64,000 nucleotides of DNA from Rhodococcus triatomae (GTDB taxonomy: Bacteria > Actinomycetota > Actinomycetes > Mycobacteriales > Mycobacteriaceae), in the NCBI RefSeq assembly GCF_014217785.1, contig NZ_CP048814.1, forward strand, positions 4,092,001-4,156,000. The letters run 5' to 3'. A program made the position numbers and the translations under genes. This document shows, piece after piece, positions 1 through 64,000 of the stretch (positions are counted from its first letter, which is position 1; the number at the start of each line of letters is the position of its first letter). Under the pieces are notes generated by a model. It had not been told where the DNA came from and ran no database searches. It saw nothing but the letters and a program-made list of their open reading frames with translations.

Positions 1-146
1 GAAGGGCAGGCGGGCGAGTTCGGTGATGGTGGTTCGTCCCGCCACGCTGCGCTGACGGCCTGCTGATTCGGAAAGATGCAGAGCCGCGGCTCGTGCTGCG
101 ATCTCTCTCGCGATCCTCTCTCCGAGTGCGTGATCCGGTATCGGGG

Positions 147-1568
147 TCAGGGCACCGGTGCCGGTGAGCTGACCCGATGACCGACGCTGCGGTGGCGATT
201 TTCCCGGAGTGCGGAACCGCAAGTGCCGACGGGGCCGACACCGATCGGTGGGGTGAATACCGGGTGCCTGGTCTTGCCGATCGTCACTTCCCAGTCCGTG
301 GTGTGGAGTAGTCGGTGGTGGGTGCCGCAGAGCAACACGAGGTTGTCGAGGTCGGTGGGTCCGCCGTCCGCCCAATGCCTGATGTGGTGGCCCTCGCACC
401 AGGCGGCGGTGGCTCCGCAGCCGGGGAAGGCGCAGCCACCGTCGCGGGCAGCGAGCGCTGTGCGTTGGGCCCTGGTGACGGTGCGGCGGGTGCGTCCCAC
501 ACTCAGTGGGGCGCCGTGCTCGTCGAGCACGATCGCGGTGACGTTCGCGTCGCAGCCGAGGAGGCGGGCGGTGTTGATGGTCAGTGGCCCCATCCACGGC
601 GACCACGCGATACCCCGCCGATCCGCGAGATCAGTCAGGTCGTCCGTGTCATCCGAGCCGTCCGTGTCATCCGCGTCGTCCGTGCTGTCGGTGCTGTCGG
701 TGCTGTCCGTGTTGTCCGGGTGGTGGGGGTCCTGCGGGGGCCGCGTGTTCGCCGTGGCACCCGCGCCGGCATGTCGGCGGGCATACTCTTCCCGCCGGTC
801 CTGACCCAGATCCCGCGCATGTACGTGTACCGACAGGTGCGGACGCTCACCGCCCTCGACGCCCAGATCGCCGAACGCGAGCAGCATCGACAACAACTGG
901 GTGAGTCCGTCCGCGCGGCGCTGCCGCGGCGCACGAGCATCCGGCGTTCCCTCAGATGCGGGCTGTGGGGCCGAGTATTTCGACAGGGCGGTCAGCAGCA
1001 TCTCCCCGGTCACTGCGTCCACGTCACCACGAATCGCGACCCGACCATTCAACGTCTTCGACACGTACAGCTCGTTACGGTCGGTGTCCTCACTGGCGGG
1101 CTGGTCGTCGGTTTCGAAGATCGCCTCCAACTTCGCAATCGCCATGCGGACTCCGTCGGTACGCGCCAACGGCCCGTCCGCCGCCGCCAGCAACGCCGCC
1201 ACACACCCCGGTAGTGCCTCCGCGGGCATGCCTTTCGGGGGCTTCGTGCAGAACCGGACGATCAGCAACGCGTGCTCGAACGCGATCCGACCTTCATCGA
1301 ACGCCTCCGCTACCGCGGGATGCTCGGCCAACCCGGCACCGAGTTCCACGATCCGCCCCGCCGCACCCGGCGACACCACCGTCACCGACGACAACCACCC
1401 CTTCGTCGACGCGAACCCGTGATCCTCCCGCGTACACCGACGTTCCACCTCGGCGACCACAGCCACCCGCTGCGCCTCCCACACCGCGATCTTCGCGCTC
1501 AACGCGACAGCGTCACACAACAACTCACGAGTGGTCCGTTCCCGGAAACGATCCCCCTGATACCCCAT
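147..1568 (-). CDS. DUF222 / HNH endonuclease domain protein
   Basis: A 473-residue member of the DUF222-HNH (13E12 repeat-like) family, which is multicopy in actinomycetes and of unsettled function; nuclease activity is inferred from the HNH fold only. The DUF222 part fills roughly residues 1-280. An acidic Asp/Thr/Ser low-complexity stretch follows at about 280-315. The HNH part lies near 378-424, with a zinc-type CxxxxC, the pair EGHH and a closing THHRLLH. I chose the ATG at 1568 over a GTG 6 nt upstream because a TAATGT -10 box (1575-1580) sits 6 nt before it, which fits a leaderless mRNA. It is not part of the conserved ribF-gpsI block and may be a mobile-type accessory gene. Confidence 0.85.
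   Translation of the reverse strand: MGYQGDRFRERTTRELLCDAVALSAKIAVWEAQRVAVVAEVERRCTREDHGFASTKGWLSSVTVVSPGAAGRIVELGAGLAEHPAVAEAFDEGRIAFEHALLIVRFCTKPPKGMPAEALPGCVAALLAAADGPLARTDGVRMAIAKLEAIFETDDQPASEDTDRNELYVSKTLNGRVAIRGDVDAVTGEMLLTALSKYSAPQPASEGTPDARAPRQRRADGLTQLLSMLLAFGDLGVEGGERPHLSVHVHARDLGQDRREEYARRHAGAGATANTRPPQDPHHPDNTDSTDSTDSTDDADDTDGSDDTDDLTDLADRRGIAWSPWMGPLTINTARLLGCDANVTAIVLDEHGAPLSVGRTRRTVTRAQRTALAARDGGCAFPGCGATAAWCEGHHIRHWADGGPTDLDNLVLLCGTHHRLLHTTDWEVTIGKTRHPVFTPPIGVGPVGTCGSALRENRHRSVGHRVSSPAPVP
640..720. repeat. Degenerate 9-bp tandem repeat inside DUF222/HNH gene
   Basis: Imperfect 9-bp units such as GTCGGTGCT encode Asp-Ser-Thr / Asp-Asp-Thr triplets in the linker between the DUF222 and HNH parts. 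The unit is a multiple of three, so copy-number change keeps the frame. Confidence 0.7.
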
Positions 1569-1574
1569 ACACAC

Positions 1575-1580
1575 ACATTA
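1575..1580 (-). promoter_or_regulatory. -10 box of the DUF222/HNH gene
   Basis: Reads TAATGT on the minus strand, 6 nt before ATG 1568. No ribosome-binding site precedes the start, so a leaderless transcript is inferred. Confidence 0.5.
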
Positions 1581-1655
1581 TCTCGCACAGCTGTTCGATT
1601 CAAGGCTTGTTCCGGATCCGTTCGCGGCGGTCGCCGCGACGACGACGGCGAGCCG

Positions 1656-2366
1656 TCACACCAGCCAGATGGCTTGTGCCGCCGGATTTCCCAGGTCGAT
1701 GGTTGTTTCGGCATCGCCGATGCGCACCGAGATCGTGCCCGCGAAGTCCCGTCGTTCCAGAATCTCGACCTGCACGTCGAGGGCGACGCCGACCGAATCG
1801 AAGTAGCGAAGCATCTCGGGGTCGGAGTCCGAGATCCGCGCGATCCGCCCGCTCTCGCCCCCGGCGAACTCGCTGAGCTGACGCGCGGGCGGAGTGGGGA
1901 CCGAACCGTCGACCGCGGGGATCGGGTCGCCGTGCGGGTCCCGTTCGGGGTGCCCGAGTTTGGCATCCATGCGCGCGATCATCAGGTCGGACACCGCGTG
2001 CTCGAGAACCTCGGCCTCGTCGTGCACCTCGTCCCAGCCGTAGCCGAGTTCGTTGACCAGGTACGTCTCGATCAGCCGGTGCCGCCGCACCATTCCGACG
2101 GCGGCGACTCGGCCTGCCTCGGTGAGCTCGATCGAGCCGTACCGCGCGTGGTCGACGAGGCCCTGGTCGGCGAGCTTACGGACGGCCTCGGACACGGTCG
2201 AGGCGGAGACCCCGATCTTCTCGGCGAGCAGCTTGGTCGAGACCCGTTCCTGGGACCACTCCTGGACGGTCCAGATGACCTTCAGGTAGTCCTGGGCCAC
2301 CGGCGTCAGGGTGTCTGCGCTCGCCGGCGTGGCGGCCGGTGAGCGGTCGGTACGGTGCGGACTCAC
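1656..2366 (-). CDS. mntR: DtxR-family metal-dependent repressor (MntR/SirR type)
   Basis: A 236-residue iron/manganese-dependent repressor of the DtxR/IdeR/MntR family. Residues 25-85 form the winged helix-turn-helix (start QDYLKVIW, wing near RYGSIELT). Residues 86-150 are the dimerisation and metal-binding part, with HRLIE, DEVHDEAEVLEH and the typical DPHGDPIP. A FeoA/SH3-like tail follows to the end. Its place divergent to ribF matches mycobacterial Rv2788 (sirR), which has been described as MntR; the manganese role here is inferred from that. The GTG start has a TAAGCT -10 box 7 nt upstream. A manganese riboswitch near 32.4 kb in this window is a plausible partner control. Confidence 0.88.
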   Translation of the reverse strand: MSPHRTDRSPAATPASADTLTPVAQDYLKVIWTVQEWSQERVSTKLLAEKIGVSASTVSEAVRKLADQGLVDHARYGSIELTEAGRVAAVGMVRRHRLIETYLVNELGYGWDEVHDEAEVLEHAVSDLMIARMDAKLGHPERDPHGDPIPAVDGSVPTPPARQLSEFAGGESGRIARISDSDPEMLRYFDSVGVALDVQVEILERRDFAGTISVRIGDAETTIDLGNPAAQAIWLV

Positions 2367-2372
2367 ACAGCG

Positions 2373-2378
2373 AGCTTA
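2373..2378 (-). promoter_or_regulatory. -10 box of mntR (leaderless)
   Basis: TAAGCT on the minus strand, 7 nt before the GTG at 2366. It lies in a 90-bp divergent gap shared with ribF. Confidence 0.55.
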
Positions 2379-2443
2379 GGCTACGCACGCTCACCCGAGC
2401 GGTTCACCCGCGATCCCGACGTGACCATCCGGCGCTCACGCCG

Positions 2444-2449
2444 TAGGCT
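2444..2449 (+). promoter_or_regulatory. -10 box of ribF (leaderless)
   Basis: TAGGCT, 7 nt before the GTG at 2457. There is no Shine-Dalgarno sequence between, so the mRNA probably starts at the start codon. Confidence 0.6.
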
Positions 2450-2456
2450 TCCACTC

Positions 2457-3425
2457 GTGCTGAGATGGCGTGGTCTCGACGAGGTTCCTGCCGACTGGGG
2501 TCGGTGCGTGCTCACGATCGGCGTGTTCGACGGTGTCCACCGTGGGCACGCGCAACTGATCAGTCGCGCGGTCGAGGCGGCGCACGAGCGCGGAATTCCC
2601 AGTGTGCTCATGACTTTCGATCCGCACCCGATGGAAGTGGTACGTCCGGGCAGTCACCCCGCCCAGTTGACGACCCTGGCCAGGCGGGCCGAGCTGGCCG
2701 AGGAACTGGGCATCGACGTGTTCTGCGTGATGCCGTTCACGGCCGAGTTCATGAAGCTCACCCCCGAGCGGTACGCGCACGAGATCCTCGTCGAGCGCCT
2801 GCACGTCGCGGAAGTCGTGGTGGGGGAGAACTTCACGTTCGGCAAGAAGGCGGCGGGAAACGTGGACCTGCTGCGCCGGATCGGCTCCCGGTTCGGTTTC
2901 GCGGTGGACGGGGTGACGCTGCTCGGTGAACACGCCGTGACGTTCTCCTCGACCTACATCCGCGCCTGCGTGGACGCCGGTGACATGGCGGCGGCCAACG
3001 AGGCGCTCGGCCGCCCGCATCGAGTGGAGGGCGTCGTCGTCCACGGCGACGGTCGCGGCAAGCAACTCGGCTTCCCGACGGCCAACGTGGCGCCGCCCAT
3101 GCACTCGGCCATTCCCGCGGACGGGGTCTACGCGGCCTGGTTCACCGTTCTCGGGCACGGGGAGAAACTCGGTTCGGTGATCCCGGGCGAGCGGTACATG
3201 GCCGCCGTGTCGGTGGGGACCAATCCCACGTTCTCCGGACGCGCCCGCACCGTCGAGGCGTTCGTCCTCGACGGCGAGGCGGACCTGTACGGCCAGCACG
3301 TGGCGGTGGACTTCGTCGCTCGGCTGCGAGGGATGACCAAGTTCGATTCCGTCGACGCCCTCGTGGAACAGATGGGCGAGGACGCGGTGGACGCCCGCCG
3401 CGCGCTGTCCGAGGCCGGTGGCTGA
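2457..3425 (+). CDS. ribF: Bifunctional riboflavin kinase / FMN adenylyltransferase
   Basis: A 322-residue RibF that phosphorylates riboflavin to FMN and adenylates FMN to FAD in the cytosol. The N-terminal nucleotidyltransferase domain shows GVFDGVHRGH (HxGH motif, about residues 18-27) and SSTYIR near residue 165. The C-terminal flavokinase domain shows GRGKQLGFPTAN (about residues 198-209). The GTG at 2457 was chosen over an upstream start because the extra 34 residues would overlap the promoter and lack family similarity. It precedes rpsO by about 130 nt, as in mycobacteria. Length is normal for the family. Confidence 0.95.
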   Translation: MLRWRGLDEVPADWGRCVLTIGVFDGVHRGHAQLISRAVEAAHERGIPSVLMTFDPHPMEVVRPGSHPAQLTTLARRAELAEELGIDVFCVMPFTAEFMKLTPERYAHEILVERLHVAEVVVGENFTFGKKAAGNVDLLRRIGSRFGFAVDGVTLLGEHAVTFSSTYIRACVDAGDMAAANEALGRPHRVEGVVVHGDGRGKQLGFPTANVAPPMHSAIPADGVYAAWFTVLGHGEKLGSVIPGERYMAAVSVGTNPTFSGRARTVEAFVLDGEADLYGQHVAVDFVARLRGMTKFDSVDALVEQMGEDAVDARRALSEAGG

Positions 3426-3462
3426 GCGCCCCCGCCGGGGAATCGGCTCGCCGCACGGCTGG

Positions 3463-3468
3463 TAGGAT
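3463..3468 (+). promoter_or_regulatory. -10 box for rpsO
   Basis: TAGGAT about 85 nt before the rpsO start. It gives rpsO its own leadered transcript. No clear -35 is visible. Confidence 0.4.
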
Positions 3469-3552
3469 GCTCGGTTGGCGTGTGCTGCGGTTCGCGGTGG
3501 CTGCGCCGAGTTTCGATCCTTGCACGCGAACGTCATCACCAGGAGTGAACAC

Positions 3553-3822
3553 GTGGCTCTGACCACCGAAGAGAAGAAGCAGGTCCTCACCGAGTACGGC
3601 CTGCACGAGACCGACACCGGTTCGCCGGAGGCGCAGGTGGCACTGCTCACCAAGCGCATCGTCGGACTCACCGAGCACCTCAAGGAGCACAAGCACGATC
3701 ACCACTCGCGTCGTGGTCTGCTGCTGCTGGTCGGCCGTCGTCGCCGGCTGCTCAAGTACGTCCAGAAGGTCGACATCGCGCGTTACCGCACGCTGATCGA
3801 GCGTCTCGGCCTGCGTCGCTGA
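3553..3822 (+). CDS. rpsO: 30S ribosomal protein S15
   Basis: An 89-residue S15, which binds 16S rRNA early in 30S assembly. The sequence is diagnostic: [28 protein letters not shown] and [12 protein letters not shown] at the C-terminus. The GTG start is preceded by AGGAGTGA at 3541-3548, a good ribosome-binding site. A strong hairpin follows the stop at 3839-3880. The order ribF-rpsO-gpsI is conserved in actinomycetes, and rpsO-pnp linkage is common in bacteria generally. Confidence 0.98.
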
Positions 3823-3838
3823 GTGCTTCTGCGTTCTT

Positions 3839-3880
3839 CCGCAATGCCCGTCTCTCCGTCAGGGGAGGCGGGCATTGCGG
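3839..3880 (+). terminator. Hairpin terminator after rpsO
   Basis: The arms CCGCAATGCCCG and CGGGCATTGCGG pair perfectly over 12 bp, and a short inner CTCC/GGAG pairing lies in the loop. There is no clear T-run, as is usual in actinomycetes. It starts 17 nt after the rpsO stop. Confidence 0.75.
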
Positions 3881-3933
3881 CATCCGGGGGAGCCGACATG
3901 CGCGGATCGGACGGAACCGGGTCCCTCGGCTGG

Positions 3934-3939
3934 TAGTGT
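3934..3939 (+). promoter_or_regulatory. -10 box for the gpsI leader transcript
   Basis: TAGTGT just after the rpsO terminator. A start near here would give gpsI a 5' leader of about 290 nt. Confidence 0.4.
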
Positions 3940-4007
3940 TCGTGGGGGTTTGCGGGTGATCCTCAGCGGTGGTAGCCACTCTGCCGAGAGGGTGCATCGC
4001 CCCGCCC

Positions 4008-4154
4008 GCGCCGAAACGCCTCCGAAGGCGGTTTCCGGCGCATGTGCAGTTCTCGGGCCCCAACCAGCTGGTCGGTCCTCGGTAGTGGTTGCCGGAAGCC
4101 GAAACTCGCATCGCAGGGCAGTGCCCCGGTGCGGGAGTAGAGCCTCCCGGCAAC
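4008..4154 (+). ncRNA. Structured 5' leader of gpsI (candidate actino-pnp motif)
   Basis: The roughly 300-nt leader of gpsI holds several pairings. A bulged hairpin lies at 4008-4041 (arms GCGCCG-AAA-CGCC against GGCG-GTTT-CCGGCGC). A long-range 8-bp helix joins GTTGCCGG (4088-4095) to CCGGCAAC (4147-4154). A small inner stem GGGAG/CTCCC lies at 4133-4148. Position and structure fit the Rfam actino-pnp motif, a conserved leader upstream of actinobacterial PNPase genes that is thought to mediate autoregulation through nuclease cleavage. I have not aligned it to the covariance model. Confidence 0.5.
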
Positions 4155-4237
4155 TTCGATCGATGGCCGCCGCAGCGGAAGTGGTGTTTCCCCGCGTGGG
4201 CCGGGCCCGGAAGACGAGACGAAGAGAAAAGACGAAG

Positions 4238-6520
4238 ATGACAGAAAATGCAGTAGTCGAGATCGACGAGGGTGTCTACGAAGCCACCGCCGTCATCGAC
4301 AACGGGTCCTTCGGGACCCGGACCCTCCGGTTCGAGACCGGTCGGCTGGCCCAGCAGGCTGCCGGAGCGGTCGTCGCCTACCTGGACGACGAGACCATGC
4401 TCCTGTCGGCGACCAGCGCCAGCAAGCACCCCAAGGAGCACTTCGACTTCTTCCCCCTCACGGTGGACGTCGAGGAGCGTATGTACGCCGCGGGCCGGAT
4501 TCCCGGTTCGTTCTTCCGCCGCGAGGGCCGCCCCTCCACCGACGCGATCCTCACCTGTCGCCTGATCGACCGGCCCCTGCGCCCGTCGTTCGTCGACGGA
4601 CTCCGCAACGAGATCCAGGTCGTCGTCACGGTGATGAGCCTGGATCCGCAGGATCTCTACGACGTCGTCGCGATCAACGCCGCGTCGGCATCCACCCAGA
4701 TCGCCGGCCTGCCGTTCTCCGGCCCGGTCGGCGGTGTGCGCGTCGCGCTGATCACGTCCCCGGAGAACCCGGCGGGTCAGTGGGTTGCGTTCCCGACCGT
4801 CGAGCAGCTCGAGAACGCCGTGTTCGACATGGTCGTCGCGGGTCGAGTCGTCGCCGGTTCGGGTGCGGACGCCGATGTCGCGATCATGATGGTCGAGGCC
4901 GAGGCCACCGACAACGTGATTTCCCTCGTGGAGGGTGGCGCGCAGGCGCCGACCGAGGCGATCGTGGCCGAGGGCCTCGAGGCGGCCAAGCCGTTCATCG
5001 CGCGTCTGTGCGCGGCGCAGTCGGCTCTCGCGTCGAAGGCCGCCAAGCCGACCGGTGAGTACCCGGTGTTCCCCGCCTACGAGGCCGACGCCTACGAGGC
5101 GGTCGAGTCGGTGGCCGGTGGCAAGCTGGCCGAGGCGCTCACCATCGCGGGCAAGCAGGAGCGTGACGACCGCACGGACGAGATCAAGGGCGAGGTGCTC
5201 GTCTCCCTCGAGGAGAAGTTCGCCGGCCGCGAGAAGGAGATCGGCGCGGCGTTCCGCTCGCTGACCAAGAAGCTGGTGCGTCAGCGGATCCTCCGTGACC
5301 AGTTCCGCATCGACGGCCGCGGCATCACCGATATCCGGTCGCTGTCCGCCGAGGTCGCGGTCATCCCGCGTACCCACGGCAGCGCGCTGTTCGAGCGGGG
5401 CGAGACCCAGATCTTGGGCGTCACCACCCTGGACATGGTCAAGATGGCGCAGCAGATCGACTCGCTCGGGCCGGAGAAGTCCAAGCGGTACATGCACCAC
5501 TACAACTTCCCGCCGTACTCGACCGGTGAGACCGGCCGCGTCGGATCGCCCAAGCGGCGCGAGATCGGCCACGGTGCCCTCGCCGAGCGCGCGCTCGTCC
5601 CGGTGCTGCCCAGCGTCGAGGAGTTCCCGTACGCGATCCGTCAGGTGTCCGAGGCGCTCAGCTCCAACGGCTCGACGTCCATGGGTTCGGTCTGTGCCTC
5701 GACCCTGTCGCTGTACAACGCCGGTGTTCCCCTCAAGGCGCCGGTCGCGGGCATCGCGATGGGACTCGTCTCCGACGAGGTCGACGGAGAGACCCGCTAC
5801 GTGGCCCTCACCGACATCCTCGGTGCCGAGGACGCGTTCGGGGACATGGACTTCAAGGTCGCCGGGACCAAGGACTTCGTCACCGCGCTGCAGTTGGACA
5901 CCAAGCTCGACGGTATCCCCTCGCAGGTGCTCGCGGGAGCGTTGTCGCAGGCCAAGGATGCGCGCACCACGATTCTCGAGGTCATGGCCGAGGCCATCGA
6001 CGCACCCGACGAGATGAGCCCGTACGCACCGCGGATCACCACGATCAAGGTTCCCGTCGACAAGATCGGTGAGGTCATCGGCCCCAAGGGCAAGATGATC
6101 AACTCGATCACCGAGGAGACCGGCGCGAGCATCTCCATCGAGGACGACGGCACCGTGTTCGTCGGTGCCGCGGACGGCCTGTCCGCGCAGGCGGCGATCG
6201 ACAAGATCAACGCCATCGCGAACCCGCAGTTGCCGAAGGTGGGCGAGCGGTTCCTCGGCACGGTCGTCAAGACGACCGCGTTCGGTGCGTTCGTGTCGTT
6301 GCTGCCCGGTCGTGACGGATTGGTGCACATCAGCAAGCTCGGCGGCGGCAAGCGCATCGCCAAGGTCGAGGACGTGGTGAGCGTCGGATCCAAGATCCGC
6401 GTGGAGATCGCCGATATCGACAACCGCGGCAAGATCTCCCTCGTCCCGGTCGAGGAGAACGCGGATTCCACCGCGGAGGCTCCCGCTGCCGAGGCGGAGG
6501 CTGCGGAAGCTACCGAGTAG
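4238..6520 (+). CDS. pnp: Polyribonucleotide nucleotidyltransferase (GpsI/PNPase)
   Basis: A 760-residue PNPase that degrades RNA 3'-to-5' by phosphorolysis and can add 3' tails; in actinomycetes it is also called GpsI. Two RNase PH-like cores are present (roughly residues 15-240 and 335-560, with [13 protein letters not shown] and [12 protein letters not shown] in the second). A KH domain follows ([18 protein letters not shown]) and then an S1 domain ([20 protein letters not shown]) near the C-terminus. I took the ATG at 4238, behind a purine-rich GAAGAGAAAAGACGAAG stretch, rather than a 121-residue longer frame that runs through the leader RNA. A strong terminator follows at 6560. Confidence 0.97.
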
Positions 6521-6559
6521 GAAACCTGCCCTGCCCCGCGTTCCGGGGCCGGTCGGCAT

Positions 6560-6602
6560 GCAGAGAGACCCCGCACACCCAGTGTGTGCGGGGTCTCTCT
6601 GC
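6560..6602 (+). terminator. Strong hairpin terminator after gpsI
   Basis: A perfect inverted repeat of about 19 bp: GCAGAGAGACCCCGCACAC pairs with its complement around a 5-nt loop, 40 nt after the gpsI stop. It isolates gpsI from the methyltransferase and nar genes. Confidence 0.9.
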
Positions 6603-6804
6603 GTCCGGGATGTGTCGTGTCTCATTTCCTCGACGTCTCCGCGCGGCATCGTGGGCGAACATCCGGTGAACTCGGGCGCGGGGGCTTGCATCCGGGCGCG
6701 CTCCCTGGTCGCCTGGTAGAGGACGCGCGCGGTCTCCGACGAGGCAGCCGCCGCGTCGATCCAGTCGGGGCGACGAATGACCACATGGGGTAGAGGAGTG
6801 GACG

Positions 6805-7314
6805 ATGTTGCTTCGTATGCCGGGCGTGGGGCGGCCCGAGACGACTGCGCGCCTCCTCGGGGAACTGCTCGAGTCCGAATCACTGGGGCCCGGGACCCGG
6901 GTGCTCGACCTCTGCGGGGGTACCGGTGTGCTCAGTGTGCGGGCATGCTCTGCCGGCGCGGGCTGGGTGACTGCCGTGGATCGATCGCATCGTGGCGCGA
7001 TGACCACGTGGCTCAACGCGAAACTCAACCGACAGACCGTGCGCGTGGTGTGCGGCGATCTGGCCGAACCCGTCCGAACCCTCGAATTCGATCTGATCCT
7101 GGCCGGGCCGACCGCGGATCCCGAGCGCCTCGAACGCCTGTGCAACCAGGTCCCGGCACTGCTCGCCGAGCGGGGCAAGTTCGTCCTCGTCCAGGCGGAG
7201 GACGCCGTCGACGCCACGTGCGCATTGCTCGACAGCGTCGGGTTGCTCGTCGCGGTGGGTGAGCGCCGCGACCACGGTGACGGTGCGGTCCGAGCGGTCA
7301 CCGCGATCCGCTGA
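6805..7314 (+). CDS. Small class I SAM-dependent methyltransferase
   Basis: A 169-residue Rossmann-fold methyltransferase of unknown substrate. Motif I is VLDLCGGTGVLS (about residues 33-44). Post-I is VTAVDRS near 55-61. Motif IV DLILAGP is near 95-101, and the carbonyl-rich KFVLVQAE strand near 131. It resembles the core of HemK/RsmC-type enzymes but lacks the NPPY motif, with AGPT in its place, so an N-glutamine or N6-adenine activity is doubtful. The ATG follows GAGGAG with good spacing. It lies between the gpsI terminator and narK and could travel with the nar genes, but nothing proves a link. Confidence 0.75.
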   Translation: MLLRMPGVGRPETTARLLGELLESESLGPGTRVLDLCGGTGVLSVRACSAGAGWVTAVDRSHRGAMTTWLNAKLNRQTVRVVCGDLAEPVRTLEFDLILAGPTADPERLERLCNQVPALLAERGKFVLVQAEDAVDATCALLDSVGLLVAVGERRDHGDGAVRAVTAIR

Positions 7315-7327
7315 CCGTACGGTCCGC

Positions 7328-7349
7328 CGAATCTCCGACGGGTGATTCG
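7328..7349. promoter_or_regulatory. Inverted repeat upstream of narK
   Basis: CGAATC-N10-GATTCG, 14 nt after the methyltransferase stop and 68 nt before the narK start. It could be an operator for the nar operon or a weak terminator. No FNR-type TTGAT-N4-ATCAA site is visible. Confidence 0.3.
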
Positions 7350-7416
7350 GGCCCAGGTCGGCTCGTTTTCGGCGAAATCTGCCCTGGCCGACAGTGTTCG
7401 GTGGTTCCCTGAACAG

Positions 7417-8631
7417 GTGAGCACTGCGCCCGCCGTGAACACGCGTAAGGGTCAGACCCTCAACCTACTCCTGGCAACCTGGGTGTCGGCCATCAACTTC
7501 TGGGCCTGGAACATGATCGGCCCGTTGTCCACGCCGTACTCGGAGCGTCTGTCGCTCGACGCGACCTCGGCCTCGGTGATGGTGGCGATGCCGATCCTCG
7601 TGGGCTCACTCGGACGCATCGTCGTCGGTGCCCTGACCGACCGCTACGGCGGGCGCACGATGTTCATCGCGATCTCGGTCGCGTCGATCCTGCCCGTTCT
7701 CGCGGTGGGTTTCGCCGGGTCGATCGACTCCTACGTGCTGCTGCTGGTCTTCGGCTTCTTCCTCGGCATCGCGGGAACCGTCTTCGCCGTGGGTATCCCG
7801 TTCGCGAACAACTGGTACGACGCCTCGCGCCGCGGTTTCGCGACCGGCGTGTTCGGGATGGGCATGGTCGGCACCGCGTTGTCGGCCTTCTTCACGCCGC
7901 GGTTCGTCGACTGGTTCGGACTGATGACGACCCACGTGGTCGTCGCGATCGCACTCGCCGTCACCGCACTCGTGTGCGTGGCAGTCATGCGGGAGGCGCC
8001 GGCGTTCACCCCCAACACCGATCCGGTGCTTCCCAAACTGGCGGCGGCAGCGAAACTGCGGGTCACGTGGGAGATGTCCTTCCTCTACGCCATCGTGTTC
8101 GGCGGGTTCGTCGCGTTCAGCAACTACCTGCCGACCTACATCAAGGCGATCTACGATTTCACCACCGTCGACGCCGGAAGCCGTACGGCGGCGTTCGCGC
8201 TCGCGGCGGTGATCGCCAGGCCTGTCGGCGGCGCGCTCTCGGATCGCATCCCACCGAAGTACGTGGTGCTGGTGTCGCTCGGTGGCACCGCCGCCATGGC
8301 CGTGGTCGCGACACTCGAACCACCGCCGGACTTCTGGTCGGCGGTCACCTTCACCGCGATGGCACTGTTCCTCGGAGTGGGCACCGGCGGTGTGTTCGCC
8401 TGGGTGGCCCGCCGTGCCCCTGGCAACAGCGTCGGATCGGTCACCGGAATCGTCGCTGCCGCGGGCGGAGTCGGGGGCTACTTCCCACCTCTGGTGATGG
8501 GAGCGACGTACGACACGGTCGGTGAGGACTACACGTTCGGATTGCTGCTGCTCGCCGCGACGGCGTTCGCGGCATTCCTGTACACGGTGTTCCGACTCGG
8601 CGCGCACGAGCCCGCACGGACGAAGACCTGA
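7417..8631 (+). CDS. narK: Nitrate/nitrite transporter NarK (MFS)
   Basis: A 404-residue major-facilitator protein with about 12 hydrophobic segments, expected to import nitrate or exchange it for nitrite across the cytoplasmic membrane. The MFS loop signature GALTDRYGGR lies between segments 2 and 3. GMGMVGTAL and AGGVGGYFPP match the glycine-rich nitrate signature regions of NarK proteins. The GTG at 7417 is preferred because the sequence upstream is not hydrophobic or NarK-like; a second GTG at 7435 is possible. The narG start is 9 nt after the stop, so it is the first gene of a narKGHJI operon that feeds the reductase. Confidence 0.9.
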   Translation: MSTAPAVNTRKGQTLNLLLATWVSAINFWAWNMIGPLSTPYSERLSLDATSASVMVAMPILVGSLGRIVVGALTDRYGGRTMFIAISVASILPVLAVGFAGSIDSYVLLLVFGFFLGIAGTVFAVGIPFANNWYDASRRGFATGVFGMGMVGTALSAFFTPRFVDWFGLMTTHVVVAIALAVTALVCVAVMREAPAFTPNTDPVLPKLAAAAKLRVTWEMSFLYAIVFGGFVAFSNYLPTYIKAIYDFTTVDAGSRTAAFALAAVIARPVGGALSDRIPPKYVVLVSLGGTAAMAVVATLEPPPDFWSAVTFTAMALFLGVGTGGVFAWVARRAPGNSVGSVTGIVAAAGGVGGYFPPLVMGATYDTVGEDYTFGLLLLAATAFAAFLYTVFRLGAHEPARTKT

Positions 8632-8640
8632 GGAGCGCAG

Positions 8641-11600
8641 ATGGCTGATACGCACATCGGAGGCCCGATCGAGGATCTGCTCGTCTCCAGCGGGCGGTTC
8701 TTCACGCCGGGGCGGATCTCGGACGATCTGCGCACCGTGGAACGGGAAGGCGGCCGCGCCGGTGACATGTTCTATCGCGACCGTTGGAGCCACGACAAGG
8801 TGGTCCGCTCCACCCACGGGGTGAACTGCACGGGCTCGTGCTCATGGAAGATCTATGTCAAGGACGGTGTGATCACCTGGGAGACACAGGAAACCGACTA
8901 TCCCTCGGTGGGCCCCGACCGGCCCGAGTACGAACCGCGCGGGTGCCCGCGCGGCGCCGCGTTCTCCTGGTACACGTACTCCCCGACGCGAGTCCGCTAT
9001 CCCTACGCCCGTGGGGTGCTGGTGGAGATGTACCGCGAGGCGAAGGGACGGCTCGGCGATCCGGTTCTCGCCTGGGCGGACATCCAGTCCGATCCCGAGC
9101 GCCGTCGGAGATATCAGCGGGCACGCGGCAAGGGTGGGCTGATCCGGGTCTCGTGGGCGGAGGCGACCGAGATGATCGCCGCTGCCCACGTCCACACCAT
9201 CGCGACGTACGGTCCCGACCGGGTCGCCGGGTTCTCCCCGATCCCGGCGATGTCGATGGCCTCGCACGCGGCCGGATCGCGTTTCGTCGAGTTGATCGGT
9301 GGGGTGATGACCTCGTTCTACGACTGGTACGCCGACCTGCCGGTGGCCTCACCCCAGGTGTTCGGCGACCAGACCGACGTTCCCGAATCAGGGGACTGGT
9401 GGGACGCGTCGTACCTGATGATGTGGGGCTCGAACGTCCCGGTGACGAGGACGCCCGACGCGCACTGGATGGCCGAGGTCCGCTATCGCGGGACCAAGGT
9501 CGTCGCGGTCAGTCCGGACTACGCCGACAACACCAAGTTCGCGGACGAGTGGATGCCGTGCGCGGCAGGCACCGACGGGGCGATGGCCATGGCGATGGGA
9601 CACGTGATTCTCTCGGAGTTCTTCGTCCGCCGCCGGGAGGCGTTCTTCGTCGACTACGTGCGGCAGTTCACGGATCTGCCGTTCCTGGTCGCGCTCGAGG
9701 AGCGGGACGGTCGGCTCGTGGCCGGGAAGAACCTCACCGCCTCCGATCTCGGTGAGGAGGGAGAGAACGCCCGGTTCAAGCCGGTGCTGCTCGACGGCGC
9801 CACCGGGGAGGTCGTGGTGCCGCCGGGCTCCCTCGGCTTCCGTTTCGGGCCGGACGGTGCCGGGAAGTGGAATCTCGATCTCGGTGACATCGTCGCGGCG
9901 CTGACCGTCTCGGGGCGCGGCGAGACTCGTGAAGTGCACCTGCCGTCCTTCGACACGGTGGACGGTCGAGGCGAGTCGGTGGTGCGGGGAGTTCCGGTGC
10001 TGCGCGTCGGCGGACGTGAGGTCTGCACGGTCTTCGACCTGTTGCTGGCCCAGTACGGTGTCGCGCGGCCGGGCCTGCCCGGCCACTGGCCTACCGGGTA
10101 CGACGATCCGGACACGCCGTATACGCCCGCGTGGCAGGAGCGGATCACCGGAGTCTCGGCCGCACAGGTGATTCGGATCGCCCGAGAATTCGCCACCAAC
10201 GCAGTCGATTCCGGTGGACGATCGATGATCGTCATGGGCGCCGGGATCTGCCAGTGGTTCCACGGGGACGCCACCTATCGCGCGGTACTGGCGTTGCTGT
10301 TGCTCACCGGGTCGATGGGACGCAACGGTGGTGGGTGGGCGCACTACGTCGGCCAGGAGAAGTGCCGGCCCGTCACGGGATGGACCACGATGGCGATGGC
10401 CACCGACTGGTCCCGCCCGCCGCGCCAGATGGCCGGAACGTCCTATTGGTACGTCCACACGGACCAGTGGCGTTACGACGGCTACCGGGCGGATGCCTTG
10501 GCCAGTCCGCTCGGGCGGGGCAGGTTCCGGGACAAGCACACGATGGATGTGCTCGCCTCGGCGGCGGGGATGGGCTGGACACCGTTCTTTCCCCAGTTCG
10601 ACAGGTCCAGCCTCGACGTCGCCGACGATGCTGAGCGCTCCGGTGCCGACGCGGCCGAATACGTGGCCCGCGAACTCGCCGAGGGCCGGCTGAATCTCGC
10701 GGTCACCGACCCGGACGATCCACGCAACTGGCCGCGGGTGCTGAACGTGTGGCGGGCGAATCTCCTCGGATCGTCGAGCAAGGGAAACGAGTACTTCCTC
10801 CGACACCTGTTGGGGACCGACTCGAACCTCCAGGCCGAGGAGACCTCCGCGGAGCTGCGGCCCGCCGGGGTGCGCTGGCGGGACGGCGCCCCGGAGGGAA
10901 AGCTGGACCTGCTCATGTCCATCGACTTCCGGATGACATCGACGACGCTGCTGTCCGACGTCGTGTTGCCGGCCGCGACGTGGTACGAGAAGCACGATCT
11001 GTCGAGCACCGACATGCATCCGTACGTGCACGCCTTCACCCCGGCGATCGACCCGCCGTGGGAGACGCGGTCCGACTTCGATGCGTTCGGTTCGGTCGCC
11101 CGCAGTTTCAGCGCGCTCGCGAGACGGCACCTCGGTGTCCGCAAGGATGTAGTGCTCGGAGTCTTCCAGCACGACACTCCCGGCGCGATGGCGTACCCCT
11201 CGGGGCGCGAGGCGGATTGGCGTGCGAGTGGACAGGCTCCGGTCCCGGGGAAGACGATGGGCGCGCTCACCGTCGTCGAACGGGACTACGGTGCGATCGC
11301 CGAGAAGTGGGCGGCGCTGGGGCCACTCGTGGAGCAGGCCGGTCTGACCACGAAAGGGGTCACCACCCACCCGGAGCCGGAGGTCGCCGAACTGGCAGCG
11401 AAGAGCGGGGTGATGAGCAGCGGCGCCGCTGCCGGACGCCCGGCCCTCGACACCGCCGACAAGATGTGCGAGACGATCCTCACGCTGTCCGGAACGTCGA
11501 ACGGACGTCTCGCGGTCGAGGGCTTCCGCGAACTCGAACGCCGGACCGGCCGGAACCTGGCACATCTCGCCGAGGGCAGTGAAGAGCGACGGATCACGTT

Positions 11601-12318
11601 CGCGGACACCCAGGCCCGCCCGGTTCCCGTGATCACCAGTCCCGAATGGTCCGGCAGCGAGACCGGCGGGCGCCGATACGCGCCGTTCACGGTCAACATC
11701 GAGGAACTCAAGCCGTTCCACACCCTCACGGGCCGCATGCACTTCTACCTCGACCACGATTGGATCGAGGAACTCGGTGAGCAGCTGCCCGTGTACCGGC
11801 CGCCGCTGGACATGAACCGGCTGTTCGGGGAGACCGCACTCGGTGAGAACCGCGACGGAATCGGTCTGACCGTCCGCTACCTGACCCCGCACAGCAAATG
11901 GTCCATCCATTCCGAGTACCAGGACAACCTGTTCATGCTGTCGCTCTCGCGTGGCGGGCCGACGATGTGGATGTCGCCTGCGGATGCCGCGAAGATCGCG
12001 GTCCGCGACAACGACTGGGTCGAGGCGGTCAATCGCAACGGCGTCGTCGTGTGCCGCGCCGTGGTGTCGCACCGGATGCCGGACGGAGTGGTCTACGTCT
12101 ACCACGCGCAGGAACGCACGATCGACGTGCCGCTCACCGAGACCACGGGACGGCGAGGAGGTATCCACAACTCGCTGACCAGGTTGCTGGTCAAGCCGTC
12201 GCATCTCGCGGGTGGGTATGCACAGACCTCCTACGCCTTCAACTATCTCGGCCCGACCGGAAACCAGCGCGACGAGGTCACCGTCGTGCGCCGACGCTCC
12301 CAGGAGGTGACGTACTGA
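8641..12318 (+). CDS. narG: Respiratory nitrate reductase alpha subunit
   Basis: A 1225-residue molybdopterin catalytic subunit that reduces nitrate to nitrite on the cytoplasmic face of the membrane-bound NarGHI complex. The FS0 iron-sulfur ligands are visible: His59, Cys63, Cys67 and Cys102. The molybdenum-coordinating Asp is Asp232 in SFYDWYADLP. There is no Tat signal, as expected for a cytoplasmic-facing NarG. The length is typical. The start ATG follows GAGGAGC. narH overlaps the stop by one base (TGATG), indicating translational coupling. The M. tuberculosis narGHJI is elsewhere in the genome, so its location beside gpsI is specific to this lineage. Confidence 0.97.
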   Translation: MADTHIGGPIEDLLVSSGRFFTPGRISDDLRTVEREGGRAGDMFYRDRWSHDKVVRSTHGVNCTGSCSWKIYVKDGVITWETQETDYPSVGPDRPEYEPRGCPRGAAFSWYTYSPTRVRYPYARGVLVEMYREAKGRLGDPVLAWADIQSDPERRRRYQRARGKGGLIRVSWAEATEMIAAAHVHTIATYGPDRVAGFSPIPAMSMASHAAGSRFVELIGGVMTSFYDWYADLPVASPQVFGDQTDVPESGDWWDASYLMMWGSNVPVTRTPDAHWMAEVRYRGTKVVAVSPDYADNTKFADEWMPCAAGTDGAMAMAMGHVILSEFFVRRREAFFVDYVRQFTDLPFLVALEERDGRLVAGKNLTASDLGEEGENARFKPVLLDGATGEVVVPPGSLGFRFGPDGAGKWNLDLGDIVAALTVSGRGETREVHLPSFDTVDGRGESVVRGVPVLRVGGREVCTVFDLLLAQYGVARPGLPGHWPTGYDDPDTPYTPAWQERITGVSAAQVIRIAREFATNAVDSGGRSMIVMGAGICQWFHGDATYRAVLALLLLTGSMGRNGGGWAHYVGQEKCRPVTGWTTMAMATDWSRPPRQMAGTSYWYVHTDQWRYDGYRADALASPLGRGRFRDKHTMDVLASAAGMGWTPFFPQFDRSSLDVADDAERSGADAAEYVARELAEGRLNLAVTDPDDPRNWPRVLNVWRANLLGSSSKGNEYFLRHLLGTDSNLQAEETSAELRPAGVRWRDGAPEGKLDLLMSIDFRMTSTTLLSDVVLPAATWYEKHDLSSTDMHPYVHAFTPAIDPPWETRSDFDAFGSVARSFSALARRHLGVRKDVVLGVFQHDTPGAMAYPSGREADWRASGQAPVPGKTMGALTVVERDYGAIAEKWAALGPLVEQAGLTTKGVTTHPEPEVAELAAKSGVMSSGAAAGRPALDTADKMCETILTLSGTSNGRLAVEGFRELERRTGRNLAHLAEGSEERRITFADTQARPVPVITSPEWSGSETGGRRYAPFTVNIEELKPFHTLTGRMHFYLDHDWIEELGEQLPVYRPPLDMNRLFGETALGENRDGIGLTVRYLTPHSKWSIHSEYQDNLFMLSLSRGGPTMWMSPADAAKIAVRDNDWVEAVNRNGVVVCRAVVSHRMPDGVVYVYHAQERTIDVPLTETTGRRGGIHNSLTRLLVKPSHLAGGYAQTSYAFNYLGPTGNQRDEVTVVRRRSQEVTY

Positions 12319-13985
12319 TGCGGGTCATGGCGCAGATGGCGATGGTGATGAACCTCGACAAGTGCATCGGCTGCCACACGTGTTCGGTGACGTGCAAGCA
12401 GGCGTGGACGAACCGTTCGGGGACCGAGTACGTGTGGTTCAACAATGTCGAAACCCGCCCCGGGCAGGGATATCCGCGTACGTACGAGGACCAGGAGAAG
12501 TGGCGCGGCGGGTGGGTTCGGGACCGGAAGGGCCGGCTGCGGCTACGGGACGGCGGACGGCTGGCGAAGCTGGCCAAGATCTTCGCGAACCCGAAGATGC
12601 CCTCGATCGAGGACTACTACGAGCCGTGGACCTACGACTACGAGAACCTCACCACCGCGCCTCTCGGGGAACACATGCCGGTGGCGACGCCGCGGAGCCT
12701 CATCTCCGGGCAGCCGATGAAGGTGGAGTGGTCGGCGAACTGGGACGACGATCTGGGCGGCTCACCGGAGATCGTCGCCGGAGACCCGATTCTGAAGAAG
12801 GTGAGCGAGGACGTTCGGCTCGAACTCGAGCAGACGTTCATGTTCTACCTTCCGCGGATCTGCGAGCACTGTCTCAATCCCTCGTGCGTCGCGTCGTGCC
12901 CGTCGGGGGCGATGTACAAGCGCACCGAGGACGGCATCGTCCTCGTCGACCAGGACAAGTGCCGGGGTTGGCGCATGTGCGTGTCCGGATGCCCCTACAA
13001 GAAGGTGTATTTCAACCACAAGACCGGCAAGGCGGAGAAGTGCACGTTCTGCTATCCGAGAGTGGAGGTGGGACTGCCCACGGTCTGCGCCGAGACCTGT
13101 GTCGGTCGGCTGCGCTACATCGGTCTGGTGCTCTACGACGCGGACGCAGTCCTGGCCGCGGCGTCGGTGGAGAGCGAGACCGACCTGTACGAGGCGCACA
13201 TGGACTGCCTGCTGGATCCGCGTGATCCCGAGGTCGTTGCCCGAGCACGGGAACAGGGCATCTCCGACGAGTGGATCGATGCGGCACACCGGTCGCCGGT
13301 CTACGCGCTGATCAAGGACTTCCGGGTCGCGCTGCCCCTGCATCCGGAGTTCCGGACGATGCCGATGGTCTGGTACGTCCCGCCGTTGTCGCCCGTGGTC
13401 GATGCGGTGAGCAGGGACGGCCACGACGGCGAGGAACTGGGGAACTTGTTCGGTGCGCTCGACGCGCTCCGGATCCCGATCGAGTACCTGGCCGCAATGT
13501 TCACCGCCGGGGACACCGAGGTCGTGGCCTCCGTACTGAGGCGGCTGGCGGCGATGCGTTCCTACATGCGCGACATCAACCTCGGACGGGAGCCGCAGGC
13601 GCACATTCCCCGGTCCGTCGGTATGTCGGAGGAGGACGTCTACCAGATGTACCGCCTGTTGGCACTGGCGAAATACGAGGAGCGGTACGTGATCCCGACG
13701 GCGTACGCGGTGGACGGGCACCGGCTGGAGGAGACCGCCACCGAGTGTTCCCTGGACTTCGACGGAGGTCCCGGAATGTACGGGTCGGGACCGTTCGGCG
13801 AGGCGAGCGGCGAGCCGGTACCCGTCGCCGTGGAGAACTTCCACGCCCTGCGTGAACGGCAGGGAAGCGAGGACATCTCCGTGGGTGAGGACAACCCGTC
13901 CCGGGTCAACCTGTTGAACTGGGACGGCAAGGGCACCCCGGACGGGATGTTCCCCAGTTCGACGGGGACGGGAGAGCGGCGATGA
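12318..13985 (+). CDS. narH: Respiratory nitrate reductase beta (Fe-S) subunit
   Basis: A 555-residue iron-sulfur subunit that carries electrons from NarI haem to NarG. Four cysteine groups are visible. They are Cys16/19/22/26; Cys182/185/190/194; Cys215/221/225, with Trp218 replacing a cysteine (the NarH hallmark of the [3Fe-4S] centre); and Cys242/245/257/261. Together these predict three [4Fe-4S] and one [3Fe-4S] clusters. The start overlaps the narG stop by one base, and narJ begins inside the stop (ATGA at 13982). Confidence 0.97.
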   Translation: MRVMAQMAMVMNLDKCIGCHTCSVTCKQAWTNRSGTEYVWFNNVETRPGQGYPRTYEDQEKWRGGWVRDRKGRLRLRDGGRLAKLAKIFANPKMPSIEDYYEPWTYDYENLTTAPLGEHMPVATPRSLISGQPMKVEWSANWDDDLGGSPEIVAGDPILKKVSEDVRLELEQTFMFYLPRICEHCLNPSCVASCPSGAMYKRTEDGIVLVDQDKCRGWRMCVSGCPYKKVYFNHKTGKAEKCTFCYPRVEVGLPTVCAETCVGRLRYIGLVLYDADAVLAAASVESETDLYEAHMDCLLDPRDPEVVARAREQGISDEWIDAAHRSPVYALIKDFRVALPLHPEFRTMPMVWYVPPLSPVVDAVSRDGHDGEELGNLFGALDALRIPIEYLAAMFTAGDTEVVASVLRRLAAMRSYMRDINLGREPQAHIPRSVGMSEEDVYQMYRLLALAKYEERYVIPTAYAVDGHRLEETATECSLDFDGGPGMYGSGPFGEASGEPVPVAVENFHALRERQGSEDISVGEDNPSRVNLLNWDGKGTPDGMFPSSTGTGERR

Positions 13986-14650
13986 GGGTGCGGCGCCCGC
14001 GCGGGCGCTCCCTCGACGATCGGCTCGTGTGGCAGGCCTCCTCGCTGCTCCTGGACTACCCGGGCGAGGACTGGCGGACTCGCCTGGCCACGGTCCGGCA
14101 GATACTGGCGGGAACGAGTACTGCGAGGGCGCGCCCGCTCCTGCGTGCCTGGGAGGAACTGAGTTCCCTCACCTCGGCACAGGTGCAGACCGGCTACGTC
14201 GAGACGTTCGATCTGCGCCGCCGCAGCACCCTCTACCTCACCTACTGGACCGCAGGGGACACCCGCAACCGCGGCCGGGAGATCCTGCGCTTCGCCGATG
14301 CCTACCGGGAGGCGGGAACACGGGCGCCGCGGGGAGAGTCGGCCGACCACCTGGCAGTTCTCCTCGAATTCGCCGCCACCGTCGATCCCGAGGCGGGCGC
14401 GGCACTGCTCGGCGAGTACCGGGCCGCTCTCCGGATGCTGCAGCTCGTTCTCGACGAGGACGCGTCGCCCTACGCACCCATCCTGGGCGCGGTCTGCGCG
14501 AGCGTTCCGGACCGTTCCGGAGGGGCGGAGGAGCGGGCCCGACGGCTCGCCAGAGAGGGGCCGCCCGCCGAGGCGGTGGGTCTCGAGCCGTTCACCCTCA
14601 CCGTTCCGCCGCGCAGCGCGGACCTGTCTCGCCAGGAGGTGGGTCGATAG
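13982..14650 (+). CDS. narJ: Nitrate reductase maturation chaperone NarJ
   Basis: A 222-residue NarJ/NarW-type (TorD-like) chaperone that holds apo-NarGH during molybdenum cofactor insertion; it is not a subunit of the finished enzyme. The family core is recognisable: ASSLLLDYPGEDW near residues 19-31, and YVETFDLRRRSTLYLTYW near 72-89. The C-terminal tail is Pro/Arg rich and variable in the family. It overlaps narH by 4 bp (ATGA), and narI begins directly after its stop. Confidence 0.93.
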   Translation: MRVRRPRGRSLDDRLVWQASSLLLDYPGEDWRTRLATVRQILAGTSTARARPLLRAWEELSSLTSAQVQTGYVETFDLRRRSTLYLTYWTAGDTRNRGREILRFADAYREAGTRAPRGESADHLAVLLEFAATVDPEAGAALLGEYRAALRMLQLVLDEDASPYAPILGAVCASVPDRSGGAEERARRLAREGPPAEAVGLEPFTLTVPPRSADLSRQEVGR

Positions 14651-15376
14651 ATGTCCGCGGCCGAAATCTATTGGGACGTCATCCCGTATGTGGTGCTTGC
14701 GGTCGTCGTGGTGGGCACCTGGTGGCGGTACCGCTACGACAAGTTCGGCTGGACCACGCGTTCCTCGCAACTGTACGAGCACCGGCTGCTGCGGATCGGC
14801 AGCCCGCTGTTCCACTTCGGGATCCTGGTGGTGATCGTCGGTCACGTCATCGGGCTCCTGATCCCACAGTCCTGGACCGATGCCCTCGGGATCGACGAGC
14901 ACGCCTATCACGTCCAGGCCCTCGTCCTCGGCACCATCGCGGGAGTCGCGACACTCGGCGGGGCCGCCATCCTCGTGTACCGCAGGCGCACGAAGGGGCC
15001 GGTCTTCCTCGCGACGACCTGGAACGACAAGCTGATGTATCTGGTGCTGCTCCTCGCGATCGTCGCCGGCCTCGCGACCACTGTGCTCGGTGCCTTCGGC
15101 GACGAGGGCAACTACCGCGAGACCGTGTCCCCGTGGTTCCGCTCGATCTGGATCTTCCAGCCGCGCGGCGATCTCATGGCCGAGTCCGGACTGTCGTATC
15201 AGGTCCATGTCACGATCGCGCTGGTGCTGTTCGCGATGTGGCCGTTCACCCGGCTGGTCCACGTGTTCAGCGCGCCGATCGGCTACCTGTTCCGCCCGTA
15301 CATCGTGTATCGCAGCCGGGACGCCGCGAAGAAGGACGAGTCGGTCGGGTCACGCCCCTCGCGTCGAGGGTGGTGA
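14651..15376 (+). CDS. narI: Respiratory nitrate reductase gamma subunit (cytochrome b)
   Basis: A 241-residue membrane cytochrome b that oxidises quinol and passes electrons to NarH. Five hydrophobic segments are visible. The four haem-ligand histidines are in place: His55 and His65 (SPLFHFG, VGHVIG), and His186 and His204 (YQVHVT, RLVHVF), matching His56/66/187/205 of E. coli NarI. It directly abuts narJ. The last 27 bases overlap the 3' end of the convergent APH-like gene. Confidence 0.96.
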   Translation: MSAAEIYWDVIPYVVLAVVVVGTWWRYRYDKFGWTTRSSQLYEHRLLRIGSPLFHFGILVVIVGHVIGLLIPQSWTDALGIDEHAYHVQALVLGTIAGVATLGGAAILVYRRRTKGPVFLATTWNDKLMYLVLLLAIVAGLATTVLGAFGDEGNYRETVSPWFRSIWIFQPRGDLMAESGLSYQVHVTIALVLFAMWPFTRLVHVFSAPIGYLFRPYIVYRSRDAAKKDESVGSRPSRRGW

Positions 15377-16879
15377 CGACGGGTCGATCGGCCACGGTGC
15401 CGGCCCGACGGTCCTGTCGAGCCATTGGTCCGGCGCCGGTCCCCCTGCGGTGGTGTCGAGAACAGTGGCGGACGGCCACTCGTCGCGGGTGCTCTCCTGC
15501 GCGCTCAGGACGTCCGGCGTCGCGTCCGAGGCGTCGGTCCCTGCGGCTCTGCGTTCGAGGACGCGCCTGATTCGCACGTCGCGGTCCGCCGCACATTCGA
15601 TCTCCACGAACTCCGCGCCGACGCGGGCGGCGAGGTCGGCGGCACGTGCCCGGTCGCGCGCGGACAGCCAGCTCGCATCGAGCACCACGGAACGTCCGAG
15701 CGTGAGTGTCTCCTCGGCACGCGCCAGCATCGCGGCGTACGTGGCCTCCGTCCGCTCCCGCGAGTAGAGGCCCTCCCCGGGGGGTGAGGCGGCGTCGACG
15801 AGGGGGTCCAGGCCGGCCGACTCCTTGCGGATCACGTCCGAGCGCAGGACCGGTGCGGAGAGGAACGCGCCGATGGTCGCGGCGGTGACCGTCTTGCCCG
15901 AGCCGGACAGGCCGCCGACCGTCACGAGCCGGATCGTGCCCCGCCGCAGGTTGTTCCGTGCCTGGTCGAGGAGTGCGAGTGCGGTGTCGCGGGAATCGGC
16001 GTCGCCCTGCCCGAAACGAAGCGCGGCGACCTTCGCCCGTACCGTGGCGCGATAGGCCACGAAGTGGTGGATCAGCGCGGGCGGACACTCGTCTCCCGTG
16101 AGCGCTCGGTAGCGCACGAGCAGAGTCCGAGCCAGGTCCGGACGGCCCGCCCGTTCGAGATCCATGGCGAGAAAGGCGATGTCGAGGAACACGTCCCCGA
16201 AGCGCAACTCGTCGTCGAACTCCAGGCAGTCGATGATGCGGGCGCCGTCGTCGAGGCAGAAGATGTCGTCGGCGAGGAGATCGCCGTGACCGTCGCGGGC
16301 ACGCCCTGCGGCGATGCGCGCCTCGAACAGTGCTGCCCGGCCGTGTAGGAACTGCCTCGCGGCGTCACGGATGGCGGCCAGCAGACGAGCGGCGCCGAGC
16401 GGGCGGCAACCGTCGTCGGGTGCGTCCAGTCGATCCAAATGATCGAGAGAGAGGTCCCACAGGCGCGCGAACGCTTCCCGCTCGGCGCAGCGGTCGACCT
16501 CGCCACCGGTGGCGGCCTCCGCGTGCAACCGCGCCACCTGGCGCGCGACGTCGTCCAACGCGTCGACGACGTCGACCGGCGGGTCCGCCCGGTCGAGGAC
16601 GGTGGACAGCCGGCGCTCGTCGGGAAGCCTGCGCATCTCGACCAGGTGCTCGCACGGCCGGCCGTCGGGTCCCGAGACGTCCGCGACGCCGAGGTACACG
16701 TCCGGTGCGAGGCGCCGATTGAGCGCGACTTCGCGGTGACACGCGGCCTCACGGGTGGCGCGGTCCCGGTTGTCGAGAAACCCCAGGTCCAGTGGCTTCT
16801 TCATCTTGTGGACGCGATCTCCGACGAAGAACAGGACCGACGTGTGGGTTTCACGCAGCGCGACGAACGGCGGGGTCAC
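15350..16879 (-). CDS. APH-like kinase domain fused to P-loop ATPase
   Basis: A 509-residue two-domain protein of the COG2187/COG0645 type, often annotated as bifunctional aminoglycoside phosphotransferase/ATP-binding protein. Its substrate is not known and antibiotic resistance should not be assumed. Residues 1-300 are an aminoglycoside-phosphotransferase-like fold, with the catalytic loop DGHGDLLADDI (197-207) and DCLEFDD (217-223). Residues 315-500 are a P-loop NTPase resembling gluconate or chloramphenicol kinases, with Walker A GLSGSGKT (323-330). The GTG at 16879 has a TACCGT box 7 nt upstream. It is divergent from pepR and convergent with narI, overlapping it by 27 bp. Confidence 0.82.
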   Translation of the reverse strand: MTPPFVALRETHTSVLFFVGDRVHKMKKPLDLGFLDNRDRATREAACHREVALNRRLAPDVYLGVADVSGPDGRPCEHLVEMRRLPDERRLSTVLDRADPPVDVVDALDDVARQVARLHAEAATGGEVDRCAEREAFARLWDLSLDHLDRLDAPDDGCRPLGAARLLAAIRDAARQFLHGRAALFEARIAAGRARDGHGDLLADDIFCLDDGARIIDCLEFDDELRFGDVFLDIAFLAMDLERAGRPDLARTLLVRYRALTGDECPPALIHHFVAYRATVRAKVAALRFGQGDADSRDTALALLDQARNNLRRGTIRLVTVGGLSGSGKTVTAATIGAFLSAPVLRSDVIRKESAGLDPLVDAASPPGEGLYSRERTEATYAAMLARAEETLTLGRSVVLDASWLSARDRARAADLAARVGAEFVEIECAADRDVRIRRVLERRAAGTDASDATPDVLSAQESTRDEWPSATVLDTTAGGPAPDQWLDRTVGPAPWPIDPSSPPSTRGA

Positions 16880-16886
16880 GTCCTCG

Positions 16887-16892
16887 ACGGTA
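16887..16892 (-). promoter_or_regulatory. -10 box of the APH-like gene (leaderless)
   Basis: TACCGT on the minus strand, 7 nt before the GTG at 16879. Confidence 0.45.
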
Positions 16893-16976
16893 GTCCGCGT
16901 GGGCGACCGGTGCGGCAGGTGTAATGTGTGCCGTTCACCGCATCTCCGCTCGCGTCGAGGACCGTAGAACCACCCC

Positions 16977-18326
16977 ATGGCAGACACACACCGCCGATTC
17001 ACCGCTGCAGTCCAGCCCGCACCAGCCGAGGCCCCCGGCCCGGACAGCGGTGTGCGCCGCACCGTCCTCCCCGGAGGCCTGCGGGTGGTCACCGAACACG
17101 TACCGGGCGTACGGTCCGCCTCGATCGGCATCTGGGTGGGTGTGGGCTCTCGGGACGAGCATCCCCACGTCGCCGGCGCCGCACACTTTCTCGAACACCT
17201 CCTGTTCAAGGCCACCCCGTCCCGGAGTGCACTCGACATCGCCCAGGTGATGGACGGCGTCGGTGGAGAGCTGAACGCGTTCACCGCGAAGGAACACACC
17301 TGCTTCTACGCCCACGTGCTCGACGACGACCTGCCGATGGCGGTCGAACTGGTCAGCGACGTGGTGCTGCACGGACTGTGCCGACCCGAGGACGTCGACG
17401 TCGAGCGGCAGGTGGTGCTCGAGGAGATCGCCATGCGCGACGACGATCCGGAAGACCTGCTCGGTGACGCATTCCTCACCGCGCTCTACGGTGACCATCC
17501 GGTGGGGCGGCCGGTGATCGGCTCCGTGGAGTCGGTCGAGTCGATGACCCGCAATCAACTCCACTCGTTCCATGTCCGGCGATACACACCGCCGCGGACC
17601 GTGGTGGCGGTCGCCGGGAACATCGAGCACGAGCACACCGTCGAACTCGTCCAGCGCGCCTTCTCCGGTCGCCTGGAACGCGACGCCGTCCCGGCGCCAC
17701 GCCGCGGAGGTCGGTGGCGACCGAACGCGAGTCCGGCCCTCAGCGTGACCGCACACGAGGGGGAGCAGGCGCACCTGTCCCTCGGCGTCCGCGCGTTCGG
17801 CAGGCACCAGGACGAGCGCTGGGCGCTGTCGGTGCTCAACACCGCGGTCGGTGGCGGGCTCAGTTCGCGTCTGTTCCAAGAGGTCCGGGAGATCCGTGGG
17901 CTGGCCTACTCGGTGTACTCGGGGGTCGACACCTTCGCCGACACGGGCGCGTTCTCGGTGTACGCGGGATGCCAGCCCGAGAATCTCGGCGAGGTCGCCA
18001 CCGTCGTCCGCGAGGTACTCGCGAACGTCGCATCCCAGGGCATCACGGATGCCGAGTGCGCGCGGGCCAAGGGATCGTTGCGGGGCTCGCTGGTGCTCGG
18101 CCTCGAGGATCCGGCGTCACGAATGCACCGCATCGGTCGCAGCGAACTCAACTACGGCGATCACCGCAGCGTGTCCGAGACGCTCGCCCGGATCGACGCG
18201 GTCACCTCGGACGAGGTGCGCAAGGTCGCGCGCACCCTGTTGCGCCGCCCGTTCGCAGCGGCGGTCGTCGGTCCGTACCGCCGCGCCCGGGACCTGCCCG
18301 CATCGGTGCGCGGTATCGTCCGCTAG
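16977..18326 (+). CDS. pepR: M16-family zinc metalloprotease (PepR type)
   Basis: A 449-residue M16B peptidase with one intact active-site half. The inverted zinc motif HFLEH spans His70-Glu73-His74, and the distal Glu lies in VVLEEIAMRDDDPED around residue 150. The second half (from about residue 230) carries the usual inactive partner fold with the R/Y pair (GGLSSRLFQEVRE, GLAYSVYS). It is the Rv2782c homologue; that gene follows gpsI directly in mycobacteria, while here the nar operon intervenes. A TAGAAC box lies 6 nt before the ATG, so the mRNA may be leaderless. Substrates are unknown. Confidence 0.93.
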   Translation: MADTHRRFTAAVQPAPAEAPGPDSGVRRTVLPGGLRVVTEHVPGVRSASIGIWVGVGSRDEHPHVAGAAHFLEHLLFKATPSRSALDIAQVMDGVGGELNAFTAKEHTCFYAHVLDDDLPMAVELVSDVVLHGLCRPEDVDVERQVVLEEIAMRDDDPEDLLGDAFLTALYGDHPVGRPVIGSVESVESMTRNQLHSFHVRRYTPPRTVVAVAGNIEHEHTVELVQRAFSGRLERDAVPAPRRGGRWRPNASPALSVTAHEGEQAHLSLGVRAFGRHQDERWALSVLNTAVGGGLSSRLFQEVREIRGLAYSVYSGVDTFADTGAFSVYAGCQPENLGEVATVVREVLANVASQGITDAECARAKGSLRGSLVLGLEDPASRMHRIGRSELNYGDHRSVSETLARIDAVTSDEVRKVARTLLRRPFAAAVVGPYRRARDLPASVRGIVR

Positions 18327-18362
18327 CGGCGGGCGCACGGTTCACCGGAAGGAGTTCGGGGC

Positions 18363-20804
<2,442 letters not shown>

Positions 20805-20826
20805 GAACCCTGTCGTGGGGGACACC

Positions 20827-20832
20827 TAGGGT
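20827..20832 (+). promoter_or_regulatory. -10 box of the flavodoxin-like gene (leaderless)
   Basis: TAGGGT, 7 nt before the ATG at 20840. Confidence 0.45.
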
Positions 20833-20839
20833 GAGGGTC

Positions 20840-21295
20840 ATGAAGACCCTGCTGGTCGTGCACCACACGCCGTCCCCGGCCACCCGGGAGTGTCTGGAAG
20901 CGGTACTCGACGGTGCCCGTCATCCGGATATCGAGGGGGTGGACGTGCGTTCGGTACCGGCGCTGTCGGCCACGATCCCCGATGTCCTGGATGCCGACGG
21001 CTACCTGTTCGGGACGTCGGCCAATTTCGGCTACATGTCGGGAGCTCTCAAGCACTTCTTCGACACGGTCTACTACCCGTCTCTGGATGCGGTGGCCGGC
21101 CGTCCGTTCGGGTTGTGGGTGCACGGCAACAACGACACCGCGGGTGCGGTCGCCTCCGTGCGCAAGATCGTGTCCGGGCTCGGCCTGGAACAGGTCGCCG
21201 AGGTCCTCGAGATCACCGGCCGGGTCGACGGGGCCGTTCGGGAGCAGTGCCGGGAACTCGGAGGCACCGTCGCGGTGATGCTGTCCGATGCGTGA
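20840..21295 (+). CDS. Flavodoxin-like / NAD(P)H-dependent reductase family protein
   Basis: A 151-residue flavodoxin-fold protein. The start VVHHTPSPAT occupies the FMN-phosphate loop. GTSANFGYMSGALKHFFD (about residues 57-74) is typical of the flavodoxin/WrbA-like FMN isoalloxazine region. GLWVHGNND near 92 is the next loop. It probably binds FMN and transfers electrons or reduces quinones, but the partner is unknown. A homologue (Rv2771c) follows the dapB membrane protein in mycobacteria. It overlaps the next gene by 8 bp. Confidence 0.82.
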   Translation: MKTLLVVHHTPSPATRECLEAVLDGARHPDIEGVDVRSVPALSATIPDVLDADGYLFGTSANFGYMSGALKHFFDTVYYPSLDAVAGRPFGLWVHGNNDTAGAVASVRKIVSGLGLEQVAEVLEITGRVDGAVREQCRELGGTVAVMLSDA

Positions 21296-22526
21296 GATGA
21301 GTGTCGCTGCGGCACGACGGGCAGCGTTGGCCTCCCAGGGTTTCGGGTCGGGGCCCTCCGGCAGCACCCCGACCCGGAGGACCGTCCAACGCGTCGTGGA
21401 CCGGATCCGGGTGTTCCAGATCGACTCCGTCTCGGTCGCCGTACGTGCCCACTACATGCCCATGTTCAGCCGCGTGGGCGCCTACGACCGCTCGCTCCTC
21501 GACGATGCGGCCTGGACGGACTCTCGGCGACGGCCCCGGCTGCTGGTGGAGTACTGGGCACACGAGGCGGCGTTCATGCCGGTCTCCGACTGGCCGCTCA
21601 TGAGGTGGCGGATGCACCGGTACCGCAACGGCCGGTGGCGCGGAGGTGACGAGGCCCTGACGCGCAACCCTCGTCTGGTACAGGACGTCCTCGATGTCGT
21701 CGCCGGGAACGGTGCCAGCAGTGCCGGCGACATCGAGAGTCTCCTCGGCACGCCCCGGCCCGGTCGCAAGGGCCCCTGGTGGGATTACAGCGATACGAAA
21801 ACCGTGTGTGAGCAACTCTTCTCGGCCGGGGCGCTGGCAGTGTCGCGACGCGACGGCTTCATTCGTCGCTACGATCTGGCCGAGCGGGTGGTCCCGGACG
21901 AGGTACGCGGCGTCGAACTCGACGAGCCCGACGCCGTTCGGCGGCTCGTCGCGAACTCCGTCCGCGCGCTCGGCGTGGCCACCGAGCCCGACATCCGTGA
22001 CTACCACCGGCTCTCACCCGTCCAGTCGCGTACGGCGCTCCGCGAACTCGTGGAGGAGGGCACGGTCGACGAGGTCGGGGTACGCGGGTGGGAGCCGACG
22101 GCCTACGCACCGGCGGGCCTGGTCGTCCCGCGACGGGCGAGCACCGCGGCATTGCTGTGCCCGTTCGACCCGCTGATCTTCTTCCGGGATCGCACCGAGC
22201 GCCTCTTCGGATTCCGTTACCGCCTCGAGATCTACACGCCCGCACACAAGCGGATCCACGGCTACTACGTGTTCCCGTTCCTGCTCGACGACGCCCTCGT
22301 CGCCAGGGTCGACCTCAAGTCCGACCGGCCGAACGCCACGCTGATGGTCCGCTCCGCGTTCGCCGAGCCGGGTCGGGACACACCGCGGGTCGCGTCCGCG
22401 CTCGCCGAGCAGCTCCGCGCGATGGCACGGTGGCTCGGTCTGGAGCGGGTGCAGGTCGAGTCTCGCGGCGACCTCGCACCGAGACTGGCCGACGAGTTCC
22501 GCCGAGCGACCGTCGACGCCCGGTAG
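21288..22526 (+). CDS. Winged-helix DNA glycosylase homologue (YcaQ/AlkZ family)
   Basis: A 412-residue member of the HTH_42/COG3214 family, which includes E. coli YcaQ and Streptomyces AlkZ, glycosylases that unhook interstrand crosslinks. The catalytic Q-x-D/Q motif is present as Gln44-Ile-Asp46 (RVFQIDSVSV), the QxD form found in YcaQ-type enzymes rather than the QxQ form of AlkZ. The rest shows repeated winged-helix segments and a C-terminal barrel rich in Arg/Tyr. An alternative ATG lies 9 nt downstream (21297) and fits the family start equally well. It overlaps the previous gene, so translation is coupled. The activity is inferred. Confidence 0.8.
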   Translation: MREMSVAAARRAALASQGFGSGPSGSTPTRRTVQRVVDRIRVFQIDSVSVAVRAHYMPMFSRVGAYDRSLLDDAAWTDSRRRPRLLVEYWAHEAAFMPVSDWPLMRWRMHRYRNGRWRGGDEALTRNPRLVQDVLDVVAGNGASSAGDIESLLGTPRPGRKGPWWDYSDTKTVCEQLFSAGALAVSRRDGFIRRYDLAERVVPDEVRGVELDEPDAVRRLVANSVRALGVATEPDIRDYHRLSPVQSRTALRELVEEGTVDEVGVRGWEPTAYAPAGLVVPRRASTAALLCPFDPLIFFRDRTERLFGFRYRLEIYTPAHKRIHGYYVFPFLLDDALVARVDLKSDRPNATLMVRSAFAEPGRDTPRVASALAEQLRAMARWLGLERVQVESRGDLAPRLADEFRRATVDAR

Positions 22527-22548
22527 CCGGCGAGGCGGCCACCGCCCG

Positions 22549-23214
22549 TCAGCGCTCGGGAAGGGTGTCGGGGGAGGTCGGGTCGGGTGGCGTCGCGACG
22601 AAGGGCGGAGGATTCTGCGGATCGAACGCCCCGGGGATCGTCGAACAGGTCGCGCCGGGCTCGGGGTGGGTATCGGGATTCTGTCGCAGCGTCCGCACGA
22701 ACCGGCCCACTCGCTCGTCCTCCGGATCGTCGACGAACAACTGGTGCCCCCACGACTGCAGCGACAGTGGCGCCTCCAGGCCCGGATAGGGGGAGAGCAG
22801 GAGGTAGCTCGACCCGTCGACCCGTGCGGCGAGATCGGCGAGAGCGGATCCGGACAGCCGCTCCGGATCGTAGGTGATCCACACCGCGCCGTGTTCGAGC
22901 GAGTGCACGGCGTTCTCGGAGCGGATCGGCACGTCGTAGACCGTCCCGGTGCACTGCGCCCACACCGAGTCGTGCCGGCCCCCGATCGGTGGACTGAACC
23001 GATAGTTCACCCGTTGATCGGCTGTCACGTGTTCGGCGAGGGGGTAGTCGACGATCGTGATGCCCTCGATGGAAGCGGGATCGTCGGATTCGGCCCCTGG
23101 GCGGCCGGGGATCGCCGAGGCGCAGGCCGCGCCGAACGTGCAGACACCGACCAACGCGACGAGCGCGAGAAGCTTTCCGCCTCCGGTCACGTCCGGAACG
23201 GCCTTCGCCGTCAC
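22549..23214 (-). CDS. DUF3105 exported protein
   Basis: A 221-residue DUF3105 protein. An N-terminal hydrophobic segment (LLALVALVGVCTFGAACAS, about residues 13-31) ends at a Cys, but the lipobox is weak because Gly rather than Leu is at -3. It may therefore be a lipoprotein or a simple signal-anchor protein. The family core has NAVHSLEHGAVWITYDP (about 110-126) with conserved His and Glu; the role is unknown. The GTG start overlaps the stop of the SRPBCC gene (GTGA), so the two are co-translated. The C-terminus is a Pro-rich tail. Confidence 0.8.
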   Translation of the reverse strand: MTAKAVPDVTGGGKLLALVALVGVCTFGAACASAIPGRPGAESDDPASIEGITIVDYPLAEHVTADQRVNYRFSPPIGGRHDSVWAQCTGTVYDVPIRSENAVHSLEHGAVWITYDPERLSGSALADLAARVDGSSYLLLSPYPGLEAPLSLQSWGHQLFVDDPEDERVGRFVRTLRQNPDTHPEPGATCSTIPGAFDPQNPPPFVATPPDPTSPDTLPER

Positions 23215-23645
23215 AGACTCTCGACGAACTTCGTCAGCCCCTTGCTCGCTGTCTCGAGCGCGGTCTTCTGGGCCTTCTTCACCAGAAAACCGGGCAGCGG
23301 GATCTTCGGGTCCACGGTGAGTTCGAACTCGACCTTCGTGCCCTTGTCGCTCGGGGTGAGCACGTACTTGCCGTCCTGCGCGTTCTGCTGGCTGCTCTCG
23401 ACCAGTGACCACTCGATGGAGTCGTCACCGTCGAACGAGTAGTCGACCACCTGTTCGTCGTTGATGCCCAGGATCGACAGCGTCATGCGCACGCGGTGCG
23501 GCCGTCCGTCCGGGTAGGTGGTCTCGACGGCCACCGTCTTGTGCGCCGACGACCACTCCGGCAGCCGCTCGACGGCGGCGAGGGCGGCCATGACCGTCTC
23601 CGGGTCTGCCTTGATCTCGAACTCCTTGGTACCCGTCACAGCCAT
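23211..23645 (-). CDS. SRPBCC-family (START/polyketide cyclase-like) protein
   Basis: A 144-residue SRPBCC fold, a lipid- or ligand-binding cavity protein common in multiple copies in mycolic-acid bacteria. Visible features are the N-terminal EFEIKADPETVMAALAAVERLPEW strand-helix (residues 8-31, read as EFEIKADPETVMAAL then AAVERLPEW) and a C-terminal long helix ending FVESL. No catalytic residues can be assigned. The ATG follows GAGGGGAAC. It is the first gene of a pair with DUF3105. An inverted repeat surrounds its putative -10 region at 23682-23706. Confidence 0.82.
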   Translation of the reverse strand: MAVTGTKEFEIKADPETVMAALAAVERLPEWSSAHKTVAVETTYPDGRPHRVRMTLSILGINDEQVVDYSFDGDDSIEWSLVESSQQNAQDGKYVLTPSDKGTKVEFELTVDPKIPLPGFLVKKAQKTALETASKGLTKFVESL

Positions 23646-23681
23646 GTCGTCGTTCCCCTCCGCGCCTCGGCGCCGTTCGCT

Positions 23682-23706
23682 GATGATGCGACGGTATTAC
23701 ATCATC
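23682..23706. promoter_or_regulatory. Inverted repeat at the SRPBCC gene promoter
   Basis: GATGATG-N11-CATCATC. The 11-nt spacer contains TAATAC/TACCGT on the minus strand, a possible -10 region, so the repeat would flank it as an operator. It could also act as a weak terminator for the ribbon-helix-helix gene. Confidence 0.35.
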
Positions 23707-23753
23707 GGCCGGCGCGGAGCCGGATACCGGAGCACGTGCGGGCTCCCCGCGGG

Positions 23754-24236
23754 TCAGGTGTCGTCGGGGCGGTATCCGCGTTCGGCGCGGCGCATCTGGT
23801 CGCGCAGCGCACCCTGGACGGCCTGCGAGACCCAGGAGTTGAGTGAGACCCCGTTCTGGGACGCGGCCTCCTCGGCCTTGGTCTTGAGCTGCTCGACCAG
23901 TCGCAGCGTGACGCGACTGATGTCACCGGTGACGTCTTCGAAAGCTGCCGCGACGTCATCGAAATCGGGACCGGCGGCTTCCTCGGCTTCGTCGCGATCG
24001 GCGCGCACGTCGACGACGACGGTGTCGCCGTCGAGGCGGAGAGCGAGCGTGCGGTCCGGAAGCTGCGCGGACACAGTGTCCGCGAACTCGCCCAGGGCTG
24101 CCAGAATCTGCAGGCGCAGGGCCGGTTCGAGGGCTTTGGCGAGGGCTGCGGCCACCTCTCGGGTGCGCTCGTCGCCGAGTGCTGCCGCGGCGGCGAAGTC
24201 GTCGTGGAGTGCGCGGGTGTACCGCTGGAGTTCCAT
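23754..24236 (-). CDS. HicB/Arc-like ribbon-helix-helix protein
   Basis: A 160-residue protein. Residues 105-150 form a ribbon-helix-helix (SRVTLRLVEQLKTKAEEAAS, then LNSWVSQAVQGALRDQ), the DNA-binding type seen in HicB antitoxins. The first 100 residues are acidic and helical and do not show a canonical HicB RNase-H-like fold. No HicA toxin gene lies next to it, so an orphan regulator is more likely than a toxin-antitoxin pair. A perfect 20-bp palindrome lies 11-30 nt before its start and is the obvious candidate operator for autoregulation. It is divergent from thyX. Confidence 0.75.
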   Translation of the reverse strand: MELQRYTRALHDDFAAAAALGDERTREVAAALAKALEPALRLQILAALGEFADTVSAQLPDRTLALRLDGDTVVVDVRADRDEAEEAAGPDFDDVAAAFEDVTGDISRVTLRLVEQLKTKAEEAASQNGVSLNSWVSQAVQGALRDQMRRAERGYRPDDT

Positions 24237-24246
24237 GATGTCAGTG

Positions 24247-24266
24247 TGACGTCATGCATGACGTCA
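24247..24266. promoter_or_regulatory. Perfect 20-bp palindrome, candidate RHH operator
   Basis: TGACGTCATG followed by its exact complement CATGACGTCA. It holds two 8-bp self-palindromic sites TGACGTCA, 12 bp apart centre to centre (24247-24254 and 24259-24266). It sits 11-30 nt upstream of the ribbon-helix-helix gene and about 130 nt upstream of thyX. Binding by the adjacent protein is inferred. Confidence 0.65.
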
Positions 24267-24347
24267 CGTCAAGGGTGCGGCGCGCGGGCCGCGGCCCGCG
24301 CGCCGGGGTAGCGGTCCCTCGGCCGCGAGCGCCGACCCGGTGGCGTC

Positions 24348-24353
24348 TATGGT
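24348..24353 (+). promoter_or_regulatory. -10 box of thyX
   Basis: TATGGT, 41 nt before the thyX GTG. The short leader carries AGAGAGGTGGAG as ribosome-binding site. Confidence 0.4.
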
Positions 24354-24393
24354 CGGGATTCACCGCACGGTGCAGGTGAGAGAGGTGGAGACG

Positions 24394-28137
<3,744 letters not shown>

Positions 28138-28148
28138 GTTCACCTCGC

Positions 28149-28775
28149 GTGACCTTCGCGCGAGACGAACGCCGGGCCCTGGTCGCCACCATGGTGGAGA
28201 CCGGCCCGGACGCCCCCACCCTGTGCGGGCAGTGGACCACCCGGGATCTGGCCGCCCACCTGATCGCCCGCGAACGGCGCCTCGACTCGGCGCCGGGAAT
28301 CCTCGTCCCTGCGCTGGCGGGGCACACCGAGCGGGTCCGGGCGGGAATCGCCCGGCGCCCGTGGACGACGCTGCTCGATCAGGTGCGCTCCGGGCCGCCC
28401 GTGTGGTCGCCCCTGCGCTGGGTCGACGCCCTCGCCAACACCGCGGAGATGTTCGTCCACCACGAGGACGTCCGCCGTGCCGAGGGCCGCGCGTGGACCC
28501 CGCGCGAACTCGGTGACGACCGGCAGGACGCGTTGTGGAAGCTGGTGAGCGGGATGGGCCGCCGGGCGTATCGGAAGGCGCCGGTGACGGTGGTGCTCGA
28601 ACGCCCGGACGGCCGACGCGTCGTCGCGCGCACGGCAGGTGAGTCCGTCGTGACCGTGCGGGGTGAGCCCGCGGAGCAACTGCTGTACGCGTTCGGGCGC
28701 GATCAGGTGCGGCTCGACCTCGACGGTGAGCCCGATGACGTGGCAGCCGTGACGGCCCTGGACCGAAGCCTCTAG
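28149..28775 (+). CDS. TIGR03085-type DinB-like protein
   Basis: A 208-residue protein of the TIGR03085 family, related to DinB/mycothiol-dependent maleylpyruvate isomerases. It has the N-terminal LCGQWTTRDLAAHLIARERRLD segment (read as LCGQWTTRDL then AAHLIARERR) and a second His pair in EMFVHHEDVRRA near residue 103; these His residues are the probable metal ligands. The substrate is unknown; a mycothiol-linked role is an inference from the superfamily. It lies directly after rnj and ends 28775, overlapping the convergent membrane-protein frame by 4 bp within a 20-bp tandem duplication. Confidence 0.8.
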   Translation: MTFARDERRALVATMVETGPDAPTLCGQWTTRDLAAHLIARERRLDSAPGILVPALAGHTERVRAGIARRPWTTLLDQVRSGPPVWSPLRWVDALANTAEMFVHHEDVRRAEGRAWTPRELGDDRQDALWKLVSGMGRRAYRKAPVTVVLERPDGRRVVARTAGESVVTVRGEPAEQLLYAFGRDQVRLDLDGEPDDVAAVTALDRSL

Positions 28776-28806
28776 GTGTCCTCGGGAGCCTCTAGGTGTA
28801 TTCGGG
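28767..28806. repeat. 20-bp tandem duplication across two convergent stop codons
   Basis: Two copies (28767-28786 and 28787-28806) differ at two positions. The core AGCCTCTAGGTGT contains the stop of the DinB-like gene and, on the other strand, a stop for the membrane protein. Because 20 is not a multiple of 3, the copies are read in different frames. Confidence 0.8.
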
Positions 28807-29389
28807 CACGAGGCGCAGGGCGTCGTCCGACCACAGTGACGCCCCCCGCGTGCCCCATCAGCAGCTTCGGGTAGAACGTCCACGCGAACCAGGGCGCGCG
28901 GTGCGACGGCCCGAGCAGCCCGTCCAGCACGAGCCCGCCCGCGGTGAGGACCACACCGAGGGGGCGGCGCCCGGACGGGAAGCGCCGCACGACGACGGTC
29001 GCCGCCATGAGGTACGCGTAGTGGGCGGCCGCCCACGCGGGGCCCGGCACCTTCCGCGCACCCGCACCGACATCCAGCCAGGCCACGGCGGCCGGGTGTA
29101 CGTGCAGCGCGGCGAACGCCAGGTGGGTGGTGTTGCCCTGCCCGGGGCGCTCGTACCACCGCGCGCAGGCCAGGGTGTTGTTCACGTAGACGCCGCCGGC
29201 GAGGTCCGTCGCCAGCACGCACGCGACGGCCGCCCGGCCCCGGTCCGCGCCGCGCCGCCGGGCGACCAGCGGGGCGGTGACGGCACCGGCCACGGTCGTC
29301 GCGGCCGTGAGCACGTGGTTGACGGGTGTCGCCTCCGGGCCCACGAACTCGTCCCACGCCCGGCGCAGCCGGGCGAGCGCCCCGCTCAC
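28772..29389 (-). CDS. Unidentified membrane protein, possible C-terminal frameshift
   Basis: About 205 residues from the GTG at 29389; I do not recognise the family. Hydrophobic stretches lie near residues 22-38, 47-62, 100-118 and 135-150. Conserved-looking His residues (THLAFAALHVHP, AAHYAYLM) and YPKLLMGHAGG are visible. After MGHAGG the frame becomes Arg/Pro rich and ends EAPEDT. Dropping one G from a G6 run (plus strand C6 at 28842-28847) would instead give AGASLWSDDALRLVPEYT and a stop at 28792, which looks far more like coding sequence. The gene may thus carry a one-base insertion or sequence error. A 30-codon frame upstream ends within its GTG (GTGA). Confidence 0.6.
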   Translation of the reverse strand: MSGALARLRRAWDEFVGPEATPVNHVLTAATTVAGAVTAPLVARRRGADRGRAAVACVLATDLAGGVYVNNTLACARWYERPGQGNTTHLAFAALHVHPAAVAWLDVGAGARKVPGPAWAAAHYAYLMAATVVVRRFPSGRRPLGVVLTAGGLVLDGLLGPSHRAPWFAWTFYPKLLMGHAGGVTVVGRRPAPRARIHLEAPEDT

Positions 29390-29478
29390 GGCAGCCCGCC
29401 GTCGAGGGTCACGCCCGCCCGGTCGACAGGCGCGCAGGTCAGTGGCGCGGTCACGGTGCAGGTCGGCACGCCGACCAT
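29386..29478 (-). CDS. Possible 30-codon ORF coupled to the membrane protein
   Basis: An ATG at 29478 preceded by GGGAGA opens a 30-residue frame containing two Cys. Its TGA overlaps the GTG of the downstream membrane protein (GTGA), the junction used elsewhere in this window for coupled genes. It may be a short leader peptide or the tail of a decayed gene. There is no recognisable domain. Confidence 0.3.
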   Translation of the reverse strand: MVGVPTCTVTAPLTCAPVDRAGVTLDGGLP

Positions 29479-29662
29479 CGTCGCAGCATCTCCCGGGCGG
29501 AAGCAACAGGAGCCAGTGCCTCTGGAGGCGGTCCTCTGGTGCGGCGCCGCCCCGGTCACGCGCCTGTCGGCAACGTGACGGCCGAGGACATCTGGAGAGT
29601 GTTCGCCAGCACGTTCGAGGTGTTGCGAGTGTGGCAGATGGTCCGGAAGGTGCCTCAGCGAC

Positions 29663-29668
29663 TAACGT
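29663..29668 (+). promoter_or_regulatory. -10 box of ftsK (leaderless)
   Basis: TAACGT, 7 nt before the ATG at 29676. Confidence 0.5.
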
Positions 29669-29675
29669 GAAGGGC

Positions 29676-32300
29676 ATGGCAGGGAAGACGAGTGCCCGCA
29701 GTTCGAACCCGACGACGTCCAGGTCGACGGGTTCCCGGACGAGCACGCGCTCCGCGAAGCCCGCTGCCCGTGGTTCCCGGACCACCTCCACTCCCCGGAA
29801 ATCCGCACCCCGGACCGCGAATACCCGAGGTCGAAAGCCCGCGGCCAAGCGCCGTCCGGGTGGACCCCTGCAGTCGGTGGGGCGTGGCCTGGCCGCCGGT
29901 TGGGGCATGCTCGCCCGGGGCGTCGGGGCAACCACCCGGACGGTGAGCCGGGCGGCCGACATCGAGGAGGGGCACCGCAGAGACGGAATCGGCCTCGGTC
30001 TGCTGGCGATGTCGGTCGTCGTCGCGGGCAGTGTGTGGTTCTCGGCCGGTGGGCCGGTCGGGGAGTGGATCGAGACCGGCGTGCGCGCGGTGTTCGGCAG
30101 TGCGTCGGCACTGCTGCCCCTGGTCGCCGCCTCGATCGCGATCGTGCTCATGCGGACGGAACCGAAACCGGAGATCCGGCCACGCCTGGTGCTGGGCAGC
30201 CTGCTCCTCGGCCTGCCGATTCTCGGCCTCTGGCACCTGATCGCCGGCGCTCCCACGGACGCGTCGGCCCGGGCGAGCGCGGCCGGCTTCGTCGGTTACG
30301 GCACCGCGGGCCCGCTCACCGACGGCCTCACCGTATGGGTGTCCGTCCCGATCCTGCTCCTGGCCGGCATGTTCGGTGTGCTGCTGCTCACCGGGACCAC
30401 CGTGCGGGAGGTTCCGGCGAAACTGCGCGCTCACTTCGGATTCGGCCACGGGCACTACGACGAGTACGGCCACGACGGCGACTACGACCCCGCACTGTTC
30501 GACGCCGACGGCTATCCCGTCGACGACTACGGCTCGGGTTCACCGCACGAGAACTATCCGACGGACGAGTTCACCCGATCGCGCCGATCCCGAGGTACCG
30601 CCGAGACCCGCACCGAGGTCATCGGCCTGTGGGACGACGAGCCCGCCGCACACGCACCCGACTCCGCCCCGGCCGAACCCGAGCCCGAGGCGCCGCCGAA
30701 GGCGCGCAAGACCAAGCGCACCCCGAAACCGGTGGCCGCGCCGGATCCGGAGCCCGAGCAGCCGCCGTTGCCCGACGTGGACAAGTTCGTCACCGACCGG
30801 GTGGTGGAGGGCGACTACACCCTTCCCCCGTCGACCCTGCTGGTGGCGGGCGATCCACCGAAGAAGGGCAGCGCCGCCAACGACGCGATGATCGAGTCCA
30901 TCACGTCCGTCCTCGAACAGTTCAAGATCGATGCCGCGGTCACCGGCTTCACCCGAGGCCCGACCGTCACCCGCTACGAGGTCGAACTCGGGCCCGGAGT
31001 CAAGGTCGAGAAGATCACCGCCCTGGCCCGCAACATCGCCTACGCCGTGGCGACCGACAACGTGCGGCTGCTCGCGCCGATCCCCGGCAAGTCCGCGGTC
31101 GGGATCGAGGTGCCCAACTCCGACCGGGAGATGGTGCGGCTGTCCGACGTGCTGGGCGCTGCGAGCACCCGCCGCGACCACCACCCGCTGGTCATCGGTC
31201 TCGGCAAGGACATCGAGGGCGACTTCGTCAGCGCCAACCTCGCGAAGATGCCGCACCTGCTGGTGGCGGGGTCCACCGGCTCCGGTAAGTCGAGTTTCGT
31301 GAACTCGATGCTCGTGTCCCTGCTCTCGCGGGCGACGCCCGACGAGGTGCGGATGATCCTCATCGACCCCAAGATGGTGGAGTTGACTCCGTACGAGGGC
31401 ATCCCGCACCTGATCACGCCCATCATCACCCAGCCGAAGAAGGCGGCCGCCGCCCTCGCATGGCTGGTCGAGGAGATGGAGCAGCGCTACCAGGACATGC
31501 AGGCCAACCGGGTGCGTCACATCGACGACTTCAACAAGAAGGTCAAGTCCGGGGAGATCACCGCACCGCTCGGCAGCGAGCGCGTGTACCGGCCGTATCC
31601 GTACATCCTCGCGATCGTCGACGAGTTGGCCGACCTGATGATGACCGCCCCCCGCGACGTGGAGGACGCCATCGTGCGGATCACCCAGAAGGCGCGGGCC
31701 GCCGGTATCCACCTGGTCCTCGCGACCCAGCGGCCGTCGGTCGACGTCGTCACCGGACTGATCAAGACGAACGTGCCCTCGCGCCTCGCCTTCGCGACGT
31801 CGTCGTTGACGGACTCGCGCGTCATCCTCGATCAGCCGGGCGCGGAAAAGCTCATCGGTATGGGTGACGGACTGTTCCTGCCGATGGGTGCGGGCAAACC
31901 GACCCGTATGCAGGGTGCGTTCATCACCGACGAGGAGATCTCCGCCGTCGTCGACTTCACCAAGAACCAGGCCGAGCCGGAGTACACCGAGGGCGTCACC
32001 GCGGCGAAGGTAGGGGAGAAGAAGGACGTCGACGCCGACATCGGCGACGATCTCGACGTCCTGCTGCAGGCCGTCGAACTGGTGGTGTCGAGTCAGTTCG
32101 GTTCCACCTCGATGCTGCAGCGCAAGCTGCGCGTCGGATTCGCCAAGGCGGGGCGCCTGATGGACCTGATGGAGACCCGGGGAGTGGTGGGTCCGAGCGA
32201 GGGCTCCAAGGCCAGGGAGGTGCTGGTCAAGCCGGACGAGCTCGAGTCCACCCTGTGGTCCATCCGAGGCGGCGACCCCGAGGCGGACGGCGCGGAGTAG
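29676..32300 (+). CDS. ftsK: DNA translocase FtsK
   Basis: An 874-residue FtsK/SpoIIIE translocase that pumps chromosome DNA through the division septum. A Ser/Thr/Arg/Pro-rich basic N-terminus (1-70) is followed by about four membrane segments (roughly 105-245). An acidic Pro/Glu linker (250-370) comes next, then the RecA-like motor with Walker A GSTGSGKSS (near 531) and Walker B ILAIVDELADLMM (near 644). The C-terminal gamma winged helix (SSQFGSTSMLQRKLRVGFAKA, broken as SSQFGSTSML then QRKLRVGFAKA) reads KOPS. The ATG at 29676 was chosen on the -10 box and because it gives the family start MAGKT. Confidence 0.96.
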   Translation: MAGKTSARSSNPTTSRSTGSRTSTRSAKPAARGSRTTSTPRKSAPRTANTRGRKPAAKRRPGGPLQSVGRGLAAGWGMLARGVGATTRTVSRAADIEEGHRRDGIGLGLLAMSVVVAGSVWFSAGGPVGEWIETGVRAVFGSASALLPLVAASIAIVLMRTEPKPEIRPRLVLGSLLLGLPILGLWHLIAGAPTDASARASAAGFVGYGTAGPLTDGLTVWVSVPILLLAGMFGVLLLTGTTVREVPAKLRAHFGFGHGHYDEYGHDGDYDPALFDADGYPVDDYGSGSPHENYPTDEFTRSRRSRGTAETRTEVIGLWDDEPAAHAPDSAPAEPEPEAPPKARKTKRTPKPVAAPDPEPEQPPLPDVDKFVTDRVVEGDYTLPPSTLLVAGDPPKKGSAANDAMIESITSVLEQFKIDAAVTGFTRGPTVTRYEVELGPGVKVEKITALARNIAYAVATDNVRLLAPIPGKSAVGIEVPNSDREMVRLSDVLGAASTRRDHHPLVIGLGKDIEGDFVSANLAKMPHLLVAGSTGSGKSSFVNSMLVSLLSRATPDEVRMILIDPKMVELTPYEGIPHLITPIITQPKKAAAALAWLVEEMEQRYQDMQANRVRHIDDFNKKVKSGEITAPLGSERVYRPYPYILAIVDELADLMMTAPRDVEDAIVRITQKARAAGIHLVLATQRPSVDVVTGLIKTNVPSRLAFATSSLTDSRVILDQPGAEKLIGMGDGLFLPMGAGKPTRMQGAFITDEEISAVVDFTKNQAEPEYTEGVTAAKVGEKKDVDADIGDDLDVLLQAVELVVSSQFGSTSMLQRKLRVGFAKAGRLMDLMETRGVVGPSEGSKAREVLVKPDELESTLWSIRGGDPEADGAE

Positions 32301-32373
32301 CCCGGCGCGGGCGGCACGGAACAGCCCGGATGCGGGGCAGCTCCGCAGTGTTGTGCTTGAATGGAGCACGCAT

Positions 32374-32504
32374 GGAGGGGAGTATCCCCGCTTTCGCGGC
32401 AGCATCGTCAACACGTTCGGCACCGTCGCCGATCCGGGGCTGCCGGTCGGCCCTGTTCGGGCCGGCGGGAGAGACCTCCGGTACCGCTCGAGGTCTACCG
32501 GAGG
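32374..32504 (+). promoter_or_regulatory. yybP-ykoY (Mn2+) riboswitch upstream of terC
   Basis: The conserved pieces of the yybP-ykoY aptamer appear in order: GGGGAGTA (32377-32384), GTCAACACG (32407-32415), CTGCCGG, and GGGAGAGACC (32467-32476). The outer helix P1 pairs GGAGG (32374-32378) with CCTCC (32475-32479). The same 3' strand can instead pair CCTCCGGTA (32475-32483) with TACCGGAGG (32496-32504), which buries the terC ribosome-binding site GGAGGG. Metal binding should favour P1 and free the site, a translational ON switch. Aptamer class is known from family; the switch mechanism is inferred from these pairings. Confidence 0.88.
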
Positions 32505-32511
32505 GTTTCCG

Positions 32512-33549
32512 TTGAACGTTTCGCTGCTCACCTGGGTCGTGACGTGCGCCGTCATCCTGGCGCTGTTCGTCTTCGACTTCTACGCCCACGTTCGCACACC
32601 GCACGCCCCGTCACTGCGTGAATCCGGCTTCTGGTCCGCCGTCTACATCACCATCGCGATCATCTTCGGTCTTTTCGTCATGTGGATGTGGGGAACGGGA
32701 TTCGGCGGCGAGTACTTCGCCGGTTACGTCACCGAGAAGGCGTTGTCGGTCGACAACCTCTTCGTCTTCGTGATCATCATGGCCAGCTTCTCCGTGCCAC
32801 GGGAGTACCAACAGAAGGTGCTGCTCATCGGCATCGTGATGGCGCTGGTCATGCGCGGCGCGTTCATCGCGGTCGGCGCCGCGGCGATCAACGCGTACAG
32901 CTGGGTGTTCTACATCTTCGGCGCATTCCTGATCTTCACCGCTGTCAAGCTGATTCGCGACCACAACGGCGAGGAGGACGTCGAGAAGCAGCGGGACAGT
33001 GCCGTCATCCGGATGGTCAAGAAGGTGCTGCCGACCACCGAGGAGTACGACGGCGACAAACTGGTGACCAGGGTGAACGGCAAGCGGATGGTTACGCCGC
33101 TGCTGCTCGCGCTCGTCGCGATCGGCTTCACGGACATCCTGTTCGCACTCGACTCGATCCCGGCGATCTACGGACTCACCCAGGAGCCCTACCTGGTGTT
33201 CACGGCCAACGCCTTCGCGCTGATGGGCCTGCGCCAGCTGTACTTCCTCATCGGCGGCCTACTCGAGCGGCTGGTGTACCTGTCGTATGGTCTGTCGATC
33301 ATCCTCGCGTTCATCGGCGTCAAGCTGGTGTTGCACGCGCTGCACGAGAACACGCTGTCGTTCGTCAACGGTGGCGAGCACGTCTCGGTACCCGAGGTCG
33401 GCACCGCCTTCTCGCTCATCGTGATCGTCGGTGTGCTGGTCGTCACCACGATCGCCAGCCTGATCCGGACGAAGGGCGCTGCTCAGGTCGACGAGCGTCG
33501 CGGCGAGGACGAGCGTCGCGACGAGACGGTGCACGAGCGCCGGGACTGA
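32512..33549 (+). CDS. TerC-family membrane protein (Alx/MntX-like)
   Basis: A 345-residue TerC protein with about nine membrane segments, of the group linked to manganese export or metal loading of exported proteins. Characteristic stretches are TEKALSVDNLFVFVII (about 77-92, with acidic Glu and Asp in the membrane) and IGFTDILFALDSIPAIYG (about 205-222, with Asp residues). The charged tail is rich in Arg/Glu/Asp. The start is TTG at 32512, behind GGAGGG with 6-nt spacing, and is set by the riboswitch platform. The manganese riboswitch upstream argues strongly for a manganese-related function rather than tellurium resistance. Confidence 0.93.
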   Translation: MNVSLLTWVVTCAVILALFVFDFYAHVRTPHAPSLRESGFWSAVYITIAIIFGLFVMWMWGTGFGGEYFAGYVTEKALSVDNLFVFVIIMASFSVPREYQQKVLLIGIVMALVMRGAFIAVGAAAINAYSWVFYIFGAFLIFTAVKLIRDHNGEEDVEKQRDSAVIRMVKKVLPTTEEYDGDKLVTRVNGKRMVTPLLLALVAIGFTDILFALDSIPAIYGLTQEPYLVFTANAFALMGLRQLYFLIGGLLERLVYLSYGLSIILAFIGVKLVLHALHENTLSFVNGGEHVSVPEVGTAFSLIVIVGVLVVTTIASLIRTKGAAQVDERRGEDERRDETVHERRD

Positions 33550-33563
33550 CGCGCCCGGCTCGT

Positions 33564-33845
33564 TCAGCTGAACCGGCCCAGCACGGGCGTCCACTCCACG
33601 ATCCGCACCCGGTCCACCAGACCTGCCTTGGCGAACGGGTCGTGCGTGAACAGCAAGGACACCGTGTCCCGATCGGCGGCGTCGACGACGATGAAGGCGC
33701 CGGCGCCGTCGGCGAACGGCCCGGAGGAGAGCACGATCCGGCGCTCGACGAGATCTGCCAGCCAGGCGCGGTGGGACGGGCGGTGCTCGTCCCGGCCCGC
33801 GGTGGTGGCGGCGGAGTAGGTGTACTCGACGACGAACAAGGCCAT
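33564..33845 (-). CDS. YciI-family protein
   Basis: A 93-residue YciI-like ferredoxin-fold protein. Visible features are the start MALFVVEYTYS, HRAWLADLVERRIVLSSGPF (20 residues; the typical His and the SGPF turn), and a C-terminal DPFAKAGLVDRVRIVEW. Asp/His in this family form a shallow active-site-like cleft, but the reaction is unknown. The ATG at 33845 is behind GAGAGGAAC. It is convergent with terC, 14 bp apart. Confidence 0.85.
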   Translation of the reverse strand: MALFVVEYTYSAATTAGRDEHRPSHRAWLADLVERRIVLSSGPFADGAGAFIVVDAADRDTVSLLFTHDPFAKAGLVDRVRIVEWTPVLGRFS

Positions 33846-33934
33846 GCGTGTTCCTCTCTCGTGGACACGTGGGTGCCATCGGGGAGGCGACCGCGGTCCG
33901 GACCTGGTGGGTGTTCCGGCCGGAGCACCCGGGA

Positions 33935-33988
33935 GTGTTTCGTTCACGGCCGGCGCGTGAGCAGCTTACGGGGATGTTCCCGGGGTGT
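33935..33988 (-). repeat. Diverged duplicate of the argA 3' end
   Basis: This 54-bp stretch is about 75-80% identical by eye to 34060-34112, the last codons of argA and its stop. Translated in the same sense it gives TPREHPRKLLTRRP and a stop, against NTLGNTRMLLTLRP and a stop in argA. It looks like a decayed tandem copy. Confidence 0.7.
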
Positions 33989-34059
33989 CCGCCTCTGTTC
34001 GTCACCGGGCGTCCACATCGATACCGGTCGGTGCGCCGGCGACGGCGGGCTGGAGGCGG

Positions 34060-34112
34060 GTGTTCCGTTCACGGCCGCAGAGTGAGCAGCATGCGGGTGT
34101 TTCCCAGGGTGT
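34060..34112 (-). repeat. argA 3' end, parent copy of the duplication
   Basis: The second copy of the repeat described at 33935-33988; it includes the functional argA stop codon. Confidence 0.7.
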
Positions 34113-34599
34113 TCGGCTTGACGTAACTCAGGTCGAGGAACTCGGCGACACCGGTGTCGTAGGACCGGCACATCTCCGCGTACACCTCGGCGGTCACCGG
34201 GGTCCCGTCGATCTCGACGAAACCGTGGCGGGTGAAGAAGTCGACCTCGAAGGTGAGGACGAACAGGCGCTCGAGCTCGAGGTCGCGGGCCGCCTCGATC
34301 AGACGCGAGACGATCGCGTGTCCGGCGCCGCGCCCCTTGACGATCGGATCGACGGCCACGGTGCGCACCTCGCCGAGGTCGGCCCACAGCACGTGCATGG
34401 CACCACATCCGACGACGTGCCCGCCGACCTCGGCGACCCAGAACTCCTGGATCGACTCGTACAGGGTGACGAGATTCTTCTCGAGCAGGATCCGACCCGC
34501 GTAGATGTCGATGAGACGCTTGATATCGGGAACGTCGGAGGTGCGTGCGCGCCGCACGATCAGGTCGTTCTCCGCGTCGTCGGAGATCCGAGGTGTCAT
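34069..34599 (-). CDS. argA: Amino-acid N-acetyltransferase (ArgA, GNAT type)
   Basis: A 176-residue stand-alone GNAT enzyme resembling Rv2747, which acetylates glutamate or glutamine at the start of arginine synthesis. It lacks the kinase-like domain of E. coli ArgA. Acetyl-CoA motif A is VDPIVKGRGAGHAIVSRL (about residues 79-96); GCGAMHVLWADLGEVRTV precedes it. FEVDFFTRHGF lies near 121-131. The ATG at 34599 has a TAAGGT box 7 nt upstream, so it is probably leaderless. It is divergent from pgsA across 42 bp. Part of its 3' end is duplicated downstream. Confidence 0.9.
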   Translation of the reverse strand: MTPRISDDAENDLIVRRARTSDVPDIKRLIDIYAGRILLEKNLVTLYESIQEFWVAEVGGHVVGCGAMHVLWADLGEVRTVAVDPIVKGRGAGHAIVSRLIEAARDLELERLFVLTFEVDFFTRHGFVEIDGTPVTAEVYAEMCRSYDTGVAEFLDLSYVKPNTLGNTRMLLTLRP

Positions 34600-34606
34600 G
34601 GGGTGA

Positions 34607-34612
34607 ACCTTA
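34607..34612 (-). promoter_or_regulatory. -10 box of argA (leaderless)
   Basis: TAAGGT on the minus strand, 7 nt before ATG 34599. Confidence 0.6.
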
Positions 34613-34629
34613 GTCACCGGATCAACGGA

Positions 34630-34635
34630 TATTGT
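34630..34635 (+). promoter_or_regulatory. -10 box for the pgsA upstream ORF
   Basis: TATTGT, 6 nt before the GTG at 34642. It lies only about 18 bp from the argA -10 box on the other strand, so the two promoters overlap. Confidence 0.5.
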
Positions 34636-34641
34636 GGGCAC

Positions 34642-34728
34642 GTGCCTGCGCGTTCCTGTCCTCCGCTCCCACGTTTCCGCCACGCCACGCTCGCGGTGTC
34701 GCGGAAGCGTTCGGCGGTGCGCCGATGA
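34642..34728 (+). CDS. 28-residue Arg-rich leader ORF before pgsA
   Basis: The GTG at 34642 follows a TATTGT box by 6 nt, so it would be the first codon of a leaderless mRNA. The frame encodes 28 residues, seven of them Arg (4, 11, 13, 21, 23, 27, 28), with one Cys, and stops at 34726-34728 inside an ATGA overlap with the pgsA start. Coupling of pgsA to this frame is inferred from the layout. It has no protein homology I can name. Confidence 0.5.
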   Translation: MPARSCPPLPRFRHATLAVSRKRSAVRR

Positions 34729-35405
34729 GCGCGACGGGGGAGGACCGCACGGTGGCCGGCGGCCGGACACCACCCCAGCCGGCCGATCCCGGGGCGGTGG
34801 CGCCGGTCCCTCCGGCCGCGGACGCGGTGCCCCTGGTCAACATCGCCAACATCCTCACGGTGTTGCGCATCGTCCTCGTCCCGGTGTTCCTGGTGGCGCT
34901 GTTCGTCGGCGACGGCCACGAGACCGTCTGGCGGCTGGTGGCCTTCGGAGTGTTCGTGGCGGCCGCGATCACCGATCGGGTCGACGGGCAACTCGCGCGC
35001 AAGTACGGCCTGGTCACCGACTTCGGGAAGATGGCGGATCCGATCGCCGACAAGGCACTGATCGGCGCGGCCCTGGTCGGGCTGTCGATCCTGGGTGATC
35101 TGCCCTGGTGGGTGACCGGTGTGATCGCGGCCAGGGAACTGGGCATCACCCTGCTGCGGTTCGCGGTGCTGCGCCACGCCGTGATCCCGGCCGGGCGAGG
35201 AGGAAAGCTCAAGACACTGGTCCAGGCGGTCGCCATCGGCTTCTTCCTGCTCCCGCTGCCCGACGTGCTCGACCCGGTCGCATGGGTGCTGATGGGCGGT
35301 GCCGTACTGCTCACCGTGGTGACCGGGCTCGACTATGTGGTGCAGGCGATCCGGTTGCGCTCCGGAGTACGGCGGGCCGAGGCCGAATCCGCTACCGGAT
35401 CCTGA
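34725..35405 (+). CDS. pgsA: CDP-diacylglycerol-glycerol-3-phosphate phosphatidyltransferase family
   Basis: A 226-residue CDP-alcohol phosphotransferase that makes phosphatidylglycerophosphate or a related phospholipid head group at the inner membrane (PgsA3/Rv2746c position). The signature DG-x2-AR-x8-G-x3-D-x3-D is complete in DGQLARKYGLVTDFGKMADP and the following IAD (about residues 91-113). Five to six membrane segments follow a Pro/Ala-rich N-terminus. The ATG at 34725 overlaps the stop of a short leaderless frame; a TTG further upstream (34632) is less likely. cinA starts 2 nt after the stop. Confidence 0.93.
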   Translation: MSATGEDRTVAGGRTPPQPADPGAVAPVPPAADAVPLVNIANILTVLRIVLVPVFLVALFVGDGHETVWRLVAFGVFVAAAITDRVDGQLARKYGLVTDFGKMADPIADKALIGAALVGLSILGDLPWWVTGVIAARELGITLLRFAVLRHAVIPAGRGGKLKTLVQAVAIGFFLLPLPDVLDPVAWVLMGGAVLLTVVTGLDYVVQAIRLRSGVRRAEAESATGS

Positions 35406-35407
35406 CC

Positions 35408-35965
35408 GTGGCCGACGACGACGACGACGTGCCGGTGCCGGAGACCGATCTGCCGTCGGGGCAGGACACCGATCCTCTCCTGCCCGGCAGTCGGGCCCGG
35501 GAGCTGGTCGAGGCGCTGGCGCGCTCCGGCCAGACGGTCGCCACGGCGGAATCCCTCACGGCCGGGCTGCTCACGGCGACGGTTGCGGGCGTACCGGGAG
35601 CGAGCCGAGTGTTGCGCGGCGGTCTGGTCGTCTACGCCACCGACCTCAAGGGCACGCTCGCGGGCGTCTCCGAGTCCACACTCGAGCGGGACGGCCCCGT
35701 CGCCGCCGCGACCGCCGCGGAGCTCGCCGAGGGTGCTCGGGATCGCTGTCGGGCAGACTGGGGGGTGGGGCTGACGGGAGTGGCAGGTCCCGATCCGCAG
35801 GACGGGCATCCGGTGGGCACGGTGTTCCTGGCCGTCGCCGGTCCGGACGGGACGGACGTGCACCGCTTGTCGTCGGGCGGGACGAGGTGGCAGATCCGTC
35901 GATCGGCGGCCCACGCCGCCGTGTCGGAACTACTCGATCGCGTGCGGGCACGACGCGCAGGCTAG
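35408..35965 (+). CDS. cinA: CinA C-terminal domain protein (NMN amidohydrolase-like)
   Basis: A 185-residue stand-alone CinA C-terminal (PncC) domain; the E. coli counterpart deamidates nicotinamide mononucleotide in the NAD cycle. The core has TVATAESLTAGLL (about residues 45-57, with the catalytic Ser region), LRGGLVVYATDLK and GVGLTGVAGPDPQDG (about 120-134). An acidic DDDDD stretch opens the protein. It directly follows pgsA. Its TAG stop forms part of a TAGAGT box upstream of clgR. Confidence 0.88.
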   Translation: MADDDDDVPVPETDLPSGQDTDPLLPGSRARELVEALARSGQTVATAESLTAGLLTATVAGVPGASRVLRGGLVVYATDLKGTLAGVSESTLERDGPVAAATAAELAEGARDRCRADWGVGLTGVAGPDPQDGHPVGTVFLAVAGPDGTDVHRLSSGGTRWQIRRSAAHAAVSELLDRVRARRAG

Positions 35966-35970
35966 AGTCG

Positions 35971-35997
35971 GGAACCAATCGATCCTGTTCGCACGTT
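35971..35997 (+). promoter_or_regulatory. ECF/SigE-type promoter of clgR
   Basis: GGAACC (35971-35976) - 17 nt - CGTT (35994-35997), about 36 nt before the clgR ATG. This matches the mycobacterial SigE consensus GGAAC...CGTT. In M. tuberculosis clgR is a SigE target, so the same control is inferred here. A housekeeping-like TAGAGT box overlaps the cinA stop at 35963-35968. Confidence 0.65.
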
Positions 35998-36033
35998 GGG
36001 TAGTGGACAGGTGACGGATGAAGGAGGAGCGAA

Positions 36034-36387
36034 ATGGCGCTGCTTTTGCGTGAGGCAATCGGTGACAGTCTTCGGCGTGCGCGCGTTTCGCAGAGCCGGA
36101 CCCTTCGCGAAGTCTCCCACAGTGCACGAGTGAGCCTCGGGTACCTCTCCGAGGTCGAACGCGGCCGTAAGGAAGCGAGCAGCGAGTTGCTCGCGGCGAT
36201 CTGCGAGGCGCTCGACGTGCCGCTGTCCGAGGTGCTCGTCGACGTCAGCGAGTCGCTGGCGGACGGCGTCGCCGCCACCGAACGCGCGGCGGCCGGGACC
36301 GGCGCCCCGGCGGACGTCCCCGCGGCGAGCATCGATCGCGACACCCGCGTGGTGATCCCCGCTCCGGCGGCGCTGGCGGCCGCGTAG
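36034..36387 (+). CDS. clgR: Transcriptional activator ClgR
   Basis: A 117-residue XRE-type regulator that in actinomycetes activates clp protease and psp genes. The helix-turn-helix spans roughly residues 15-70 ([20 protein letters not shown], then [17 protein letters not shown]). The C-terminus ends PAALAAA, resembling the Ala-rich degron by which ClpP removes ClgR in related species. AAGGAGGAG gives a very strong ribosome-binding site. The upstream GGAACC-N17-CGTT promoter suggests envelope-stress induction. pspA follows after a 224-bp gap containing a hairpin. Confidence 0.94.
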
Positions 36388-36423
36388 GGCGGGTGGACGC
36401 CGATGGTGTCGAGCGAGCAGGAG

Positions 36424-36446
36424 TTCGGTGTGGGAGGCCCACCGAA
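36424..36446 (+). terminator. Hairpin after clgR
   Basis: TTCGGTGTGGG can pair with CCCACCGAA around a short loop, with a 2-nt bulge, 37 nt after the clgR stop. It may partly separate clgR from pspA. The rest of this gap includes an unusually AT-rich patch near 36478-36500 and two GGAACC hexamers (36472-36477, 36502-36507) of uncertain meaning. Confidence 0.45.
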
Positions 36447-36611
36447 CGGCACCGCGTGGCCCCACGGACGTGGAACCATTAGATTTTCAAGTGAACTGAT
36501 CTGGAACCGGGGTCAGCGAGCAGTCGGGGGCGTAGCCCTAACCGGTGCGTGACGGTCGCGCATCGGGTCGCGCGCGGGCGCGGCGCTACAGATGGAGGCA
36601 GGATCACACCC

Positions 36612-37439
36612 ATGGCAAATCCTTTCGTCAAGGGATGGAAGTACCTGATGGCGCTCTTCAATTCCAAGATCGATGAGAAGGCCGACCCCAAGGTCCAGAT
36701 TCAGCAGGCGATCGAGGATGCCCAGCGCCAGCATCAGGCGCTGTCCCAGCAGGCGGCCTCCGTCATCGGGAATCAGCGTCAGCTCGAGATGAAGCTGAGC
36801 CGTCAGCTGGACGAGGTCGAGAAGCTCAACGCCAACGCCCGTCAGGCCGTCACTCTCGCGGAGCAGGCACAGGCGGCCGGTGACACCGAGAAGGCCATCC
36901 AGTACACCAACGCGGCGGAGGCCTTCGCGGCGCAGCTGGTGACCGCCGAGCAGGGCGTCGAGGACCTCAAGGCCCTGCACGATCAGTCGCTTCAGGCCGC
37001 CGCGCAGGCCAAGAAGGCTGTCGAGCAGAACGCCATGGCCCTGCAGGCCAAGGTCGCCGAGCGCACGAAGCTGCTCAGCCAGCTCGAGCAGGCCAAGATG
37101 CAGGAGCGGGTCAGCGAGTCGCTGCGCACCATGGACAGCACGCTGTCCGCCCCGGGCAACACCCCGAGCCTCGACGCCGTCCGGGACAAGATCGAGCGCC
37201 GCTACGCCGATGCCCTCGGGTCGGCGGAACTGGCTCAGAACTCGGTCCAGGGCCGCATGATGGAGGTCCAGCAGGCGAGCGTGCAGATGGCAGGCCACAG
37301 CCGACTCGAGCAGATCAAGGCGTCGATGAAGGGCGAGGCGCTGCCGTCCGGTGGAAGCTCCGCCGCTCCCGCACAGCCTTCCCCGGCGCAGCCGTCGACG
37401 GCCAACGAGCCGCCGGCCGCGGGACAGACGGGCCAGTAG
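36612..37439 (+). CDS. pspA: Phage shock protein A homologue (35-kDa antigen)
   Basis: A 275-residue PspA/IM30 protein, peripheral on the inner membrane and protective under envelope stress; it is the Rv2744c/35kd_ag homologue. Nearly the whole of residues 25-235 is Gln/Ala/Glu-rich coiled coil (for example [19 protein letters not shown] and [19 protein letters not shown]). An N-terminal amphipathic stretch ([14 protein letters not shown]) is the likely membrane anchor. A Pro/Ala/Gln tail ends the protein. The ATG at 36612 follows GGAGG; a longer start at 36549 has no site. pspM follows by 13 nt. Confidence 0.93.
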
Positions 37440-37452
37440 AAGCCGAGATGTC

Positions 37453-38271
37453 GTGAGTACGACGAGTGGTGGCCGACCGGGATTCCGATCCCGGTCGGCC
37501 ACAGCTGTTTCCGGAATCGCCGCAGCGCAGCGGACGGCGCGGGTGTGGGGCGATACCGTCGCCGAAGCGGCGCGACGTCGGCTGGATCCGCGGGAGAAGG
37601 CGCAGCGTCGTATCCGCAGGGCCCGGTGGCGGGCGACCCGGTTCGGGGCGGCGTCGGGAGCGTCCGCCGCCGGTGCGGTGGGTCTCGCTGTCGCGTCGGC
37701 CCCGGATGCGGCGGTGTTCGCCACCGGAGGCGTCGCCGGGTTCCTCGCGGTGCCTGCGGCATTCGGCGTCGCCCGGTACCGGCGGCTGCGCGCGCAACCG
37801 CTGCCCGCGGGACGGGCCGTACGGCGCCCGTTGCCGGTGTCGACCTCGGCGGCGTACGAGCCCATGGCCCGTCTGGTCCGCTCCGAGCGGGCGCTTCACC
37901 ACGTACTGGGCGTGCTGTCCCGCACCGGGCGGATCTCCGCGGAGGAGCTGGCCGACACCGATGCGAGCGCTCGATCGGCCGCCGAGGCGTTGGCTGCGGT
38001 GGCTGCGGACATCTCCTCGCTCGAGAGTGCGGCCCGCTTGCTCGACGACGGGACGCTGCGCGGGTCGGCCGGTGCGGCAGCCGTCGAACTCGCCGACGGC
38101 GTCGAGCACTACGAGGGTCTGGCCGCCGCGGCGGCACGGCTGACGACGGCACCGGTCGACCCGCTCGGTCTCGAACACGAGCGCCGCGAGCTGGTCCGCT
38201 CGACCGAGCGGCTCACGGGCCTGGCAGCCGGACTCGCCGAGGTGGACGACATCAGCCGCCGGTACCGCTGA
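37453..38271 (+). CDS. pspM: PspM-like membrane partner of PspA
   Basis: A 272-residue protein with an Arg-rich N-terminus and two adjacent hydrophobic segments (about residues 68-86 and 88-104). A largely helical Ala/Glu C-terminus follows (SARSAAEALAAVAADISSLE, about 175-194). Position directly after pspA and this layout match Rv2743c, named PspM in mycobacteria, an integral membrane partner in the ClgR-PspA circuit. Sequence identity to PspM cannot be measured here, so the name rests on synteny and topology. A PspN (Rv2742c) equivalent is not seen next to it. Confidence 0.72.
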   Translation: MSTTSGGRPGFRSRSATAVSGIAAAQRTARVWGDTVAEAARRRLDPREKAQRRIRRARWRATRFGAASGASAAGAVGLAVASAPDAAVFATGGVAGFLAVPAAFGVARYRRLRAQPLPAGRAVRRPLPVSTSAAYEPMARLVRSERALHHVLGVLSRTGRISAEELADTDASARSAAEALAAVAADISSLESAARLLDDGTLRGSAGAAAVELADGVEHYEGLAAAAARLTTAPVDPLGLEHERRELVRSTERLTGLAAGLAEVDDISRRYR

Positions 38272-38282
38272 CGGGGCTGCGC

Positions 38283-38912
38283 TCAGTCGTCGGCGCCGCG
38301 CGCGGCGAGCGCCTCACCCATCGCATCCGCGGTCATGAGGGTGCCGACGACGACGGGTACGGCGAAGGCCCGCAGACTGAAACGTGCACCCCGCGCCTTG
38401 TGGGCGTCGGACACCTGACGGACTATCCCGGCGAGCAGCGGCACCGCGCGGATCGTCATCGCCAGCACGAGTGCGACGCGCTCGGGATCGATCGCACCGC
38501 GAGTCCTGCCAGGAAGGCGGAGGCGGCCCAGCGGGGCGAGCCCGCGGGTGAGGGCGTCGAGCATGTCGGAGACCCTGGTGGTGAGACTGACGAGCGCCGC
38601 GAGCGCCACGGCGACCAGGAGCGATCCGCACACGACGACGGCGCGTTGCCACCCGGTGAAGATCCACTGGAAGGCGCCGATGATCACCATCATCCACAGC
38701 AGAGGTCGCAACTGGTCCAGCGCCGCCCGGGGACCGATCCGGGCGAGCGCGTACAGTCCGACGACCACGGCGGCGGCGGGGATCACGTGCCAGGGGCTGC
38801 GGACCGCCGCGGTGACCGCGACGACGAGCACCACGAGCAGTGCCACCTTCGGGCCGGCCGGCACGCGATGCACGATCGTCGTCCCCGGCCGGTAGATGCC
38901 GAGTGTCGTCAC
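38283..38912 (-). CDS. bioN: ECF transporter T component (BioN/EcfT)
   Basis: A 209-residue transmembrane T subunit with four to five hydrophobic segments. The C-terminal coupling motif appears as SDAHKARGARFSLRAF (about residues 167-182), containing the Ala-Arg-Gly signature that contacts the ATPases. The GTG start overlaps the bioM stop (GTGA). It forms one operon bioY-bioM-bioN on the minus strand and is convergent with pspM, 11 bp apart. Confidence 0.9.
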   Translation of the reverse strand: MTTLGIYRPGTTIVHRVPAGPKVALLVVLVVAVTAAVRSPWHVIPAAAVVVGLYALARIGPRAALDQLRPLLWMMVIIGAFQWIFTGWQRAVVVCGSLLVAVALAALVSLTTRVSDMLDALTRGLAPLGRLRLPGRTRGAIDPERVALVLAMTIRAVPLLAGIVRQVSDAHKARGARFSLRAFAVPVVVGTLMTADAMGEALAARGADD

Positions 38913-39589
38913 CGTACCGAGCCCCGGTAGAAGGCCACGGTCTCGGCGGGCTCGCCGTCGGCGACGATGCGGCCGCCCTCGACGACGAGAACCCGGTCGA
39001 ATCCGTCGAGCAGGTCGAGCTGGTGGGTCACCATGACGAGCTGCTGATCGAGCGCGGCGAAGGTGTCGGCGATGATGCGCGTGTTGCGGAGGTCGAGCAG
39101 CGTCGTCGGCTCGTCGGCGACGAGGATGTCCGGCTCGGTCACCAGGACCGCGGCGAGAGCGAGTAACTGCTTCTGGCCGCCGGAGAGCAGGTGAGTCGGG
39201 TGATCGGCATGACCTGCGAGCCCGAACCGCTCCAGGATCGTCGCCACCTTCGCCTCCCGGTCCTGCTTCGACAGCGACGAGCGGCGCAGCGAGAATCCGA
39301 TGTCCTCGGCCACGGTGGGCATGATGATCTGGTGGTTGGGGTCGGTGAAGACGAACCCGACCTTCCGCCGGATCTGCCGGCCCTGGCGTCGGGTGTCGAG
39401 GCCGTCGACCGTCACCATGCCCTCGGTGGGGACCACCAGGCCGTTGATCATCCGTGCCAGCGTCGACTTGCCACCGCCGTTCGACCCGATGATTCCGATC
39501 CGGTGCTCGGTGAGTGCGAGATCGACGTCGCGCAGGACGACTCGGTCGCCGTAGCGGTGGCCGACTGCGCGGAAGCTGACGTTGTTCAC
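38909..39589 (-). CDS. bioM: ECF transporter ATPase (BioM/EcfA)
   Basis: A 226-residue ABC ATPase that powers biotin uptake. Walker A is GSNGGGKST (about residues 35-43), the Q-loop region FTDPNHQIIMPTV, the signature LLSGGQKQLLALA (about 130), and Walker B DILVADEPTTLLD (about 151-163). It is a single-ATPase ECF module of the BioMNY type rather than the paired EcfA1/A2 type. It starts with GTG 11 nt after bioY. Confidence 0.93.
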   Translation of the reverse strand: MNNVSFRAVGHRYGDRVVLRDVDLALTEHRIGIIGSNGGGKSTLARMINGLVVPTEGMVTVDGLDTRRQGRQIRRKVGFVFTDPNHQIIMPTVAEDIGFSLRRSSLSKQDREAKVATILERFGLAGHADHPTHLLSGGQKQLLALAAVLVTEPDILVADEPTTLLDLRNTRIIADTFAALDQQLVMVTHQLDLLDGFDRVLVVEGGRIVADGEPAETVAFYRGSVR

Positions 39590-39600
39590 GGACCCGCCCG

Positions 39601-40203
39601 TCAGGCCGCCTCGGCGCCGCGTGGCAGCCCGCGGTCCTGCGCGAGCAGGGCGGGGTAGGCGCGGTGCACCTGCGCTGCCACCACGGCAGCGACGACCGCC
39701 TTGACGAGATCGCCGGGCAGGTAGGAGGCGTTGGCGGTGAGCGCCTGCCAGAAGGTGAGGTCGGCGCGCCACATCATCCCGGGCAGACCGAACGCGTAGA
39801 GCACCACGATCCCGCCGAGGATGTTCACCGCGATGCCGGGGACGACCCGGTACCGCGGCAGCATGCGCATCGTGAGCCAGCCGATCACCAGCACGGCGGG
39901 AATCCAGCCGATGAGGAATCCGGCGGTGGGTCCGGCGAGCGAGGTCAGGGTCGTGCGGCCGCCGGCGAGGACGGGGAGCACGAGGCCGATCGCCATCACC
40001 GTGAGGATCGCCAGCACGCCCTTGCGGGGGCCCAGGAGCGCACCGGCGAGCATCACGCCGAGCGACTGCAGCGTGATGGGAACCCCCGACGTGCCGACGT
40101 TGACGGTGCCGGGCAGCCCGAGTGCGATGACGAGGGCGGCGAACACCGCGACGTGCGCCAGATCACGCGAGGTGAAGCGTGCGGAGTGAGACGGTGATGA
40201 CAC
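39601..40203 (-). CDS. bioY: Biotin transporter substrate-binding subunit BioY
   Basis: A 200-residue BioY S component with about six membrane segments. Family stretches are VNVGTSGVPITLQSLGVMLAG (broken here as VNVGTSGVPI then TLQSLGVMLA; residues about 30-50), GPRKGVLAI, and the PTAGFLIG-type motif with GRTTLTSLAGPTAGF near 75-89. The GTG at 40203 has AAGGAACACC upstream, and TACACT near 40240 on the minus strand is a candidate -10. I saw no clear BirA or BioQ operator. Confidence 0.92.
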   Translation of the reverse strand: MSSPSHSARFTSRDLAHVAVFAALVIALGLPGTVNVGTSGVPITLQSLGVMLAGALLGPRKGVLAILTVMAIGLVLPVLAGGRTTLTSLAGPTAGFLIGWIPAVLVIGWLTMRMLPRYRVVPGIAVNILGGIVVLYAFGLPGMMWRADLTFWQALTANASYLPGDLVKAVVAAVVAAQVHRAYPALLAQDRGLPRGAEAA

Positions 40204-40439
40204 GGGGAGGGTGTTCCTTCGTTGCGGGCTCGAACCCGGCGAGTGTACGCCAGCGCGTACTCCGGTGGCGGTGGGCGGGCAGGGCTCGGGGCCTCGGGGT
40301 GTTCCCTGATGTTTCCCCCATTTCGGCTCCGCGACGATGCCCCGGCGGCGTCGGCGTGACAGTCTCGTGGTGAGTCCTCGCGAGCCGAACGATGTGCGAC
40401 GGGGACGGTGACGGGTACCGACCGAGTGGAGGACGACAA

Positions 40440-40604
40440 ATGTTCTGGAAGATTCTTCTGGCAGTGGCGCTGATCTGGATCGCGCTGGCCTTGGTCGGTG
40501 CACTGATCAAGGGGCTGTTCTGGATCCTCGTCGTCAGTGCCGCCGTGTTCGGGCTGTACCTGTTGTTCAAGGCGATGTCCGGGAGCGAGCGAACCCACAC
40601 GTGA
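40440..40604 (+). CDS. Small two-segment membrane protein
   Basis: A 54-residue protein, almost all of it hydrophobic: two membrane segments (about residues 5-23 and 25-43) joined by a tight LIKGLF turn, with a short polar tail. The ATG follows GTGGAGGAC. I do not recognise a function. The clear ribosome-binding site and unbroken hydrophobic pattern support it as a real gene. Confidence 0.65.
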   Translation: MFWKILLAVALIWIALALVGALIKGLFWILVVSAAVFGLYLLFKAMSGSERTHT

Positions 40605-40620
40605 CGTGACGGGAGATGGG

Positions 40621-41340
40621 ATGCTCGCTCCCATGGACGCGGTACCCGAACAGTGGCAGCGCGGCGTGGTGATCGTCGCCCATCCCGACGACATCGAGTA
40701 CGGCGTGGCGGCAGCAGTCGCCCGCTGGACCGATCAGGGCAAGGACATCCGCTACGTGCTCGCCACCAGTGGTGAAGCCGGGATCGAGGGTGTGCCGCCC
40801 GAGGAGTGTGGTCCGCTGCGGGAGGACGAGGAGCGCCGGTCGGCTGCCGTCGTCGGGGTCACCCGGGTCGAGTTCCTCGGACATCCGGACGGTCGCATCG
40901 TCGCCGGCCCGGAGTTGCGCCGGGACCTGGCGGCCGCGATCCGCAGGCACCGCCCCGAGATGGTCGTGACGATGAACTTCGACGACACGTGGGGGCCCGG
41001 CCACCTCAACAGCGCCGACCATCGCGCGCTCGGTCGCAGTGTCCTCGACGCGACGGCGGACGCGGCGAACGAGTGGATCTTCCGTGACCTCGAGGAGCCT
41101 CGGTGGGCGGGTGTCCGGTGGGTGGCGGTGGCGAATCTCGACCCGAGTCACGCCGTCGACGTCACCGGGACCGTGGACCGGGCGGTGGCCTCACTCGCCG
41201 AGCACCGTCGGTACCTGGAGGCACTCGGTGACGTTCCGGTGATCGACCAGGCTCGGGCGCAACTGGATTCGGCCACCGAGGCCCTGCCGGGGTTCCCGGC
41301 CGATCGCGCGGTCGGATTCGCGCTGTACCACTTCGGCTGA
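40621..41340 (+). CDS. PIG-L family deacetylase
   Basis: A 239-residue zinc-dependent LmbE/PIG-L deacetylase. The metal motif AHPDD is in VVIVAHPDDIEYG (about residues 16-28), and the third metal His lies in HLNSADHRALG near residue 131. Relatives act on N-acetylglucosamine-inositol (MshB) or mycothiol conjugates (Mca). Here neither can be chosen: the protein is shorter than MshB and Mca, and lies outside a mycothiol cluster. The ATG at 40621 is preceded by GGGAG; an ATG 12 nt later is possible. Confidence 0.85.
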   Translation: MLAPMDAVPEQWQRGVVIVAHPDDIEYGVAAAVARWTDQGKDIRYVLATSGEAGIEGVPPEECGPLREDEERRSAAVVGVTRVEFLGHPDGRIVAGPELRRDLAAAIRRHRPEMVVTMNFDDTWGPGHLNSADHRALGRSVLDATADAANEWIFRDLEEPRWAGVRWVAVANLDPSHAVDVTGTVDRAVASLAEHRRYLEALGDVPVIDQARAQLDSATEALPGFPADRAVGFALYHFG

Positions 41341-41435
41341 CCTGCCCCGCGATCCGAGCCCGCGGGCGCCACCTCCCGGAATCCCGGAAGGATGCTCCTC
41401 TGGTCCTCGCCGGGACGCTGTGCCAGTCTGATCGC

Positions 41436-42614
41436 GTGCGCGTCGTGATCGTCGCCGGGCCCGATCCCGGACATGCCATCCCTGCCATCGCGCTGTCCTT
41501 GCGCTTTCTCGACGCCGGAGACGATCCCGTGCTGTTCACCGGCGGCCGCTGGCTCGCCCGTGGCACTGCTGCCGGTGTGGACACCCGGCTCCTGCCGGGG
41601 CTGGCCCCGCGCCCGGGAGACGACGATCTCGACGCCGGTGCCAGAATCCACGCCCGCGCCGCGTACATCTCGACGGAGCTGCTGCCCGAACTGCGCGCGG
41701 AGACGCCTGATCTCGTCGTGTCGGACATTCTCACCGCGGGTGGCGGCCTGGCCGCGGAGCGGTTGGGTGTGCCGTGGGCGGAGCTCTCTCCGCACCCCCT
41801 GTACGCGCCGTCGAAGGGGCTGCCCCCGATCGGGAGCGGTCTCGCGCCGGGGGTGGGGCTGCGTGGGCGGATGCGAGACACGATGATGCGCGCCGCCACG
41901 GCCCGGTCCATTCGTCAGGGTCTGCGGCAACGGTCCGCGGCACGTGTGGGCGTGGGTCTGCCCGCACGCGACCCCGGTCCGTCGGTCCGGCTCCTGGCGA
42001 CTCTGCCCGCACTCGAGGTGCCGCGTCCCGACTGGCCGGCGAACGCACATGTGGTGGGGCCGCTGCTGTGGGAACCGACGACCGAGGTCCTGGAACCCCC
42101 GCCGGGAGCGGAACCGCTCGTGATGATCGCCCCGTCCACGGCGTTCACCGGCGCGGAAGGGATGCTGGAGGCGGCGATCGGCGGGCTCGACGGCGCCGGG
42201 GTGCGGGTGGTCGCGTCGATTCTCGACGGCCGGCCACCGGGTGTGCCGGACTGGGTGCGGGCCGGGCTGGGCCGGCAGGACTCGATGCTCGCGGAGTCGG
42301 CGGTGGCGGTGTGTGGCGGCGGGCACGGCATGCTGGCGAAGGCGCTGCTGCACGGGGTTCCCGTGGTCACCGTGCCCGGCGGCGGTGATCAGTGGGAGCT
42401 GGCCAATCGGGCGGCGCGGCAGGGGAGCGCGGTCGTGGTGCGACCCGCGTCGGCGGACGCGCTGCGAGCCGCGGTGGAGAAGGTTCTGGGCGATCCTTCG
42501 TTCGCGGTGGCGGCTCGGGCAGCGGCGGCGACGGCCGAGCACGTGCAGGATCCGGTGCAGGTGTGCCGCAGCGTGCTCGCGGACGGGTCGGCTACCGTGG
42601 GATCGTGCGACTGA
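41436..42614 (+). CDS. GT1/MGT-like glycosyltransferase
   Basis: A 392-residue GT-B glycosyltransferase like Rv2739c, which sits at the same place before recA. The N-terminal Gly-rich loop is VIVAGPDPGHAIPAI. The C-terminal nucleotide-sugar half shows CGGGHGMLAKALLHGVPVVT (about residues 292-311) and PGGGDQWELANRA (about 313-325), typical of macrolide-type glycosyltransferases. Acceptor and sugar are unknown. The GTG start has a weak CAGTCT box upstream. The DUF3046 gene starts inside its last codons. Confidence 0.83.
   Translation: MRVVIVAGPDPGHAIPAIALSLRFLDAGDDPVLFTGGRWLARGTAAGVDTRLLPGLAPRPGDDDLDAGARIHARAAYISTELLPELRAETPDLVVSDILTAGGGLAAERLGVPWAELSPHPLYAPSKGLPPIGSGLAPGVGLRGRMRDTMMRAATARSIRQGLRQRSAARVGVGLPARDPGPSVRLLATLPALEVPRPDWPANAHVVGPLLWEPTTEVLEPPPGAEPLVMIAPSTAFTGAEGMLEAAIGGLDGAGVRVVASILDGRPPGVPDWVRAGLGRQDSMLAESAVAVCGGGHGMLAKALLHGVPVVTVPGGGDQWELANRAARQGSAVVVRPASADALRAAVEKVLGDPSFAVAARAAAATAEHVQDPVQVCRSVLADGSATVGSCD
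42593..42598 (+). promoter_or_regulatory. -10 box of the DUF3046 gene (leaderless)
   Basis: TACCGT, 6 nt before the GTG at 42605, lying inside the 3' end of the glycosyltransferase gene. Confidence 0.45.
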
Positions 42615-42799
42615 CCGAATTCCACGAACTCGTCGAGGGCGAGTTCGGCCGCCTGCGTGGCGAATCGTTGCTGGTCGACCATGTGATGCAGCGCCTGGGT
42701 GGGATGACCGCCGCGGAGGCCATCGAGGCTGGGCGCGAACCCCGCGAGGTATGGCGGGAACTGTGCGCGGAGTTCGATGTGCCCCCGCAGCGGCGTTAG
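42605..42799 (+). CDS. DUF3046 small protein
   Basis: A 64-residue DUF3046 protein (Rv2738c position), always found before recA in mycolic-acid actinomycetes. It is soluble and acidic, with VRLTEFHELVEGEFG at the N-terminus and EVWRELCAEFDVP at the C-terminus. The function is unknown. It overlaps the glycosyltransferase by 10 bp. Its last codons run into an 18-bp tandem repeat. Confidence 0.85.
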   Translation: MRLTEFHELVEGEFGRLRGESLLVDHVMQRLGGMTAAEAIEAGREPREVWRELCAEFDVPPQRR

Positions 42800-42858
42800 G
42801 AACGGCAGCGGCGTTAGGAACGACAGCGGCGCCAGGAACGACAGCGGCGCCGGAACCG
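42787..42858. repeat. 18-bp tandem repeat, about four copies
   Basis: Units start at 42787, 42805, 42823 and 42841, the core being GCAGCGGCGTTAGGAACG. The first two are identical; the third and fourth differ at a few positions. The array begins in the last codons of DUF3046, whose TAG stop is inside unit 1, and extends into the recA upstream region. Confidence 0.85.
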
Positions 42859-42928
42859 GCTGCGGCGGGAACGCGGAGGGTGGATCCGGAGAACGTTCCG
42901 GCGTGTCGCCGCCCCGAACACCATGATC

Positions 42929-42940
42929 GAACACACGTTC
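42929..42940. promoter_or_regulatory. LexA (SOS) box of recA
   Basis: GAACACACGTTC, an exact match to the actinobacterial SOS box GAAC-N4-GTTC (extended TCGAACACACGTTCG). It lies 4 nt upstream of a TACACT -10 box (42944-42949), where bound LexA would block RNA polymerase. Confidence 0.9.
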
Positions 42941-42943
42941 GCT

Positions 42944-42949
42944 TACACT
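42944..42949 (+). promoter_or_regulatory. LexA-controlled -10 box of recA
   Basis: TACACT immediately downstream of the LexA box; it gives a leader of about 105 nt. Confidence 0.6.
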
Positions 42950-42971
42950 GGGGTCGTTCGCTGGTCCCGGG

Positions 42972-42994
42972 TTGTCGGTGCCTGGATCTAACCT
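42972..42994 (+). promoter_or_regulatory. RecA-NDp (PafBC-type) promoter of recA
   Basis: TTGTCGGTG - 8 nt - TAACCT matches the mycobacterial LexA-independent DNA-damage promoter TTGTCRGTG-N8-TANNNT exactly. In mycobacteria this class is activated by PafBC; the same is inferred here. Confidence 0.88.
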
Positions 42995-43060
42995 ACGGGC
43001 ACAACATCGGAACACCGAAACACGCGGACGAGAGCGTGAGACTCGAGAATGGGGACGACG

Positions 43061-44104
<1,044 letters not shown>

Positions 44105-44111
44105 GCCGCTG

Positions 44112-44606
44112 GTGCGTCCCGAGGGAGAGGGTGGCACCGAGGCGCAGGCCAAGGAGATCTGCCTGCGCCTCTTGGCCGATCGTGCCCGTAGCCGCGGGGA
44201 GCTGGCCGATCGTCTGCGTCGCCGGGAGTTCGCGCCGGACGTCGTGGACCGTGTCCTGGACCGTCTCACCGAGGTCGGTCTGATCGACGACGCCGACTTC
44301 GCCCGTGAATGGGTTCGTTCACGGCACACCTACTCGGGCAAGGGTAAGCGGGCACTCGCCGTGGAGCTCCGACGCAAGGGCATCGGCCCGGACGATGCGG
44401 CGCAAGCGCTCGACCTCATCGACCGGGAGGACGAGCGGGCCCGCGCCGGTGAACTCGTGGACAGGAAGCTGCGGTCCGTCTCGCTCGACGATCGGGAGAA
44501 GGCCACCCGTCGGCTGGTCGGGATGCTGGCGCGCCGCGGATTCCCTCCGGGAATGTGCTACGAGGTGGTCAAGGAGCGGATCGGGGAGATCGACCCCCCG
44601 AGGTGA
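44112..44606 (+). CDS. recX: Regulatory protein RecX
   Basis: A 164-residue RecX that binds and restrains RecA filaments. It has the usual three-helix repeats: AKEICLRLLADRARSRGELA, RLTEVGLIDDADFAREWV and RKGIGPDDAAQALDLI. The GTG start lies 8 nt after the recA stop, so the two are co-transcribed and share the damage-responsive promoters. Length is normal. Confidence 0.94.
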   Translation: MRPEGEGGTEAQAKEICLRLLADRARSRGELADRLRRREFAPDVVDRVLDRLTEVGLIDDADFAREWVRSRHTYSGKGKRALAVELRRKGIGPDDAAQALDLIDREDERARAGELVDRKLRSVSLDDREKATRRLVGMLARRGFPPGMCYEVVKERIGEIDPPR

Positions 44607-44618
44607 GCTAGCGGATCG

Positions 44619-44638
44619 GGTGCCAGGAGCGCGGCACC
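44619..44638. terminator. Small hairpin between recX and the P-loop kinase gene
   Basis: GGTGCC-N8-GGCACC in the 34-bp convergent gap. It is weak but correctly placed to end both transcripts. Confidence 0.45.
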
Positions 44639-44640
44639 AG

Positions 44641-45162
44641 CTAGTCGTTGTCCACGATCAGGTTCGCCCGTTCCCGGGTTCGTTCCCGCGCGAACAGGGC
44701 CTGCTCGTCGTAGGCCCACTGTTGTGCGTGTGCACGGTAGGTACTCCAATCGCCTCGTTGTTCGAGCCGCCGGCGTCGGACGGACTCGTCGGCCTCGACC
44801 CACAGGATCGTCGAGTACGCCCAGTCCAGAGATTCCCGCGCCGCGCCGCAGCCCTCCACGATCAGGACACCGGACGGGGCCTGCTCGTGCCACTCCGCGT
44901 ACTCGCCTGTGGCCCAGTCGAACCGCCGCCACCGGACGGGAGCTCCCGTCGCCAGCGGCTCGACCACCCACCGGTGTAGCCGGCGCTCCGACGTCTCCAG
45001 CCCGGACCATCCCTCGTACAGATCGTCCATCCGGATCAGCGAAGCCCCCAACAGGGGAACGAGCGAGTCGGCGAGGGAGCTCTTGCCCGACCCCGACCTC
45101 CCGTCCACGGCGACCAGGCGAGTGTCCCCGACGCGTGGCGGGCGCGCGCGGACGAACGCCAC
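44641..45162 (-). CDS. P-loop uridine kinase-like protein
   Basis: A 173-residue P-loop kinase of the uridine/cytidine kinase superfamily. Walker A is DGRSGSGKSS (about residues 20-29), RMDDLYEGW (about 44-52) resembles the substrate loop, and GVLIVEGCGAA (near 97-107) the Walker B strand. It is shorter than true uridine kinases and the substrate is unknown. The GTG start lies 30 nt after gluD in the same direction, so it may be the last gene of the glu operon. Confidence 0.78.
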   Translation of the reverse strand: MAFVRARPPRVGDTRLVAVDGRSGSGKSSLADSLVPLLGASLIRMDDLYEGWSGLETSERRLHRWVVEPLATGAPVRWRRFDWATGEYAEWHEQAPSGVLIVEGCGAARESLDWAYSTILWVEADESVRRRRLEQRGDWSTYRAHAQQWAYDEQALFARERTRERANLIVDND

Positions 45163-45192
45163 GATCTCGTGCAGGGCGTGATCGTCCAGTGG

Positions 45193-46098
45193 TCAGCTCC
45201 GCTTGTCGGTGATGTCCATGCCCGGCACCGCGGCATCGGGGAGCGCGAGAGGTACCGCGGCGGCACCACCCTTGCGCCGCCGCCCGGCGCGCAGGCGCTT
45301 CTCCAGGCGGGTCGCGGCGTAGGTGAGTGTCGAGTTGAGAACGATCATGATGATCGCGACCACGATCAGAGCCGGCAGATAGTTGCTGTAGAACGCACCC
45401 AACTGCTGGCCGGAGCGGACCACTTCGACGTAGCCGATGAGGTAGCCGAGTGCGGAGTCCTTCAGCGCCACCACCATCTGCGAGATGATCGCCGGGAGCA
45501 TCGCCGTGACCGCCTGCGGCAGCAGGATGGTGCGCATGATCTGGCCCTTGCGCATGCCCAGAGCCATCGCGGCCTCGGTCTGGCCCTTCGGGAGAGACTT
45601 GATGCCCGCACGGACGATCTCGGCGATCACCGAGCCGTTGTAGAGCGTGAGGCCCACGATCACCGCGGCCAATGCCAGGTATTGGGACTGGAACACGCGG
45701 TACTCGGCGAACACCTGGTAGGCGAAGATCATCAGGATCAGCACCGGAATCGCCCGGAAGAGCTCCACGATGGTGCCCGACACGATCCGGATCACCCGGT
45801 GCTCGGAGAGCCGGGCGATGCCGAGCACGGCACCGAGGATCAGTGCCAGCACGATCGACACGGCGGCCGCGACGAGGGTGCCTCGGATACCGGGCAGCAG
45901 ATACGTGGTCCACGACGTCGACTCGAGGAACGGATCCCATTTGTCGCCGGTGAGCTGGCCCTGTTCGTCCAGCGCGCGATACACGAGGAAGCCGAGCCCG
46001 ACGAGCAGCACCACGACGATCACCGAGAACGACCGATAGATGGCGCGGGCGCGGGGACCGGGGGCGTCGTAGAGGACGGTGGCGGCGGGAGATCTCAT
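45193..46098 (-). CDS. gluD: Glutamate ABC transporter permease GluD
   Basis: A 301-residue permease of the His/Glu/Gln (HAAT) family, with about five to six membrane segments and the EAA loop [20 protein letters not shown] (about residues 170-189). [14 protein letters not shown] lies near 114. The Lys/Arg-rich tail is typical of GluD. The ATG overlaps the gluC stop (ATGA). It acts with GluC, GluB and GluA to import glutamate as in Corynebacterium. Confidence 0.93.
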
Positions 46099-46775
46099 CG
46101 GGCGACCTCGAATCGCTTGCTCAGGTAGCCGAAGAGCAGGCCCATCGGCAGGGTCAGGAGAACGAAACCGAGCGCGAAGATGCCGCCGACGACGAAGATC
46201 GCCGCCTCGTTCTCGATCATCGTCTTCATCAGCAGTGACGCCTCGGCGACGCCGATCACCGAGGCGATCGTGGTGTTCTTGGTGAGCGCGATGAGCACGC
46301 TGCCCAGGGGAGCGGTCACGGCGCGGAACGCCTGCGGGAGCACGATCAGCCGCAGGTTCTGGGAGAACGTCAGCCCCAGGGACCGGCCGGCCTCGGACTG
46401 GCCGACGTGCACGGTGTTGATGCCGGAACGGAGGGACTCGCAGACGAATGCCGCCGTGTAGACGCTCAGGCCGAGGACGGCGAGCCGAAAGTTGTTGTCC
46501 ACGAAGAATGTCGGCGAGTCCTGTTGGGCCAGCGCCACGCCCATCGTCTGGAACAGCCCGAACGAGCAGAAGATGATGATCAGCGTGAGCGGCGTGTTGC
46601 GGAAGATCGTCACGTAGGTGGCCGCGACCGCGCGTGCGACCGGAATGGGGGAGACCCGCATCGCGGCGAGGACGGTGCCGATGACGAGGGCGCCGACGCC
46701 CGACAGCGCGGTGAGCTTGACGGTCATCCAGAACGCGTCGAGCAACTGCTGGTCGTACTTGCTCAGTAGGTCCAC
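46095..46775 (-). CDS. gluC: Glutamate ABC transporter permease GluC
   Basis: A 226-residue HAAT permease, close in sequence to corynebacterial Glu[54 protein letters not shown] and [20 protein letters not shown] are all visible. The EAA loop is [21 protein letters not shown] prefer the GTG at 46775 with GAGGTTGG before it; a TTG at 46802 would add nine residues. A strong hairpin separates it from gluB. Confidence 0.93.
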
Positions 46776-46818
46776 GTACCAACCTCGAGTGAGAAGGGCC
46801 AACCCCGAAGGAGAGGGG

Positions 46819-46854
46819 CCGGGGTCCGGTCGACGGAACGTCGGCCGGACCCCG
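46819..46854. terminator. Strong intercistronic hairpin between gluB and gluC
   Basis: The arms CCGGGGTCCGG and CCGGACCCCGG enclose an inner CGACG-GAA-CGTCG stem, about 16 bp in all. Between genes of one operon it probably attenuates readthrough or protects the gluB mRNA 3' end, giving more binding protein than permease. Confidence 0.75.
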
Positions 46855-46862
46855 GCGGGGTG

Positions 46863-47696
46863 CTAGTAGCGGTCGACGGTGGGCGGCTCGGGGAGCGGGA
46901 AGCCGGACGGGCCGACCGTCTCCTCGAAAGCGTTCGCCCACGACCCGTCCGCGATCATCTCCTCGATCGCGTCGTTGATCTTGGTGCGAGTCTCGTCGTC
47001 GCCCCTGGCCAGGCCGATGCCGTACTGCTCCTCCGTGAAGGACTCGCCGACGACCTCGAGCTCACCCGGGTACTGCGCCGCGTAGCCGGCGAGAATGATG
47101 TCGTCGGTCGTCAGCGCATCGACGGTTCCGTTGCGCAGTGCCTCCACGCAGGCGCTGTAGGTGTCGAACTCCTGGAGCTGGACGTCCTGCGCGTAGGTGT
47201 CCTTGACGTTCTGCGCCGGGGTGGACCCCGTCACCGAGCACAGCTTCTTTCCGTTGTTCAGGGACTCGGGGCCGGTGATGTCGGTGCTGTCCGAACGGAC
47301 GAGGAGCGACTGACCGGCGATGAAGTACGGTCCCGCGAAGTCCACCTTCTCCTTGCGGGCGTCGGTGATCGAGTACGTGGCGACGACGTAGTCCACCTCA
47401 CCGTTCTGGATCAGGGTCTCCCGCTGCGCCGACGGCGCTTCCCGGAAGGTGATGTTCTCGGGCGCGACACCGAGCTTCTCGCCCACGTACTTCGCGACCT
47501 CGACGTCGAAGCCGCTGAAGGTGCCGTCCGGGTTACGGAGCCCGAGACCGGGCTGATCGAACTTGATACCGACGGTGAGCTGACCGGATGCGGCGCTCTC
47601 CGAGGCACTGCGCTCCTCCCCGCCGCCACACGCCGAGGCGATCGCGGCCACCGCGAGTGCGCCGATTCCCACACGAATCGAACGGTTGATCCTCAT
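46863..47696 (-). CDS. gluB: Glutamate-binding lipoprotein GluB
   Basis: A 277-residue extracytoplasmic solute-binding protein. The signal peptide ends in a lipobox, AAIASAC (lipid Cys at about residue 23), followed by a [11 protein letters not shown] linker. The binding fold shows the family motif [15 protein letters not shown] (about 62-76) and [22 protein letters not shown] (broken as [10 protein letters not shown] then [12 protein letters not shown]). GGAAGGA precedes the ATG. It delivers glutamate to GluCD. Confidence 0.94.
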
Positions 47697-47787
47697 CGAG
47701 TTCCTTCCTCTGTCCTGCTGGGTTCGGTGTCCGCCACCGGATCGGGCCGGGGCGAGTGCCCTGCCGTGTCGTGGCAGGGCGACGGTG

Positions 47788-48570
47788 TCAGTGGCTGAGA
47801 ATCTTGCCGAGGAAGTCCTTCGCCCGGTCGGACCTCGGATTCGTGAAGAACGTCTCGGGTTCGGTGTCCTCGACGATCTGCCCGTCCGCCATGAACAGCA
47901 CGCGGTCGCCCGCGCGGCGCGCGAAGCCCATCTCGTGCGTGACGACGACCATGGTCATACCTTCCTTGGCGAGGGACGTCATGACGTCGAGCACCTCCTG
48001 GACCATCTCCGGATCGAGTGCCGACGTCGGCTCGTCGAACAACATCACCTTGGGGTTCATGGCCAGGGCGCGTGCGATCGCGACCCGCTGCTGCTGGCCG
48101 CCCGACAACTGCGCCGGGTACTTGTCCGCCTGGTTGGCGATCCCGACCCGTTCGAGGAGAGCGAACGCCGACTCCTTGGCCGCGGCCTCCTTCATCCTGC
48201 GCACCTTCATCGGGGCGAGCATGACGTTCTCGAGGATCGTCTTGTGCGCGAAGAGATTGAACGACTGGAACACCATCCCCACATCGGCTCGCAGTGCGGC
48301 GAGGGCCTTGCCCTCGGCGGGAAGGACCTTGCCGTCGACGGCGATCGTTCCCGAATCGATGGGCTCGAGGCGGTTGATGGTCCGGCAGAGGGTGGACTTG
48401 CCGGATCCGGAAGGTCCGACCACGATCACGACCTGTCCGCGCGGAACCTCGATCGTGATGTTCTGGAGAACGTGCAGCGGACCGAACGTCTTCTCGACCG
48501 CTGTCATGGAGATCATCGAGGGGGTCGCGCCCGTCGTGGCAGCGGGTCCGGCGTCGTCGGCGTGCGTCAT
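47788..48570 (-). CDS. gluA: Glutamate ABC transporter ATPase GluA
   Basis: A 260-residue polar amino-acid ABC ATPase. Walker A is GPSGSGKST (about residues 52-60), the Q-loop region [12 protein letters not shown], signature [14 protein letters not shown] (about 155-168) and Walker [13 protein letters not shown] (about 174-185). The ATG at 48570 has TAAGGT 8 nt upstream, so the operon may start leaderless; an internal ATG near residue 19 would give the more usual family start. It is the first gene of gluA-B-C-D. Confidence 0.94.
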
Positions 48571-48578
48571 AGTCGATG

Positions 48579-48584
48579 ACCTTA
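48579..48584 (-). promoter_or_regulatory. -10 box of gluA
   Basis: TAAGGT on the minus strand, 8 nt before the ATG at 48570. Confidence 0.5.
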
Positions 48585-48633
48585 TGTGGTGTGGTCCCGC
48601 ATTCTGACTATTTGGTCCGCGAAATACTGCGAT

Positions 48634-48657
48634 GTCACGGAAACTTTACGGAAATCA
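48634..48657 (-). promoter_or_regulatory. Candidate GlnR site upstream of gluABCD
   Basis: AC-N9-AC is present (AC at 48637-48638 and 48648-48649) within two ACGGAAA direct repeats, about 65 nt upstream of gluA. It fits the AC-N9-AC core reported for mycobacterial GlnR, the nitrogen regulator. The pattern is short, so chance occurrence is possible. Confidence 0.3.
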
Positions 48658-48771
48658 CGCGCCGTCACCGACGGGCCGGAAGGAGGCGGCGAGCCGGCTC
48701 GGGTGAACCAGGCATCTCGTCGTCGCCCGCGACGGTGCCCGGCCAGGTCCCGGACGGTTTGCCCTGCGCCG

Positions 48772-48777
48772 TACCCT
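48772..48777 (+). promoter_or_regulatory. -10 box of miaB (leaderless)
   Basis: TACCCT, 7 nt before the GTG at 48785. Confidence 0.55.
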
Positions 48778-48784
48778 GTACTAC

Positions 48785-50342
48785 GTGGACACGATCGACC
48801 AGCAGGCAGGGCACGGCGACGCGGCCGAGGCCGGGACGAAGGCCCCGGTGCGCCGCTACGAGGTACGCACCTACGGCTGCCAGATGAACGTGCACGATTC
48901 CGAGCGGTTGTCCGGCCTGCTCGAGGACGCCGGGTACACGAAGGCGGCAGCGGGGGAGGACCCGGACCTGGTCGTGTTCAACACGTGCGCGGTCCGGGAG
49001 AACGCCGACAACAAGCTCTACGGCAATCTCAGTCATCTCGCACCGGCCAAGGAGCGCAACCCCGACCTGCAGATCGCGGTCGGTGGATGCCTGGCACAGA
49101 AGGACCGCGACACCGTCGTGAAGAAGGCGCCGTACGTGGACGTCGTGTTCGGGACACACAACATCGGTGCGCTCCCCGCACTCCTCGACCGGGCGCGCCA
49201 CAACCAGCGGGCCGAGGTCGAGATCCTCGACTCGCTGGAGGCATTTCCCTCGACGCTGCCCGCCAAGCGCGAGTCCGCGTACGCGGGGTGGGTGTCGATC
49301 TCGGTCGGATGCAACAACACCTGCACGTTCTGCATCGTTCCCTCGCTGCGCGGCAAGGAGGTCGACCGGCGTCCCGGCGACATCCTCGCGGAAGTGCAGG
49401 CGCTCGTCGACGAAGGTGTCGCCGAGGTGACCCTGCTCGGGCAGAACGTCAACTCCTACGGCGTGTCCTTCGCCGATCCGGAGATGCCCCGTAGTCGCGG
49501 CGCCTTCGCCGACCTGCTGCGCGCGTGCGGGAAGATCGAGGGCCTCGAACGGGTCCGTTTCACGTCCCCCCCACCCGGCCGAGTTCACCGACGACGTCAT
49601 CGACGCGATGGCCGAGACCCCCAACGTGTGCCCGCAGTTGCACATGCCGCTGCAATCCGGTTCGGACCGCGTCCTCAAGGCGATGCGCCGCTCCTACCGG
49701 AAGACGAAGTTCCTGGGAATCATCGAGAAGGTGCGTGCGGCCATGCCGCACGCGGCGATCACCACCGACATCATCGTGGGCTTCCCCGGGGAGACCGAGG
49801 AGGACTTCCAGGACACGCTCGACGTCGTGCGGCGGGCCCGCTTCACCAGTGCCTTCACCTTCCAGTACTCGAAGCGTCCCGGCACCCCCGCCGCGGAGAT
49901 GGACGGGCAGCTGCCCAAGGCGGTGGTCCAGGAGCGGTACGAGCGGCTCATCGCGCTGCAGGAACAGATCACGTTGGAGGCGAACCGGGCGCTGGTGGGC
50001 ACCGAGGTCGAACTGCTCGTCACGGCGGGCGACGGTCGCAAGAACCACGAGACGTCGCGGTCCAGCGGACGCGCGCGCGACGGCCGGCTGGTGCATTTCC
50101 GGCCCGAGGGCAACCTCGACGGTGAGATCCGGCCCGGCGACGTGGTGACGATCGTGGTCAGCGGCGCGGCCCCGCACCACCTCGTCGCCGACACCCCGGT
50201 CCTCACACATCGACGCACCCGCGCGGGCGATTCGTTCGAACGTGGGATCACCCCCAAGACACCACCGATCGGTGTGGGTCTGGGCCTGCCGCGGATCGGC
50301 GCGCCCGAACCCCTGCCAGTACAGATGGGATGCAGCGCATGA
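48785..50342 (+). pseudogene. miaB: MiaB tRNA methylthiotransferase, frameshifted
   Basis: A radical-SAM enzyme that adds the 2-methylthio group to i6A37 of tRNA, partner of MiaA in this window. The N-terminal cluster Cys are in [15 protein letters not shown] and GGCLAQK. The radical-SAM CxxxCxxC is GCNNTCTFC. The first frame is normal up to VRFTSP near 49568, where seven Cs (49566-49572) stand where six are needed to read TSPHPAEF. The rest (from [12 protein letters not shown] to a TRAM-like tail ending PVQMGCSA, stop 50342) is intact in the +1 frame. With one C removed the protein would be about 518 residues, full length. A sequencing error or a real slip-strand mutation are both possible; unrepaired translation stops at 50125 with a nonsense tail. 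Confidence 0.92.
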
Positions 50343-50935
50343 GCGCCCCGAACGACAAGAGCGACGCGGGCGAGAGCACCGCGAAGACCGACCCGATGGA
50401 GGGCTACCGCAAGGACTTCGACGCGGCCGAGCGCAAGGTGGCCGGCGAGATCGATCCCGGGGCCCGGGCGCTCGTCGTGGCCGTGGCCGTCGTGGTCCTG
50501 CTGGCGTCGTTCATGCTCCCGCACGCGGGTGCCGCCAACGGCTGGGACGTCCTGTCCTACAACGAGGACGCCGCGGCCGAGACGATCATCCTGCCGTCGC
50601 GGATATTCGTCTGGCTGGCGCTGGTGTTCGGCGTCATCACCTCCATGCTCGCCCTGGTGACACGTCGGTGGGTCCTGGCCTGGGGGGCGCTGGCCGGTAC
50701 CGCCGTCTCGATGGTGCTCGGCATGCTCGCGATCTGGTCCCGGCAGACCACCCCCGACGTCGCCGGCGCGGGGCCGGGTATCGGTCTGGTCCTCGCGTGG
50801 CTGACCGTCATCGTCCTCACCTTCCACTGGCTCAAGGTGGTGTGGAGTCGCACGGCGATCCAGTTGGCTGCCGAGCAGGAGCGCCGCGAGCACGCCGCCG
50901 AACAGGACGACTACAGCCCCTGGCGTCTGCGCTGA
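50339..50935 (+). CDS. Membrane protein after miaB (Rv2732c-like)
   Basis: A 198-residue protein with a charged N-terminus (1-45) and four hydrophobic segments (roughly 45-62, 88-108, 114-132, 148-168). A charged tail ends [11 protein letters not shown]. It is the Rv2732c-type membrane protein found after miaB. The function is unknown. The ATG overlaps the miaB stop (ATGA), which argues that miaB is normally translated to 50342. It overlaps the convergent hydrolase by 25 bp. Confidence 0.82.
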
Positions 50936-51441
50936 CCGGACGCGTCCGCGGCAATCGACGCGACCCTCCCGTCGAACTGATGGCCGCCGGACGCGTGTTC
51001 GGTGACCCGTGCCGAGGGCAGGCTGGCCGAGTTCAGTGACAGATGGGCGACGGGGACCACCTCGTCGTCCCGGCAGTGATGCAGCGAGAGAGCCACGGCA
51101 GGTTTCCGCCCGGCGAATGCGTACTCCTCGACATCCCAGCCCTCCGGGCCCCAGTTCGGCATCGCCAGGAGGACGGCCTCCGGCACACCCTCCCATCGCC
51201 TCTCGGCCAGGACACGCAGCAGGATCGAGGCGCCGAACGAGTGTGCGACGAGAAGATCTCCGGTCCGCATCGCCGTCAGGGACGTGCGGATCGAAGCGGC
51301 CCACGCATCGAACGACATGTCCTCCTCGGGGAGGTGGGGTATGTCCAGGCGCGCATCGAGGACGCCTGCGAGATCGTCCGCCATGCGGCGGTCGTCGAGG
51401 AAGCCTCCTGCGCCGTGGAGGAAGACGAGTCGGGTGGTCAC
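50911..51441 (-). CDS. Small alpha/beta hydrolase (RBBP9/YdeN-like)
   Basis: A 176-residue alpha/beta hydrolase with a possible triad: the nucleophile Ser in AHSFGAS (about residue 69), Asp in CRDDEVVP (about 124), and His in SGGHQF (about 154). The N-terminal strand is LVFLHGAGG. The size fits the RBBP9/YdeN serine hydrolases, whose substrates are mostly unknown. It starts with GTG, 6 nt after the DUF349 gene, so they form an operon. Confidence 0.8.
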   Translation of the reverse strand: MTTRLVFLHGAGGFLDDRRMADDLAGVLDARLDIPHLPEEDMSFDAWAASIRTSLTAMRTGDLLVAHSFGASILLRVLAERRWEGVPEAVLLAMPNWGPEGWDVEEYAFAGRKPAVALSLHHCRDDEVVPVAHLSLNSASLPSARVTEHASGGHQFDGRVASIAADASGQRRRQGL

Positions 51442-51447
51442 GACCGC

Positions 51448-52836
51448 CTACCCGCCGACGGCGCCTTCCGCGGCCTCGGCCCACTCGCGCCACTGCTCGG
51501 CCTGCGCGAGGGCCTTTTCCGCGTCCTTGGTCTTGCCCGCCGCGGTGGCCTTGGCGGCCTGTTCCTCGAACTGGGCCACCCGCTCGCGGAACTGGGCGGC
51601 GCGGGCGAGCGCCTCCGGGTCGGTACGTCGCCACTGGTCGTCGGCGGCCTCGCGCACCCTCTTCTCGATGGCGCGTAGCCGACCCTCGAGTTCGTGCATC
51701 CGCTCGCGCGGAACCTTGCCGATCGCGTCCCACTTCTCCTGCAGATCGCGCAGTGCCGCCCGCGCACCGTCGAGGTCGCGGCCGGGATCGATGTCTTCGG
51801 CTCCGGCGAGGAGGGCTTCCTTGGCGACCGCGTTCTCCTCGAATTCGGCGTCGCGCTCGGAGGCCGCGGCATTGCGGGCGGCGAAGAACACGTCCTGGGC
51901 GCCCTTGAACCGCTTCCAGAGAGTGTCGTCCGCCTCGCGGGGAGCGCGGCCAGCGGCCTTCCACTCGACGAGCAGTTCGCGGAATGCGGCCGCGGTGGGC
52001 CCCCAGTCCGTCTCGTCCCGGAGGGCCTCGGCGCGCGCGACGAGTTCTTCCTTGCGGACCTTGGCCGCGGCGCGCTCGCGATCGAGTTCGGCGAAATGGG
52101 CGCCGCGCCGGCGGTTGAAGGCCTCGCGGGCCTTGGAGTACCGGCGCCAGAGCGCGTCGTCGACCTTGCGGTCGACGCCACGGATGGTCTTCCACTCGTC
52201 GAGGATCTCGCGCAGCCGGTCGCCGGCCACCTTCCACTGCGTCGACTCGGCGCCGATCGTCTCGGCTTCGGCGGCGAGGGCCTCCTTGCGGGCCGTGCTC
52301 TCCTGCCGGATGTGCTCCTTCTCCTCGCGGGCGTGCGCCGCGGCTTCCTCGGACCCGGCGACGATCGCGTCGAGGCGGGCGGCGAGCGCATCGATGTCGC
52401 CGATGACCGCTGCGGTCGGGAGGGAGTCGGCGAGGGCGACGGCGGCGGCTCGGGTCTTCTTCGCGTCACCGGTGCCGGACGCCAGACGTGCCTCGAGCAG
52501 GCCGACCTCGGTGGCCAGGTCGTCGTAGCGGCGACCGAAGTGGGCGAGGCCCTCCGCGGCGTCGCCCGCCTGCCAGGACCCGATCTGTCGTTCCCCGTCG
52601 GCGGTCTTCACCCATGCGGTGCCGTCGTCGTCGACGCGGCCGAACTTCGACGGGTCGCCGGCCGGAGGGGCGGGGACGGGGGTGGCCGGAGGGATCGTGG
52701 CGTGGGACGGAGCGGGGCCGGGTTTCGGCGGGCCCGGCTTGACCGGGCCGGGTCGCGGTGCGGGGCGGGGCGTCGGCTTCGGCGTGCCCGGTTCGGCGGC
52801 GCCGACATCTCGAGTGGCGTCACTGTTGTCCGTCAT
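51448..52836 (-). CDS. DUF349 coiled-coil protein (Rv2731-like)
   Basis: A 462-residue protein. Residues 1-65 are a Pro/Lys/Gly-rich disordered tail ([11 protein letters not shown]). The remainder is long helices with three DUF349 repeats recognisable by the W-K-...-G pattern ([60 protein letters not shown]). DUF349 proteins occur in bacteria near stress or recA genes and their activity is unsettled. The ATG at 52836 follows GGAAGAGGAA. It is the Rv2731 homologue by position. Confidence 0.85.
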
Positions 52837-53032
52837 CGGTTCCTCTTCCCTGCCGCGCGTCACGGCTGCCTGTGCACATGTGGACCACCCGGGCCCGGTT
52901 CTCCGGACTCCGGTGGGTGATCCCCGTTGGAGAACATTGAACCCCGGTTCGGTGTCCGAGGACCATTGAATCAGGTCGCGGGGTGTTCCCGGAGGAAGGA
53001 AGCGGGCAGACGAGGCATCTCGTGTCGTCGGC

Positions 53033-53038
53033 TAGCGT
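53033..53038 (+). promoter_or_regulatory. -10 box of the extradiol-dioxygenase-like gene (leaderless)
   Basis: TAGCGT, 7 nt before the GTG at 53046. Confidence 0.55.
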
Positions 53039-53045
53039 GGCGTTC

Positions 53046-53780
53046 GTGTTCACCGCCGCCGCCTTCGTCCCGTCACCACCCCTGCTGGTACCCGAGTTGA
53101 GCGGCCGGACCGACGACGAGTTCGCCCCCGTGCGCGCGGCCGTGCTGGACACCGGGCGCGCGCTGGCGGAACGGGCGAGGCGGTGGGTGGTGGTCGGTGT
53201 CGCCGACGGTGGTTCACGGCCGCCGGCACCGGAATCGGTGGGGAGCTTTCTCGGTTACGGGGCGGATGTCCGCGTTCGACTCTCTCCCGTGCCGTCGGCG
53301 GACCCGCCGGACGTCGAGGTGGACGCGGAATGGCCCCTGGCTGCCCTGGTCGCCGGCTGGATCCGTGGCCGGGTGGGCCCGGACGTGACGGCGAGCGTGG
53401 TCCTGCTCGACGAGGAGTGCACCCCGGAGGCGGCGGCCGCGGCGGGCGCGGCCGTGCGTCGCGAGCTCGACGCGGTGACCGAGCCCGTGGCGCTGCTCGT
53501 CGTGGCGGACGGAGCGATCACGTTGACCGAACGTGCGCCGGGGGCACTCGACCTCCGCGCGCCGGAGGTTCAGGCCGAACTGGACGAGGCCCTCCGGTCG
53601 GGCCGCCGCGACCTGCTGGCGGCTCTGGATCCGTCCCTGTGCCGCGAGCTCGGTATCGGCGGGAGGGCGCCGTGGCAGGCGATGGCCGGGGCCTTCATGG
53701 ACGATCCGACGCAGACGACGTCCGACTACTGTGGCGCCCCCTACGGCGTCGGCTACCACGTGGGGACGTGGCTGCCGTGA
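53046..53780 (+). CDS. Class III extradiol dioxygenase subunit B-like protein
   Basis: A 244-residue protein of the Rv2728c type, with a fold related to LigB-type extradiol dioxygenases. [17 protein letters not shown] at the N-terminus and [18 protein letters not shown] near 150 are family-like. The catalytic His pair of real LigB enzymes is not evident, so an enzymatic role is doubtful. The C-terminus ends [13 protein letters not shown]. miaA begins inside the stop (GTGA), so both are translated together. Confidence 0.82.
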
Positions 53781-54709
53781 CGCCGTCGATCCGCCCGGTC
53801 GCGGTGGTCGGGCCCACCGCGACCGGCAAGTCCGCGCTGGGGCTGGATCTGGCCGAGCGGCTCGGTGGCGAGATCGTCAACGTCGACGCGATGCAGCTGT
53901 ATCGCGGAATGGACATCGGCACGGCGAAATTGCCACCCGACGAGCGGCGCGGCATCGCGCACCATCAGCTGGACGTCCTGGACGTCACCGCCACGGCCAC
54001 CGTCGCGACCTATCAGCGCGACGCCGTCGCCGACGTCGAGGACGTGATGGCGCGGGGCCTGGTCCCGATCGTCGTCGGCGGATCGATGATGTACGTACAG
54101 GCGCTGCTCGACCGATGGCAGTTCCCCGCCACCGACCCGCAGGTGCGGGCCAAGTGGGAGAGCGTGCTCGAGGAGCAGGGGGTCGCCGCGGTGCGCGCGG
54201 CGCTCGTGGCCGTGGATCCGGCCGCGGCCGAGTCGATTCTCCCGACGGACGGTCGACGGTTGGTGCGGGCGCTCGAGGTCGTCGAACTCACCGGCCGACC
54301 GTTCGCGGCGTCCGCCCCGACGATCGGCGAACCTCGGTGGGCGGCACGGCTACTCGGCGTGGACCGGGACACCGAGGCACTGGACGAGCGGATCGCGCGG
54401 CGGACCGATCTCATGTTCGAGCAGGGGCTGGTCGAGGAGGTGGAGGGACTCGTCGAGCGGGGGCTGCGGGAGGGCGTGACCGCCCGCCGTGCCATCGGGT
54501 ACGCGCAGGTTCTCGACTACCTGGACGGCGAGTACGGCCTCGACCAGGCCCGGGAACGGACCTTCGTGGGCACGCGCCGGTACGTGCGGCGGCAGCGTTC
54601 GTGGTTCCGCCGGGACCCACGGATCCACTGGCTGGACGGCGCGGACCCAGATCTGGCCGGGGCCGCGCTCGCGGTGCTCGGTGCGAGCGAGAGTGAGGGG
54701 CAGGGATGA
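53777..54709 (+). CDS. miaA: tRNA dimethylallyltransferase MiaA
   Basis: A 310-residue MiaA that transfers dimethylallyl to A37 of tRNAs reading UNN codons, making the substrate for MiaB. The P-loop is [13 protein letters not shown] (about residues 10-22), followed by [19 protein letters not shown] with the catalytic Asp, and AHHQLD. Distal motifs [12 protein letters not shown] and [12 protein letters not shown] are present. The GTG start overlaps the previous stop. The next gene overlaps its own stop (ATGA). Confidence 0.96.
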
Positions 54710-55644
54710 AGCACGGGGCGCAGCGCCGGGGTCCGGCACAGGGTGACCGCCGGGGTCCGGCACAGGGTGACCGCCGGGGTCCGGCGAAGAGTGACCGCCC
54801 GGGCCGAGCGCAGGCCGACGGACCCGTGGTGACCACGAGGAACGCGAGTTTCCAGCAGTGGCAGTCCTATCTGGGCAACCGTGCCAAGCGCACTCGTGCC
54901 GGCCGGTTCCTGGTCCAGGGCGTGCGGCCGCTGAACATGGCCGTCGAATACGACTGGCCGATCGAGACGTTGCTGCACCGGATCGACGGTGCCCCGCTCT
55001 CCGAGTGGGCGCGGGGGGTGTTGCGCGCTCATCCGGCGCGGCAGGTGGGGATCAGTTCCGAACTGATCGGCGAGCTCGGGGAGAAGGAGGACTCGGTCCC
55101 CGAGCTGATCGGCGTCGCAGAGACACGCGCGCCTCGCTTGCGCGATCTGGAGTTGCAGCGGTCGCCGCTGATCGTGGCGTTCGACCGGCCGTCGTCGCCG
55201 GGCAACCTCGGCACCCTGATCCGTTCGGCGGACGCGTTCGGCGCGGATGCGGTCGTGGTGGTCGGGCACGGTGCGGATCCCTTCGATCCGCAGAGTGTGC
55301 GGGCGTCGACGGGCTCCGTGTTCGCCCGTCCGGTGGCGACCGTGCCCTCGGTCGACGACGTGGTGCGCTTCCGGGACGACTGCGCGCGGGCCGGAGGGCG
55401 GATGGACATCGTCGGCACCGACGAGACCGGGTCGAGGGACATCGCGCAGCACGATTTCACCGGTGGGACCGTGCTGGTGGTGGGCAACGAGACCCGGGGG
55501 ATGAGCGCGGCCTGGCACGCGGCGTGCGATGCCGTCGTCCGTATCCCGATCGGCGGTTCGGCGAGTTCACTGGGAGCGCCGTCGGCGGGTGCGGTCGCGC
55601 TGTACGAGATCGCCAGGCAACGGAATGGCGGCGCGCAGCGCTGA
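54706..55644 (+). CDS. TrmH/SpoU-family RNA 2'-O-methyltransferase
   Basis: A 312-residue SPOUT methyltransferase for rRNA or tRNA ribose. The C-terminal SPOUT knot shows [20 protein letters not shown] (about residues 162-181), [12 protein letters not shown] (about 255-266) and [20 protein letters not shown] (about 282-301), with the Asn, Glu and Ser residues typical of TrmH. An N-terminal SpoU substrate-binding-like region lies at about 50-145. Residues 6-29 are a triple RRGPAQGD repeat encoded by a 24-bp DNA repeat. It overlaps miaA by 4 bp. Confidence 0.9.
54724..54795. repeat. 24-bp tandem repeat x3 at the start of the SpoU gene
   Basis: Three units begin at 54724, 54748 and 54772, each starting CGCCGGGGTCCGGC and ending GTGAC. 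Units 1 and 2 are identical and unit 3 differs at a few bases. Each adds eight residues (RRGPAQGD) in frame. Confidence 0.9.
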
Positions 55645-55701
55645 GCGGTCACCGGCGGCCCGGCGGCGTCGAGATGCCGTCGGTGCAGTGGACACGGTGG
55701 A

Positions 55702-55707
55702 TACAGT
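55702..55707 (+). promoter_or_regulatory. -10 box of dapF (leaderless)
   Basis: TACAGT, 7 nt before the ATG at 55715. Confidence 0.55.
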
Positions 55708-55714
55708 GGTGGAC

Positions 55715-56611
55715 ATGGATTTCAGTAAGGGGCACGGCACCGAGAACGACTTCGTTCTGCTGCCCGACCTCGACGTGCGTATCGATCTGGAGCCGGCTCG
55801 GGTGGCCGCGCTCTGCGATCGCAGGAGCGGTGTCGGCGCGGACGGAATCCTGCGGGTGGCCAAGGCCGGTGCGCTGGCCGCGGCAGGCGTGCTCGAAACG
55901 CTGCCCGACGGGGTCGCCGAGGACGACTGGTTCATGGACTACCGCAACGGCGACGGATCGGTCGCGGAGATGTGCGGTAACGGGGTGCGAGTGTTCGCCC
56001 ACTACATCCGCGCCGCCGGATTCGAGCGCAGGGACGAGTTCGTGGTGGGAAGTCGCGCAGGGGGGAAGCCGGTCGTCGTGCACCGCGCCGACGCCGACCG
56101 GGGAGAGGTGACCGTCGACATGGGCGCCGTGCGCGAGCTCGGCGCCACCACCGCCACGATCGACGGCCGGGTGTTCCCCGGGATCGGCATCGATGTCGGC
56201 AATCCCCACCTCGCCTGTGTCGACCCGCACCTGACGGCTTCGGGACTGGCGGCACTGGATCTGACCGCGTCCCCCGGCTACGACCCGGGGGTGTTCCCGC
56301 AGGGTGTGAACGTGGAGATCCTCACCGCGCTCGACGGCGGCGCCGTCGACATGCGGGTGCACGAGCGCGGGGTGGGGGAGACCCGCTCGTGCGGAACGGG
56401 CACGGTCGCCGCGGCCGCCGCGGCTCTCCGGCACGACGGCGCCGACGCGGGCCGGGTGGCGGTGCGGGTACCCGGTGGGGAGGTGCTCGTGCGGATCGCC
56501 GACGACGGCACCGCGACACTGCGTGGCCCGTCGGTCCTGGTCGCGAGCGGGGTCGTCAGCGACAGCTGGTGGCGGAGCCTGACACCCACGCGGGCAAATG
56601 CGGGTGCGTGA
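55715..56611 (+). CDS. dapF: Diaminopimelate epimerase
   Basis: A 298-residue cofactor-free epimerase that converts LL- to meso-diaminopimelate for peptidoglycan and lysine. Both catalytic Cys are visible: one in [13 protein letters not shown] (about residue 88) and one in [13 protein letters not shown] (about 228). [14 protein letters not shown] at the N-terminus and [13 protein letters not shown] are also typical. The ATG at 55715 has a TACAGT box 7 nt upstream. It follows the SpoU methyltransferase by 70 nt. Confidence 0.96.
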
Positions 56612-56641
56612 CAGCGGCCGCCCGTGGGATCATGGGCGGGT

Positions 56642-58115
56642 ATGACGAACACACATCAGGACGCAGAGACCAGCGACACTGCCGACACCTACGCCGCGGC
56701 CGCCCCCGCTGCCGACACCGACATGCCCGCCGAGGACAGACCGTCGGTCGGCGAGATGCAGCTCGCCGACCGGAGCGCGCTACGCCGCGTCGCCGGTCTG
56801 TCCACCGAGCTCACCGACGTCACCGAGGTCGAGTACCGGCAGCTGCGCCTCGAGCGCGTGGTGCTGGTGGGTGTCTGGACGCAGGGCACGGCCGAGCAGG
56901 CCGAATCGAGCATGGCCGAGCTGGCCGCCCTCGCGGAGACCGCTGGTTCGGAGGTGCTCGAGGGCCTCGTCCAGCGGCGCGACCGGCCGGACCCGGCCAC
57001 CTACATCGGCTCGGGTAAGGCCGAGGAACTGCGCGAGGTCGTCCTCGCGACGGGCGCGGACACGGTGGTCTGTGACGGCGAGCTCACACCTGCGCAGCTG
57101 ACCGCGCTGGAGAAGGTCGTCAAGGTCAAGGTCATCGACCGGACCGCCTTGATCCTCGACATCTTCGCCCAGCACGCGACGTCCCGCGAGGGCAAGGCGC
57201 AGGTGGCCCTCGCCCAGATGGAGTACATGCTCCCGCGGCTGCGTGGCTGGGGTGAGTCGATGTCGCGTCAGGCGGGCGGCCGGGCCGGCAGCAACGGCGG
57301 CGTGGGGCTGCGCGGGCCCGGTGAGACGAAGATCGAGACCGATCGTCGTCGAATCCGGGAACGGATGGCGAAGCTGCGCCGGGAGATCCGGGGCATGAAG
57401 GCGGCGCGCGACACCAAGCGCACCCGTCGCGTGCGCAGCACCATCCCCTCCGTGGCCATCGTCGGATACACCAACGCCGGCAAGTCGAGTCTGCTCAACG
57501 CGCTGACCGGATCGGGCGTCCTGGTGCAGAACGCGCTGTTCGCGACCCTGGACCCGACCAGCCGACGCGCCGCTCTCGACGACGGCCGCGAGTACATCCT
57601 CACCGACACCGTGGGCTTCGTGCGGCATCTGCCGACCCAGTTGGTCGAGGCGTTCCGGTCGACCCTCGAGGAGGTGGCCGGCGCGGATCTGCTGCTGCAC
57701 GTGGTGGACGGATCGGATCCGTTGCCCACCGAGCAGATCAAGGCGGTACGTGAGGTGGTCACCGACGTGCTGCGCGAGAGCGACGCGCCACCGCCGCCGG
57801 AACTGATCGTGGTCAACAAGATCGACGCCGCGGACCCGGTCGTGCTCACCCAGTTGCGTGGGTTGCTCCGGGACGCGGTCTTCGTGTCGGCACGCACCGG
57901 GGAGGGGATCGAGACACTCCGGGCGACGCTCGCCGACGTCCTGATCCGTCCGGAGGTCGAGGTCAGCGCGCTGGTGCCTTACACGCGTGGTGATCTCATG
58001 GCGCGGATCCACGCGGACGGACAGATCCTCGACTCCGAGCACGAGGTGTCCGGGACGCGAGTGCGGGCCCGGGTTCCCGAACCCCTCGCCTCCGCGCTGG
58101 CCGACTATCGCGTCG

Positions 58116-58123
<8 letters not shown>
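56642..58123 (+). CDS. hflX: Ribosome-associated GTPase HflX
   Basis: A 493-residue HflX that splits stalled ribosomes in stress. A variable acidic N-terminus (1-45) is followed by the HflX nucleotide-binding domain (about 70-220, with YIGSGKAEELREVV and LRGPGETKIETDRR). The GTPase domain then has G1 GYTNAGKSS, G3 DTVGFVRHLP and G4 VVNKID. The ATG at 56642 is preferred over one 18 nt earlier. The next gene starts inside the stop region, so they are coupled. Confidence 0.95.
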
Positions 58124-59231
<1,108 letters not shown>

Positions 59232-59253
59232 CGCATCCGTAGGGACGGGCAGG

Positions 59254-60810
59254 TCAGGCGCCGCGGACGAGGTCGGCGCAGCGTTCACCGATGAGCATGA
59301 CGGTGATGTTGGGATTGACTGCCGTGATCGTCTGCATCACCGACGCATCGGCGACCCGAAGACCGTCGACTCCCTTGACCCGGAGCTCGGGGTCGAGCGG
59401 GGCCGCGGGGTCGTCCGCGCTACCCATCCGCACCGTTCCCACCGGGTGATAGACGGTGTTGTGGGTGCGGGTGATGTAGTCCTCGATCTCCTGGTCGGTG
59501 ACGGTGTCGGTGCCGGGGTACAACTCTCGCCCCGCCCACTCGGACATCGCCGGCCGGGCGACGATCTCGCGGGCTCGGCGGATTCCGGCGATCATCACCG
59601 GCATGTCGTACGGGTCGGTGAAGTACCGCGGATCGACACGGGGCTTGTCCCGGAAGTCGATGCTGCGGAGACGTACCGTCCCCGTGGATCGGGCTTTGGT
59701 GACGTTGGGAGTCAGGCAGAAGGCGTTCTCCGAGGTCGGATAGCCCTGACGCAGGGTGTGCATGTCGAACGGCACCGATCCGTAGTGGAACATCAGATCC
59801 GGGCGGTCGAGGCCTTCGCGGGTGGGCGAGAAGATCCCGATCTCCCACCACTGCGTGGACCGGTCGACCATGGGGCGCTTGGCCTCCCACTGGATGACGC
59901 CCTCGGGGTGATCCTGGAGATTGCTGCCGACGCCGGGGGAGTCCACGAGCACCTCGATCCCCATCTCACGGAGATGGTCCGCGGGGCCGATTCCGGACAG
60001 CATGAGCAGTTTCGGGGTGTCGATCGCGCCGGCGGAGCACACCACCTCCCGGCGGGCGCGAATCCGTCGCGAGTGGATGCCGTCCGGCAGCAGGACGTCG
60101 ACCCCGATGCACCGACCGCCCTCGATCGGCAGCCGCCGGGCCCAGTGGTCGGTGAGGATCGTGAGATTGGCGCGATGGACGATCGGATGCAGGTAGGACA
60201 CCGAGGACGACGAGCGGATTCCGTCCTCGCGCGCGTTGATCTGGAAGAAGTTGGCGCCGTTGACGACCGTGGGGCCCTCGTTGAACCGGACCCGGGGGAT
60301 TCCGGCCTGCTCACAGGCGTCCAGGAGCGCGACCCCGCACGGGTCGTCGGGCGGGACGTCGCGGATGTGCACCGGCCCGTCGTGGCCGTGGTGGTCGCCG
60401 GACCGACTGTTGGTCTCGAGCCGCCGGATCAGGGGGTGGACGGACTCGGCGTCCCAGCCGGTGGCGCCGTACTCGAACGCCCACTCGTCGAGATCCTCGC
60501 GGGGCGGCCAGAATGCGATACACGAGTTGTGTGAGGAACAGCCACCGAGCACGCGGGCCCGTGCGTGCCGCATGAACGAGTTGCCCTTCTCCTGCGGCTC
60601 GACGAGATAGTCCCAGTCGAAACCGGATTCGAGCAGCGCCATCCAGCGATCGAGGACGAGGATCTCGTCGAGACCGACATCGCTCGGTCCCGCCTCGATC
60701 AACGCCACGGTCACGGCCGGATCCTCGGACAGTCGTGCCGCCACCGCTGCTCCGGCGGACCCGCCGCCCACGACGACGTAGTCGTACTCGTGCTCGCCGG
60801 TCGCGCTCAT
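59254..60810 (-). CDS. betA: Choline dehydrogenase / GMC oxidoreductase (BetA-like)
   Basis: A 518-residue FAD-dependent GMC oxidoreductase. The FAD motif is VVVGGGSAGAAVAARLSED (about residues 11-29). The GMC signature 1-like region is GGCSSHNSCIAFW (about 88). Signature 2 is GAIDTPKLLMLSGIGP (about 266-281). The catalytic His is in THNTVYHPVGTVRMG (about 455-469). With betB and betT alongside, choline is the likely substrate, oxidised to betaine aldehyde. GAGGAG precedes the ATG at 60810, which directly follows the betB stop. Confidence 0.9.
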   Translation of the reverse strand: MSATGEHEYDYVVVGGGSAGAAVAARLSEDPAVTVALIEAGPSDVGLDEILVLDRWMALLESGFDWDYLVEPQEKGNSFMRHARARVLGGCSSHNSCIAFWPPREDLDEWAFEYGATGWDAESVHPLIRRLETNSRSGDHHGHDGPVHIRDVPPDDPCGVALLDACEQAGIPRVRFNEGPTVVNGANFFQINAREDGIRSSSSVSYLHPIVHRANLTILTDHWARRLPIEGGRCIGVDVLLPDGIHSRRIRARREVVCSAGAIDTPKLLMLSGIGPADHLREMGIEVLVDSPGVGSNLQDHPEGVIQWEAKRPMVDRSTQWWEIGIFSPTREGLDRPDLMFHYGSVPFDMHTLRQGYPTSENAFCLTPNVTKARSTGTVRLRSIDFRDKPRVDPRYFTDPYDMPVMIAGIRRAREIVARPAMSEWAGRELYPGTDTVTDQEIEDYITRTHNTVYHPVGTVRMGSADDPAAPLDPELRVKGVDGLRVADASVMQTITAVNPNITVMLIGERCADLVRGA

Positions 60811-60811
60811 C

Positions 60812-62323
60812 TCACTCCTCCTCGCCGGGGCCGCGGAACCAACCGCTGACGCCGGGATCGATGTTGTGATAGACGTGTTTCGCCTCGCGGTACTCGGCGA
60901 ATCCGGTCGGTCCCAGTTCGCGGCCGAAACCGGACTCGCCGAAGCCACCCCACTCGGCCTGGGGCAGATAGGGGTGGAAGTCGTTGATCCACACGGTGCC
61001 GGCCCGCATCCGGTTCGCGACCCGTTGGGCTCGCCCGGCGTCCTGGGTCCACACGGCGCCGGCCAACCCGTACCGCGTGTCGTTGGCGATCCGGACCGCC
61101 TCGTCCTCGTCGGCGAACGTCTCCACCGTCACCACCGGACCGAATCCCTCGTCGACGACGACGGACATGCCCTGCCGCACACCGTCCAGCACCGTGGGCA
61201 GGTAGTAGTAGCCCTGTTCGAGGTCTCCGGTACCCCACACGCCGCCACACCGGAGGACGGCACCCTCCTCGACACCGCGACGTACGTACTCGGTGACCTT
61301 GTCCCGGTGAGCCGCCGAGATCAGCGGGCCGGTCTCCGCCGCGTCGTCGAACGGGCCGCCGAGCCGGATCCCGCGGGCGCGTTCGACGAGGGCATCGACG
61401 AAGTCGTCGTGCAGCGACTCCTCGACGATGAGACGGGCACCGGCCGAGCACACCTGGCCGGAGTGGACGAACGCGGCGTTGAGCGCGTTGTCGACCGCGG
61501 CGTCGAACAGGGCGTCGGCGAACACGACATTGGCGTTCTTGCCGCCGAGCTCGAGGGCGACCTTCTTCACGGTGGCGCTCGCGGCGGCGGCGATCCGCCT
61601 GCCGGTGATCAGTCCGCCGGTGAACGACACCAGATCCACGTCCGGATGCTCGGACAGTGGGGCACCCGCCACGGCGCCCGCACCGAGCACGAGGTTGGCT
61701 GCGCCCGCGGGCACGCCACATTCGGTGAGCAGCTCCATGAGCAGGATCGCGGTCGAGGGGGTGAGCTCGCTGGGCTTGAGGACGAAGGTGTTCCCGGCAC
61801 CGAGACACGGGGCCACCTTCCAGGCGGCCTGGAGCAGCGGGTAGTTCCACGGGGAGATGAGCCCGCACACGCCGACCGGCTCGTACTGGATGCGACTGAC
61901 CACGTTCGCGTCGCCGGCATCGACCAGCCGCCCGGCGTCCGTCGCGGCGATCGTGCCGAAGTACTCGAAACAGGCGGCGATGTCGTCCATGTCGATACGG
62001 CTCTCGACGATCCGCTTGCCGGTGTCGAAGGACTCGGCCCTGGCGAACTCTTCGCGGCGCTGCCGCAGGGTGTCCGCCACCCGGCGCAGCACCCGGCCCC
62101 GCTCGGCCGCGACGGTACGGGGCCAGGGCCCCTCGTCGAACGCCCGGCGGGCCGCGGCGACGGCCCGGTGGACGTCGTCGGTGGTCGCCTCGGACACGGT
62201 GGCGACGTGGCTTCCGTCTGCGGGGCAGCGGATCTCGCGGGTACCCCCGTCGGCGGCGGGCGCCCATTCGCCGTCGATGTAGAGGCTCGACGCCGGGGTG
62301 TCGGTGGGGTCGGGGTGGGTCAT
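60812..62323 (-). CDS. betB: Betaine-aldehyde dehydrogenase (ALDH family)
   Basis: A 503-residue NAD(P)-dependent aldehyde dehydrogenase. Features are GLISPWNYPLLQAAWK (about residues 147-162), the general-base Glu in KKVALELGGKNANVVF (about 252), and the nucleophile Cys in HSGQVCSAGARLIVEE (about 287). FHPYLPQAEWGGFGESGFGR near the C-terminus is usual for betaine-aldehyde or related enzymes. It probably oxidises betaine aldehyde to glycine betaine. GGGAGAG precedes the ATG at 62323. It lies between betT and betA in one operon. Confidence 0.9.
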   Translation of the reverse strand: MTHPDPTDTPASSLYIDGEWAPAADGGTREIRCPADGSHVATVSEATTDDVHRAVAAARRAFDEGPWPRTVAAERGRVLRRVADTLRQRREEFARAESFDTGKRIVESRIDMDDIAACFEYFGTIAATDAGRLVDAGDANVVSRIQYEPVGVCGLISPWNYPLLQAAWKVAPCLGAGNTFVLKPSELTPSTAILLMELLTECGVPAGAANLVLGAGAVAGAPLSEHPDVDLVSFTGGLITGRRIAAAASATVKKVALELGGKNANVVFADALFDAAVDNALNAAFVHSGQVCSAGARLIVEESLHDDFVDALVERARGIRLGGPFDDAAETGPLISAAHRDKVTEYVRRGVEEGAVLRCGGVWGTGDLEQGYYYLPTVLDGVRQGMSVVVDEGFGPVVTVETFADEDEAVRIANDTRYGLAGAVWTQDAGRAQRVANRMRAGTVWINDFHPYLPQAEWGGFGESGFGRELGPTGFAEYREAKHVYHNIDPGVSGWFRGPGEEE

Positions 62324-62355
62324 GTTCTCTCCCGTGCAGCGTTCGTACCGGTGGA

Positions 62356-64000
62356 TCATTCCATCGTGGGGGTGTTGCGCAGCCGCAGATACTCGATGTG
62401 CCGTTCGTACTGGTCCAGGACGTCGCCGATGAGCTGGTCCCGGCCGTATCCCATCACGTCGTAGCCCTGGCTGCCCTCGGTGAGGTAGACCTCGAGCCGG
62501 TAGTACACCGCGTCGCCACTCGACGAACGCATCGCGAACGACGGGATCGGGGTGCGTTCGGGCCAGAGTTGATAGCGGAAGGGTGGATTGCCGGCCATGG
62601 TGACGGTGAGGTCGATGTGCGGGACGCGGGTGTCCGGTTCGATGTTCTCGACGAGGGTGGCGTCCACGTCACGCTCGCACAACTCGTCCACGACGGCCTG
62701 GAGTGCCGGCCGTGCCACCGAGTCGACGTACCTGGCCAGATCGTCACGATCGGGGTAGGACAGACTCCGCGCGACGCGCTGGCGCCACGTCCGCTGCACG
62801 CCTCGCTCGGTGGTGACCCGCTCGGACAGTGAGGAATGCAGGGTCGCCCGGATGCTGTCCTCGCGCAGGCCCTCGCTGCGGAGGGCACGATGCAGCCCGG
62901 CCATGATGAGCACCATCACGAACGAGAACGGCAACCCCATGATGATGGTGGCGTTCTGTAGCGTGCTGACACCACCGACGAGGAGCATCGCGAGGGTGAG
63001 CAGGCCGGTCGCGACGGCCCAGAAGATCCGGGTCCACGCCGGTCCGTCGTCCTCGGGATCGTGCGGGTGCGAGGTGAACTTCGCCATCACGAGTGCGCCG
63101 GAGTCGGCGGAGGTGACGTAGAACAGCAGCCCGGTGAAGGTGGCGATCCCCGCGCTGAACACCACGCCCGGGTACTGGTCGAGCAACGAGTAGAAGGCGC
63201 TCTCGGGAGCGGTCATCGCCGTCTCGCCGAAGTCGCCGTTGCCGTCGACGACGATGGAGAGGGCGGCGTTGCCGAAGATCGCGATCCAGATGCCGATGAA
63301 GGCGAACGGGATCGTCAACACGGCGGCGATGAACTGGCGGAGAGTGCGGCCGCGGGAGATGCGGGCGAGGAACAGGCCGACGAACGGAGCCCACGCGATC
63401 CACCAGGCCCAGAAGAACAGGGTCCAGGCGTTGAGCCATTCGGTGGGGGCATCGAACGCGAAGGTGTCGAGAGTCATCGACGGGAAGCGGCTGATGTAGT
63501 CGCCGACGTTCATCACCAGGGCGTCGAGGAGGAAACGGGTCTTGCCGGCGATCAGTACGAACAGCATGAGGCCGAGCGCGAGGATCACGTTCAGCTCGGA
63601 CAGACGCCGGATGCCGCGATCGACGCCCGAGACCACCGAGATCGTGGCCATCAGGACCGCGACGGCGATCAGGGCGATCTGCATCGCGGTGCCCTCCGGC
63701 AACCCGAACATGAAGTGGAGGCCGAAGTTCAACTGCACCACGCCGATTCCGAGCGAGGTCGCGATTCCGAAGATGGTGCCGATGACGGCCGCGATCTCGA
63801 CCGTGTCGCCCACCCGCCCGTTGACCCGCTTGCCGATGACGGGGTACAGGGCGGACCGGATCGACAGGGGCAGTCCGCGCCGATACGCGAAGTAGGCCAG
63901 CGACGCTCCCATCAGGGCATACATCGCCCACCCGGTGATGCCGTAGTGGAAGAGCGTCCAGACCACGGCCTGTCGTGCGGCCTCGGTGTTCTCGCCGGGG
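62356..64000 (-). CDS. betT: Choline/betaine BCCT transporter (BetT-like), 5' end cut off
   Basis: The last 548 codons of a BCCT-family sodium- or proton-coupled uptake protein; the N-terminus lies beyond the window. Visible features are the entry frame GENTEAARQAVVWTLFHYG, the BCCT hallmark WTLFFWAWWIAWAPFVGLFL (Trp-rich segment, near 63370), and about nine membrane segments. A soluble C-terminal extension of about 180 residues follows, as in long BetT-type, osmotically regulated members. With betB and betA downstream, choline is the likely cargo. The stop is 32 nt before the betB ATG. Confidence 0.9.
   Translation of the reverse strand, partial: PGENTEAARQAVVWTLFHYGITGWAMYALMGASLAYFAYRRGLPLSIRSALYPVIGKRVNGRVGDTVEIAAVIGTIFGIATSLGIGVVQLNFGLHFMFGLPEGTAMQIALIAVAVLMATISVVSGVDRGIRRLSELNVILALGLMLFVLIAGKTRFLLDALVMNVGDYISRFPSMTLDTFAFDAPTEWLNAWTLFFWAWWIAWAPFVGLFLARISRGRTLRQFIAAVLTIPFAFIGIWIAIFGNAALSIVVDGNGDFGETAMTAPESAFYSLLDQYPGVVFSAGIATFTGLLFYVTSADSGALVMAKFTSHPHDPEDDGPAWTRIFWAVATGLLTLAMLLVGGVSTLQNATIIMGLPFSFVMVLIMAGLHRALRSEGLREDSIRATLHSSLSERVTTERGVQRTWRQRVARSLSYPDRDDLARYVDSVARPALQAVVDELCERDVDATLVENIEPDTRVPHIDLTVTMAGNPPFRYQLWPERTPIPSFAMRSSSGDAVYYRLEVYLTEGSQGYDVMGYGRDQLIGDVLDQYERHIEYLRLRNTPTME

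Follow-up and report, generated by a model that had tools for sequence, protein, structure and literature searches.

How terC of Rhodococcus triatomae is switched, and by what signal, is the question raised by the conserved leader that precedes this gene. We analysed the leader within a window of 64,000 nt (NZ_CP048814.1:4,092,001-4,156,000, forward strand), and all coordinates given below without a contig name are positions in this window. The terC gene (32512–33549, + strand) begins with a TTG codon at 32512–32514 and encodes a TerC/Alx-type membrane protein of 345 aa. In a protein profile search, the product was above cut-off for both PF03741 (181 bits) and TIGR03718, ‘R_switched_Alx’ (382.3 bits; cut-off 246.4), which identifies terC as a Mn2+-homeostasis target gene. 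A Shine-Dalgarno (SD) sequence, GGAGGG (32500–32505, + strand), lies 6 nt 5′ of the TTG start. The comparative evidence makes it very likely that the leader is a riboswitch of the yybP-ykoY class that would switch terC translation ON, with Mn2+ as the presumed ligand.

Anatomy and conservation of the terC leader

By its anatomy, the sequence from 32374 to 32479 is a yybP-ykoY (Mn2+) aptamer, with all elements on the + strand. The first-pass annotation had listed the core pieces of this class in their proper order, and their letters and coordinates are all exact. The 5′ strand of P1.1, GGAGG (32374–32378), pairs with CCTCC (32475–32479). It is followed by L1, GGAGTA (32379–32384), which contains the counterpart of the A-minor adenosine A10 of the crystal structures, and by the 5′ strand of P1.2, TCCC (32385–32388), which pairs with GGGA (32467–32470). 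At the level of secondary structure, P1.2, P2, P3 and P4 form a four-way junction: P2 is a short hairpin (32389–32398; 32389–32391 with 32396–32398), P3.1, L3 and P3.2 occupy 32399–32443 (P3.1, 32399–32403/32439–32443; P3.2, 32417–32421/32428–32432), and P4 is a hairpin in the predicted fold (32446–32466; 32446–32453 with 32459–32466). The 3′ strand of P1.2 and the 3′ side of L1, GGGA and GAGA, together span 32467–32474, and GAGA-CCTCC is read at 32471–32479. Within L3, the Mn-sensing strand TCGTCAACACG (32405–32415) includes CGTCA (32406–32410), which places the Mn-contacting adenosine in its GUCA/GUCRA context; A 32410 is the counterpart of A41/A48, whose role is described in PMC6754395.

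A probable extended −10 promoter element, TGC TTGAAT (32354–32362, + strand), was read by eye, and TGn-TT[G/C]AAT recurs at a similar place 5′ of GGGGAGTA in those leaders of the same genus that have the element. If this element is real, transcription would probably start at about 32368–32370. A consensus sigma-70 scan of the leader region found no promoter.

To compare the leader with its orthologues, we searched 61 genomes (60 relatives and R. triatomae itself) for TerC proteins, with matches in 57, and took 30 TerC loci (29 from relatives, plus our own). Twenty of the 30 have GGGGAGTA within 190 bases upstream. When these 20 leaders are aligned, the letters of GGAGTA, CGTCA and the 3′ GAGACCTC are invariant, as are P1.2 and the GA on the 3′ side of L1 that adjoins P1.1 (32473–32474 in the window). 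GGAGTA would correspond to positions 8–13 in L. lactis numbering, a tentative match. Roles are given in PMC6754395 for G8 and the A facing it, G9 and the G facing it, A10, and the L3 adenosine; on this tentative match, the L1 and L3 counterparts of the letters named there are invariant in all 20 leaders.

The paired regions change in a manner expected of an RNA structure. With a hand-drawn aptamer structure, 95.3% of cells in the 20 leaders are paired and 10 of 26 pairs have changed on both sides. None of 500 shuffles reached the value for paired cells or for two-sided changes, although 3 of 500 did so for the number of additional pair types. When the structure was slid along the alignment, paired cells dropped to 34–48%. 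P1.1 is paired in 99% of cells, the middle pair of P2 is A-U in 11 leaders and G-C in 5, and two-sided changes are found in four of the five P3.1 pairs and three of the five P3.2 pairs; P4 enters the covariation count with its three outer pairs. Unguided, RNAalifold recovered from the same leaders the SD hairpin described below, P3 and the L3 stem, and it favoured a 5′ GGGG/CCCC hairpin over P1.

This 5′ hairpin, GGGG-AGUAU-CCCC (32377–32389), can form from letters of P1.1, L1 and P1.2, and may be a folding intermediate. We set it aside as a dedicated OFF element because almost every one of its letters is invariant among the 20 leaders and also serves P1.1, L1 or P1.2.

The same comparisons bear on a further explanation, namely that the pattern arose by chance in GC-rich DNA or that the leader encodes additional N-terminal sequence of TerC. 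A GTG ORF is open from 32353 and runs in frame through terC, as an extension would require, and the covariance model RF00080 finds no match here. However, a sequence-only motif (GGGGAGTA, GTCRA and GAGACYT, with spacers) has just two matches in the genome, the terC leader and the leader of a GDT1/UPF0016 gene, and the backwards control of this motif has none in the same genome; across the 61 genomes, R. triatomae included, 39 matches were listed against one control match. Moreover, the 20 orthologue leaders are 137–167 nt long as cut, with many indels that are not multiples of three, and they covary as RNA. We consider the probability of chance or a coding extension to be negligible.

Covariance models, loop-3 subtypes and downstream genes

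A search with RF00080 had been put forward as a check of the aptamer, the lack of a covariance-model match to count as a refutation, and it came back negative: there was no match in the window at the cut-off (gathering score 45), and none at E ≤ 10 in 32301–32560. In the whole genome at E ≤ 10, RF00080 has two matches, both elsewhere, the better being C1:1992927-1993048 at 24.8 bits. It gave a single match, of 14.6 bits, on 15 of the 20 element-bearing orthologue loci; over 296 actinomycete genomes, none passed the cut-off and 12 matched at E ≤ 0.01. On E. coli, RF00080 scored mntP at 41.6 bits, below its cut-off of 45, and did not match alx at E ≤ 1. A 14-genome control, in which an E. coli genome was among the matching ones, two of these being over the cut-off, conflicts with these E. 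coli results. Since proven members of the class, too, are overlooked by RF00080 or fall short of its cut-off, its failure at terC is not disqualifying, and we did not retain it as arbiter. The consensus L3 of RF00080, CAACAUACUUG, is as in mntP and nearly as in the R. triatomae GDT1 leader, whereas the alx and terC leaders have CGUCA-NYACG; RF00080 therefore appears to cover mainly the mntP-like subtype. As RF00080 passes its cut-off in none of the 296 actinomycete genomes sampled, the element goes unnoticed in their automatic annotation.

We constructed a covariance model, R1, from 18 of the 20 actinobacterial terC leaders. R1 finds the E. coli alx leader (35.5 bits, E 4.2e-8), so that the terC leader has covariance-model kinship with a proven member of the class; E. 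coli mntP gave no match to R1 at E ≤ 10. At E ≤ 0.01, R1 has matches in at least 175 of 251 family genomes and at least 174 of 296 class genomes, TerC being present in 259 of the latter at E ≤ 1e-20, so that many genomes with TerC lack an element among the matches listed. The R1 genome counts are lower bounds, with 12–15 candidates scored per genome, and the R. triatomae GDT1 leader, which scores 45.4 bits when R1 is applied to it directly, is absent among the genome matches listed.

In total we examined 130 elements (92 + 38), for which 80 further regions had been hand-picked from the listed matches; near-copies, as judged by genus, were omitted (L036–L044, L046, L049, L051, L055–L057, L062, L063 and L065), and one element is counted under two handles, L032 and L071. 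By tblastn over at least 1.2–1.5 kb downstream, 125 of the 130 precede TerC, one precedes GDT1/UPF0016 and four precede neither. This linkage is a real test of R1, because the model contains nothing about the downstream gene, and it would link terC with manganese control in no fewer than these 125 leaders.

The larger set also extends the evidence on structure. GGGGAGTA is present in all 130 elements, partly through the way they were selected, and GAGAC is present in 128. Going outward from L1, the five P1.1 positions are paired in 100, 100, 100, 96 and 85% of elements. On these sequences P1.2 covaries: its second pair is C-G in 77 elements, U-A in 53 and nothing else, and its first pair is U-A in 103, C-G in 17, G-C in 1 and unpaired in 9, counts that are uncorrected for kinship among the elements and that come from a structure model favouring paired sequences. 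The U-A half of the second pair is nonetheless informative, because the model that selected the elements was trained on C-G at this position. CGTCA is found in 129 of 130 elements, with NYACG after it in 127; the exception is the GDT1 leader, which has GTCGACATACT.

The kinship with alx, a leader described as a Mn-responsive riboswitch (PMC9603457), raises the possibility that the yybP-ykoY fold has been kept in terC leaders but mainly reports another signal, such as alkaline pH or another divalent metal. An alx riboswitch reporter responds to pH 8.5 alone (PMC9603457), and the terC element has the same L3 letters as alx. However, all 129 CGTCA-type elements have the adenosine that corresponds to the Mn-contacting one, and alx is highest when Mn and alkaline pH are combined (PMC9603457). 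We give a signal other than Mn2+ little chance of being the principal one.

The second yybP-ykoY element of the R. triatomae genome, C1:1992927-1993048 (L001:1501-1622), has GTCGACATACTGG and a G at position 14, and the gene behind it encodes a GDT1/UPF0016 antiporter (PF01169, 140.5 bits). From the 39 motif matches in 61 genomes, we took the 20 outside R. triatomae that have G at position 14. L3 is ACAUACU-like, by eye, in 17 of these, of which 11 lie before GDT1/UPF0016 (in L192 the gene matches only weakly, at E 9e-8), six before neither query and none before TerC. Three have GTCAATACGG as L3, two of them before TerC and one before neither query. Given two of three as against none of 17, it is L3, rather than position 14, that tracks TerC among these elements. 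The TerC-linked loop-3 subtype is the freshest aspect of our results.

It is tempting to suppose that one actinomycete possesses two Mn2+ aptamer subtypes in which the sensor loop tracks the target, with L3 CGUCA-NYACG and the P1.1/SD switch serving TerC, and L3 ACAUACU with a G-C closed L1 serving GDT1/UPF0016 and other exporters; different Mn2+ (or Mn2+/pH) thresholds might then turn on TerC metalation and bulk export sequentially. We offer this as a speculation that is more probably wrong than right, and co-inheritance of leader and gene accounts for the link between L3 and target as well as tuning does. On this speculation, the terC and GDT1 leaders of R. triatomae would be a candidate Mn2+ system with two thresholds.

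Ten of the 30 TerC loci (L018–L027), all from the same genus, are without the element in the 190 bases upstream. In these, terC lies directly behind the end of an ftsK-like gene (by eye), and the same gene precedes terC in the window. The ten loci form one side of one branch of the TerC tree (99/95; 98% of 200 bootstrap trees), and a single loss is therefore the simplest reading.

Two further genes were seen behind terC-type elements. One (L083, L204:241-4854) encodes a 1538-aa P-type ATPase and has a similar SD-hiding hairpin, CCTCCAGCG/CGCTGGAGG (by eye), upstream. The protein scores 230.1 bits with TIGR01494 (cut-off 62.3), and its best model is a PMR1-type Ca ATPase, below the cut-off of that model; the position of the element hints at a Mn2+ role for this pump. 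The other is found in two genomes of one genus (L131 and L154), where the genes behind terC-type elements encode similar proteins of unknown family; Pfam gave no match for 276 aa of the L131 protein.

A strand shared by the aptamer and the hairpin over the ribosome-binding site

The first-pass annotation had pointed out that the 3′ strand of P1, CCTCC, is also the 5′ half of a 9-bp hairpin over GGAGGG, and this is exact by sequence. CCTCC (32475–32479, + strand) is the 3′ strand of P1.1; alternatively, it is part of the 5′ arm of an SD-hiding hairpin, CCTCCGGTA/TACCGGAGG (32475–32504, + strand; 32475–32483 with 32496–32504), with nine Watson-Crick pairs. All but the last letter of the ribosome-binding site GGAGGG falls within the 3′ arm, TACCGGAGG. 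The aptamer helix and the SD-hiding helix thus have 32475–32479 in common and exclude each other.

Two mutually exclusive helices that share one strand predict that the P1.1 5′ strand, the P1.1 3′ strand and the SD sequence change together. We allowed partner segments lying 3–14 nt 5′ of any codon that could start TerC in frame. In 113 of the 125 TerC leaders, six or more of the first seven positions of the P1.1 3′ strand pair with such a segment, at a distance of 4–14 nt; 12 leaders fail this criterion. Consistent with the prediction, the triple at position 4/107/SD in the 113 leaders is G-C-G in 99, A-U-A in six and mixed in eight.

Covariation of the SD hairpin in the 20 orthologues alone was not beyond shuffles (34 to 145 of 500 were equally high); that set is too weak for the purpose, and the 125 wider leaders were needed. 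A first shuffle of the 113 leaders was biased because the rows had been preselected for pairing, and we therefore repeated the control on all 125, exchanging downstream regions among them with the register re-optimised at every swap and without preselection for pairing. Over nine positions in 125 leaders, there are 982 standard and 944 Watson-Crick pairs, values reached by none of 500 swaps. This amounts to 7.86 of 9 pairs per leader, as against 7.46 after swapping and 6.45 when each leader's own region is shuffled. The margin over the swaps, though consistent, is small, because most leaders have CCTCCGG/CCGGAGG in common. For the 31 leaders whose switch strand does not begin with CCTCCGG, the standard-pair value was reached by one of 500 swaps and the Watson-Crick value by none. 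We conclude that P1 and the sequestering hairpin exclude each other, as had been proposed for this locus, on the strength of both the three-strand covariation and the swap control.

A second hairpin, GACCTC (32473–32478)/GAGGTC (32490–32495), excludes the SD hairpin in the R. triatomae genome and was considered as an anti-sequester. We rejected it, since GGU becomes part of a longer SD hairpin in the best fold; the GAGGTC half is missing or weak by eye in some orthologues (e.g. L005 and L013).

Predicted folds, from a model that excludes tertiary docking and metal, place the ligand-free leader firmly in the OFF state. The sequestering hairpin has a probability above 0.5 in 97 of the 113 leaders, and P1.1 in none; in the window, 32500–32504 of the SD sequence has an unpaired probability of 0.0–0.015. 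When P1.1 and P1.2 were enforced, SD accessibility rose in 104 of 113 leaders, by more than 0.3 in 61, with a median of only 0.37. The ON state without ligand costs a median of 12.0 kcal/mol in the 113 leaders, and for the window leader the ligand-free fold favours OFF by 12.6 or 9.2 kcal/mol, depending on the ends used. Given so strong an OFF preference, we infer that P1.1 forms during transcription, before the SD arm is made.

A free fold in which the SD is strongly hidden is also what would be seen if there were no ligand at all, and a static SD hairpin or an RNA thermometer simply lay beside a conserved upstream element. This explanation does not account for a whole four-way junction that is conserved and covarying, L1 and L3 included, nor for a P1.1 that excludes the SD hairpin with covariation across three strands, and we consider its prospects to be very slim.

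We also considered a Mn2+ riboswitch that acts chiefly on transcription, with the untranslated OFF leader undergoing Rho termination and the SD hairpin acting through translation-transcription coupling. In E. coli, the mntP leader is subject to the action of Rho (PMC11647493), and a consensus scan of 32280–32620 found no terminator between the aptamer and the start codon; intrinsic termination was rejected, the sole terminator-like site in this region (32546–32563) being within terC. However, it is the SD sequence that takes part in the conserved and covarying contact, as translational control predicts, and we regard a chiefly transcriptional switch as unlikely.

The aptamer class and the ON-switch logic suggested at the outset therefore have comparative support, from the covariation of the aptamer and P1.2, the SD pairing and the kinship with alx, and Mn2+ is the probable ligand. 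For translational control of terC by Mn2+, we propose the following sequence of events. Without Mn2+, CCUCCGGUA (32475–32483) would pair with UACCGGAGG (32496–32504), hiding the SD sequence. P1.1 would form co-transcriptionally, before the SD arm exists, and Mn2+ would hold it in place; this is the weakest step of the proposal. By filling the L1–L3 site, Mn2+ would cause both legs of the junction to dock, and P1.1 (GGAGG 32374–32378/CCUCC 32475–32479) would become stable. A stable P1.1 would withdraw the switch strand from the SD sequence, allowing terC to be translated, and TerC may in turn increase Mn2+ export or Mn metalation. Mn2+ has been reported to stabilise P1.1 of the riboswitch from X. 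oryzae (PMC6754395), the E. coli mntP ribosome-binding site to be inaccessible without Mn (PMC11647493), and B. subtilis TerC proteins to function in Mn efflux and in metalation of exported enzymes (PMC10550928). The switch is compact, and its ON and OFF pairings are separable by point mutations.

A local regulatory circuit around the switch is not supported. The MntR-type repressor that the first-pass annotation had placed at 2 kb is read as the DtxR-family gene at 1656–2366 (− strand), which is about 30 kb from terC, and we rejected a local MntR circuit on account of this distance. The product of this gene scores 180.1 bits on an MntR model (cut-off 350); it belongs to the DtxR family, has a FeoA domain, and is nearest to MntR models, below their cut-offs, and the gene adjoins a ribF-like gene (by eye). 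The other DtxR-family gene of the genome is of the DtxR/IdeR type. Elsewhere in the window, an Actino-pnp RNA (RF01688, 57.3 bits) lies at 4071–4171, 5′ of an apparent polynucleotide phosphorylase gene (by eye), and an XRE-type regulator is encoded at 36034–36387 (ClgR model, 160.4 bits; cut-off 170). Near the window edge, 147–1574 (− strand) encodes a DUF222-HNH protein. DUF222-HNH genes are often multi-copy in actinomycetes.

Comparison with known manganese riboswitches

A yybP-ykoY leader before terC has been in print since 2013 (PMC3890552). That element, 5′ of cg2157 (terC) in C. glutamicum, resembles ours in its position before terC in another actinobacterium, and the RNA-seq 5′ end of the cg2157 leader is 6 nt from the Rfam start; unlike ours, it was a prediction from an earlier Rfam model, with a score of 49.13 bits (PMC3890552). 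One yybP-ykoY element is reported for C. pseudotuberculosis (PMC3890534). Among the papers listed in our literature searches, no title or abstract opening describes such a switch in actinomycetes. In V. parahaemolyticus, TMEM165-family and terC genes behind predicted yybP-ykoY elements are Mn-induced; RNA-seq revealed no drop at the element there, and the mechanism was left open by the authors (PMC13274385).

The terC leader shares with the solved L. lactis and X. oryzae aptamers an SRL-like L1 with A10, the L3 adenosine (A41/A48) and a weak P1.1 switch helix (PMC6754395). However, the X. oryzae riboswitch is transcriptional (PMC6754395), and a terminator has been proposed for that of L. lactis (PMC11647493), whereas in the terC leader one strand of P1.1, the 3′ one, doubles as the anti-SD arm. 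In this respect it is closer to the translational Mn riboswitches of E. coli, in which the ribosome-binding site is likewise inaccessible without Mn (PMC11647493). E. coli mntP and the R. triatomae GDT1/UPF0016 leader belong to the same yybP-ykoY class but, unlike the terC leader, have an L3 with ACATACT and a G at position 14.

The E. coli alx leader is similar in its L3 pattern, CGTCA-TTACG, in the TerC-family gene downstream and in being found by R1. It differs in the pair that closes L1, which is A-U in alx and U-A in the terC leader, and in the sequences of P1.1 and of the expression platform. We conclude that the terC leader is real and probably works as an ON-switch for Mn2+, that it belongs to a known class, and that its subtype, linked to TerC, is one it has in common with alx.
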